Both the position numbers and the translations under genes were made by a program. Positions 1-64,000 of a DNA stretch of 64,000 nt are shown here, one piece after another (position 1 is the first letter of the stretch; each line of letters starts with the position of its first letter). Below the pieces are notes generated by a model. It had not been told where the DNA came from. It searched no databases and saw only the letters and a program-made list of their open reading frames with translations. Location of the stretch: positions 66,607,337 through 66,671,336 of the forward strand of contig OZ035997.1 in the NCBI GenBank assembly GCA_964035015.1, written 5' to 3'. This DNA comes from Corallium rubrum (taxonomy: Eukaryota; Cnidaria; Anthozoa; Scleralcyonacea; Coralliidae).

Positions 1-28
1 TAGTGTTGCAATTTAATTTTAAAGTTAT

Positions 29-1660
29 TTACTCTTTAACTTCGTTCGGTAGCATATTCCAGTATTGGATAACCCTGCGTTTAAAAAAATCCCCATTTTT
101 ACCGACTGATGGACTTGATATGGGTAATAAATTTCTTCCAGATCTCAAGGTGCAAAACATTGTGTGACCATAATCCACAAAACCCTTTGTAATCTTAAAG
201 GTTTCAATCAGGTCCCCATGAGCCCCTCGCTCTAACAATGTAGCAAGCCTCAGTTTTAACAGTCTTTCCTTATATGACAATGCTTCAAGCCCTGCAATGC
301 ACTTCGTGAATCTCCGTTGACAACCTAACGTAAACGTAACGTAACCTAACCTAACCTAACCTAACCTAACCTAACCGAACCGAACCTAACCGAACCTAAC
401 CGAACGTAACTGAACCGACCGTAACCGAACCAAACCAAACCAAACCAAACCAAACCGAACCTAACCACTTTATTTACTGAGGGTAAAACACATGACAGTA
501 AAGTATTGATAAACTTGTTATTGATAAACTTGTTATTGATAAACCTCCAAGGCTCATAATATAAGCCCAGTTCCCTCTTCTTAATGTGGGTGACCACACC
601 TGCACACAATATTCCAAATGAGGTCTAATTAACAACTTATATAACAGAAGCATCACCGATCTTTATCTTGAAACAGTGTTGCAAAGAACCCATCCGATTG
701 TGCAGTTTGCCTTCCAATAGCCTTCTCTATCTGCTCTTTCCATTCACAATAATGATACATCGTCACACCAAAGTCAGATTCATGCAATACTGACTCAAGA
801 ATATTACCACTAAAGAAGTAGTCATGATTTGCATTCGCTTCACCTATGTGCATAACATAGCATTTGCTTACATTAAACGTCATACACCACTTATGCTCCA
901 GTTGGATAGCCCATTTTTGTTGCCTTGGATATCGTCCGGAATAGCTGCATTTCCAATGAGTTTAACATTGTCGGCAAATAATTTAGTAGATGCTTGTACA
1001 GAATCTGGTAGGTCATTGGTAAAAAGTAAAAATAACAATGGCCCCAATACCGATCTTTGGGGGACTCCTGACGTAACCGTTTCCCATGACGAAGTAACCT
1101 TTCCCACCGGAACAGTCATCCATCTATTGGACAAAAAATCCTCAACAATTTTCAATACCTTTCATGTTATGCCAAATGATTCCAATTTGATAAGTAGCCT
1201 ACCATGAGTTAGGTTCTGAGTTAAAGGCTTTTTTAAAATCCAATAAATCAAGTCTACTTGATCTCCCCTTTCCATTGCCTCAATTAGTTAGTCCAATGTT
1301 TCCAACAAAGTAGACAAGCAGGACCGCCCATTCATAAAACCATGTTGCTTAGGCATCACGTATTTACCGGCATGATCTCAACAGCTTCTCATACAGTTTA
1401 TTTAATATACATGTCAATGAAATTGGACGATAATTCGCTGAATCTAAACCTTCTTGATGCACTACACTCCCAAGGGATTCTCTTACTGGGCACGCCTTCA
1501 GCTGTGCACTTCTGAGCAATAATCGGTACACTATTATTAATAATTTAGTCACTTTAGCGTGAAATTCCGTCCACATACCTTCAATGTTGTCATCAGAGCT
1601 AGTTTGAAAATCTAATTCAAATTGATTCAGAAAGAAATATGATCTACGATTACGTAAGCT
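29..1660 (-). mobile_element. CR1/L2-like LINE, decayed reverse transcriptase 3' part
   Basis: Reading the minus strand from 1576 to 29 gives reverse-transcriptase blocks in the right order but in different frames. They are NYRPISLT (about 1400), SGVPQ.SVLGPLLF.L.NDLP followed by FADN in place of the catalytic FADD (about 1000), FNV.KC..MHIG (about 850), LYKLLIRPHLEYC..VWSP (about 620) and a C-terminal end with GDLIETFKI and FFKRRVIQYWNMLP (29-300). The family is established as the CR1/L2/jockey-like group of non-LTR retrotransposons. The frame changes, the altered FADD box and a repeat array inserted near 303-470 show it is dead. The endonuclease and ORF1 are absent or unrecognisable. Confidence 0.85.
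303..470. repeat. Degenerate CCTAA/CCGAA/CCAAA 5-bp array
   Basis: A pentanucleotide array runs through AACCT, then AACCG, then AACCA units with occasional changes. The AACCT part equals (TTAGG)n on the other strand, a known telomeric repeat of arthropods. Here it is short, drifts in sequence and sits inside the LINE, where RT coding resumes at about 302 with QRRFTK. It is therefore an interstitial microsatellite rather than a telomere. Confidence 0.8.
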
Positions 1661-1662
1661 AA

Positions 1663-2015
1663 ATGAACACCGACCAGATTGTTCATGCTCTTGAATTAGA
1701 TTCTATCACAGGAAAAATATTTTGCGGCGTCTTTGCATCCGACCAGCTACCCAAAGTCATTGAAAATTTCCTGTGTGGATTCCTAGCAAACACAGACCCA
1801 AGCAACAAACCAGGAACACATTGGGTTGCGTTCTACTTACTATCAGAACACAAGGGACAGTACTTCGATAGCTACAGCAACCCTCTGGCTATTATAACGA
1901 AACATTTAAACATTTAGACCACCATGCTGTCGAGTGGAACTTTAACACGCGTGAATTACAAACTATTTGGACAGATGTATGTGTGCAATATTTGTTTGTT
2001 TTACCTAAGTCATAA
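1663..2015 (+). pseudogene. Adenain-like cysteine protease relic (virus-like/Polinton-type)
   Basis: The reading starts at an ATG at 1663 and shows the order expected for an adenovirus-type maturation protease (Ulp1-like, C5 family). A Gly-Thr-His-Trp-Val-Ala box holds the catalytic His (about residue 53), FDSYSNPL holds the acidic residue, and a later DVCVQY segment in another frame holds the likely Cys. Such proteases are found in Polintons/Mavericks, adintoviruses and related endogenous viral elements. A frameshift near 1895-1905 separates the His/Asp part from the Cys part, so it is broken. It converges on the minus-strand virus-like ORFs at 2296-3103. Confidence 0.7.
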
Positions 2016-2295
2016 AGCACGTGGACACAGTTTGTCAATAAACAGTTTTATAAGTCGAAAAAAATGTCAGGTGAGAATCAGTCTAGTAAGAAGTTAGTTG
2101 AAAAATTAAGAAACCAATAAACACTTGTAACACTTTTTAAAAAATAAAACTTTATTCGTTCAATATTGACTTGTTTTTTCATCTTGACTCGAGCACTGCA
2201 CTCGTCCAGTCGTTTCTTCCCACACAGAACGACAACAAAAGACTGATAATTTTGAAAACAATTCATTAATTTATAATAAAACGTTTACATAAAGA
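2016..2295. other. Gap between convergent virus-like ORFs
   Basis: This short AT-rich interval lies between the protease relic on the plus strand and the two ORFs on the minus strand. It probably holds the facing 3' ends and polyadenylation signals (AATAAA-type motifs near 2118 and 2144). No further gene is visible. Confidence 0.4.
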
Positions 2296-3103
2296 TTAAT
2301 ACTTATGCCGGCGTGTTTTTGGTGTTCCCTTTGACTTAATTATTTTGGCATGCATCTGTCTCTTCGGAGGCATTAATAAATATCTGTAAGGACTCCCGTG
2401 CAGTGGACTTGTGTAAATTAGTTCTTCATCTTCTGACGTGGATTCAATTTGTGCCTGTCTCCATCTTTCATCATTTCTCACAAGATCTTTAGTCATATTG
2501 ATCTTTGATAAAACTCTAAATAATTCCTTTGAACCAGTGGGATTGAAATTTTTTCTCCCTCTCCCAGTGTCGCTTAGTAGAGCTGAAATATTGGACCCTT
2601 GGATATCCTTACCATCCAACTTTACTTGACCGGTGTATCCCACGATATAACGTTAGGATAAGCTTTTAATCTGTTCAAGATGGACACGGCCGTTCACGCA
2701 TAGTTTTAGGTATAGAATCGACAATAACTGAATTCCTTAATGATGTTTCTCTTGACGCTCCTGGTTTCTCTTCAACTGGGTTGTTAGGGTTAAACGTTGT
2801 ACTATTAACATTAATAGTGGGGAAATCGTTGTTCTTTTGATGTTTCAGGTTCAAATATTGTTCAAGATTTGTGTAATATAGTTTTTTCTTTTCATCGTCG
2901 GCCATGTCTGTACATCTCAGAACACTGTCCATATTCTCGTTGATGTTCATAAGATCTGTGACAAGAGGCGTAGTTTCTTGTTTTTGTTTTTGTTTTTGTT
3001 TTTGTTTTTGTTTTTGTTTTTGTTTTTGTTTTTGTTTTTGTTTACATTCGAGTCTGTGAAGTGTGTCTTCTGGAACAAGAACCATGCGCTTGAAATGGCT
3101 CAT
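2296..3103 (-). pseudogene. Virus-like element hypothetical protein, split in two frames
   Basis: Two minus-strand reading frames lie end to end. The upstream one (3103-2675, 142 aa) has an internal Lys-Gln dipeptide run and a helical stretch with DDEKKKLYYTNLEQYL. The downstream one (2643-2296, 115 aa) has KLDGKDIQGSNISALLSD and a basic C-terminus. From memory, proteins with the pattern 'DDEK.LY...L..YL' followed by 'dG..I.GSNI..LL.D' occur as one ORF beside adenain-like proteases in animal virus-like elements. The two parts are therefore probably one protein broken by a frameshift near 2645-2690. The function is unknown. A homology search of both parts would settle this. Confidence 0.5.
2979..3043. 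repeat. GTTTTT hexanucleotide microsatellite inside an ORF
   Basis: About eleven near-perfect 6-bp units lie in frame in the 142-aa minus-strand ORF and encode alternating Lys and Gln. Because the unit is a multiple of three, length changes keep the frame. Confidence 0.9.
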
Positions 3104-3344
3104 TTTGTAAATAAACTGCTCAACACGTTAAGGACTGGTGGTAATAAAACTGATAAAAGGTTCCCTCCTTTTTGATTGAGAACGCGTTTTTTTATTTCTT
3201 CGAGAGACTTTCTTATTTGCTAAGACACAGAGATATTTTTGTAACGATGCAGTCTTTGCTTTTGATTATATGTCAATTGCGTGACACCTTTAAGTAAGTT
3301 TAAGCATCACTCACATACATATTACTAAGTCGGTAGGTCCATGT

Positions 3345-3640
3345 TAAACTAAAACTAAACTAAACTAACCTTATTTATACTGGATAACTCTATCAATTAA
3401 ATCTAAACTGTTATCCTCAGAGATCCAGTAAGGGCCCACTCTCATTGCTCCAGTGTTACTACAGTAGGAAACCGGAGTACCCAGAGGAAACCTGTGGTGT
3501 TTAGTAGAGTCAAACTGGAAGCACTCTTCTCACATGTGGCCAGGGTGGGAAATTTTTTAATCAGATAACTGCACCGTGCAGGAATCGAACCTGGGTGGCA
3601 GAGGTGAAAGACACGTGGACTAACCACTGTGCCACCATAA
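3345..3640 (-). mobile_element. tRNA-derived SINE
   Basis: Read on the minus strand, the element begins near 3640 with GGTGGCACAGTGGTTAG (RNA polymerase III box A region). It continues to GGTTCGATTCCTGC (box B) about 45 nt later. A body follows with a CTGGGTACTCCGGTTTCCT stretch, a motif shared by several animal SINE families, and then a 3' tail of TTTAG-like repeats near 3345-3370. tRNA-like head, body and simple tail are the hallmarks of a SINE. The apparent protein reading across this region is an artefact. Confidence 0.85.
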
Positions 3641-3649
3641 AATAATCTT

Positions 3650-4440
3650 TCGAACTTTTGGTTTGCTTTTTGCAAGAACATGCAAGTACGGTAGATTGTC
3701 TCTCATCCGCTTAGACAGTGAAATGACGAGAACTATGATGCAGACTTCATTTAAGTATGTTTTTGAACATAAGCAACCTGTCGCTCATTCGGGTCGTAAA
3801 ACGACTCCAGCAAATAGTTGACATGCTTTGGGTACATTTGTCAAGCCAGAGTTGCGATACCTAGTTAATCCCTTGGGTTTTTAATGACTATAATATAACA
3901 AGACGCCCGCTAGGCGTCAACTCGGGCTACTGAGCATGGGCAATGGGCATGGCAATGACTGTGGAGAAAGAGATTGGTGGAGGAGGACATGTTAGAAAGC
4001 TAGTCAGAAAGCACACTCACTTGTTTTATAAAGAACATTTTTCTATTGACTACTATTATAAACTTACATGCATGGACAACCTAGATTGGGACAACATAGA
4101 ATTCATATACTGAAAGCCATCATGACATTGCTCTGTATATCTCGAACTATATGTACGGTATTGTGACATTTTGTGTACATATTACACTTTAATATTTTAG
4201 TTGTTAATAAACTGTTTAGATGGTGTTCACAGATCTCACATAATGATATCTGAAGTCATTCATTTTAAAGGCCGCAACAGCATTATCAACAGCACTGCTC
4301 ATGCTATATATCAAGTTAGTATCACCATGTTCAATTGTACATAGTTTTGGCATTCTTACATATAAATTTGGTGTTCACGTATACTGTATAACTTTGGCAT
4401 TGATACATATACTTTTAGCATTTATAAATATTGGTATTCA
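3650..4440. other. No gene recognised
   Basis: AT-rich intergenic sequence. No long open frame, TIR pair or recognisable element end was found. A GC-richer patch near 3900-3970 has no assignable identity. Confidence 0.4.
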
Positions 4441-4499
4441 TATACATTGGTATTCATATTGGCATTAATTGGGGTTGTTCTTTTATTAGTACCAGTTAC

Positions 4500-5150
4500 G
4501 TCAATTAATTTTAATACCAGAGTAATAAATTGGTGGTTGACGGTTTCATAGTCCAACTCACAACTCCAAATATCTTGCTGTTTGATTAATACCAGATATG
4601 TCAATGTTATAAAGTCATTTAATACCAGAGTTTTATAATAAATTGGTGGTTGACTCACAACTCCAACTTTGCTCCTTCATTAAGTCATTTAGTACCAGAG
4701 TAATAAATTGGCGGTTGACGGTTTAATAGTCCAACTCACAACTCCAACTGTGTGGTCGTAGAAGCCATTTACTTCAGATGCCACTGTTAATTTGTTTGCT
4801 CCTTCATTAATACCAGATATGTCAATGTTATAAAGTCATTTAATACCAGAGTAATAAATTGGTGGTTGACGGTTTAATAGTCCAACTCACAACTCCAACT
4901 GTGTGGTCGTAGAAGCCATTTACTTCAGACACCAGTGTTAATTTGTTTGCTCTTTCATTAATACCAGATATATCAACGTTATAAAGTCATTTAATACCAG
5001 AGTAATAAATTGGTGGTTGACGGTTTAATAGTCCAACTCACAACTCCAACTGTGTGGTCGTAGAAGCCATTTACTTCAGACATCAGTGTTAATTTGTTTG
5101 CTCCTTCATTAATACCAGATATAACAATGTTATAAAGTCATTTAACTCAT
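4500..5150. repeat. 151-bp tandem repeat array (about four copies)
   Basis: The block CAGAGTAATAAATTGG recurs at about 4696, 4847 and 4998, exactly 151 bp apart, with degenerate copies on both sides (4510 and 4630). Each unit also carries GTGTGGTCGTAGAAGCC and TTCATTAATACCAGATAT. It lies just beyond the 3' (low-coordinate) side of the Helentron. Tandem arrays are common at or in Helentron ends, but no terminal sequence proves it belongs to that element. Confidence 0.85.
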
Positions 5151-5445
5151 AACTTCAACAGCATATCAATATTGCTGAGGCTTTTCATGATTCTACCAGA
5201 TGTTTAATTTTATCTAAAACATGAAGCAGAGAGAAAATAAGTGGGTTAAAAAGCAATTAAGCTATGGATGCATGGGAACTTTGCAATATTAAAGGACATT
5301 TACATAAGTATACTTTTTTACTTACATTAATTTGTTGTCCAATGGTCCAGGTTGTCCAGGTGTTCAAGTCCTTTTCAGGACAGAGGCACCGAGTATACAG
5401 TAGGTGCATCATCCCAAGTACAAGTGCAGTGTAACTGCACTAGTT

Positions 5446-5676
5446 CAGGGGTGGACCATTAGAAATCTCGGGAGGGGGTAAAAAAATTATTTCTAAGCCT
5501 GACGTTTTTTTTCTCCTACGTAAGCTCTGCAGGATATTTTGTTTTTGGACAATAAAGGAAAGTTGTAAACAGTTTGCCAGTATTCTCTGTATATTGCCTG
5601 CAGGATTTTTTGATCACTTTCCCTTGCACAGGAATTGTCACCCCTTCCCTGCAAGATTTCCAATGGCCCACCCCTT
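5446..5676. mobile_element. Possible hAT-like MITE
   Basis: The left end CAGGGGTGGACCATT and the right end AATGGCCCACCCCTT are approximate inverted repeats of the CAGGGGTGG type seen in hAT non-autonomous elements. No convincing 8-bp target duplication was found, so ends and class are tentative. Confidence 0.45.
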
Positions 5677-5833
5677 ATTGATAAGTATGGTTTGTGAATA
5701 TGGATCCATGGATCTCTGAGGAGACTATGCACATATGGTGTAAGATAAACTTGCTTGATAACAATTGCCAGAAAGATATAACTACATATAATTAATATAA
5801 TATTTCAATTAATGTGACAGATATAATTATTCC

Positions 5834-6460
5834 CTAGTTGCAATATTGTACTACGATTTTGATAGCATCATGATCAGAATAATACACATTGACTACATAA
5901 TTGTCAATTATTTGAAATACTGTGGATCTAACATACACATGGTCTAATAAGCTACCAGAAGAAATAAATGTAGGTTTTGTTACAATCTGAGTGTAATTGA
6001 GAGATTCCATTAAAGATTTTAGTGGATGAACTTGATTGTCATTCAAGTAATTGATATTAAAGTCACCAAGAATCACGTCAATTGTATAACTATTTAACAT
6101 GTATCCCAAACAATCTACATATTGTAGGATGTTGGAGGCTTGCTTTCGATACAGCAAAAGAAAAGTTTTTTCTTGGGATTTACTATTAACCAGGTCAAAC
6201 TTTAGTGCATTTAGTGAAGAAAAATATTCACACTCTCTGATTTCTACAGTATTTCTTTTGCAAAGTGCCATACTTGAATATTTATCAGTATCATGATCTT
6301 GACGGTGGAGTTTGAAAGGACTGAGATTATTTAAAATTTCATTGTCAAAATCCTGAGGTAGTAGTTGGGTTTCAGTAAGAGCTATGACATCACTATTGAA
6401 AACTCTTGAATCAAATTTAATATCGATGCTATGTTTTTTGAGAGATCTTATATTTAAAAG
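5834..6460 (-). pseudogene. Helentron EEP endonuclease domain
   Basis: This is the C-terminal part of the Helentron protein. In order it reads LNIRSLKKH (about 6455), TETQL with the catalytic Glu (about 6375), GDFNIN (about 6070), LDHVY (about 5935) and SDHDAI (about 5860). These are the diagnostic boxes of the endonuclease/exonuclease/phosphatase fold, and all catalytic residues look present. It is separated from the helicase by a frame change near 6460-6470. In Helentrons this domain follows the helicase and is thought to help target-site cleavage. Confidence 0.8.
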
Positions 6461-6464
6461 TGGA

Positions 6465-7776
6465 TATGGTCAAAACATTGAAATTGTCTTGGAATAGAGT
6501 TGTTGAATGTGGAACCATACATCCATTGCGTAGTCTTTGGTATTCTTCAAGAACTTTAGGATTTGCTTTAATATGTTTACTCTGAATTTGTCCTAAAATA
6601 TACAGACCTTGTAAAGAAGTTGCACGGCTTAAGGCAACATAAATTTGTCCATAGTTAAATGCTCTCTGTTTTGTCAAGTCAGAACTGATTACAACTTTTT
6701 CAAGTGTTAGACCTTGAACCTTATGTACAGTACATGCCCATGCAAGTGTAACAGGGAATTGTACTCTGGAGAAGATGCTTTACCTGGTCTTATTTTGATC
6801 TTTGCTAATACAGGCTCAATGGGAACTACATTGTTTTCTCTTGCAAAAGGGCTGCCACAAGTGTTAGTTACGTCTTTACCAGCATTTGAGTCATCAAATT
6901 TAATATAGAGAACAGTTGGTTTTTGGTTATTTTGATTGACATCAACTTTAGAGACAGTTCCCATTTGTCCATTGATGAGTCTATCTGGAATACTGATATT
7001 TGTTGTAAGCATTACTCTAGCACCTTCTTTAATCAGAATTTCATAATCTAGTCCACCTGTTTCAGACCGTCCTTTTGCTAATACTCTATCAATATCTTGT
7101 TTCCTTACATTTGTTGGATACTGATCTTTAGCTTTAAGAATAAATAAAGATCCAGAAAGTTTTTCTAGTTTTGTCTTGTTATGTTCATCTACAGGAGCAT
7201 TTTCAGCCCAGATATGAAGTGCATCTGATGGGTAATTAGGATCAGATGGGGTTATTGATCTGGATTGGATTATCTTAATGTCATCTTCTGTTTGACTAGC
7301 AGTTCTTACTCTGTTAAGAAGTTCAATAAATGCTTGGTCATTTTTCTGTCTCATGATTTTATTAAGTTCTATCATTTTGAAGACTTTCCATGGATGGCAT
7401 AGATTATAAGAATCATTTTTGTAAGTGGCAAATACAAATCTCTTACGTATTGGTGGAAGTTGGCATAGATCACCTACAACTATAATAGTAATTCCTGCAA
7501 ATAACAGAGAACTTGTGGTGCCAAATATTTATTTTAATCTTTGGTGGATATGTAGTAAGGTTGTGTTTCCAACCATAGAAATTTCATCTATTATTATTAG
7601 CTTTAGGTCAGATAATGATAGTCTTAATTGTGTTTTCTTTTGGTCTGACATTGCAGGTACATTATCACCAGTTTCTTTGGGAATAGCAAGACCAGTATTT
7701 ATTGTTGTTCCATCAATGTTTATTGCAGCTACACCTGTTGCTACCATGAGAAGAACTGTTGGTAATTCCGGGTTAA
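6465..7776 (-). pseudogene. Helentron PIF1-family helicase, C-terminal two thirds
   Basis: Read on the minus strand from 7776: ATGVAAINI.GTTI (motif Ia region), LIIIDEISM (Walker B, about 7580), a VGDLCQLPPI box (motif III, about 7470), LNKIMRQ (motif IV region), a VMLTTN box, then VHKVQGLTL and YVALSRATSLQGLYI (motifs V/VI, about 6620-6700). This is the 5'-3' superfamily 1B DNA helicase of Helitrons. Frame changes near 7530, 6780 and 6465 interrupt it. The Walker A segment lies 20.8 kb away at 28.6-28.7 kb because of the CACTA insertion. Confidence 0.85.
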
Positions 7777-7784
7777 TACACTGT

Positions 7785-8490
7785 TATTTTGTGGTAGTTA
7801 AAACAACTACAACATTGTAGTAATTTTAACTACTTCGAGTGTAGTAACTTTATTTTAGTTATTTTAACCACAATTTTGTAGTTAAAACAACTATTACCAT
7901 AGTTATTTTAACTATCGAGATGTAGTTACAATATCATAGTTATTTTAACCACAACTTTTTAGTTAAAATAACTATTGACATAGTCAATTTGACTACAGTT
8001 TATGTAGTTACTCTGTCCTAGTTATTTAACTACATTTACCCAAGTTGTAGTAATTTTAACTACAGCTTATGTAGTTACTCTGTCCTAGTTATTTTAACTA
8101 CCCATTTTTAACTACATTTATACCCAAGTTGTAGTAATGTTAACTACAGCTTATGTAGTTATTCTGTCCTAGTTGTTTTAACTACCCATTTTTAACTACA
8201 TTTACCCAAGTTGTAGTAATTTTAACTACAGCTTAATTTAACTACCCATTTTTAACTACATTTACCCGAGTTGTAGTAACTTTAACTACAGCTTATGTAG
8301 TTACTCTGTCCTAGTTATTAAGTTGTAGTAATTTTAACTACAGGTTATGTAGTTAAGTTGTAGTAATTTTAACTACAGCTTAATACATTTACCCATGTTG
8401 TACTCTGTTCTAGTTATTTTAACTACCCATTTTTAACTACATTTACCCATGTTGTAGTAATTTTAACTACAGCTTATGTAGTTACTCCCT
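7785..8490. repeat. Left subterminal repeats of the CACTA element
   Basis: Many copies of GTAGTTA and its complement TAACTAC occur, often as palindromic pairs around TTTT (GTAGT-AATTTTAACTAC). Longer sub-blocks such as TTATGTAGTTACTCTGTCC recur. The same motif fills the right end. By analogy with EnSpm they are probably transposase-binding sites; this is inference. Confidence 0.8.
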
Positions 8491-9140
8491 CCTTAAAATT
8501 TTAAGTAATACGCATATAATAATACTTTGACAAAGTATTTGACAAAAACAAAACAGGCATATTTTTAGGTTCGGCCAGGATCATTAATTTTTAATAACAG
8601 TTAACACATGTAGTGATATTCTGGTGGTGATCATTGATCATGAAAAATAAAGCCATTATCACTCTGATACATATTGCATGGTGTTACTTTATCAAATTAT
8701 AAAATTTTGAAAAGATCAATAAAAATGCACTTATTACACAACTTTTTAAATTAACAAGAGGCCTGTTTACTTGCAAATTCTGGTTTTAGGAGGTGTCCAA
8801 TTTCTTTTTAAAAAACTTCAAATGAACATGTTCGTAAAAACAAGATTTTAAGGTTTTTTTTGAAAAATAATCACAGACATTTTGGTAAACAAGTCAGCTG
8901 GGTACAAGCTGCTGTTCATCCCGGCAAACTCTGAAATGAACACATAAAATCCAGCCAGGTTACAGTTAACCAGGCCATTCCGAATAGCCAGACTGCATGG
9001 TTCATATGAACACCCCCCTTAGATACATTAGATAAGTGGAAGCACTGTGGACTTCCCAATCAGAAATTGCATATGTAAATAGGCCTTACATGTACATGTA
9101 CATAATAAGGCATGTTACAGTATGTATGTACGGTAGTTCA
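8490..9140. other. CACTA left internal noncoding segment
   Basis: AT-rich sequence between the subterminal repeats and the transposase stop codon. It should contain the transposase 3' UTR and polyadenylation site (AATAAA near 8646 on the plus strand is the wrong orientation; the minus strand has several A/T-rich candidates). No ORF was recognised. Confidence 0.4.
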
Positions 9141-15558
<6,418 letters not shown>

Positions 15559-15847
15559 GTTGGCTGGAAATTATTCCCCTGGAAATTTTTCCGGTCGGGG
15601 GTTCGAAATACCCGGTCACGATTAATCAAGTGCTCACGCAGCCAGTAATATAGCTTTAATCTATGCCATGTGACTGGGTGCCCAGCTGATTGGTAGAATA
15701 TTACCACGTGACCTATATGTTTGGTGACACTTCTTGCCGACTTAATATCTTCTGTATTCTACTGAGCAGTTCGTTTATAGGATATTTATTTTCGCTGTTG
15801 AGCTGTTCTGTTTGGCTGCGGAATTCTTCTTTCAACTGTTATCTGCA
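15559..15847. promoter_or_regulatory. Divergent promoter region of the CACTA element
   Basis: About 290 bp separate the transposase start (15558, minus) from the first ATG of the accessory gene (15848, plus). The interval should hold both promoters. It includes a CCACGTGAC E-box-like palindrome near 15702. No TATA box could be assigned with confidence. Confidence 0.5.
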
Positions 15848-16344
15848 ATGACTATGGTAAATATAACTATTCCTTCTTTAATCGTTGTTGATTGAATTCG
15901 TAAGAATGTTATTTATAATAATATGCCTCTTGTGTATACTATAGCTAATACCGTCTCGTGTCATTACTGTCATATGTAATTGTCTAAAATCGATCCTTAT
16001 TGATCTTGGCTTTATTATGAAAGCAATCAAAGCATCCATATGAAATTGTTTGTTATTAGACAACGTGTCCCTCACCTTCGTGGGATTTTTTTATGATTAA
16101 TACAGGTTTTCGATCACGATCTTTACGACTGTCTTGTTGCCGCCGGTGTTCGCGAAGACACGTTAAAGAAACTCGAAGACGATGAGGGGAGTAACTATAG
16201 AATACCCCGCAAATTCACAGCACCTTTTAAAACCCCTATCTACGACCATTTTTGTGTTCTTTATTCTCATTACATCACATTCTTACAATATTTTACGACC
16301 TTCGGCACAAATTCTGTACCCTCGTACAAACTAAAGATGCAAAG

Positions 16345-16436
16345 TATGCCTACGCGACCTACGCGGCCTACGCGGCCTACGCGGCCTACGCGGCCTACGC
16401 GACCTACGCGACCTACGCGACCTACGCGGCCTACGC
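16345..16436. repeat. 9-bp minisatellite CCTACGCGR
   Basis: About ten tandem copies of CCTACGCGG or CCTACGCGA near the left end of Merlin. It is GC- and CpG-rich, unlike its surroundings. The Ala-Tyr-Ala reading through it is a by-product of the 9-bp unit. Confidence 0.9.
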
Positions 16437-16799
16437 CGTAAACAACAGACTCTCTGCAGTCTGCAGCATATACCTAGATAGCCTACGCTGCCTACGGGTG
16501 TACGAAGTAAACATGCAACAAAGTTTGTTCAAACTATGCCCACATGGCTGATGTGACAAATCAGACCTACACCACATAAACACACTTATATCCATATAAA
16601 TTTGAACTATTCGCAGCAACTACCCAATACAACGACACTTTTTGACTCACTCGGAAACCGTTCGTTCCGTTTAATTTTATTAATTACGACTTAAACCGAC
16701 TTGTAGTAAAACTTGCATATAGTAGGCAAAGTATTAAACAGCAGAGCTATGCATGCAGGGTTATATTAAATAAAAATTTATAAATTGCAATGGAACGAT

Positions 16800-18815
16800 A
16801 AACCCTAAACCTAATCACAAATCTGGGCCCTTTGTGGTATGGAAAATTACGATAACCTGACCCCCATACAATGGAACCATGGAGCGTAACCCTCATCACA
16901 AATCGGGGACATTGGGGTATGGAAAATTAGGATTACCTCACCACCATACAATGGAACCATGAACCCTAACCCTAATCGCAAACCGGGGACCTTTGTCGTA
17001 TGGAAAATTACGATAACCTCACCACCATACAATGGAACCATGAACCCTAAACCCTAATCACAAATCGGGGACGTTTGTGGTATGGAAATATTACGATAAC
17101 CTGACCCCGATAAACGGAACCATGGAGCGTAACCCTAATCACAAATCGGGGACGTTGGTGGTATGGAAAATTACGATTACCTCACCACCATACAATGGAA
17201 CCATGAACCCTAACCCTAATCACAAATCGGGGACGTTTGTGGTATGGAAAAATTACGATAACCTGACCCCCATACAATGGAACCATGGAGCGTAACCCTA
17301 ATCACAAATCGGGGACGTTGGTGGTATGGAAAATTACGATTACCTCACCACCATACAATGGAACCATGAACCCTAACCCTAATCACAAATCGGGGACGTT
17401 TGTGGTATGGAAAAATTACGATAACCTGACCGCCATACAATGGAACCATGCACCCTAACCCTAATCACAAACCGGGGACGTTTGTGACACTGAAAAATAA
17501 AATTACCTGACTCCCCCCCCCCCCCAATGGAACCATAAACCCTACCCTTAATCACAAATCGGGGACGTTGGTGGTATGGAAAATTACGATTACCTCACCG
17601 CCATACAATGGAACCATGAACCCTAACCCTAATCACAAATCGGGGACGTTTGTGGTATGGAAAAATTACGATTACCTCACGACCATACAATGGAACCATA
17701 AACCCTACCCTTAATCACAAATCGGGGACGTTGGTGGTATGGAAAATTACGATTACCTCACCACCATACAATGCAACCATGAACCCTAACCCTAATCACA
17801 AGTCGGGGACGTTGGTGGTATGGAAAAATTACGATAACCTGACCCCCATACAATGGAACCATGGACCGTAACCCTAATCATAAATCGGGGACGTTGGTGG
17901 TATGGAAAATTACGATTACCTCACGACCATACAATGGAACCATGAGCCTTAACCCTAATCACAAATCGGGGACATTGGGGTATGGAAAAATTACGATAAC
18001 CTGACCCCCATACAATGGAACCATGGACCGTAACCCTAATCATAAATCGGGGACGTTGGTGGTATGGAAAATTACGATTACCTCACGACCATACAATGGA
18101 ACCATCAGCCTTAACCCTAATCACAAATCGGGGACATTGGGGTATGGAAAATTACGATTACCTCACCACCATACAATGGAACCATGCACCCTAACCCTAA
18201 TCGCAAATTGGGGACATTTGTCATATGGAAAATTACGATAACCTGACCGCCATACAATGGAACCATAAACCCTAACCCTAATCACAAACCGGGGACCTTC
18301 GTCCTATGGAAAATTACGATAACCTGACCGCCATACAATGGAACCATGAACCCTAACCCTAATCACAAATCGGGGACGTTTGTGGTATGGAAAAATTACG
18401 ATAACCTGACCCCCATACAATGGAACCATGGACCGTAACCCTAATCACAAATCGGGGACGTTGGTATGGAAAATTACGATTACCTCACCACCATACAATG
18501 GAACAATGAACCCTAACGCTAATCACAAATCGGGGACGTTTGGGTATGGAAAATTACGATTACCTCACCACCATACAATGGAACAATGAACCCTAACCCT
18601 AATCACAAATCGGGGACGTTTCGGTATGGAAAATTACGACAACCTGACCCCCATACAATGAAACCATGAACCTTAACCCTAATCACAAACTGGGGACGTT
18701 CGTGGCACGGAAAAATACAATTACCTGACCCCCCCCCCCCCCCCAATGGAATTATAAACTCTACCCTTAATCACAAACTGGGGTGTTTGTGATATGGAAA
18801 ATTACGATAATGTAA
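16800..18815. repeat. 81-bp satellite array inside Merlin (about 24 copies)
   Basis: The GGGGAC block recurs at 17067, 17148 and 17229, spaced 81 bp, and the array runs for about 2 kb. Each unit carries CATACAATGGAACCATG, one or two CCCTAA hexamers and CAAATCGGGGACGTT. Two variant classes (..GATTACCTCACCACC.. and ..GATAACCTGACCCCC..) alternate in places, suggesting a higher-order 162-bp organisation. Two units contain long C runs (about 17513 and 18731). Translations across it are artefacts. Confidence 0.92.
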
Positions 18816-18978
18816 ACATTGTAGAGCGCCGTGCCACTCTTTTCACAGCAGCAGAACAGGTATTCTATACTTTATAGCAAAAGTTTGAAACTGGCCTTCC
18901 ATTCTGCAATTTAATATTCACATAACCATACACATTCGCCCTAGCCCGCCTATCCATTACACACACATTATCTCAGTC

Positions 18979-20732
18979 TTAAATGTTTTTAGACAGGAAA
19001 AAATCTTTATCTACAAATCCTTTCTGAATTAATCCGTCTCTCATCCCTGACGTTACACTACAATGAGTATCAATGTGATACCGAGCCCCATATTCTTCAA
19101 TAGATATTACATTCGCATTGGAAGGAACGCCTTCTGGTTTGCACTTGATGAAGAAAACGGTTTCTTTGGAGCTTCTAGGAGGACGAAAAGATACCACTTG
19201 TCCATATCCAACTTCTGCCAGCTCACGGACAGTTTCTTCAAATTCGGAACAGCTTGTCATCCTCAGCCTTCGACTTAATGCCTGTTTAAAGCCTCTGAAA
19301 GTTACAATCGGCCCAGGAAATCTTAGCACCGCTATCTTTCTGTCAGCTGACGTTGGCTGCTTTTTCTCACTCTCCAGATGACCACTAGACAACGTGTTGA
19401 CAAACTAAAAACGATACATACATAATATTTAAACAAAATGATGATAAATACAAAAATTTAAATATGAATCAAACCAAACTTAAACCCTGACCCCAAGCCA
19501 AACTAAATAGCGACCTATTGCTCATAAAAAACGTCCGCACCCAGACGCAAAGCTTCGTTTATACGGCACACTAAAAACCTATATTACAATTGAACACTTA
19601 CATCCACAATGACTTCCTTCTGAGCTAAGGAATACTCCAGAAAATTAAGGACTTTCCTTACAATGTCCACACCCACATCTTTAGCTGGCACACCCGGTTT
19701 TCGTCCACGAAGAAGTTTACCTGTGATGTGATTAAACACATGCAGGCTCACAGCCAGCCGTTGCAACAAGTCGACTTTTTTTTATTTCGGTCCAACCACT
19801 CCATCTTTCACCGCTGTGTTCAGACTTTCTATGAATTCTCCTTCTAACGCCATGAGCATTTTCAAAGCGCTTTCGGTAAACGAGTACACACGTTTGGATA
19901 AATGCTCTTCTCTCATAGCCCAGAAAATCTCCTTAAAACTATCCACATGCATCTCTGCTATTTCTTGTCTGGCTGCGCTCGTCTCCTCTGGAGAAGGCCT
20001 AAGACAAGACGGAATACAGAACAGAAAGCGATCTATGAGCCCATGTCCCTGATCAAGACGACCAATTATATGTGCAGCGAACGGCATTTGAGTAGTTCCC
20101 AAAATCCCAAAAGGTACATTGGCAGGTATTTCCCTTGTCTTTTCACTTGCATATCTAAAAGAAGTTCTTTCTCCTGAAAACAGCTCGCATAGCATTTGAA
20201 CTTCGCCCGAACCATTTTCTTCGTCATTTTTAAGCATTTTGTTCAAGACGTCGTATAGCTCAGGAGAAAGTACCATTGCTTTATTCTCTTCAGATAGTAC
20301 TTTCACCAATGCCGCCGAAGTGCACCGTTCGATGACAAAATTCCCAATGTCACAATTATCTCGAAGCAAAATAAGCGGGTCTACTGCACATTCTTTCATA
20401 GCAGGCGATTTGCCAGTAGTAGGAGGACCGATAATCATTATGTACAAGTTACATGGAAAACGCTGACCTCCGTTCAATATCGACGAGTTCAGTCCGACAA
20501 CAAATGACGAAGTACTAAGTAAGCAAGGTACAAAATATCCAATACACGAGCTCATTGACACAGCCTTCTTTCGGATAAAATTATATACGTTTTCAGGAAA
20601 CAATTCTTCATAATCGTAAGGCATCAACATAAGACGACGATGCAAATCTGCCCATGTATTTTCATGCTGTCTCGCTAATTTCGCTTGCTTCGAACACGCC
20701 ATCTCAAACCCAAAGAACTCATAGGGCTTCAA
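18979..20732 (-). pseudogene. DUF3987-like P-loop ATPase carried by Merlin
   Basis: The main exon (20732-19782, 316 aa to its stop) contains GPPTTGKS at residues 102-109 (Walker A), a MVLSPELYDVL segment in the Walker B/DUF3987 position, GILGTTQMPFAA and GLIDRFLFC at 231-239. This resembles DUF3987 proteins, a RecA/AAA-like group often linked to primases or replication. The same frame continues past a TAA at about 19782-19784 to 19605, then GATGTAAGT gives a splice donor. The last exon (about 19410-18979) ends with a stop. The TAA is the only clear lesion. It is divergent from the Merlin transposase, with 478 bp between. Function in the element is unknown; assistance to transposition or replication is speculation. 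Confidence 0.65.
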
Positions 20733-21210
20733 TTAAGTGAACGAATAGACTATTTTCATAAGGGCGTTCTCTCTAAATATTCTTTTATGGACATCTAAGT
20801 GAGCCTTTCTCGCCTCGTTATGAACATTCCTTTCAATTGCAGACACATACAAAGAAGGCGGGAAAGGCGGATTACAATACACATAAAAGAATATTCAAAT
20901 TGCACCCTTTGTGGTGTATGGACCTTTCAAAAGTCTTAACCACAGTTTTCCATCTTAAGTACGCGTGATATTCAGCACGCCAAATTCCCCCGTTAACTAA
21001 ATCAAACAACTTTCCTTCTCACGAGACTCTCAAATATGCTAATTATATCAAAAACATAATAGTGCTTCGAAATGCTAACTATGCTCATGTATACCAGCAA
21101 TATTATGCAAGTCGTCAAACATATTTGTATTAATTATTTCAAGCCATTCTTTACTGAAGAAGACGCAGCTAAATGACTTTTATGCAAAATTCACTTCGTA
21201 TAACCACAAT

Positions 21211-22259
21211 ATGTACCGAGTCAAAATCAAACGAAATATTGCGATTCAAGTTGGAACCACAATTAACACGGAAAACAAGACTACTCAATGCGAAGAACAT
21301 AGCAAAACAAAACTAACAAGTAGCTACCAAAGGAAACTAAGCCGAAATCCTGAAAATCATTTAACATACGATGAGTTGGTAGAAAACTTCTTATGTGACA
21401 AATTGTCAACGATCAACTGGCTAAAAGACATCGGATTATTGGCAAGCCAAGTATTTTGCCCTACCTGTAACAAACCGATGCAGTGGACACCATGCGAAGA
21501 CAGGTCGGATGGTTTTAAGTACGAGTGTCGTCAAACTGGCACAACCAAGCGTCACAGAGTAGAACGTAGTATTCGAGCTGGTAGCTGGTTCGAAAAGAGC
21601 AATCTAACGCTAGAAGAAATACTTAAGCTTACTTACTGGTGGTGTGCGGATCTCCGTGAAAATCAGATCAAAGCTCAACTACAGCTCAGTGATAACACAA
21701 TAGTGGACTGGTGTATGTTTTGTCGAGAGGTTTGCGAAACGTGTATCGAGAGAGAAAGCAAGCAAATCGGAGGAGAAGGAATAAGAGTGCAAATAGATGA
21801 GTCCAAAGTCGGTAAACGCAAATATCACCGAGGACATTTCGTCGAAGGTCAATGGGCTTTTGGAGGCATAGAAGAAGAGTCCCGCAAATGTTTTATTGTA
21901 GCCGTTGAAGCCGGACTGAAAAAACATTGCTTGCCTTAATACAAAAATGGATAAAACCAGCAAGTATAATTATTTCCGATTGCTGGAAAGGGTATATCAA
22001 TCTAAGCAAACACGGCTATACCCACGAAACTGTCAACCATTCAAAAGAATTTGTCAATGACAAGGGAGATCACACAAACAAAATAGAAGACCATTGGAAA
22101 CAACTGAAATCCAGTTTGCCCACTCATGGCAGAAGAAAACACCACTACACTTCATATTTTGCCGAATTTATGTGGAGATACGTTCACAAGGAACGAGATT
22201 TATTTTGGGTGTTTCTTGAACATGTCAAAACTATTTATAATCCTCAAACAAGTCAATAA
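21211..22259 (+). pseudogene. Merlin (IS1595-type) DDE transposase, one frameshift
   Basis: From the ATG at 21211: an N-terminal zinc-binding segment (FCPTCNKPM.W..C, about residues 88-102), a helical segment, then VQIDESKVGKRKYHRG (first Asp), the GQWAFGGIE block, IIISDCWKGY (second Asp) and HTNKIEDHWKQLK, with FAEFMWRY near the end. This is the order of the IS1595/IS1016-related Merlin transposase. A single frame change near 21910-21930 separates the GQWAFGG part from the ISDCWKGY part. Length (about 345 aa) fits the family. Confidence 0.85.
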
Positions 22260-22519
22260 AACTTTTATAACGTGTACAATAATACAGTACTTGGGTGTTA
22301 ATCATTTGTTCCCATACCTAAATACCTAATTTTTTTCTTTCGCTTTTCACGTACATCTTTAACCGTGAAAGTGCGTAGGCTTGTAGGCTGTCCATAACTA
22401 CTTTTCACTTATGCGGGGCATTCTATAGTTGTACCCGATGAGGTATCTATACTGCATGTCTATAACTAAAGTCAGATTAATCGTTGATTTTGGTTGCCTT
22501 GCGTACATTATTTAATATA

Positions 22520-22520
22520 G

Positions 22521-22566
<46 letters not shown>
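22520..22566. repeat. AT microsatellite
   Basis: Pure TA tract in an intron of the CACTA accessory gene, about 85 bp right of the Merlin duplication. Confidence 0.9.
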
Positions 22567-22572
<6 letters not shown>

Positions 22573-23146
22573 TATCAGTCTAGACCACTGGTCTAGACAA
22601 ATAAGAAGTCGCCATCTTTGTTTTAGCCAGACCACGTGCGTTGAAGACAAAGCAAAGCGTCTGGAAGGGAAGGCTCAAATAAAATGAGAAAGGGACAAAG
22701 CGTTCCCACTTTTGTCTCAACAAATTTTACAATCTCACACCAAATTGAATCCCCAAAACGACTTTAGAAGTTCGATTATTCATTTACAGTAAGAACGCCT
22801 CTTATAAAAATTCTGGTTAGAGCTTAGTATTTTCTTGTCACAAAGTCAAAGGGTTGAGCGATTTTTGAAAGTGAAATTGACAAGGTGAAACGTTGAACAA
22901 GTACTGTGGCGTAGCAGATATGTTTGATGTTCTGAGTTCTGACATTTGCTATTAAATGTTAGGGAAGGCAACATATTTGTTGGACAGTTATTTGATGTTC
23001 GTGTTCTGCCTTTCCTCCCCGATTACGCATTGAATTTGTTATGAGCTCCTTGTTATGAGCTCCCTACAAATGTGAGACACAAATTAAGTTCAAGGTTTTG
23101 TGCGTTTATGGTTAGCCAAGTAATATATTTATAGCCAGACACTAAA

Positions 23147-23736
23147 CAGTGGCGTAGCCAAGGGCCCCCCCCCCCCCAATCATCTTCAAGACAGCCCCTG
23201 TGAAAAGCCCAAATCCGAGGAGAAAATATTTGGGGGGGAGAGGTACAAAATGATCGCTGGATCCTCCCAACATTCCTGTGAGTGCTTTAATAGATGACAA
23301 TATATATAATTGGGGTCTTACTAACTGCAAGTAATAATTTACATTACAAGCGTATTATTTCAATCACTCGAAAGTCAAGCCCACAATTTTTTTTTTGGCC
23401 GAAAATTGCCGAGGGTATTCAAAAGTATCAGTGACGAGTGCGATCTGAAATATTTGTATAACATGAAGTACTGTGAATACTATTATGTTTTATGGTAATG
23501 GCGGAAGCTCCTCAACATGTGTTTTTACAAATGTAACTTTTCTTTATACACAAAGATATATTAGCTAAACTTTCTTGTGAAACCATAAAAATATATTTTT
23601 ATGTGTACTACTTGTTATGTTCTAAATTCTTTTAACTCGAGCCCACAAAACACAGTAAATCACATCGCAGAGGCCCCAGAATTCAAAATTTTCCCCCCTA
23701 GGTACCTCCAATGTAGAGACCCTGGCTACGCCACTG
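23147..23736. mobile_element. hAT non-autonomous element with 8-bp duplication
   Basis: The left end CAGTGGCGTAGCCAAGG and right end CCCTGGCTACGCCACTG are inverted repeats. They are flanked by perfect 8-bp copies of ACACTAAA (23139-23146 and 23737-23744), diagnostic of hAT. At 590 bp it has no transposase. It sits in an intron of the CACTA accessory gene. Confidence 0.92.
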
Positions 23737-24869
23737 ACACTAAACTTATTTCACAAGTGCTGCAATTTGATTTGCTTGCAGAATGGCAATTTCAAATGAT
23801 CTCTGATCAATGCAAATATTATACCAGCTTATTCCAACCTTATTTCAGATCAGTTGGCCAGGGTAGTGGGCTAGGTCATTGCTAGCCTGGTAATCACTAG
23901 ATGATAAAAAAGATGATAAAAATACAAGCCCAAAACACACTTCTTCCCACTGTCAGGGTTGGTAAAATCATTGATGGAAAATGTTATTTATTTAGTCATC
24001 TTTGTTGATTTTATTTAGCTTTGCACTTTGGACATTCTTATGTCCACGAGTGAGGAACTTTTGAAAGCTTGTGGGTTAAAAGGAGGGCAGATTGTCATGA
24101 TTAAGAAAGGAATTAAAAACTTTGCTGCACAAACTGTTAAGGATGTTGAATCTGATCAGGTAAATTGCTATTTTGCTATTGTTGTTTCCTGGGATTTTGT
24201 TGTGCTTAAATTGTATTATAACTAATTATTGTTTTTTTATGTAGATTATGTTTGTAGAAATAAATACATGGTGTGTTCCAGCTACTGCATTATGATTGAT
24301 ATTTTAATGATCATTTCCCTTAATATTTTTATCTTTTATAGGATGAAAGTGTAGCAAGCGAAACAACTTTAATGACAAGTACACCTAAAAGTAACATATC
24401 CAGTCTTTTGGGGACAACAACAGAATCGCCGCCTCTGTCACCAATATGTGATGAAAATGCAAGAAGTATTCCTCCAGGGGCATTTGAAAAAAAAGATGTT
24501 GTTTACACACCCTATCAAAAGAAGAATTGGGTTCATTCATTTCAGCTTCCAGAAGGGGTACGTAAATAATTTATTATGTTGCTTAAGTGATTTGATGTGA
24601 AATGGAACTAGTGGCAATTGAAACACCAGGAGGGAAATGTAATTTAAGTATCAAAATAAGAGCCCAGCAAATAACTCAATGACATGACAGAGATTTGTCA
24701 AAATATTTTGTTATTTTTATTTTATTATTGTTTTTTAATTATTTTTTATTATATAAAATAGAGTGCTTTATTGATTTTTCCACCACTAATAAAAACAATA
24801 ATCTCACATATGTGATTATTCATGATAATCTCACATGTTCAGAACAATACAGTTAACATTTTATTAAAT

Positions 24870-25145
24870 TTTGTACTACTCAAATCAGTAGAGCGAGACA
24901 TGGATGATTTTTTTGTCGCTTCCAAAGTGCCAGTTTTATTAACCGCGGATCAATTTCAAAGCAATCACGAGGTGTATTCTCATGTACCATGTGATAAACA
25001 TCCAATTGTTAACTCGAAAACAAGCTATCACATGGTACATGAGACTACACCTCGTGACTACTTTGAAATTGATCTGTGGTTAACGAAACTGTCACTTCGA
25101 AAGCGTCGCCTATGTCTCGCTCTACTGATTTGAGTAGTATATAAA
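24870..25145. mobile_element. Foldback MITE with about 125-bp arms
   Basis: The arms share TACTACTCAAATCAGTAGAG, CGCGGATCAATTTCAAAG-like and CATGTACCATGTGATA blocks in inverted orientation, with a very short loop around 25010. It is intronic in the CACTA accessory gene. Readings in it are not exons. Confidence 0.8.
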
Positions 25146-26489
25146 TTTATGACAAACACTCAATAGATTATTTTGTTAATTCTAATGTTATTTACTTTAG
25201 TTTTCTCCTGGAGTAACCAAAGAGCTTGCAGAAGGGAATTTGTCACCCAACAGGAGAAATGAGTTTACTAGAGATATTTGCTCATCAATAAGAATATACA
25301 CCATGTCACCAAGCCGAGCTGAGAGAGAACATGTGTCACTTTTAATAGTAAAAAAATACCCTTTTCTGGTGGACACATTAGGAACTGGAATAGTAAGTAC
25401 TGAACTCTGTTGTTACTTGTCATTTGTTGTAAAATGCATAACAAATAGGGGTGCACCAGATAGAGTATCTGGCTTTATAGTGAAAAATCTTACGAGTTCT
25501 AGGTGCCACTGTATCTGGTATCTGGCTGGATACCAGATAATTTTTTTTTATCATTTGGTATTACTTTTGGTTAATTTGCCAGGAACCAAGTAAATTATTG
25601 AAGTAATAATGATAATATACAGTTATACATGATATGTATAGATCAATATCCAGCACCATTTATTTCTCAAAGAGTAAAATTTTACCTGAGGGCTTTTAAA
25701 CTCAGAAAAGTGCACACACGTTCTTCCAAAAGATAATTGTTGCAGTTAAACAACTCGTTCTCAGGATGGCCACATACGAAATGGCAGCAACAATTGTTTT
25801 TCTCTGTATTTTCAACGTTTATCAAAAAATAATAATTCCAGCTGGATAGTAAAAAGCACTATCTGCTGCACCCCTAGGCCTAATAACATGACTGCCAGAG
25901 TATGCACTGTATTTTCACCTTGATTTGTAAATTCCTTGTAACTGTATTTTCTATTTGCTTTTAACAGGGGGCTTGGACAGAAGCTATTAGACACCGATTC
26001 AACAATTTAAGAAAAATGAAGCGGCCAAGTGGAAAAGAAAATTCTCCTGCATGTGAAAGTGTGAAAAAGGCTCCCAAACAACCACAAGCAAAGAAAGCCA
26101 GAGGGCCACTTCCACAGTTTCTACCTGGTGAAATTGAGGAAACATGCTCTGAACACAACCATGAAAAGAGAGATGCAGAAAGTAAGCCACAAGAACATGG
26201 TCCTGGTGAAAAACCTTATGGACCTGACTTATCCTTACCGTAGGCGGGCAATAATTGGTGAGCCAGTGTCTGTAAAGGAGCTGTTGTCAAAATATCCAGC
26301 ATTACGTTTGGTTTCAGAGGTGAGAGAAAAGATTTTTACTTTTATTTATTCAATGCAGTTGGTTTCTGATAAATCACTTTTTAATAAATTTGTCAATTTA
26401 TTATTTGTGGTTGTTATGGTGGTCATTTTTGAATTCCATCGAATAAATGTATAGATCCCTGTTTAACCTTGTCGTTTGCCATGTGATTA

Positions 26490-26730
26490 ATCTCAGACAT
26501 CTGGTTGGAAATATGGTTCCATATTTGAAATATGGTCCCATATTTCATTATTTATTGAGCAAACTGGCAGAATTTAAGCATGAAATATAGGAATGAAAAC
26601 ATAATATTATTGCTGAAATCCAAGAGAAAATACTGCAAAAATATTAACAATTAACTTTTCTCTTGGATTTCATGAATAATATTATGTTTTCATTCCCATA
26701 TTTCATGCTTTTAAATTCTGCAAGTTTTTC
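26490..26730. mobile_element. Foldback sequence with inverted arms
   Basis: CAGAATTTAAGCATGAAATA with ATGAAAACATAATATTATT (about 26570-26615) is inverted at about 26665-26720. ATTTCATGCTTTTAAATTCTG closes the right side. Intronic in the CACTA accessory gene. Confidence 0.7.
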
Positions 26731-28079
26731 CAAGTGAATGTTCAGTGGCTGTTTTCTTTTTAAATTTGAAGTCATTGGTTTCTTGTCATTTCTTCCCATA
26801 AACAATGATGTCAAATTCAAAATAAAACACTGCTGTACAAAGTGTCTTTAGGACTGGCAAAAAATCCCACTAAATTGGTGGTGCTACTTCACTTAAATGT
26901 ATTTTACTTAACAGTAATTTATAAAGAGTTTATATTCAACAAAACATGATCATTAAACATATTTTACCAGAATTCAGATGGTTGCAGCAGGCTCATACTG
27001 ATACACTTTTTTGCTTTTCATCATCATTGTTTAGTTTAAGTTAGAATTTGGAAGGGTCGTTGGCAATGCAGAAATTGTGAGCATGATGGCAAACAAATTT
27101 GCTGAAAAATGCCAGCAAAGCATATTGAAGTTGGCTAAAACCAAGTATGCAGTGAAGAATTTAATGAGTGAGGCTGAGCAGCAAATACTGCATGATGAAG
27201 AGAAAAAATCTGGTAAGCTGATAATTATTTTATTATTGTTTATCAATTGTCATGGTTTGGTTTTATTCTACTGTAATACAGCTTGCCCCGGTTTCTTTTT
27301 AACCCTTTAATTTATTGCCCAGCAGTCACTCCATTGACGAGTAAAAAATGACATTGTTAGGTGATAAAGGGTTAACAAGTCTATTACAAGTTGCTGCGAG
27401 CTAACTTTTGACAGTACCGCTATTATCATTTTGTAGTTGTTGAAGAAGCAGCAGCTGTGGCAGTATTGCAGCCTCTGCTTAAGGACAGAGGGAATTCATC
27501 AAAGGAAATTGTCAAGATTTGTTCGGTAAGGCATTAATTGTATAATTGACTGAACTATATTATGTTTAGAACAATTCTAATGGTTTCCTTTTTTCTTGTT
27601 AGAATGACGAACCAATTGATGTAGAAATACAGAAGTCTGTTGAGCCATGTCTCGTCATGTCTGGAAGTTTGTCGTGCCTGGATCCTATTTATATCGCTGC
27701 AGAGGGGATGGTTGTTTGCAGACTTTGTAATGTGGGCCTGGCTACTGCACTGGCATTGTTGGTTGGAAGCTACTACATTTTTAATATGGAGTACCCATCA
27801 TGGTCGAGGAATGCATTTTTATTTGTGGAAACAATGTTAATGGACAATTGCAAAGAATCCAAGAAAAGGGTGGCTATAAATAAGTTTTTAAAGGAACTTA
27901 GTTCGATTTAACTTTATCCAGCAACAATCTTTGATTGTTTTATTTGGAATTATAACCCTGTTACGCTTGTATAAAATACCGATCTTTAATTAAATATTTA
28001 AAACATTATTAAATGCGTGGTTAAATTTGATATAATGTAGAATTAGGTGTAAATTGACCGCAAGAATACGAGGTAAAAT

Positions 28080-28575
28080 AATTGTAGTTATATTAACTAA
28101 AAAATTATTGTAAAATAATTCTAGTAAATATTAACTACAGAATTGTGGTAAATAATTGTGGATATTTTAACGACAAAATTGTGGCAAAATAATGTAGTTA
28201 TATTAACTACAAAATTGTGGTTAAAAAATGGTAGTTATATTAACTACAAAATTGTGGTTAAAAAATGGTAGTTATATTAACTACAAAATTGTGGTTAAAA
28301 AATTGTAGTTATATTAACTACAAAATTGTGGTTAAAAAATTGTAGTTATATTAACTACAAAATTGTGGTTAAAAAATTGTAGTTATATTAACTACAAAAT
28401 TGTGGTTAAAAAATTGTAGTTATATTAACTACAAAATTGTGGTTAAAAAATTGTAGTTATATTAACTACAAAATTGTGGTTAAAAAAATTGTAGTTAAAA
28501 TTACTACAAAAATTGTAGTTGTTTTGAACCTTTTTTTTTAACTACGTTTTTGTAGTTAAAATAACTACTTTCAAG
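28080..28575. repeat. Right subterminal repeats of the CACTA element
   Basis: A tandem array of about 41 bp units, each GTAGTTATATTAACTACAAA followed by ATTGTGGTTAAAAAAT-type sequence. Several copies (28200-28480) are nearly identical, so recent amplification is likely. The palindrome GTAGTTA-TAACTAC matches the left end. Confidence 0.88.
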
Positions 28576-28585
28576 TAACAGTGTA

Positions 28586-29721
28586 GGAGGATGTCTAAAA
28601 GTTTTAACTGCTGTATGGTATATTGTTTTAATCAAGTGACTTTTGCCCGCACCTCCACCACCAGTTAAGAAAAGATGGATTGGTTCTATTTCAGCAGGTT
28701 ATAAACTGTTCATGTTTTTCATTGTCTTCCTACACCATGTCAGAAATGTATCATATGCATGACGTTGCTCCATGTTCAAGGACCTCACAGTTTCACGTAA
28801 TATATCATCAGAGATTTCTGTTGGTTGGTTGTAAGAAGTAACTACTCCAGGGGAAGTGTGCTGATTGGATTGTGATGTTGAGTCAAGATGTGATGGTAAT
28901 TGTTCATTAAATGATTCATGTGGGATTGAGTCATCTTGCATTTCACCTTGTAAATCTGCATTTTCTTGATCATTTATTGAATCAAATGAGCGAATAATAT
29001 TGCCCTGATTAGATTTTAATACTTCAAAAGCCTCAGTAACAGCATCTGCATCAGGTTCAAATATTGCTCTGTTGTGTTCAACAATAGCTTGGACATCAGG
29101 TTCATAGAATTTTGATGTATATGTTTGATCTGAAGCCATTAGTTTACTTTCATCATGCCATGGATAATAGAGCATAAGTAAATGGTGAAAATAAGATTCT
29201 GGTTCTTTCCTTTTATTAGGTGTATGATACCTTAATACAGCCTTAACTTTTCTACATTTCATGTATTCATTGGTGTTAATTAATTTTATTTTTTTGGGAA
29301 GGCATTGTGTTGTATCACTTATGGCACTTTGCGATTCAACCAAGTCATCTGTTAGAACATCAGGTTGGCAATCTTTTGTTTCACTATAATCAATTTTATA
29401 ATCTTTATAGTAATATGCAGCAAATTCTGCCAGACATAATTTATCAACAACTGGAATTGATGTTGGTCTAATGCTGTAACGCTGAATTATATTTGACTTA
29501 AAGATATCTGTACTATCATCATCTAGTTCATCAAGCTCTACTTGTGCCTTAGTCACACGTACCCTTTTTTCTGGAAAATCTGTACTAACGAAAACTGTTT
29601 TTGGAAATATTTTTCTCAACCAAAGTTCAGGCATTGATCTGTAGACACATTCTTGTGAACTAACTTCTCTTGTAGAGAGAAAAGCAGCACCAATTTTTTT
29701 AAGGCCATCTCTAATATTCAT
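28586..29721 (-). pseudogene. Helentron Rep-helicase linker and helicase Walker A segment
   Basis: Read from 29721 to 28699, 340 codons link the Rep domain to the helicase and end in LNMEQRHAYDTFLTW (helicase Q-motif-like). A single TAA at about 28699 interrupts the frame. The same frame continues with FLTGGGGAGKSHLIKTIYHT (Walker A) to the CACTA junction at 28585. Apart from the stop, the sequence is open, which suggests modest decay. Confidence 0.82.
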
Positions 29722-30830
29722 GTTAGCAGCTTTTGCTTCTTTTGCTGCATTTGTAATAGCTTGAGAACATTCAGTTTCATCTTTAGTAAAATATGAGCAG
29801 ACATATGTTATGCATTTGTAGTGATTGAATACAAGTCAACATTTGCTGCAAATCCCTTAATACCAGCAACAAAGTAATTGTTAATAAAACAGCTGTCTAA
29901 AGGCCTTTTAAGGTGCAACTCAAAATCAGAGTCTGGTGATATTGATAGAGCCCAGTAATATTCATCCTCAGTGATACCTACTGATTTTAGAATGTCTGCA
30001 TCATTTAATGTTTCATTATAAGCTGGCTTGGGTGGGTTTAGTACTTCATCAATTTTCTGTTTGACTGAGGTCAGAATCTGTGTTCGCCTGTCAAGTATAT
30101 TACTCTTGATTCCCTCATCTACATTATCATTAACAGGTTCTGCTACAATTGTTCTTTTGGTAAAAAATTGACCAAAATTAAATCTACAACTAATATTTGT
30201 GTATTTTCTGCAGGTTTTAGAATGGTTGTGCTTTTGATAGGTTTTTACTAACTCAGGTAACTCTGGTTCTGTCTCCTCATCTGGAAGATGGGCTTGTACA
30301 TGGTTATCTATAAATTCTACATAAGCTTCTTTGTTGTCAGAGGTAAGTTTGGGACAATCAGAAGTCCATATCAAGGCATGTAAATGAGGAGATCCTCTCA
30401 TTTGAAATTCAACACGAAGGGCATAATATATTATTTTACCAATTGGGTTAAGTTGACTAAGCAGTACCTCAGTGAAAAAAGTTTCCACTCTTTGCTGAAA
30501 GTGCTTTGCAACAACAGGATTAAGATTCAACATCGAACATCTTTCATTGTAAGATAAAGCTTCAACTTGTTCATCAGTCATGTTTTTTCCCTGTGTTCTA
30601 GCTATAATCTGAAACAATTCAGGCCATCTAAGATCAGCACATGATAATGTCATAAACCATGTTGGAATCCCAAGTTGCTTTACCATGGCTACTACTTCAT
30701 ACATAAATTTTTGCCAGTAAGGTGGTGTGCCTGGAATTTGCCTTAAAAACAAATACGCCTGATCCTGACAAATTAAACCTTTTAATTTGTTTACATCTGA
30801 TTTTATTTGTGATGCAGTTACAGGTTGCCC
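29722..30830 (-). pseudogene. Helentron HUH Rep domain
   Basis: The segment has PTWFMTLSCADLRWPEL (about 30630), RGSPHLHALIW with the HUH histidines (about 30385), a C...H.KTCRKY cysteine/histidine cluster (about 30210) and the two-tyrosine motif YVCSYFTK (about 29785). This is the Y2 rolling-circle replication initiator of Helitrons, which nicks and joins single strands. The Y2 motif is in a different frame from the HUH part because of a change near 29810, so the domain is broken. It begins upstream near 30830 in the neighbouring frame. Confidence 0.87.
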
Positions 30831-31400
30831 ATGTATTTTTTTTTAAGGCTATATTAATACTATCTGATACCTTTTTTTGTTCTGTAACAAACTGTGCAAA
30901 GAAAAGATATTCAGGGTTTGTTGCAAACCTTCCACTATAATGTAAAAGTCGAGCATTGAAGTATTTCACCGGTGACAATTTAATTTTTCTATCTTCAGTG
31001 AAGCCGAACTGTCCTTTTGGAAACAACACTGGAAATGCGAGCTCTTCACATTTTATGTCTCTCATTATTGATACAGGGTGTTTGTTTTCTCCAGGTGCAA
31101 TATTGTACACTTCATTCCCTAGTGAACAATTTTTATTACTTTGTATTGCTACAGGATAATCTGGTAATATAGACTGCAAACAGGTCTCATTAGTCGCCTG
31201 TCTATATTCATTCAATGGGTCATCTTTTTCCTCAGTATCATCATCATCTGTAACATTTTGCTTGCAGGTTTCTGTTAAGGACTTTCCATTTTTATCAAAA
31301 TTTGTACCTGAAGTATTGTCATCTTGTTCTAAACTGGTAAGATTTGCACTGATATTTTGAATATCAATTGTAATATTATTATATAATGGGTTGTTTAACT
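30831..31400 (-). pseudogene. Helitron-like N-terminal domain
   Basis: NIAPGENKHPVSI, CEELAFPVLFPKGQFGF and KYFNARLLHYSGRFATNPEYLFFAQ are typical of the Helitron_like_N family that precedes Rep. Acidic linker sequence lies at 31215-31330. A long T run at about 30837-30844 coincides with the frame break into the Rep part, consistent with slippage at a homopolymer. Confidence 0.8.
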
Positions 31401-31895
31401 TTAGCCAGTTAAGTTAAGTGCATCAAGAATGAACTGAGGACGTACTGCTTGAAAATACACATGACCTCTGAATTCAAGTTTTCGTTTAAGTTTCAACATT
31501 ATAATACCTGATCTTTCTGGTGGACGTGGTAAAACTTTACATGTATCATCACATTCAACTGGCACATTACAGATCGCTCCCTTAACTTTTCTTTGCTGTC
31601 CTTTTGGCATTACTATTATCTTCTCAAAAACTATTCGCTGTGCAATAAGAATTTGTTCAAGTTTTTCTGAACATGCAAGCTCAGCTGGTATGTTATCAAC
31701 ATACATGTTATTATATATTGCCTGGCAAGGAATTTTCCCCTTTGACAACTTTGAATGGCAGGTTTTACAAATGTATTGTTTTTCATCAAATGACTTTACA
31801 TCAGTGAACACAGTTTCAGGGACGTTTGTGTACTTATTTTGATTTAGTGACACGACTGATGTTCTGTAGAGTAACCGATTGCAAACAGAGAACAT
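31401..31895 (-). pseudogene. Cysteine-containing Helentron segment (DUF6570-like)
   Basis: About 160 codons with YICKTCHSKLSKGKIPCQA, LACSEKLEQILIAQRIVFEKI, MPKGQQRKVKGAICNVPVE and HVYFQAVRP. This pattern is common just upstream of the Helitron N-terminal domain in animal elements and probably corresponds to DUF6570, from memory. A frame break near 31405 separates it from the next segment. Confidence 0.6.
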
Positions 31896-32388
31896 ATATA
31901 ATAAGGACCTTCTTTTATTTTACTGCGAAACCTAGAAATATAATCATCCAAGTCATGTAAATCCATTGATAATTTATATTTTTTTAATTTATATTTTTTT
32001 GTTTCAAGAAGAACTTTCTTTTTCATAGGGTCCATTGATTTATATTTTTCTGTTTGTGTTTCAAGGAGAACTTTCTTTTTCACAGGGTCCATTGTTCTAT
32101 ATTTTCTTGTTCTTGTTTGAAGATTGATTTATATTTTTTTGTTTTTGTTTCAATTAGATGGGGTTTTTTCATAGGATCCATGGAGTTATATTTTTCCTGC
32201 TTTTTCATAGGATCCATAATTTTGTAGTCTAAAGCACCTTTCTCAAGCATAATTTTTTTCTTAGCAGGTTCCAAATTTGCATATTTTTCTCTTTTTTTGT
32301 CAGGAAGTAACCTTTTTTGTGTGGTAGACTTATGCTTTCTTACAACTTTTTGCCTCTCTGATTTTGTTAAAAGACATGAACATGACAA
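31896..32388 (-). pseudogene. Helentron repeated MDP-KKK segment
   Basis: Short repeats of the form EKYKSMDPMKKKVLLET recur about six times across two frames. They are rich in Lys, Met and Asp. Similar repeated segments sit in the same place in other Helitron proteins. Frame changes occur near 32090. The role is unknown; nucleic-acid binding is possible given the charge. Confidence 0.65.
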
Positions 32389-32412
32389 AAATTGAATAGT
32401 GTACTGTATTTC

Positions 32413-33638
32413 TTAACATTTAAGTTTTTGTGTGACAATATGGCAAAATTTATTAATGACAAAATCTGTATCATCAAATCGTTCAAATAAATTAATTGTT
32501 TGCATTTCATTGCATGCCACCAAGACATATTTTGTTTGCCTTGTATAATGCTGAAAAATGCAAGATAAGCCATAGTTTGGAAGCCACAGCAAAAAGCCAG
32601 TATTTTCTGAAGTGTTATCTAATATTAAACTCTTAAGGGCTAGTTTACTAGAAACAGAATGAGTAATCAAAGTGTCCTGGTGCATTGAATTAAATACTGC
32701 CTCAATATCAGCACCACATATATTTATAACATGTGGCATATAATCACATGTATATTTCTTTCCATCATTCAAGGCTTCCTGGTATAATAATTTGGCATAT
32801 TCCGCAACAGCACTCAGTGTCTGATTATTCCAGTAATTACATGCCATAATAGTAGAAAAACTAATAGAATAATAGCACAATATTGCACAATATTGTTCAA
32901 AATCAAAATTATCATGATTAAGTGTTTGATTTTTACATGTTGAAGAACAGCAACTCGAATTTGATTCAGATGTGTTGGTATGCATATTTGTAGCTTGTAT
33001 AAATTGTGCAATAGTAATTTTAATGCCTTTCAGCTCAAATAAAACATCAGGTTTGTGTAGATTTTTAAATATTCTACCAAGTTGATAACTGAATTTACTT
33101 CCAACAATACACATGTTCCACAAGGGTGGGCCATACCAAATGAATCTCTTGCATGTGAATCAAATATTTTTAGTAAACCATTTGAAATAACAAAAATAGA
33201 TACAGTATTACATCCAATTGTTAACAGAAATGAATTATAACTCTCTTGTACCAAACCTTGTAAAGCACATGGTAAGGGCATGGCATATGGGATGTTTTCA
33301 CTGAAAGTAGTTGTATGGAGTCTACCAGAGTAACTTTCACTAAACTCAAGTTGATAATTTGTATTTAGCACTGTAACCATGCTGGGTAATTCAGTTAGCA
33401 ATAAATAAGATTGCCTTGATAATCTTGACAATGCCGAATACAATTCATTCCCAAGGTTCATAATTTGTACTAGGTGTTCTGGGTGAGTTATTGTGTAAGT
33501 CATTGATTTGTTTCTGAAGTTATATATCAAAGCACACAAACTCATAGCTACACATTGCTGTCCTGCATTTGGACCAAATACATCAACATCACCTTGACTA
33601 TAAGGTGCATGGATAGTTTTACTAGGATCAATAAAAGT
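32413..33638 (-). pseudogene. Helentron OTU-like protease domain
   Basis: Starting just after the 2A-like motif, GPNAGQQCVAMSLCALIYN gives a candidate catalytic Cys region of the OTU fold. The frame then passes IFDSHARDSFGM (about 33150), where a conserved Asp-Ser-His occurs, and a frame change near 33120 leads to the 32413-33123 part. OTU-like cysteine proteases are a hallmark of animal Helentrons. The second part (LKGIKITIAQFIQA and ACNEMQTINLFERFDD) may be the remainder of the same domain or a linker. Confidence 0.68.
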
Positions 33639-33662
33639 AGGACCTGGGTTCTTTTCAATATC
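33639..33662 (-). other. 2A-like ribosome-skipping motif in the Helentron polyprotein
   Basis: The minus strand encodes DIEKNPGP at 33662-33639, which fits the 2A consensus D(V/I)ExNPGP. It lies between the Lys/Ser/Cys-rich N-terminal segment and the OTU domain. 2A peptides cause a break between the final Gly and Pro during translation. They are known in several LINE families of animals and trypanosomes. If active, it would free the basic N-terminal protein from the OTU-Rep-Hel-EEP protein. Confidence 0.75.
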
Positions 33663-34399
33663 TCTACTAAGGTTAAACTTGCAGCAATTCTTCCTGTGAT
33701 TTAAACTCTTGTAAGTAGGCAAAGTAGCTGCTTCTGAATTATTTGGATCTAGTGGTTTTGTATAATATGACTTGTAACTTTTTTTACTAGATTTAAAATG
33801 ATGTGCAGAACTTTTTGATGCAGCCGTTTGTTTTCTACTTCGTTTTGAAGCTTCTTGTTGACATTTTGTTTTTTTTCTAACTTGGTCGAGGTCTAAATAC
33901 CTTACTTGATCATTCAGAAGCTTTTTACATTCATGGCTAAATGCATAAACCAAGCAATGAATTCGTGAAGACCTTGGTACATTTCTTTTAATATGCTTTC
34001 GAATCAGTTTACGTAATTTAGTTTTTTAGCTGGGATCCTGCTAGGCTCTCGATCACGTCGACCAACGTGGCGGTTGTGTCTTACTTCAATCACAATAAAT
34101 TTATCGTAACGAGATCTACATTCTTTTGTTGCAAGAATCTGTGACTCTGAGTCAATATCAGCAATAATTTGTACAGATAACTGGCAACATTTTGGTGAAA
34201 GGTGTACTTTATCAAGTTCATTTGTTTCATAGACATTTGATAGTTTTTGCGTTTGATAGGTATTTGATTGATTTGCATTTGATAGATTATTCGATTCACA
34301 ATTTTCCACCGTTGTGGTAGATCCGTGAACTGTGTCTGTGGCGATATACAATGATATCTCCTCGTCTTTTGCATCTGAAATGCTAATCTGACGAGTCAA
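33663..34399 (-). pseudogene. Helentron N-terminal basic segment
   Basis: The far N-terminus begins near 34399 with ISISDAKDEE and contains KECRSRYDKFIVIEVRHNRHVGRRDREPSR at about 34040-34130. After a break near 34004 it continues through VYAFSHECKKLLNDQVRYL and a Ser/Lys-rich tract to the 2A-like motif. The 34.0-34.1 kb block is closely matched by a second copy at 37.8-37.9 kb. The function is unknown. Confidence 0.6.
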
Positions 34400-34429
34400 G
34401 ATTGTATCGATAGCACGCTGGCGAACTAG

Positions 34430-34815
34430 TCACCTTTCGCTTCGACTTGAAGCTCCCTGGTGATTCAAGAGATTGTCGTTGGCTCGCTGGCCAACTCCTC
34501 TCCTTTCGCTTCGACTTGAAGCTCCCTGGTGAGTCAAGGGATTGTCGTTGGCTCGCTGGCCAACTCCTCTCCTTTCGCTTCGACTTGAAGCTCCCTGGTG
34601 ATTCAAGAGATTGTCGTTGGCTCGCTGGCCAACTCCTCTCCTTTCGCTTCGACTTGAAGCTCCCTGGTGAGTCAAGGGATTGTCGTTGGCTCGCTGGCTA
34701 ACTAGTCACCTTTCGCTTCGACTTGAAGCTCCCTGGCAAGTCAAGGGATTGTCGTTGGCTCGCTGGCCAACTCCTCTCCTTTCGCTTCGACTTGAAGCTC
34801 CCTGGTGAGTCAAGG
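34430..34815. repeat. 69-bp minisatellite (about 5.5 copies)
   Basis: CTTTCGC recurs at 34434, 34503, 34572 and 34641, exactly 69 bp apart. The unit is 23 codons long and has no stop in at least one frame of each strand. It includes TCGACTTGAAGCTCCCTGG and GTCGTTGGCTCGCTGGCC. The last bases before the Helentron N-terminal frame (CGCTGGCGAACTAGTCACC) are a diverged version of the unit, so the array appears derived from the element's own 5' end. Confidence 0.9.
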
Positions 34816-34934
34816 GATTCAGTTTATTGAACGTAGGGGCCATACTTGATCACTGGTTTATATATTAAAGACGACCTTGCCATATCTCAGTGAATGCGAA
34901 AAGAACGCACTTCCTTTTAGAGTGGTTCTATTAC

Positions 34935-35062
34935 CAAAACTGATGATGCACGGCATGGCCCAAAATAAACATGTCATATTTTCCGTCTGCATTCCTTAGC
35001 CTTTGAAATTGACACCGTGAGATCACTGCGATATGATTGGTCCATTTGCTAGTTTTGAATTT
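34935..35062. mobile_element. MITE fragment, same family as 37377-37645
   Basis: A block from TTACCAAAACTGATGATGC to TGATTGGTCCATTTGCTAG shares most of its sequence with the left half of the MITE at 37.4 kb. Only the left arm is present, so it is a truncated copy. Confidence 0.7.
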
Positions 35063-35197
35063 ATCGATTTGATCTGTCAGACGTATAGTTGTCATTGGAC
35101 AACGTTTGTTTCAAAACTCGAAAACAACTAGTTATAGCAGCCTAGACCTAGGCCTTCTTAGTTATAGACCTTATTCAAAAATGGCCGCTGAATTAAA

Positions 35198-35313
35198 ATT
35201 CTTTTATATACATATAAATTAGCCCTTATGAACTCGTTTTCATGTGTGAAATTCAAAAGAATTTTTACTTTAAAACGGGGTCATAAGGGCTAATTTATAC
35301 GTACATAAAAGAA
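35198..35313. mobile_element. 116-bp foldback element
   Basis: TTCTTTTATATACATATAAA with TTAGCCCTTATGA at the left is inverted at the right (CATAAGGGCTAATTTATACG with TACATAAAAGAA). The loop is about 45 bp. Confidence 0.8.
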
Positions 35314-35360
35314 CTGGCCAATAGAAATCGTCTAGCACCACTTCCGCTTTTTGCGGCTAT

Positions 35361-36637
35361 TTGTTTTACAAATTACAATACGTCCGCCCTGCTCGGCCAC
35401 TCGCCCACTCAAGCTCGTCAAGCAGTTATACGTTTGAAAACGCCAGAAGTCAGAAATGTCGAAATCGTCAAAAACTAGTACAAAAAAAGATTCCAAAGGA
35501 AAAACCCGTTGACAATCTCAAGTTGAGTGAGCAATTAGGGGTTGCAACACGTAAGAGGACAAATGATGCTAGTTCAAAAGACGCAACATCTACACGAGAG
35601 GGCGTGGTGGGATACGTCCAAAGCGTATCACCAACAAAATACAGTCGGAGCAATACAGAGTACTGCAATTTTAAATTGCAATGTAAAAGTGACGTCCTAC
35701 CAGCAGTGTGTTTCTCACCAAAGAAGCGCAGTATTTTGGTGGAACGCGAAACTACGAAAACAGCAGTGACATTACAGCATTTCAACTACTCCTCAGATGG
35801 GAAAACTATATTTGTCAACGACATGACAAAGGTTTCCGTGCCCACTTCGTCCGAGTACGATTTCCAGTTCATGAACAGCAGTACTACAAAAGGTGATCTA
35901 AGGTCCATAATAGAGAATTCCATTGACATGGATTTGGTAGATTTTGTCGGAAAGTGATAGCTAAAGATGCTGGTGTGCAAGTAGTTGGCTCGTCCCCGTT
36001 AAGAAAAGCAGAATGTTTTGTTGCTGATGAATCGTGCAGTGCAAAACTCGTGCTGTGGGAAAATGACATCGATCAAGTAGTAGTTGGTCATGTGTACGCA
36101 TTTGGCAATGTGTGCATGCGAAGCGAAGCAGCAGAAGCTCAAGCTGGAGGTAAAGTGAAGATACTGAATACGACCAAGGAGACAAGCATTGCTGAGCAAA
36201 GTGGCCATGCCCTGGTGGAGCTTGTAAAAAATTGCCCTGAAAGCGAAATTCTGAATAGCAGTTCATTAAAAGTGCCTTTCATCCACGCTGTTGAGGAACT
36301 TCTGCGCTATAAACAGTGTTGCGACTGTAAGAGAAAGATCAAGCAAGACAGCGCGAAGGCAGTCATAAAGTGCGACTTCTGTGGTCACGTTGTCAGGAGT
36401 TCTTTGTGCCAGCTCAACATCTATAGTAAGTTTAGTGTTGAAAAGGCAGATCCAACTGGTGCAACGCATGATCAAAACAAGCTTGTTCGATACGTTATGT
36501 TTAAAAAGGTTATCGAGAAGTTGGTTGGTGGTATTGGCGACATTGATGATGATGAGCTTTGCGAGAAATTGTTGTCACTCCAAAACTTTCAAATCACATT
36601 TAGCAAAGACAACATTGTTAGCGATGTTACCCTTTAA
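35361..36637 (+). pseudogene. RPA-like single-strand DNA-binding protein (Helitron accessory)
   Basis: Two plus-strand frames overlap. The first (to 35957) has EGVVGYVQSVSPTKYSRS and VCFSPKKRSILVE, matching OB-fold segments of animal Helitron RPA-like proteins. The second (from about 35960) has a further OB-like region (SCSAKLVLWENDIDQV) and a zinc ribbon CCDCKRKI...IKCDFCGHVV. The frames are offset by one base near 35955. A start at the ATG at 35456 (MSKSSKTS) is plausible but needs another frame change. RPA1-like proteins are a known Helitron accessory. It points away from the Helentron gene, next to its 5' end. Confidence 0.72.
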
Positions 36638-36639
36638 TT

Positions 36640-37220
36640 TGAAGTGGATTTTATATGAACACCTGCATGCGCAGCAAAAGATTGTGTATAAACATTCATA
36701 TTCATTTTAATAAGTAATAACTCTTTAGATTTAGCATAGTATGCTACGGACAGTAACTACTAAAATATTTCAGTTCTTTGTTATAAATAGAGCTGATGTA
36801 GCGTGTTATTGCTGTTAGAACTTTTATTTTAAAAACACTGTTGACATTTTCCCTGTTACATGGTTGCCTTCATATGAGCGGCAGTACCTTGTTATTGTTG
36901 TTGAAACATTTAGCTGATACGTATACTGTTGAGATTTTGCATGTTACATGTTTACCTTGATATTTCTGTAAGTGGTCGTGAATATTGAATTGTGAATAAA
37001 GTATTTGACACTTATATAATAGTCAGTTAGCCGTGACTTTATATTATATTAATAAAATTTAACCGCCGTCGTTGTCCTAGCGCGCCCTTAAACCTGGCCT
37101 TGCTGCTTTAATCCAACAACTACAAAATACAAGTATAGTAATAAGCACTGAATAGAGCAAATAAGATATCAATATATTGAACTGTTTGCATGTCTAGATA
37201 TCGTATAGTGTTTCACAACA
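36640..37220. other. No gene recognised
   Basis: AT-rich downstream flank of the RPA-like pseudogene. AATAAA motifs near 36997 and 37052 on the plus strand could end its transcript. No repeat or ORF could be identified. Confidence 0.4.
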
Positions 37221-37223
37221 TGT

Positions 37224-38160
37224 TTAAATATTTGAAAAATAATTTCGGTATGGTGGTTTTGTATACGCCTTGTGCCTCTCTTTATTTATATTTTTAGAAA
37301 AAAATACAGAAGTTTTCGGTCCAGCTGTTTGTTTTGATCGTTTTGATTTTTCATGTAAACCCTTTGTTTTTTTATTATTACCAAAACCAATGATGCGCGG
37401 CATGGCCCAAAATAAACATGTCATGTTTTGCGTCAAAACATTAACGAATCCGTCTGCATTCCTTAGCCTTTGAAATTGACACCGTGAGATCACTGCAATA
37501 TGATTGGTCCATTTCCTTACTTTTGAATTCTCTAGGCAAAAACGTTTAGGAATGCAGATGGGTTCGTCAATGTTTTGAACAGAAATCAGACGTGTTTTTT
37601 TGGGGCCATGCCGCGCATCATCGGTTTTGGTAATAACTTGGGGTAAATACCTTACTTGATTGCTCAGCAGCTTTTTTCGTTCATGGCTAAATGCATAAAG
37701 CAAACGATGGATATGAGAAGACCTGGGTACATTTCTTTTAATGTGTTTTCGAAGCTGTTTACGTAATTTTCTACTTTTATTCAAAAGGTGAGAGTTTTTT
37801 AGCTGGGATCCTGCTAGGTTCTCGATCACGTCGACCAACATGGTGGTTGTTCTTTACTCCAATCACAATAAATTTAGCATAACGAGATCTACATTCCTTT
37901 GAATTTAAAGTCTCTGGGTCAATATCAGCGGAAACTTCTACTGATAACTGGGAACATTTTACATTCTCATATACAGCTACAATGTCAGGTGAAGCAGGGT
38001 TATTCGATGGCAATGTGCTTTCTGAATTATTAGGCAAAACATGTGACTGTTCATATGAAACGATAAACTGTTGAATCACATCGACTTCATTTTGCACGAC
38101 ATTTGTATTAACACAATAAACAATACAGGCAAAAATAAAACAAATCATAACTATTAATAA
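37224..38160 (-). pseudogene. Second Helentron 5' fragment
   Basis: The minus-strand segment ECRSRYAKFIVIGVKNNHHVGRRDREPSRIPAKKL (about 37800-37900) and the RKHIKRNVPRSSHIHRLLYAFSHE..KLLSNQVRYLP segment match the Helentron N-terminus at 33.9-34.1 kb. The frame then runs into a MITE (37377-37645) and resumes with a Lys-rich segment before 37370. Only the 5' part is present. Whether it is a separate copy or a duplicated end of the same element is unclear. Confidence 0.78.
37377..37645. mobile_element. MITE inside the second Helentron fragment
   Basis: The ends are inverted repeats of about 95 bp beginning TTACCAAAACC(A/G)ATGATGCGCGG. The intact Helentron sequence at 33.85-33.90 kb shows the uninterrupted version of the same site (..TTTTTTTCTAACTTGG..), which supports insertion at a TA-containing target. 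Confidence 0.8.
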
Positions 38161-38733
38161 AGTTACCTCGTATAATTTCCATACAGCGTTCATATAAGTG
38201 ATGTACACAGCATGTTTACCTGTCATTTGCAACTTGGCTTCATCAAGTATGTTTTTGTGCTTCTATTCACATGGTTTGAGCAATTCAATGACACACATAA
38301 CGTTGTATTCAAGTTTATATTCGTTTTTAGTTTTGTAACTTTGGCATTCATAGTAAGATTGGCATTTATAGTAAGACTGGTAAGACTAGTAAGATTGGTG
38401 CCTTCGCGGACCAACCCGTTTCGAAATCGCTCGGCATCTTTTAAAGTAGGTCTACCGCAATCGGCGTGTGTGTTTGTAAGCATTGTGAGCGTATTCAAGA
38501 ACAAGATACTTCCCAGCCACATAACTGACTTTAAACACTTCCAAGCAAGCAGTTAGCAGCTCTTCGACTTCGCTTCGCTTTGAACACTTCCTGGCTTTCG
38601 AAAAGAAAAAACAAGGAAGGCAGTATCACATATGCATAGATATATCACATGCCTGCAGTTTCGCAAAGCCTGCCGGGGCAATATCGCGACCCCAAGAAAA
38701 CTACCAATAACCGGACCGAAACCTAGACTCGTT

Positions 38734-39275
38734 CTACCACAGGTAGCCCGAGTAATGAGCATTCAAGCTTATTGTTCGAGATTGCTTTCTAGGTGGAAAT
38801 AAATTCTGCTTTCCAGGTGGAAATAAATTCTGAGTCAAATACATGATAGATGTACCGGTACCGGTATGATGGGAACCACGTGTAAACAATTCCGAGTCAT
38901 TTACCATTTGAGCATTCGGAGATAAGATTGTCAACAATAACTAGAGAATTATTACCATCCAGCATACTGTGCAAATTCTCTGGGAATCCTTCGATCAGAG
39001 AAATACCAGGCATTGACCATTTTGAGTTATCAAATTCGGTTTGAAATTGACCATAGGGATAGATTAACTGTGTGGGCGGTGGATCAAAGTTCATTGAGAT
39101 GTCCAAGCATTGAACGCACCAAATATGATTTCCCTGATTGACCCGGGCAGAGGGCCGAAGGCCCGGAGCCCAGTGAGGGTGCTAATCTCGACGTGCGTGG
39201 AATCCACTTTACACGCAAAATTACACGCGAATGGGAAAGAAATTCTGCGAGATGTTTATATGTATGTATGTACAT
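38734..39275 (-). pseudogene. Virus-like P-loop ATPase relic
   Basis: In order on the minus strand: PGQSGKSYLVRSML (degenerate Walker A, about 39120-39160), PPPTQLIYPYGQFQTEF, ISLIEGFPENL, SLVIVDNLISE (Walker B position), then in another frame ELFTRGSHHTGTGTSIMYLTQNLFPPGKQ and RTISLNAHYSGYLW. I have seen this order in ATPase-like proteins of animal virus-like elements that also carry adenain-type proteases. At least two frame changes and a short internal duplication (NLFPP.KQ twice) show decay. It may be kin to the relics at 1.6-3.1 kb. Confidence 0.6.
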
Positions 39276-39513
39276 ATATATTCATCAAATCGCAACTTTC
39301 GCGGTTCAGACAACAGGGCATTGGTAACTACTGATAATTTATGAGTAAATTTAATTATTTAAAATGACGAAAGCAAATTAAAAACAGTTGTAGATTGTGT
39401 AATCATCTGACAACGGTTTTTTGTCAGTTTTTTTTTGACAAGAGAAATCTTTGTGCGAAAAAAGTCTTTGCTAAGTAAATATTAATAAAACGTTACTTAT
39501 AAAACAAAGCCAA

Positions 39514-39662
39514 TGGCAAATCAAGAGGGGGAGAAACGGCAAGAGCGGAGGCGAGTTCAAACAGCAGAAAAAAAAAAGCAGAAAAACAACGAAAAGACAG
39601 GGAGCGAATGCGAAAAAGACGGCTAAACGAAACTACTGAGGAGAGAGAAAACCGCTCGGGTT
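39514..39662 (+). pseudogene. Arg/Glu-rich helical fragment (STPR-like)
   Basis: An ATG at 39514 starts NQEGEKRQERRRVQTAEKKK. A frame offset by one gives RERMRKRRLNETTEERENR, a pattern seen at the N-termini of some Helitron proteins and in STPR-type DNA-binding repeats. It is only about 50 codons and its parent is unknown. Confidence 0.3.
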
Positions 39663-39802
39663 CTCTAGGGTGTCAATAAACTGATGCTTATCTGATTTTT
39701 CACTAATTAGTCAAATACGATCACTTTGTCAAGAAAGCACCAAGTTTATCTAGAACAAGTTTAGTAGAATACGTTTGCAAAAAAAGAAAAGGAAAAGGAG
39801 GA

Positions 39803-39921
39803 GTCTACAACAACGGGATATTCCCCGACGGTCACCCATCCAAGTACTAACCCCGCTCCACTGGGCTTAACTTCGGTGATCTGACGGGAACCGGTGCCTT
39901 TCCAGTGACATGGTCGTAGAC
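39803..39921 (-). rRNA. 5S ribosomal RNA gene
   Basis: The minus strand from 39921 reads GTCTACGACCATG, then CACCGGTTCCCGTC.GATC, GAAGTTAAGC (box A region), GGTTAGTACTTGGATGGGTGACC (internal control/box C region, split here by position) and ends GTTGTAGAC. It is 119 nt, the normal 5S length. The terminal helix pairs perfectly over nine positions, with one G-U. A T-rich stretch follows (TTTTCCTTTTC then seven T), suitable for RNA polymerase III termination. A few differences in the last third leave open a recent pseudogene or a 5S-derived SINE, but no SINE body follows. Confidence 0.82.
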
Positions 39922-39924
39922 ACC

Positions 39925-40590
39925 AAGATTAGTGAAAGTTTAGGTTTTATACAATGTACTAGTATGGGTATCCTGGAGAAAAATAAGAGACAATTGGTAA
40001 AAAAGGTCTGGTAAATATTTTTAGCTGAGTAGGTGCTAAATAAACAGTTGGGTCGGGTTCTTTTGACCAACGTCAGATTCGACGGGGCCACGCAGAAGTC
40101 TTTGAGATATCTTTATTTATACTAATCCAGAATATACTGAAAAATTAGGCAACGATCAAAACAATCCCCGATCACACAGTTACTGTAAAGAAATAACAAT
40201 GGGAACAATACATGATTTTCTTTTTAAGTGTATAGGACAATTAAGTGTTCTGTTAACTGAAACCTGATACATCGAACTACATGTTGTTTTAAACAAAGAT
40301 CGTCACTGTAAAACATGTACATATGTAGCCTACTCCACAGCGCAAGTGATCTCTGTAGAAGATTTTTAGCTCAAACTTGGCAGTCTAGCTTGAAAAATGT
40401 GAACAGAAGTAAACTAATTCCGCTATTTAAGTTAATTCGCAGGGAAGGTCGACCTTCAGACCTTATAAAGGTTATTTAATTTGTAAAGCTAGTGCCCCCT
40501 AGAAACAGACATGAAAATTTCCGACCGAGAACTCACAAGACAAAGAAAACTTCCCTGTCCGTTCCTGTGCTGAAGAAAATTCTCCTGAAT
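39925..40590. other. No gene recognised
   Basis: AT-rich sequence upstream of the 5S gene. No ORF, TIR or tandem repeat stands out. Confidence 0.4.
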
Positions 40591-41625
40591 GGAAACCAGC
40601 CTTATTAAGGCGGGGTATACATGAATTTTGACTTCAAAGGCAAAAATTATTTTTTAAAGTTTATTTGAAGCTTTAAACGCTAAAGAAACCCAGACTGTGC
40701 ACTTCAGGTTCAAGTTATTGTTCACTTGTTTATAGGCATTTTAACTACCTAGTGATTTAGTTTCCATGGAAACGCTTTTAGTATTTTTTGTTTACTTCAA
40801 CTTTTTGTCAATGTATCGCCCCCGGAAAAGCAAAACAAAGTTAATGCTTTTTTTAAAACTTTTAAAATGTGGTCGCTAATTAAAGAGAGTCGATAGTAAC
40901 GTAGGAAGCAAGTTGATATTGGAGGGGCACAGCTTCAAAAGGGCTTTTTTTCTTCTTTTCTTTTCTTTTTTTTTTTTTTTTTTGGGGGGGGGGGGCGGGT
41001 TATTGGGTGGTAGAGCTTCAAGAGGACACTTGATGTCAGTCTTTCTTCTTGTCAGTCTTTCTTCTTTCCTTCTTAAGGGGAACCACTTCCGGTCTACAAT
41101 GTACCCTTATTTATCGTCTCAATAATCAAAATCTCTTTTTTTTAAATATACTTATTTGTAGCTTTCAAGCGTTTTGCAGCCAGATTTATCACGATCACCT
41201 GGCTCGTTTATACAGGCGATTTTTCCAGCGTTTTTCTCCTCCTGGCTGATGCGATCGAATTGATTGACTTATACGAATGCATTGGACATTTGTACAAATT
41301 AAGCTGTAGTGGTTCAATAATCAGCCTGGCTAGCCCGCCTATATGAACAGCCCCTTTTAAAAAAAGCATTAAGTTTCTTTTGCTTTTCTGGGGGCAATAC
41401 ATCGACAAAAAGTTGAAACACAAAATACTAAATGCATTGCCATGGAAACAAATTCACTAGGCAGTTAAAATGCCTATAAACAAGTGAACAATAATTTCAA
41501 CCTGAAACACACAGTCTGGGTTTCTTTAGCGTTTAAAGCTTCAAAATAAATTAAAAAAATTTTTTTTTTGCCTTTGAAGTCAAAATTCATGTATACCCCA
41601 CCTAAAGCCTGGTTTTCATATATCG
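40590..41625. mobile_element. Non-autonomous element with about 270-bp inverted repeats
   Basis: The left arm (about 40600-40862) and right arm (about 41357-41610) are inverted copies. They share GGGGTATACATGAATTTTGA, CTTTGAAGTC, AAGTGAACAATAA and TGCTTTTCTGGGGGCAATAC-like blocks. Similarity extends outward to GAAACCAG-type ends. The 0.5-kb interior has poly-pyrimidine, a long G run (40985-40994) and no transposase. No clear target duplication was found. Confidence 0.78.
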
Positions 41626-41815
41626 TAATTCATCGCCGATCATCGGCGAACAGCTTTGCGATGAATTGCGCGGAAATAGGATTATGAAAACCGGCAATCG
41701 GGGACAATCCCCAATTATCGATGGTCATTGGTGATCATCGCAAGAACCAAACTGAAATTTGTTTCCCCCGATGATCGCCGACTGTCGCCGATGAATTATT
41801 GTAAGACAAGCAAAA
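41625..41815. repeat. Palindrome-rich CGATGATCGCCGA block
   Basis: Repeated and inverted copies of ATCATCGGCGA, TGATCATCG and GGCAATCGGGGACAATCCCC are packed in about 190 bp. It directly abuts the long-TIR element and may be a separate MITE. Local GC content is well above the flanks. Confidence 0.6.
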
Positions 41816-42515
41816 CAAATGAAAACCGAAATCCGATGAAATAGGACAAATTAGGACCCAGTCTCTAGAAGAAAACCAAGCACTTCAAACATGCATGAAA
41901 TTCGGTTCTTCCCTTGTCTCATAAAATCCATTGTTCTAGGTGTTTGTGTACCATATGCACGGTCATGGTTGAAAATTCTATTGTGTTACTATTGTTTTAC
42001 CTTTGCAAACTAAGGTAGCAGTGTAAAAGAGATTGGGCACTACGTGTTTGTTTTGGCCTCTGGTTCGAGGTATTCCGTATTCCAGTACTTACTACAAATC
42101 ATGACATAGTTTGAGCCGTGCTTCCAATAGAAAACGTTTGTATTCAGTCGTTTGTCCACATCAAATGAGCTTTAAAAACTTTGTGCACGGTCAAACCCCG
42201 TTCAACCTCCAAGTGGGTTGTTTTTTCAAGATATTTGAAAAAACGGACCCCAACAATGTTTGCAGGAGTTGATTGGACGAAGCATTCCATGTATTCCATG
42301 CCAGGGTCACAGGTACATGCCAAGTGCAATGTTTAACATTACTATTACTAGTACGTGCAGTACGTAGTCGTAGGTCTAAATTTATAATTTAGTAATTGTT
42401 TGCAAGTGCTTTTTATGTTTTATTTTCTTTCTTTCTTGTATACTTTAAATTACATATTGTAATTTGTATTAGGGTATAATCTCTAAATTTTCTACTTATA
42501 GGTCGAATACATTCA

Positions 42516-44151
42516 ATGAACACTGTGCAAAAGTGTCCATGTTCGTCGAGATGTATAATTTGCTCGAAAATCTGTATGTTTTTTTCAGAAAAAGCTGCAA
42601 AAGACATTCAAGTTTTACGAGGTCACCTGAAACCAGTTGAAAACGCTCTCAAACTACGAAATCTCTCAAAGACCAGATGGGTGTACAGGAGTGAATCAAT
42701 TGAAGCTGTATGGAGTTCTTTTGAAGCCATAAGAAATGCCTTGGCGGAAGTGGCAGAGAAAGACCGCGATGGGTTGGCAAGAACCAAAGCAGCCACTCTC
42801 CGTAAGAAAATGGCCAAGTTTGATTTTGTATTCGCGATGATGTTCATGCGGTTGATTATGAAAATGACCAAGATCCGGACTGTTCATATGCAGAAGCCAG
42901 AGCTTAATATCCTTGATGCTCTTGCACTAATTAATCAAACTGTTACTTCGTTGGAAAGAATTCGAAGCACCGAATCTGAATTAAACGATCAAATTGATGC
43001 CAGTGTTGAGTTGTGATCCTGCAGACGAGTTTGCTAAGAAGAGTGGTAGGAAAATTAGCAGACGGTTAGATGACAACCCTCAGACATCGGCGAACATTCG
43101 ACTTCACACCCACTATCGCAAGTGTATGATTGAGGTCCTAGATTCACTCATCACAGAATACAGAGATAACACAAAGGATTGTTTGCAAAAGATCAAACCT
43201 TTAGCTGTTGTTCTTCAACCTCCAATGACCAAACCAAGCTTTGAACAAGTTGAAAACGTCGTGGGACTTTTTCCTCCATCTGTTACAGTTGATTCTTTCT
43301 CCCTAGCTGCAGAACTACAATCGTCAAAATCGGCAAAGTGTCCCAACAATTTTGTCCAGGATTGTCTGAAAATGATGAATTTATGAATTTTCAATAAAAC
43401 ACAGCTTTTTAACTTTGTAACATTGCAAAAGATATACAGTTTAATAAAAGAGCCCCCATCTCTGCTCCCCCTTACCCCCTCAATGGGGAAGGGATCACTG
43501 GAGCAGAGTCTCTGCAGAGTTCCCACCCGCACCGGTACCACCCGCACGGGAGCTCTTATTTAATTTGCATATTCACCGAACCATCTATACACCACAAACA
43601 ATCTGTTGTTCATCCATGTGGGAGCGTATTTGTGTCGTTTGGGAACAAACTGCGCAGAATCGTCGCGTTCAAATTGTTTTTTTCTTCGATTTTGTCTAAT
43701 TCGCAATTTTCAGACAATCCTGGACAAAAGTGCTTGGGACACTATGCGACAATCGTCAAAATCGGCAAAGTGTCCCAACAATTTTGTCCAGGATTGTAGA
43801 GGTGTTTGTGGACATAGTGAATGAAACTGAGGAGACATGTAAGACAGTTCATGATGCAGAAAAGATTGCTTTTGAGAATAAAGAAATCTTTCCAAACGTT
43901 TACAGATGCTACAAACTTCTGTTTACGGTGCCAGTAAGCGTTGCAGACATCGAAAGGTCGTTCAGCAAGATGAAGATTGTGAAGAATTTCTTGCGGTCAT
44001 CGATGACAGGCAAGCAACTTGAGGATTTAATCGTCCTCTCAACTGAAAAGGATTTAACAGATACCATTGATCTGAATGCAGTTCTGAAATGTTGGGCTAC
44101 CAGAAAAATCGAAAACTCAAAATTCGGTTTGAGCAATGAACTTTATAAATA
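42516..44151 (+). pseudogene. hAT transposase remnant (DUF4371/dimerisation type)
   Basis: LRNLSKTRWVYRSESIEAVWSSFEAIRNAL (about 42650) is the TRW block of the ZMYM/hAT group. FDFVFAMMFMRLIMKM and LNILDALALINQTVTSLERIR follow. After a frame change near 43010 come HTHYRKCMIEVLDSLI and a region up to 43310. After an inserted MITE the C-terminal dimerisation domain appears: FPNVYRCYKLLFTVPVSVADIERSFSKMKI and LEDLIVLS (43900-44040), with a stop at about 44150. The N-terminal part is missing. It is a dead copy. Confidence 0.8.
43338..43797. mobile_element. MITE plus repeated end inside the hAT remnant
   Basis: AGTGTCCCAACAATTTTGTC (about 43338) is matched by its inverse ending GGGACACT at about 43743. 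A second direct copy of the left end (48 bp identical, 43318-43365 and 43750-43797) follows at once. It splits the hAT coding sequence between its central and C-terminal parts. Confidence 0.7.
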
Positions 44152-44756
44152 ATTGTAATATGTACACTGTTCTCACTCAGCAGACTCAGTAAAAATAAGA
44201 ACTAATCATTAATTACTTAATCATTTAATATTGTTGTTATCAGCAGTGTAATGTTATATATATATATATAAACATATAACATATATAATAAAAACGTTAA
44301 AGTGCCTATCTCATGGTTGGGGACTTTGAATATTTGCAATCTTTAGATTGTTCTGAGAAAAATTGTAATATATCTTGTCAGACGAAAATTTCATCTTCAT
44401 GGGCTTTTTCGCTGTTGAAGGTTCCGGAAGTGATGTCAAAGCAGGGATTAGAAATAGGGTTTAATATACACATATTCCTGCTTTGACGTCAAAATTACAT
44501 TACTTTAATACACTATTACTGCGCGTCTGTTGAATTACATGTTTGTCTTGTGGGTGTGGCATTAGTTGCAGACCACGCCCTTTTGTCGGGCAAAATCACT
44601 CCACACACCCCAAAGCGTAGACCCAAGTCACGCCCCTGTCCGCATATCAAGGCTGGCAGTTCTGGCACTATTTTTTATTCATGTACTGTACATGCATGCA
44701 TAGTCTCTTAATCCGTGGCAGTGTGGCAAAGCAGGCCATTGATAAATTAGTACTCA

Positions 44757-46582
44757 CAGGGGCGGACCTAGGATTTTTGTCACCTTAGTCCAAAATATTT
44801 TGGTTCTAGGTGGGGGTGGGGGGGTGCAGGGGTGGTGGTCATGCTCCCTGGCCCTAGAAAATTTTAGCAGATTTAATTATTTTAACCAACAAATAAACAA
44901 CAGATACGATACATCTACTTCAAATATTTAATAAGATTCATGAATTGAAATATTTTTATATGAAACTGATAACCATACTGCAGGTTAGACCATTTCACTC
45001 CATGCAGTTGCTCGAAACAGAGCTGTATAGGCAATTCCCAGATGCCTCAGACCTAAAACATTTAAATACGACATGTAGGTCAAATTCAAAAACGTTGTAG
45101 GCATGACTCAGTCTATATTAAGGGCTTATTTACAAGGAGGTATTATCCTAGCCACTGGGTTACTCTAGCACAATGGTCACCCCAGCTCTCATACATTTCC
45201 TGTGGGTTTTTTGTTTGTTGTATTTACAAAGACATGCACTAGGGTAACCCGGGTGCTACCCTAGCTGGGTTATGTTTTGTCCTTGTAAATGCATTTGGTA
45301 GGGATAACTCACCTACCCAGGACAAATTTTACCTGGTCAACTCTATTAGATGTGGTTACCAAACAGGGTAGGGGTAACTCTACCTTGGAAACAGGCCCTA
45401 ACTCTCACATAAAATAACATAATTATGATTGAAATATGGTAAGGTTAGATATACTGCCGAAACAGAAAATATACTATCTATTTTATGAATTTATGAAGTA
45501 GTCTACATTATCCAATCTTGACAAAATCCTTTAGCTTGTATTTCAATTCTTGCTACAATGCTAGTCTCAAAATCATATTAATATTCAATTAAGTTTTCAA
45601 ACCATTTATATCAACAAATACAAGAAGGGAAAACCCTGAATGAATTTGAGCTACTTGTGCTATACAAACACGTAGATATATAAATAAGATTCTAAACAAT
45701 AATAAAGGTCGCCATTCATTTGAAGACATGCCATGTGGTCTCAATCGTGGCGAAGGTTGTTATTGTCGTATTATTAAAATTCCATGTAGAATTTATACGT
45801 CTTTATACGTTGAACGAACTTAAAGAAACTAGAAAATAATTAAGGCAGAAAAATCTGCTTACCTGAGAGCAGCACGAGGTTTCTTCTTGTCATTGTTGGC
45901 GTATATTACCACGTATATCTCAGTGTCAAAATTCCTTTGAAGCGTCTTGCCAATCTTGGTATTAAAAATGCTCCTTTGCGCAAAGCATCCTTCGCTTGTT
46001 GACCCTCGAGTCGACGGTATTAAACTTGCCGTTTTATAAATCTCTCGCAACACATCTCGTCGTTGTCCTTCAAAGCGAACACATCAAGATCTATCACGTT
46101 TGTATTAGGCAAACCATGTTCCAAACGAAAGGACCCAAGTTAGTCAGAATCGATCACTGATCAGTCCACAAATCCATCGAGAACTACAAAGTAAAACGCC
46201 GCTAAACCAATCCGTGCTCTTGATAAAGAGCTATTGAAAAATTAAGCCAATCAGAAAAGGTGATACAAGGGGTCTAAATCCGTCGAGAAAGACAAAGAAA
46301 TCCGGTGAACACTCGGCAAACCAATCACAGGTCGCTATAAAGGCTAATTTATAAATTCAACCAATCACAGCGGTTGATACAATAGGCTCAAATCCGTCGA
46401 GAAAGAACAAAGTCAACCGCGCGGCGCGGGTTGAAATGCCGGTCGGCAGTCTCACCTAATCGATTATCTCGGCGATCTCGAGAGTCGAGACTGAGCAGAA
46501 CGATATACGATAATTATTTTTTCTTGCCGATTTTTTTACCTTAGTTGTATGACCTATTTGACTAACGCTAGATCCGCCCCTG
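44757..46582. mobile_element. Non-autonomous hAT-like element with 5-bp duplication
   Basis: The ends CAGGGGCGGACCTAG and, inverted, CAGGGGCGGATCTAG form 15-bp TIRs. Both sides carry ACTCA (44752-44756 and 46583-46587). A 5-bp duplication fits the hAT5-type subgroup rather than classic 8-bp hAT. The 1.8-kb interior has no transposase and holds a Harbinger-like MITE. Confidence 0.8.
45122..45398. mobile_element. Harbinger-like MITE nested in the hAT-like element
   Basis: The termini GGGCTTATTTACAAGG and, inverted, GGGCCTGTTTCCAAGG are flanked by TAA on both sides (45119-45121 and 45399-45401). A 3-bp TWA duplication is typical of PIF/Harbinger. Inner sequence contains inverted GGTAACC/GGGTTA blocks. 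Confidence 0.75.
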
Positions 46583-47640
46583 ACTCAGCTAGAGTTGTAG
46601 TTTAATATGACTTTAAAGATTGTCCTAAAAAATCGTCACTTTTAAACATACAGATTTAATAAGTAAAGAAAGGGAATCTAGATCCAGTTTCATTCTCATG
46701 TTTAGTGCTCTTCCGTTCAGGGATGAATATACTTGTGGCAAATCAGGCTCTGATTTAATTCTGGTGGTTTGTCTGCATGTCGGGCAAGGACAAGGTTGAG
46801 AAAGATATAGCAAAGTTCTATAACATTTCCGACTTTATTACAAAGTTAGACTGAACCCAGTCCCTCCTTTCCCGCGCGCACCTTCTCAGAAAGGACTGGG
46901 TACAGTTATTACAAAGTCATGTCTAGACTGTCGCAAAATCCGGATGACTTTGTAATCAAGTCAAAATATTACAGACTACAGTCACTCCAACGTCTTTACT
47001 TAATCTCAGTTCTTTATTACGTCTTCTGGCCCTGTACATACACCCTTCTTCTTTCCTGAGATATTGGTTGTTGACTGTCTACCCTGCATGTCGAGGGTCA
47101 ATAGATTAAGTAATTAACCCTTTCGCGCATGAATCGTTTAATTTGAAACGCAGCCTAATAGTATTTAACTCTGGCTAACGCTAGACCATTATACTCGTCA
47201 AGGGGAGAGTTGTCGGGCGCCAAGGGGTTAAGGTCTGCGTTCTTTTTTCCCATTCGATTTCAGTTTTTTTTCAGATTTCATAGTTTTCTGAGTACTGATT
47301 CTTAAATTCTAACATTAGTACTGACTGTGGCAAAGTCGGCCATAAATATAGTCTGAGGTGTACAACGTCTTTTTATACTCATCCCAAGTGTGGAGCCAGG
47401 ATTTCACAAAACTCGTAAACGTTGGATGCCCGAAGCAAGTATTTTGTTAGTAAAACTAATCTCGGCAGTTTATCCAAATGAACAGTTTGGATGGTGGGCC
47501 GCCTAGAAAAAATGTTGAACAGACACAATTTTGCGCAACCACACAAATGTGAAGTCTGGGTACGAGAATAAATCATAATCAGTTCGTCCCGAATACCGAT
47601 AGGATATTTATAAGTCATTGACGATGTCCAGTGGAGTTTT
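46583..47640. other. No gene recognised
   Basis: This interval holds no recognisable coding domain. AAAGGACTGGGT near 46891 and ACTGAACCCAGTCC near 46850 form a short inverted repeat. The GACTGTGGCAAAGTCG..CCATAAATATAGTCTGA block near 47325 recurs at 49325, linking it to the tandem duplication downstream. Confidence 0.4.
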
Positions 47641-47799
47641 GTCGGGTGAGTGGGTGCACTCAGCATGTATTATTCTTTAAGCGACTGGATCGACACTTGA
47701 AAAGAGTGCATGCTGGAATTACCATGGAGCAGCTCAAGAGTTTCCCAATACCAAACCCCGAGGAACGAAATATCCAATAGAAATCCTCAAGAGATCGGC

Positions 47800-48045
47800 A
47801 TATTAGAAGACCTTGCCTTGTTCCTGGTTGTCGATATTTCAATGTTGTCGTGTCAAGACTTTCAGACCATTTACGCAGACGACATGCAATAACAACCCAA
47901 GAACACGAATCGCTTTATAACTCACGTGAAGCGTCCAGTGACAGCTGTAACACTATTCAAGAAAACAACATAAATTCAACTACATTACGAGACTTGGTCA
48001 GCACCTTACCAGGTGCATGTTGTTATTGGGAATATGAAGACTAGG
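47800..48045 (+). pseudogene. C2H2-type zinc finger fragment
   Basis: One plus-strand frame reads CLVPGCRYFNVVVSRLSDHLRRRH, a single finger with Cys-X4-Cys and His-X4-His-type spacing. The frame then continues through a Ser/Asn-rich stretch to a stop at 48042. Such single fingers occur in several cnidarian transposon-linked proteins. The 5' part is not visible, so it may be an exon or a relic. Confidence 0.35.
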
Positions 48046-48054
48046 TCACCCAGT

Positions 48055-49990
48055 TTCCTATAAAACCAAAACGGCTTTTGTAAAAGCCACCAAAATTCAA
48101 AAAGAATAATAACGAACTACAGAATAAAGACTCACGAAAAAATCCCGCTTGGCGGCAGTAACTAGCTAGCATAGTTCAGGTTAATTTAATAAACTGCTTG
48201 GCGGTAAAGCAGGTTTCTGACTTAAGGCGTTAAGTGGCCCATAAAATCGTATGATTTGGCGTCTGACGTTAGCCAGCGTAAAATAGTAAAAGTCGACTGT
48301 AGCATTGAAAGAGTTAAGAAACTGAAAGCGTAAATATTGTCCGGCTGGTTTGAACAGATTACAGAAAAAAACCCAATAATTTTCTATAAAAATAAAATAA
48401 AAGCAGACTACAGTCATCTATTTTTGGCAATTCAGTCAGAGACGCTGATAGGTTCAGTGAACCATTACCATCCACGCAGCCTTTCAGAATGGCGAAATGG
48501 TTGCCAGGTATGACTGGAAACTGTCGAAAAGCATCACTTATTAGTACGGTGCTTGATCTAAAAAAAACAAACAAAAAAAGACACCTTACTGACTATTTGA
48601 CTACGGACCATTCTATTTTTGAGGGGCAGGTTGAGTAAATACCAAAAGAAATTCGAGCACAGGCTTGGCAGAGAAAAAAAAAATCGTGCGCAGCCAAACG
48701 GTAAATTGTAAACATAAAAAAATAAAACTCTTGCACAGAAAAACCACCCAAACCCCAACTCAAAATAAAATGGTCCATCCCTTAGTACTTGCACGGATAG
48801 CTAGTTTGATAACCGCACTGACTGTGGCAAATTACAGATTACAGAAAAAAAATCAATCGTTTTCTATAAAAATAAAATAAAAACAGACTAGATCTACTAG
48901 AGTCTTCTATTTTCGGCAGTTCAGTCAAACACGCTGATAGGTTCAATGGACCATCTCCATCCACGCAACCTTTCAGTTTGGCGAAATGGTTGTCAGGTAT
49001 ATAAGCGGAAACTGTCGAAAAGCATTACTCATTAGCTCGGAGCTTGATCTCAAAAAAACACCTCACTGACTATTTGACTACGGACCATTCTATTTTCGAG
49101 GGGGAGGTTTGGCAAATCCAAAAAAGAAATTCGCTTGGCAGAGAAAAAAAATCGTGCACAACCAAACGGTAAATTGTAAACATGTCATAAATTGTAAAAA
49201 TAATTCTTGTAGGTTTTTGGCGCAAAATAAAATTCTTGCCCAGAAAAACCTCCCAAACCCAACTCAAAATAAAATGGCCCGTCCCTTAGTACTTGCACCG
49301 ATAGCTAGTCTGATAACCGCAATGACTGTGGCAAAGTCGACCATAAATATAGTCTGACTTGTACAAGTCGACGGTAGCACTGAAAAAGTTGAGAAACTGA
49401 AAGCACAAATATTGTCTGGCTGGTTTGAACAGATTACAGAGAAAAATCAATCGTTTTCTATAAAACAGACCATAGTCATGTCATCTATTGGGGATATGAA
49501 GACTATAGGTCGTACATCATATAAAACCAGAACAGCTTTTGTAAAAGCCACCAAAATTCAAAAAGAATAATAACGAACTACAAAATAAAGACCCCTGAGA
49601 AAATCCCGCTTGGCGGCAAGTATTAAACTCGCTATCATAATTCAGGTTAATTAGAAAATCCCGCTTGGCGGTAAAGCAGGTTTCTGACTAAGACATTAAG
49701 TGACTCGCATAATTGAAATGGGCTAAGATGGGCTATAACTTTTTCACTGCTAAATTTCTCTCTCTCTGACTAGTAAAATCGTCTGACGTTAGCCAGAGCA
49801 AAATAATAAAAGTCGACTGTAGAACTTGGAGCGATTTTTAGCTGTACAAGTCGACGGTAGCACAAATATTGTCCGGCAGCCGGTTTGAACAGATTACAGA
49901 AAAAAAATCAATCGTTTTCTATAAAAATAAAATAAAAACAGACTAGACTAGAGTCATCTATTTTCAGCAATTCAGTCGAAGATGCTGATA
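48055..49990. repeat. Two to three diverged tandem copies of a 1.4-kb segment
   Basis: The block AAAACCAAAACGGCTTTTGT..CCCGCTTGGCGG occurs at 48065-48140 and again at 49520-49610, about 1.45 kb apart. Within this, ATTACAGAAAAAA with a following CGCTGATAGGTTCA..GGACCAT block occurs three times (48358, 48839, 49894). They are nested, unequal duplications. No coding potential is convincing; the frames broken across copies are artefacts. Confidence 0.8.
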
Positions 49991-50019
49991 GGTTCAATGG
50001 ACCATCACCCCAGCTAGCA

Positions 50020-50185
50020 CATCAACGTTTTGACAACGTTGTAAAAACGTTGCACTTACGTTGCGGCGACGTTGGATTACAACGTTGTAACGACGTAAAA
50101 GTGTGGACTCCAGGGGACGTCGTGCAAACGTTGTGATTAACGTTAGTTTTTGACGTTCACGCAACCATATTACAACGTTCGGAAT
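50020..50185. repeat. AACGTT-rich block
   Basis: Within about 160 bp, the core AACGTT or CAACGT recurs more than ten times, often as self-complementary ACAACGTTGT. It follows CCAGCTAGCAC directly. It may be a MITE end. Confidence 0.7.
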
Positions 50186-50448
50186 ATATTCAATATATTT
50201 TACAAAATCCAGGTTTTAGTGGAATGCAGGACGCTTGTCGAATGACAATAAACATTTCTCTTTTGTTTGCTGCATGTCTTTCTATTTTATACTAACATAT
50301 GGAGTATTTAAGCTACGCATTATTTATATATTTATATATATATATATATATATAAATATAATAAAAGTAGTGTGCTGCGTAGGCAGTGTTGAAACAACAA
50401 TCGAAATATGGTATAGTAGGTTAATTTTAACCTACTATACCATATATC

Positions 50449-50482
<34 letters not shown>

Positions 50483-50490
50483 GATAGAAA

Positions 50491-51335
<845 letters not shown>

Positions 51336-51482
51336 CTGAATTAATAACTAAAATTAATAAGTCTGAATTATATTAAAAATATTTGTAAAGTTAGAGGAAC
51401 ATGAATAGTACACATAAAAGCTAAATTTACAGGAAAATCTATACACATAGTTCAACAAGTTCTTTTTTTCTATTAATCGTTA

Positions 51483-54400
51483 TCAGTCTTTTGCAGCTTC
51501 TTGTTGTTCACGGGTCTAGAAACAGAAAATAGAATACACGAATATAAATAACCGAGTTCATCAGCCTTAATAGTAAGGTAAACTTTACTCATGAACAAAA
51601 ATATAAATTAGAACGTATGTTTATACATATGTAGCGTCCAGAGCTATGGGGGACTTGTACTTAGTTTGTGGTAATATGTACAGTCGTGATTGTATAGTTA
51701 ATGTGCGTTTGTAGAAATAGCGCGAGCACTGTCGTGATACAGCAGTTGCTGTTGAGTTGTCGTCCAGTAAAGAACAAAATTTACAATCTGCTGTGTGTCT
51801 TTCTACCTCGGCTTGGGCGGCAATCAACACACTTAATAACCCGCCTGAGCATCAGCAAAACGTTACATATACATATGTGGATATCTATATATTTTTTGAT
51901 CGGTTATCGTTTTTATAAGATTTTTACGGCAAAAATTACTGGGAAAGGCATGTCACCATTTGCATATATATGGCTACATGAATATATAAACAATGTTCTT
52001 GACAATAACATTCAACAAAAAGCCGTCATTATGCATAACATTGCGTAGGAAATAGTTTTACCTGATATCTTGTTCCTCCTGGTTTGTTTGGAGCATGTTT
52101 CAAAGTTTCCGCAATTTGTAATTCTATCTCTAATTCACTCACTTTTTTATGCGTTTTTAAACAGGCTTCTAAAATTTAAAAAGACAAACACAAAAATAGA
52201 GGTTATAGTACATATATCTGAACTGGATGAAAATCAATATTTCACACAAACCTAAAAGATTGAAGAATTTATAGTAAACATTAGTAAGATTAGTCGGGCG
52301 GTTAAGCCCGAAATTTTTCCCCAAGTGTGTGTTTTGTTCTAAAAGCATCTATCTTATAAAAAAGTGAAAATTAAAAGTTCACCTTTAGCAAATATCACCT
52401 ATATCATTAGAAAGTTCGCAAAAAAAACTATATGTAGGACATTCAAGCGGTTAGGACAATTTTCTATGCCTATTTTGAGTTATTAACGCTCAAAAATGTG
52501 GAAAATGCCGCAAAATGCCTTTTTTAGTGGGCTTAATATTAACCTTCTGTTACTCAAAACGAGCTTGGAAAATCGTCCTACCCGCTTAAATGCCCTACAT
52601 ATAGTTTTTTGCGAACTTTCTAATGATATAGGTGATATTTGCTAAAAGTGAACTTTGAATTTTCACTTTTTAATAAGACAGTACTTTAATAGGTAAATTG
52701 GAAGAAAAACTAGATTTTGTGGCAACCAGGAAGAAAGCTGCGTTGGCTCTATATCAGAAAATCATCAGCGCTAGTAACTCTATCTACTTGCCAAGTTTCA
52801 TCCTTTTAGAACGAAACGCACAATTCATCCCCTTATACCAAGTCGTATAAGTGGTGAGAAGCATGCACATGCGTTAGTGTGTTATTCGTTCTTGAAGTTC
52901 TATCATGTAATGTGCGGTTTTTGTAAAATTATACTTTACTTACTCAGAACAACTTGAGATAAAACGAGGTCTTTGAATGAACTCTTTGTTTTTCGTCCTT
53001 TAAAACTAAACATTGACCACAATCGGTTTGTGCCAATCTTTGACAGCATTCTTCGAACTGACTCTCCGATGCTATAGCCACTCAGTGCAGCCAAATAGTT
53101 AACCTGTAAGATTAAATATAAGTTAGATAACCTGTACGTCAAATTCTCTTAAAATGTTCTGTAAATATTCCTATCATTAAATTAAAAAAGATGCCAAACT
53201 GAACAAAATCTGTTGTCTAGCCAAAGACTTTTATTCGATTGCTTATAAAATGAAATTGTTTGAAATTGGCATCTTTTTCTCGGTTGGGTAGAAATGACGA
53301 AGGACAACTGACGGCAAGTGATTGCTTTCACTGTAAGTTGCTGTTGAGGTATAACAGTGAAACTGAAATGGCGACACCAACATTATATACCATATCGATG
53401 CAATTACTTTAATTTACATATTTTCGCTATATACTGAGACCTAACGAAGAAAAAAATATACAAACAGAAAATGTCAAATTATTGTAGAGCATCAATGAAG
53501 TTTTGTAAGATGAGTCGTGCTTGACTCAAGCCTGAAACTCTAGTGACTTGTACACAACTCTATTCGGGCTACCCATTTTAGCTGAGAAAGGTTTGGGCAG
53601 ACCAAAATTATGTTGAAATGGGAAATGGAAACGCTAGTTGTAAAACATTTGCAAACCAACGTAATCAAAAGTCAAAACTTTTTGAAAGCGCAAAACCTTC
53701 TAAATGGCAATCAATTGGTTGTTTTTCTGAGCTCCTACATACAGTAGAGTAACAAATAGCACTTAATTACCATATTTGTATAAAATGCCTCTTGTTTCAG
53801 CTTCTCGCACAATTGTTGCAACTCCTCAATGGTATTAACAGGCTGTGGTAATACATCTTCCAAAATTAAGTCACCAGAACCAGCTCTGCTACAACTTACA
53901 AGCTGTCTTAATAATGACAGTTGTTCTTTTTGGTTTTCTAAAATGCACTGTAAGTTCAGAAGAATATTTTTCTGATAATCTGTTAAAAAAAGATAGATGG
54001 TATTCATAGTTTAGATTAAAGAAATAACTGGCCAAGTTTCCTGAAACATGAGACAACACTACCCCCAAAAAGTGATGCGAGCGCATGATCGTGCAACTCG
54101 TGTATACGACATGTCAAGGAAAAATGACAAGTAAGAAATTGTTGACCGTTCACATGCACTGGCAAATAAAACTTGTCAAGGGCGATTTGTCAAGGAAAAA
54201 TTGTTGCCCCGTACACACGACTGACACGAACAAGTTTCTTTGGCAAGAAACTTGTCAAGGAAAACTTGCTCGTGCGAACTAGGCTTTAGCAATTAGATTG
54301 TTGACAATGTATACGGTACGTATCAACTTACTTTGATTTTCTGGGTTTTGATTAGTCAAAGTTCGGCAAGTTTTTGGAGTGGAGTTACGTGAAGCTGAAT

Positions 54401-57400
54401 TCAGCAAAATTCCTCGTTCTTGTATTGCATTAGGTTCGTAGCTACAGGTATTGGCCACTTGTGAAACAGGTTGTGGAACTAGAATCAAGACAGCAAAAGA
54501 AATTGATATACAATGCTATAAAATCCCGCTTATATCCACTAACAGTGCAGGAATAGTACAACATAATAAAATAGAACAATAACAAAGTAGTTTATTAATA
54601 ACTTCTTATTAACCGAGAGCACGGTCATTACGGAAAAATATCAGACCGAGGTCTTGGCAGTACGGACCGAGCCCGCAGGGCGAGGTCTGTACATAAAAGA
54701 CTGAGGTACGAGGTACGACCGAGATACGACCAAGCGGACGAGGTTAATAAGAGGTCTATTATATGGCATTTTGAAACAACACATCTTACATTACCTTGTC
54801 GTCATACGTACTTTAGTGTGACCTCGAGCGTGTGACATAAACTCATCGTTTTCAATGTTGTTGCTCTTGTCATCGCTTTCGGAATCCTAAAACTCACTTC
54901 CAGATTGCTCATCGTCCCACTCATACATAATTTAGTCCTCACGTTATTGAATTCACGAAATTCTTGCGGTTTTCTTTCGTTATTTAGTTGCTAACAACAT
55001 GGCTGTTTTGCAACATGGCAAAAACCCGTAATGACCGCGGTCGTTAAGGAAAATTATCCACTGGCACGTGACGCGTCTCGGCCAATGAGAACACACGATT
55101 TCAGCGGAAGTAACTTGTGCCATATAATAATTAAGAAATAGAAACTGGCCGCCCGTGTTTATATAGCCTGATGCAAACACAAGAGTGAGTTGGGAGAATT
55201 CGAAAGTTTATGTGAACCCGAGCCGTAGGCGAGGGTTTACATAAGTACTTTCGAATTCTCCCAAACTCACTCGAGTGTTTGCATCAGGTTATATAAACAC
55301 ACGGCATCCATTTTCTATTTCCTTTATGAAATAAGGCAAAGAAATGTGCCGTGACGTTACAACCGTGTTTGCATAGCCTGATATAAACACGGTAATTGAC
55401 CAATAATCACAGCGTGCGTAAGACGCAACTTATTTTATAAAGCGGTTTAATCAAAATTTACCAAAAAGTACGGTACCAAGTAACATAGTTGTTATAATAA
55501 TTAGCAAGCCTATATTCATTTTGTTACTTGCCAACATTATCTATATGTGTGCAATGGTGTACATATACTTACCGTGGTTTTGATTAAAAACCCTATGGGA
55601 TCTTGGAGTAATATCTTGTGCTCTATTTCGGCAACCAATGGCATCTTGTCTTGTAGCAGAGGCAAAAGCGTTAGCTGGCGATTGCAAATTTGGCAGTGGA
55701 GCTAAAATCATAAATAAACATAATCAGAACAATAACATGCAATGGTTTGACACTTTTTCGGCTTTGTATTGCCTCCTTGACTTAACGCTCATTGGGAATT
55801 AGCCTGAGTAAAATTAATAAGACATTAAAGTCCTACTGTATACTGCTCTGTTTTTTTAATATTTAATTCTCACAGGTACGGTCTTCAGCTACATGTACTA
55901 GATTTCCTATATCCAATACATGCACTTACGTTGGCTGTTGCCCATATATGTGGTTGGCAAGAGTTCAACATTTCTTGACGAAATGTCAAGTAAGTCTGTG
56001 AAATTTACGTTGCTGTTATGTGGGGCATTTTCCACGAGTGGTATGGTGTTTTCCACCTGTAAAACACCTGTAAATATAAAAAAATCAGTAAACAACGAGA
56101 CAATTTATTGTACTTATATTGCATATACATACCATTATTTGAGCAACTAGATCCTGACCAAACGGGGGCGGTTGGTAATGTCACAGTTGTTATAGGATTG
56201 GTAGTATTTTTTTCAGATACAGTCAAACTTCCGTGAATTTCCCAATCATCTTGTTCAGAATCCCCTTCATCTACAGTACACGTAAACACAAAAGATCCAG
56301 TAAGGAACACTCATCAATATTCAATAAAGATAAATATACATCTGCGTATCTAAAATGTTGATAAGTGTAAGTTAACGGAAACAAAAACTTTGTATTAAAA
56401 ACAAAAAAGTTGTTCCTGCTAACTTGACCAGCCTGAACTTTTTACCATCAATCTAAAACTTTTTAATGGTTGAATAATAAAATAGAACTATTATACCATT
56501 TGCACTAAACATATACAGTGGCGCCCAGAAGTTTGTTAACATTGTTTGCGTGTAGTGTGCGTGTAACGTGGGTGTACTACACGGAAAAACTACACGAAAT
56601 GTGCGTATACTACACGAAAAACTACACGCAATGTGCGTGTACTACACGGAGAAACTACACGCAGTCTCTTGAATGTCCGTGTAACTCATTACACGGAGCT
56701 TTTAATTAGCGGTAAGACGCTTATGATAATCGTCGCTATTGTCTTCAAGTTAATCTAAATCCGTTTTTTTCCACGCAATGGAAGAAATGAATAAACCCAA
56801 TCTTTATAGTTTAACGTGTAGTTTTTCGGTGTACTACCCGCCAGTGCGTGTAGTTTTTCCGTGTACTACACGGAAAGTGCCGTGTACTTACACGGAAAGT
56901 GCGTGTAAATTTTCCGTGTAGTACACCCACTTTACACGCAAACTACACCCACGATGATGTTAAGAAACTTCTGGACACCACTGTACATGTACCTTAATTG
57001 AACTAATGGCCAACCCTGTGCTTCCCACTTTCTCGGCTATGAGCTCACATACCTATATCTACCGGTACATCAAAATATGAGAATCTGAACCTACAATATT
57101 GTACTTACACAAAAAATCGTCATAAATTGGACTGTTTCTCTTTCTTTTCATTCCAACTCTATTTTCCTCATCAGATGACTCGAGGTTGGATGTCTCCTCA
57201 GCCAATTTTGCACGCCTCTTGGCTTTTTTGTAAGTATCTATTAAAGAAACCAGTTCTTAACAGTATCACCAAAAACTACAGTAAATTGGGTATGACACAC
57301 AAAGAGCATTATTAAATTTAACAACAAATAAGAAAATGTTTTAACCCATAGCTGTCTACCTTGTCTGAAAGTTATCTCATTAACAGTCTCACAGGCTGCC

Positions 57401-58093
57401 TAATCTGACTCCAACTCAAATTTGATTACAGTTGTACTATTAGTTGTACAGTGCTACAGTTATATTAAAGTGCCTATGCAACGAAATTCTACCCCAGTTT
57501 TTTTATTATTGCATTTTAAAGAACACATAAAATGATAAAGTAACATCTTTCGTAGAATTTCGTTTGCTTGCTTCATTCTCGAGATATTCAGGTTTGTTTG
57601 ATATGCAAATGTCATATTTATGACATCACACTGCATATGCAGTGCTACTTTGTCATTTTGAGTGTTCTTTCAAATGCAATAATAAAAAACTGGGGTGAAA
57701 TTTCGTTACATAGGCACTTTAAGGATTTGAATGAGAATTATTATAGCCTAAATCTGTTTTTGAAATCTTACCACTGTAGCAGAAAACCCTGATTTTGAAA
57801 CAGCTCCAATTAGTCTTATCAGGTAATGCAGCCTTTTTTACGTATCCTTGTGCATTGATTAGGGGCCAGTAACAGTGCAATACCTTAACAAAATGACAGG
57901 AAAAAAAGCATTTGTCAATGACAGAATTTGCTTTCCTCATTATTTTGGCACTGTCTTACACTAACCAGTAAAAGTCAAATTGATAAATGACGTCTGTTAT
58001 TACACTTACTCCATCACGTGTCTCAATCCAGGTTTCAGGTACAACTGAGACAGCATTCTCACCAATAAACTCCACTACTGCAAACTTAGTCAT
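51483..58093 (-). CDS. DUF4806-like protein, 11 exons
   Basis: Exons inferred from GT/AG signals and frame: 58010-58093, 57772-57883, 57109-57237, 56133-56271, 55930-56068, 55573-55701, 54332-54478, 53771-53979, 52944-53103, 52062-52168 and 51483-51515. The N-terminal domain begins MTKFAVVEFIGENAVSVVPE.WI, and continues in phase to CYWPLINAQ..V and P.K.NW..FKIRVF, then YKKAKRRAKLAEE. The C-terminal exons carry LPQPVNTIEELQQLCEKLKQ, LAALSGYSIGESVRRMLSKI and LWSMFSFKGRKTKSSFKDL, the DUF4806 pattern. No stop or frame break was seen. It lies 495 bp downstream of a transposase on the same strand; I infer both are genes of one element. Molecular function is unknown. Confidence 0.72.
52345..52680. 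mobile_element. Foldback element in a DUF4806-gene intron
   Basis: Arms of about 120 bp share AAAAAGTGAAAATT, AGCAAATATCACCTATATCA, TTAGAAAGTTCGCAAAAAA and ACTATATGTAGG in inverted order. The centre lies near 52500. It separates exons 9 and 10. Confidence 0.85.
54608..55048. mobile_element. Possible TIR element in an intron
   Basis: Left TTAACCGAGAGCACGGTCAT and, inverted at the right, TTAACGACCGCGGTCATTAC are similar over about 20 bp. The interior holds repeated GAGGTACGA/CCGAG units. Ends are uncertain. Confidence 0.5.
55160..55310. mobile_element. Hairpin MITE in an intron
   Basis: GAGTGAGTTGGGAGAATTCG with AAAGTTTATGTGAACCC is inverted at GGGTTTACATAAGTACTTTCG with AATTCTCCCAAACTCACTCG. 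The loop is about 15 bp. It lies between exons 6 and 7 of the DUF4806 gene. Confidence 0.82.
56516..56983. mobile_element. Tc1/mariner-like MITE, 468 bp
   Basis: Ends CAGTGGCGCCCAGAAGTTT and, inverted, CAGTGGTGTCCAGAAGTTT are flanked by TA on both sides (56514-56515 and 56984-56985), as for Tc1 elements. Inside are many copies of the palindrome-like GTGTACTACACGG. It lies in the intron between exons 3 and 4. Confidence 0.87.
57469..57718. mobile_element. TTAA-target MITE, 250 bp
   Basis: The TIR AGTGCCTATGCAACGAAATT is inverted at the right (AATTTCGTTACATAGGCACT). TTAA lies on both sides (57465-57468 and 57719-57722), as for piggyBac-type targets. It sits between exons 2 and 3. Confidence 0.82.
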
Positions 58094-58587
58094 CTTTACA
58101 AAGAAGCAATATTGCATTATTAAAATGTGTCATTTAAAAAATAGCAAATATTTTCTGTTCCCATACAGTTATATAAACACTAAAGAATGTTTAAGAGAAA
58201 TACTGTATACAGGTCTCTGGGTTAAACATGAAAATAAATCAAAATTAAAAAGTGAAAATTCTCCTTTTTGTCATGGATGGTGTTAGTGTATACGTATAGC
58301 GTATTATGCAGTGTTTGTACAAAGTTATAATTGATTAATGGCATATAATGGCGTATTGAATGTGATATTTGATTGCATAATTTTCCATGTTTTCCACAAA
58401 GTTATTGAAAGAAGGCTTTTAGCCTATTACCACATTCATTTTCAAATTGTTATTTTATATATAATCATACCGTATTTTTTAAAAAATCCCCTATAATGGG
58501 GATGTACTGAGACTTTAAGCTACAAATAATCCTCAATACAAAAGGGTTTAGAAGTAAATAAAATTCACCTTTTTGTATTAACTGTCA

Positions 58588-60603
58588 TTAATACTGGTGA
58601 AGCACGGCCAAGAAAGCGCTGAAATTTGATCCAAGACCAATGACAACAGCTTGTTTCCCCAACAAATTTTCTGCTATCAACTGCATGTGCGTTGCTTTTT
58701 CATTAACTTTATGTACGCCAATAAGACGGGAGTCACAAGGCTCACTAAACAAAGGTTCACTTCTGCTGTATACTCTACAAAGGAACAAAGCTCTTCCACC
58801 TTCATCTTCGTCTCTTGTTTCCTCAACAACTTGACAGCACAAGGAATTTTCAAGAATACGACCATTTTCTGGTGGTTTTGTTAAAATCTCAGATTTCTTG
58901 CCAGATTCTATAACTCGTTTTTCATCTGAAACTTCACTCAATCGTTTTGCAATCTGAGCAAGAGGACTCCGACCAGAACGAACCATTCGCTTTAACTGCT
59001 GGAGGTAATTTTCAAACGGAAAACCACTACATTCATCTAAACAGCCATGTTCAACAACATCTGCTGTGAAATGGACCAAGCTGTGAACATTATATACAGG
59101 AAATGTATCACCATAAAGAAGACAGCCCTGCTTGACAAAGTAATTAAGAAGTCTACCTGCATAACCGTTATGCACCTTTACTAACTTAGGACAAGCAAGG
59201 ATTGAACTGGCAACACTTAAAGCCATAAAGTGCTCAAATAGATCTGGTCTTAAAATGCCTTTTAAGACAATTTTGCCAGTATACAACAGAAACTGCCTGT
59301 ACTCAGTAGCCTTCCACCTATCAACTTCAGACAACCTTCGGGGCTTTCGAACAAAGCACTGAGGAATGCAGCTCTTAAGCTGGACTATTCTTTCGCTTAT
59401 CTCTTCAATATGTTGCACAGAAATTCGAACTTCTCTTGCACCACGCATCCACAAAAGAATAAGTTTTTTCATCACCCCAAGGCATAACTGGTGCATATAG
59501 TCTATAGGGAAGTTTTTCACCATATCAATTGGAAGGTCACAAAAAGGTGACATGCCTTTGTGATGCTCTTCGTTTGATTGAGACCTAAAGGATGCATCTG
59601 TTCGAAGTTGAATATCATCTACTTCAGGAAATGTCAGCCTACCATGCCATACACCACTTTGATTACACTTATCACAGCCAAAGTAACCTGAGTATAATTT
59701 AGTATTTTTTACAAATGCCTTAGCTGGAGCATCACAAACAACAGACTTAAGGAAAACTTGGATAATTCTATTACCATCTTTCAAACCATTTTGAAGAAGC
59801 AACTTCAAATCTCTAATTGCATCACGCAAAAACTCTAAGTTTTTAGGTTTTGATTCCCCATATGTCAAAGCAACAGGGAAAACAGTGACAGGGTGCATAT
59901 TCATTATTCCACATAAAATTGGCCAAAGAGTACCTCTCGAACTCTTAAACAGAGGAAGACCATCAATATTTAAACTAATTTGCAAGCAAGTAATTATTTC
60001 CTGGCTGTGAACTGGATATGCTTTATAGTGTTTTAGCAACATGTCACTAAATGAATAGTACAGGTACTGCATACCAGATTTTTCCTCAAGGTGAATCTCT
60101 CTTGTTGTCTTAAGCAATGACCGTGCTGTACCTGGTAAATCAGGGTGGCCACATTGCTTTAACAGTTGGAGTAAGCCATCAATGGCATTATGTTTTACTT
60201 GGTATTTGTTAGCCCAGTCAACCAAACCATCTTCTAGCATTAGTTCATGTTCTATCTCAGAATCTGAAGAATGTTGCACATTTGCGTCAGCTAAACTTAT
60301 ATCTGCCTGCAGTGCATCATCATCAAAACTTGGAAAAGCTAAATCACCAACATCATCAGAACTTGGTATAGGTTCTGGCAAACATGGTTCAAAAGCTAAA
60401 TCTTCATGCCTGTTATGAGTAGAATCTACATTTTCATATGGAAGGGTATAATTGTCACAGTCATTGCAGCTCTGATTGCTGTGAACATTGTTCCTTAATG
60501 AACGACTAGCTGACATCCATTTCCTTTTGTACTGTTGTCGTGTTGCTTTCATTTCACTAGCATGGTGTGCTATATAATATGCAAACATTAAAGTAAATGT
60601 CAT
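58588..60603 (-). CDS. TNP2-like transposase, 671 aa, open throughout
   Basis: The intact frame begins at an ATG at 60603; an internal Met at residue 18 (MKATRQQYKRKW) is an alternative start. An acidic N-terminal third precedes the core. LPGTARSLLKTTREI (about residue 155), ISLNIDGLPLFKSS (Asp214), VVCDAPAKAFVKN (Asp291), GYFGCDKC (Cys310, Cys313) and FPIDYMHQLCLGVMKKLI (Asp368, His371) follow in the order I know from animal TNP2-like transposases. HSLVHF and FPFENYLQQLKRMVRSGRSPL lie toward the C-terminus. Two Asp candidates are clear; the third acidic residue is not certain. No intron is needed. The DUF4806 gene follows on the same strand. No terminal repeats were found, so element limits are unknown. 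Confidence 0.8.
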   Translation of the reverse strand: MTFTLMFAYYIAHHASEMKATRQQYKRKWMSASRSLRNNVHSNQSCNDCDNYTLPYENVDSTHNRHEDLAFEPCLPEPIPSSDDVGDLAFPSFDDDALQADISLADANVQHSSDSEIEHELMLEDGLVDWANKYQVKHNAIDGLLQLLKQCGHPDLPGTARSLLKTTREIHLEEKSGMQYLYYSFSDMLLKHYKAYPVHSQEIITCLQISLNIDGLPLFKSSRGTLWPILCGIMNMHPVTVFPVALTYGESKPKNLEFLRDAIRDLKLLLQNGLKDGNRIIQVFLKSVVCDAPAKAFVKNTKLYSGYFGCDKCNQSGVWHGRLTFPEVDDIQLRTDASFRSQSNEEHHKGMSPFCDLPIDMVKNFPIDYMHQLCLGVMKKLILLWMRGAREVRISVQHIEEISERIVQLKSCIPQCFVRKPRRLSEVDRWKATEYRQFLLYTGKIVLKGILRPDLFEHFMALSVASSILACPKLVKVHNGYAGRLLNYFVKQGCLLYGDTFPVYNVHSLVHFTADVVEHGCLDECSGFPFENYLQQLKRMVRSGRSPLAQIAKRLSEVSDEKRVIESGKKSEILTKPPENGRILENSLCCQVVEETRDEDEGGRALFLCRVYSRSEPLFSEPCDSRLIGVHKVNEKATHMQLIAENLLGKQAVVIGLGSNFSAFLAVLHQY

Positions 60604-60719
60604 GTTTTTGTTAAAAATAAATCAAAGTGATGTTATTATTGCAACTTCATTTTGACCTGATGTCTACAAAGAATTGTGATAATAATTTTACTTGTCCAAG
60701 AGTTCTAAGAAATTGTCTA

Positions 60720-61545
60720 CTATGGGTGGCCGTTACCACCAAAAATAGTACAGTAGTGAAATGGAACAGCTTGTTGTGAAATGACTCAACAAAAACACAA
60801 ATGATCCATCGTAATATGAAGTGACTCAACTTTCCGGTGTGAAATCATTGATACTAAACAGAAATGATGCAACATAAATTGAAATGGCTGAACAGTGTGC
60901 AGTGAAATGACTGAACTAGTTGTGCAATGATTCAACTAAATATTAATTGATTCAACCTATCACGCAATGATTCGATATGTTATGCAATGGTTCAACTATT
61001 GGCTGTGAAATTATTGAACTTGTTATGAAATCATTCAACTAGTTGTGCGATGATTCAACATAAGTCAGTGAAATGGCCTAACTTGAAATAGTCCAATGTG
61101 AAATAGCCTAAATTGAAATGGCCTAACTTGAAATAGCCTAATATGAAATGGCCCAACATGAAAAATAGCCTAATGTGAATTTGTAAGTTCACTGACTTAT
61201 GTTGAATCATCGCACAACTAGTTGAATGATTTCATAACAAGTTCAATCATTTCACAGCCAATAGTTGAACCATCGCATAACATATCAAATCATTGCGTGA
61301 TAGGTTGAATCAATTCATATTTAGTTGAATCATTGCACAACTAGTTCAGTCATTTCGCTGCGCGCTGTTCAGCCATTTCAATTTATATTGGATCATTTAT
61401 TTTCTGTTTAGTATCAATGATTTCACACCAGAAAGTTGAGTCACTTCATATTACGATGGATCATTTGTGTTTTTGTTGAGTCATTTCACAACAAGCTGTT
61501 CCATTTCACTACCATACTATTTTTGGTGGTAACGGGCACCCATAG
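60720..61545. mobile_element. Large foldback element, about 0.8 kb
   Basis: CTATGGGTGGCCGTTACCAC and the inverted GGTAACGGGCACCCATAG mark the ends. Arms of about 360 bp are near-complementary, and the centre (61070-61190) holds GAAATGGCCTAAC-type repeats. Within the arms, variants of GCAATGATTCAACTA recur every 25-35 bp. It lies 117 bp upstream of the transposase ORF. No verified target duplication. Confidence 0.88.
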
Positions 61546-61559
61546 TTTACTCCAGCATT

Positions 61560-62400
61560 CCATAGTTACGTGCATGACAAAGTCACAAAATTTTAAGGTT
61601 AAAAGGGTTTTTTTTGCCACTTTTAATTTAGCACAAAGCAAGCTTGCTTTAGATAAGGCCTGAGGAGATATTTACATACCCAATTCTTTACTGGTATTAC
61701 CACTACTTATTATATGACTATGTCACATGAACAGTCTTAACACGACTTTTCTGCAATTTGATTGGTTCCTGAATGGTCTTCACAAACCTGGTCTTCACAG
61801 CAAAATTATCCTGCCCTTGGTCTTTTTGCACAAACGTTGTTCATTCGTCGCTCTGTCTGTCTGTACTGAAAGACCACAGGCATGATAATTTTGCCATAAA
61901 GATCTCCCACTCAATCAATAAGTTTTTAATAATGCAGAACTTTTTCACTTTAGCTCAGTGGTCATAGCCTGCATCGCAGCCAGATGTGTTTTGAAATTGA
62001 AACCCGATAAAATTTGTGTTCTGACTCCCTGCGCGTTTGCAAGGTTTTTTTATAATCACTTGCAATTGGTGCTTGTCGTGGTATGCTATGTGATTGGTTG
62101 AGTGACATATGTAATGTATATTTTACTTAAAAATATTCACGGGAGATTTTTAGTGGAAGGACGTGGACAATTTGATGTATTTTGAAGGTGAAAAGTCCCA
62201 CATTTAATTTAAGGTGTACGAGTCATTTCATCTGTTGTAGTTGTATTTAGAAGCCGAAGAAATGAAGAGCATTGCTAACCCAAATGTGCAGGCAGTCAGA
62301 ACACAAATTTGGTTGCTGGGCTGCAGATGGACTTTATCGGGTTTCAATTTCAAGACACATCTGGCTGTGACACAAGCTAAGTGGTCAGAGTGCATCACTA
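61560..62400. other. No gene recognised; inverted fragments
   Basis: ATCGCAGCCAGATGTGTTTTG..CCCGATAAA (about 61970-62015) is repeated in inverted orientation near 62325-62370, and CAAATTTG..TTCTGACT is shared too. These could be remnant arms of another element. TTTAGCTCAGTGGTCATAGC near 61951 looks vaguely tRNA-like. Confidence 0.45.
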
Positions 62401-62425
62401 GTATATCACTGTAAAGGGTATACAT

Positions 62426-62552
<127 letters not shown>

Positions 62553-62629
62553 TAAAATAATCCAAAACATGGATAATCTCCCAGAAGTAGAGTGCTCAAT
62601 ACAAGGTTGTCACCGTGTAGAGCTTGGTA

Positions 62630-62778
62630 TAGTGATATAGTTAAAATTATCTAAAACATCTAGTCATTACACGGTGTTTCATGCTTAACGCAATCATCAG
62701 ACGTCGTCTGATGATTGCGTTAAGCATGAAACACCGTGTAATGACTAGATGTTTTAGATAATTTTAAATATATCACTA
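62630..62778. repeat. Near-perfect 149-bp palindrome
   Basis: Arms of 74 bp flank a 1-nt centre at 62704 (CAGACG-T-CGTCTG), with a single mismatch (C versus A near the outer end). It would form a long hairpin or cruciform. Confidence 0.92.
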
Positions 62779-62803
62779 TATATATATATATATATGTATA
62801 TAT

Positions 62804-62878
62804 AGCCGTGAAATCCAGCCATGGTCAAACAACTTTTCTGTTTGCCCAGTATGGCTTCATTCACTTGGAGAACAACCT

Positions 62879-62965
<87 letters not shown>

Positions 62966-63063
62966 GATGCGGAAATTGAGCCGTGAAATCCAGCCATGGT
63001 CAAACAACTTTTCTGTTTGCCCAGTATGGCTTCATTCACTTGGAGAACAACCTTTATAATTAT
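62804..63063. repeat. Duplicated 83-bp segment separated by AT tract
   Basis: GCCGTGAAATCCAGCCATGG to CAACCTTTATAAT occurs at 62804-62885 and again at 62980-63061. About 80 bp of pure AT lies between. Dispersed-repeat monomers joined by AT repeats are the likely explanation. Confidence 0.88.
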
Positions 63064-63068
63064 ATATA

Positions 63069-64000
63069 TATTATAAATGATATTGGGCATTTCACTCGAT
63101 TACACAGCATGTTCTAAGGATTTAGGGTGAAGGAAAATTCGAGTGTAGAATATATACATTTTAAGACCAAACCGGGAGCAGTTGCGAAAAATGCAACTAC
63201 ACAGGCCCTCCGGCAGGAATTGAACCCACGACCTTGCGATTCTAGTGCAATGCTCTGACCACTGAGCCACGGAGGCCGTTGCCGAGAGCTTGATCGCGAG
63301 TTCTGTATATATAATAAGGTGGTAATGCCAGGAGAGAATTGGGTATATTATAAATGATATTGGGCATTTCACTCGATTACACAGCATGTTCTAAGGATTT
63401 AGGGTGAAGGAAAATTCGAGTGTAGAATATATACATTTTAAGACCAAACCGGGAGCAGTTGCGAAAAATGCAACTACACAGGCCCTCCGGCAGGAATTGA
63501 ACCCACGACCTTGCGATTCTAGTGCAATGCTCTGACCACTGAGCCACGGAGGCCGTTGCCGAGAGCTTGATCGCGAGTTCTGTATATATAATAAGGTGGT
63601 AATGCCAGGAGAGAATTGGGTATATTATAAATGATATTGGGCATTTCACTCGATTACACAGCATGTTCTAAGGATTTAGGGTGAAGGAAAATTCGAGTGT
63701 AGAATATATAAATTTTAAGACCAAACCGGGAGCAGTTGCGAAAAATGCAACTACACAGGCCCTCCGGCAGGAATTGAACCCACGACCTTGCGATTCTAGT
63801 GCAATGCTCTGACCACTGAGCCACGGAGGCCGTTGCCGAGAGCTTGATCGCGAGTTCTGTATATATAATAAGGTGGTAATGCCAGGAGAGAATTGGGTAT
63901 ATTATAAATGATATTGGGCATTTCACTCGATTACACAGCATGTTCTAAGGATTTAGGGTGAAGGAAAATTCGAGTGTAGAATATATACATTTTAAGACCA
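63069..64000 (-). repeat. 277-bp tandem array with a tRNA-like module
   Basis: Copies start near 63069, 63346, 63623 and 63900 (period 277, a few substitutions only) and run off the window. On the minus strand each complete unit holds GGCCTCCGTGGCTCAGTGGT (box A type) and GTCGTGGGTTCAATTCCTGC (box B type). An anticodon-like arm TTGC-A-CTAGAAT-C-GCAA lies between them. The acceptor ends pair only with a bulge, so this is a tRNA-derived SINE head rather than a tRNA gene. The 95-aa reading in each copy is an artefact of the repeat. Confidence 0.9.

What the first reader, a model, noticed from the sequence alone, without database searches (positions are those of the whole stretch)
16180..22443. 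Merlin transposon carrying a DUF3987-like ATPase gene
Perfect 8-bp duplications and matching TIRs bound a 6248-bp unit that holds an IS1595/Merlin transposase and a divergent P-loop gene (GPPTTGKS, GLIDRF). Merlins I know of encode only a transposase. A conserved two-gene Merlin would be a previously undescribed, or at least little described, arrangement. The single TAA in the ATPase and single frameshift in the transposase suggest recent decay.
Basis: partly seen in the sequence, partly recalled or inferred. Interest (0 to 1): 0.85.

Follow-up and report, generated by a model that had tools for sequence, protein, structure and literature searches.

The report
Merlin transposons carrying an MCM-like helicase
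A mobile DNA element in an animal, probably a coral relative, carries a second, conserved gene for an ATP-driven DNA motor resembling replication helicases next to its transposase, and the same pair recurs in related elements.

The parts
16180..16187 (.). target-site duplication CGATGAGG, left copy
16188..16211 (+). terminal inverted repeat, ATPase side
   Evidence: its 18-base core occurs 41 times in the genome at up to 1 mismatch, against 0 for the reversed control
16348..16436 (.). about 10-copy 9-bp tandem array (GCCTACGCG and variants)
   Evidence: also present in copy L023
16775..18810 (.). 25-copy array of an 81-bp repeat between the ATPase gene and the inverted repeat
   Evidence: also in L021 and L023
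18979..19404 (-). ATPase gene exon 2: 141 aa, winged-helix-like C-terminal domain, stop included
   Evidence: intact relatives continue into it; fold from the full-length relative P0205
19405..19601 (-). intron of the ATPase gene (GTAAGT...TTTTTAG), phase 0
   Evidence: no transcript seen
19602..20702 (-). ATPase gene exon 1: DUF3987 MCM-like AAA+ domain, 366 residues plus one in-frame stop
   Evidence: fold from relative P0002
19782..19784 (-). in-frame TAA, shared by L021 and L023
20703..21210 (.). 508-bp intergenic region between the two divergent start codons
   Evidence: coordinates by arithmetic
21211..22259 (+). Merlin/IS1595 transposase, about 348 aa, one frameshift near 21909-21939
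22412..22435 (-). terminal inverted repeat, transposase side
22436..22443 (.). target-site duplication CGATGAGG, right copy

Best explanation
This is a decayed copy of a two-gene Merlin transposon. A divergent gene pair encodes a DDE transposase and a dedicated DUF3987 AAA+ ATPase with a C-terminal winged-helix-like domain. Shown: the ends, the gene pair, its recurrence across deeply diverged families, and sequence constraint on both genes. Inferred: the ATPase assembles as an MCM-like ring or similar motor on element DNA, guided by its winged helix, and moves along or unwinds DNA during transposition, most likely in copying or processing the excised or nicked element, as MCM-like helicases of bacterial mobile elements are thought to do. 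My confidence is about 0.95 in the two-gene lineage and about 0.5 in the helicase role.
Against: No activity was measured. The clade lacks the Walker B aspartate (S-x-E instead of D-E), so hydrolysis may be altered. Merlins without the ATPase exist here (L041, L042), so the gene is not needed by every Merlin. Of the copies fetched, only the window has both repeats, both genes and a perfect duplication: L023 has both repeats but differing flanks, L021 lacks its ATPase-side end, L022, L025 and L038 show one end only, L024, L026 and L039 none. Two clade members (L038, L039, fragments) have no transposase nearby. Of the five shared contigs only the 12.8-kb one proves close neighbourhood. Codon comparisons are not independent, rest on few changes in close copies, and are saturated in distant ones; L023's transposase is only mildly constrained (0.67). 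A shared fold does not prove unwinding.
Confidence: 0.6

Rival explanations
1. The ATPase is a transposase regulator of the IstB/TnsC/MuB kind: it binds target or donor DNA in an ATP-controlled way and recruits or activates the Merlin transposase, without acting as a helicase.
For: It is dedicated to a DDE transposase and stays with it over long divergence. The Walker B aspartate is missing, which could favour switching over processive hydrolysis (inference). AAA+ partners of DDE transposases are established in bacteria (PMC11208146, outline and abstract read).
Against: The fold and domain order point to MCM and phage replicative helicases. The model has two short strands just before the sensor-1 strand, where MCM has its pre-sensor-1 hairpin; that this hairpin marks the helicase group is recalled.
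Confidence: 0.25
2. The ATPase is cargo: a passenger gene, as in bacterial IS1595-family elements said to carry passengers (recalled), that helps the element or host in some other way, such as silencing escape or antiviral action, and plays no part in transposition.
For: Merlins without it exist in the same genome. DUF3987 proteins also sit in other repeated loci without a Merlin transposase.
Against: Head-to-head arrangement in all 7 loci, and correlated divergence over up to about 65% ATPase difference.
Confidence: 0.12
3. The ATPase gene is a separate element nested in this Merlin copy, or the linkage is a chance or assembly effect.
For: DUF3987 genes are repetitive in this genome.
Against: Same order and orientation in 7 loci of one genome, in families sharing only about 40-57% ATPase identity with the window; both family repeats enclose the pair in L023 too; no inner ends found; other contigs share both genes.
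Confidence: 0.02

Closest known systems
Merlin superfamily (IS1016/IS1595-related eukaryotic DNA transposons; PMC8101967)
   Same: IS1595-type DDE transposase, repeats starting GG, 8-bp duplication, internal tandem repeats (paper: abstract, introduction and passages read)
   Different: A second, conserved gene for an MCM-like DUF3987 ATPase. That paper's main text has no DUF3987, ATPase, helicase or passenger. The extra ORFs in the passages seen overlap the transposase; for one the authors assume chance.
DUF3987 (PF13148) proteins of phages and bacterial mobile elements
   Same: Same Pfam domain and closest predicted folds
   Different: Here in a DNA transposon of an animal genome, in a clade lacking the Walker B aspartate, with a winged-helix-like C-terminus; no primase domain in the Pfam scans
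MCM replicative helicases, and the MCM-like SCCmec helicase cited in PMC5862659 (passage)
   Same: AAA+ fold with helical lid; a winged-helix-like domain follows
   Different: 11-16% identity in the 50 rows, no Pfam MCM match, nothing aligned to the MCM N-terminal domain in the rows shown; unwinding untested
IS21 IstA/IstB and Tn7 TnsC type transposase-ATPase pairs (PMC11208146, abstract)
   Same: DDE transposase with a dedicated AAA+ partner
   Different: Other transposase family, eukaryotic host, MCM rather than IstB/TnsC rows among the structural matches shown

Membership tests
Merlin superfamily | DDE_Tnp_IS1595 catalytic domain | tested here: met
   PF12762 E 3.7e-18; relative P0062 passes the NCBIfam IS1595 cut-off, 95 against 75
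Merlin superfamily | 8-9 bp target duplication | tested here: met
   CGATGAGG at both ends; L045, a unit with the same repeats, has AAAAGAAA; L023 lacks a match
Merlin superfamily | Inverted repeats of 24 bp or more starting GG | tested here: met
   24 bp, 20 identical, both start GG; definition from PMC8101967 introduction
DUF3987 (PF13148) | Pfam score above the curated cut-off | tested here: met
   66.5 against 27 bits; 88.2 for P0002
MCM helicase family | MCM sequence family match | tested here: not met
   No Pfam MCM hit up to E 1 for the window protein or 0.1 for P0002, P0205, P0186 and P0222
MCM helicase family | MCM-type AAA+ fold with lid | tested here: met
MCM helicase family | Canonical Walker B Asp-Glu | tested here: not met
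   S-x-E; none of the 110 of 130 relatives with a recognisable motif has Asp; the other 20 are mostly fragments or variants
MCM helicase family | DNA unwinding | not testable with these tools
   needs a biochemical assay
IstB/TnsC-type transposase regulators | IstB/TnsC-type AAA+ fold | tested here: inconclusive
   not among the 50 rows shown in each search, which does not exclude it

The most novel reading that the evidence does not exclude
An old lineage of eukaryotic Merlin transposons carries its own MCM-like ring helicase and moves by a replication-coupled or ATPase-licensed mechanism, rather than by simple transposase-only cut and paste, with the subterminal tandem arrays as loading or recognition sites for the winged helix.
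Probability: 0.35. Interest if true: 0.9.

Novelty: new variant of a known kind. Interest (0 to 1): 0.72.

Why it matters
Merlins are usually described as elements with one transposase gene. A conserved, constrained AAA+ motor in a eukaryotic DDE transposon would be a eukaryotic parallel to the ATPase-assisted transposons of bacteria, or show replication-coupled movement. It also gives the uncharacterised DUF3987 domain a defined, testable partner, and open full-length relatives exist for such tests.

Tried and rejected
Searching viral contigs for the ATPase, as one protein and as a profile, found no relatives (3 and 142 pattern matches, none confirmed). Searching solved structures by sequence gave no convincing match (best E 0.24 and 0.018); only the fold comparison was informative. 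A nested-element explanation was rejected because the pair recurs in diverged families and no inner ends were found. The idea that the stop codon is private decay was rejected. A general scan for inverted repeats with duplications around the window, L021-L026 and L038 gave only low-complexity or weak top hits; ends were then found with the window's repeat as guide, and none were recognised for L024, L026 or L039. No Merlin ends were found for L041, L042 or L043. Family-level genome counts (DUF3987, IS1595, DUF6729) were asked for but did not complete. Short-contig length coincidences (1336 and 1623) are at chance level and were not used. On re-checking, the match of L021 to the window runs 140 bases past the right end; the L021 side there is pure AT repeat and only 78 of 140 bases agree, so I take it as a low-complexity extension, not shared flank.

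Full report
WHAT IS THERE. The unit runs from 16188 to 22435 between perfect CGATGAGG duplications and has 24-bp inverted repeats with 20 identical bases, both starting GG. No other pair in the window at 500-15,000 bases meets the same criteria, and 20 block-shuffled windows gave none. Scanning the 474-Mb genome for the 18-base core of the repeat with up to 1 mismatch gives 41 sites, against 0 for the reversed control pattern. From the left: a 9-bp array, a 25-copy array of an 81-bp repeat, a minus-strand DUF3987 gene, 508 bp of intergenic DNA, and a plus-strand IS1595/Merlin transposase.

GENE MODELS. The ATPase starts at 20702. Exon 1 ends at 19602 before a GTAAGT donor, and exon 2 starts at 19404 after TTTTTAG, in phase 0. 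Relatives continue across this junction: P0186 (Exaiptasia), P0210 (Dendronephthya), P0222 (Holothuria), and the 502-aa P0204 and P0205, which supports the intron. One TAA interrupts exon 1. Three copies in this genome share it: the window, L021 and L023. P0001, a 99% identical database protein from a 1,220-base contig, ends at the same residue. It therefore predates their dispersal; the elements either moved with a truncated protein or were helped by other copies. The transposase keeps the D, D and E motifs of its relatives but is split by one frameshift; in L021 the same gene is an open frame.

PAIRING IN THE SAME GENOME. Searching the genome with the ATPase gave 36 matches, which I group into 30 places. 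I read 10-kb stretches around 20 of them besides the window; 9 places of distant families were not examined. With the window, 9 loci belong to the close clade (full genes or fragments). Seven of them have a Merlin transposase next to the ATPase in divergent orientation: the window, L021, L022, L023, L024, L025 and L026. L038 and L039 are ATPase fragments without one. None of 12 fetched loci of more distant DUF3987 families (L027-L037 and L040, about 18-27% identity) has one. By Fisher's exact test, 7 of 9 against 0 of 12 gives p of about 0.0003 (my arithmetic). Searching with the transposase gave 28 matches, which I group into 17 loci. Eight are paired, counting C1:19.0 Mb, where only pieces of the ATPase remain. 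Nine are not known to be paired: for two of these (L041, L042) I read 5 kb of DNA and found no ATPase; the other seven were not fetched, and have no ATPase match nearby (the closest is a distant-family one 30 kb away on C196). Merlins without the gene therefore do occur.

THE ATPASE LIES INSIDE THE ENDS. The same inverted repeat stands on the ATPase side in L022 (2 mismatches), L025 (5) and L038 (5), and at both ends of L023 (0 and 0); in the 13 loci L027-L037, L039 and L040 no site came below 8. With flanking DNA in the query, the similarity of L023 to the window stops exactly at 16188 and 22435, as expected of transposition. However, the 8 bases flanking L023 do not match each other, the ATPase-side end of L021 was not found, and no ends were recognised for L024, L026 or L039. 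Around the ATPase gene itself a scan gave one weak inverted pair (12 of 15) without a duplication.

PAIRING ELSEWHERE. The protein database gives no genomic context, but it lists contig lengths. ATPase hits came from two searches (51 of 51 and 120 of 130 listed), transposase hits from one (120 of 407 listed, 118 with a length). Among 61 distinct lengths of at least 10 kb from ATPases and 48 from transposases, five agree to the base: 12,777; 132,598; 188,493; 759,742; 1,000,656. Randomly jittered lengths give 0.0066 on average and never more than one in 20,000 trials. Only the 12.8-kb contig proves close neighbourhood. Distances between ATPases and between transposases are correlated over 11 pairs (r 0.86) and over 9 pairs without the near copies L021 and L023 (r 0.64, p 0.0001); the smallest transposase overlap was 70 residues. 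L024 and P0209/P0124 are mutual nearest neighbours on both sides. In the transposase tree the paired loci fall in both main groups of the midpoint-rooted drawing. This fits an old pairing with losses, though 15 of the 29 rows have unknown pairing status.

SELECTION. For close copies, dN/dS of the ATPase is 0.29 (window and L021; 5 synonymous and 5 nonsynonymous changes) and 0.46 (window and L023); for the transposase 0.35 and 0.67. In every comparison of the 6 loci (15 of 15 for each gene), nonsynonymous divergence per site is below synonymous; the comparisons are not independent, and distant pairs are saturated at synonymous sites, so only the inequality counts. Open ATPases of about 502 aa exist in clusters of 4 to 97 member sequences (P0204-P0207).

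MECHANISM. Shown: a constrained, long-lasting gene pair inside transposon ends. Inferred: the ATPase is a DNA motor of the transposition process. I favour a helicase acting on element DNA because fold, domain order and nearest relatives are replicative, and because DUF3987 was predicted as a mobile-element helicase by the authors of PMC5862659 (passages read). A regulator of the IstB kind (PMC11208146, outline and abstract read) is the main rival, helped by the missing Walker B Asp. Subterminal arrays lie beyond the ATPase gene in the window, L021 and L023 (81 bp) and between gene and repeat in L022 (8 bp, 15.6 copies); L038 showed none there and L025 only AT-rich repeats. They might be binding sites; equally, tandem arrays occur in several Merlins (PMC8101967, passages).

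NOVELTY. The Merlin survey PMC8101967 (abstract, introduction and passages read) describes the group by repeats, duplication and transposase, and its main text has no DUF3987, ATPase or helicase. My ten literature searches (open-licence papers only) listed no report of a Merlin with such a gene; Repbase and subscription papers were not searched. I rate it a new variant of a known kind.

ORIGIN. Named ATPase relatives are sea anemones, an octocoral and sea cucumbers. Two unpaired transposases of this genome match a Dendronephthya protein at 85-88% over its C-terminal part. An anthozoan host, perhaps an octocoral, is likely but was not tested directly.

Noticed in passing
L045 (G000 C1:24188200-24194500), unit 170-6168: A 6.0-kb unit bounded by this family's inverted repeats with a perfect AAAAGAAA duplication, but without transposase or ATPase matches; it holds duplicated virus-like reading frames, one with a packaging-ATPase-like P-loop (my reading, no family search).
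   Followed up: partly
L028:4596-5747 (-) and 7684-9900 (+): A distant DUF3987 ATPase stands head to head with a 739-aa protein with a weak DUF6729 match (E 8.7e-5, below cut-off); possibly another transposon type with the same kind of ATPase.
   Followed up: partly
L029-L031, L032-L034, L035-L037: Other DUF3987 families are repeated, mostly at 93-99% identity, over several kb; L032 and L036 also show a separate downstream winged-helix-like exon. What carries them is unknown.
   Followed up: partly
G000 C1:15174244-15174488 and C150:761-1005: Pairs of facing family repeats spanning 245 bp, probably short non-autonomous relatives.
   Followed up: no
P0238: A 46% identical DUF3987 protein is filed under a gammaproteobacterial metagenome assembly on a 2.7-kb contig; possibly animal contamination.
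   Followed up: no
window 20776-20895: Imperfect inverted repeat of two 40-nt arms (75% complementary) between the two divergent genes; could be regulatory.
   Followed up: no
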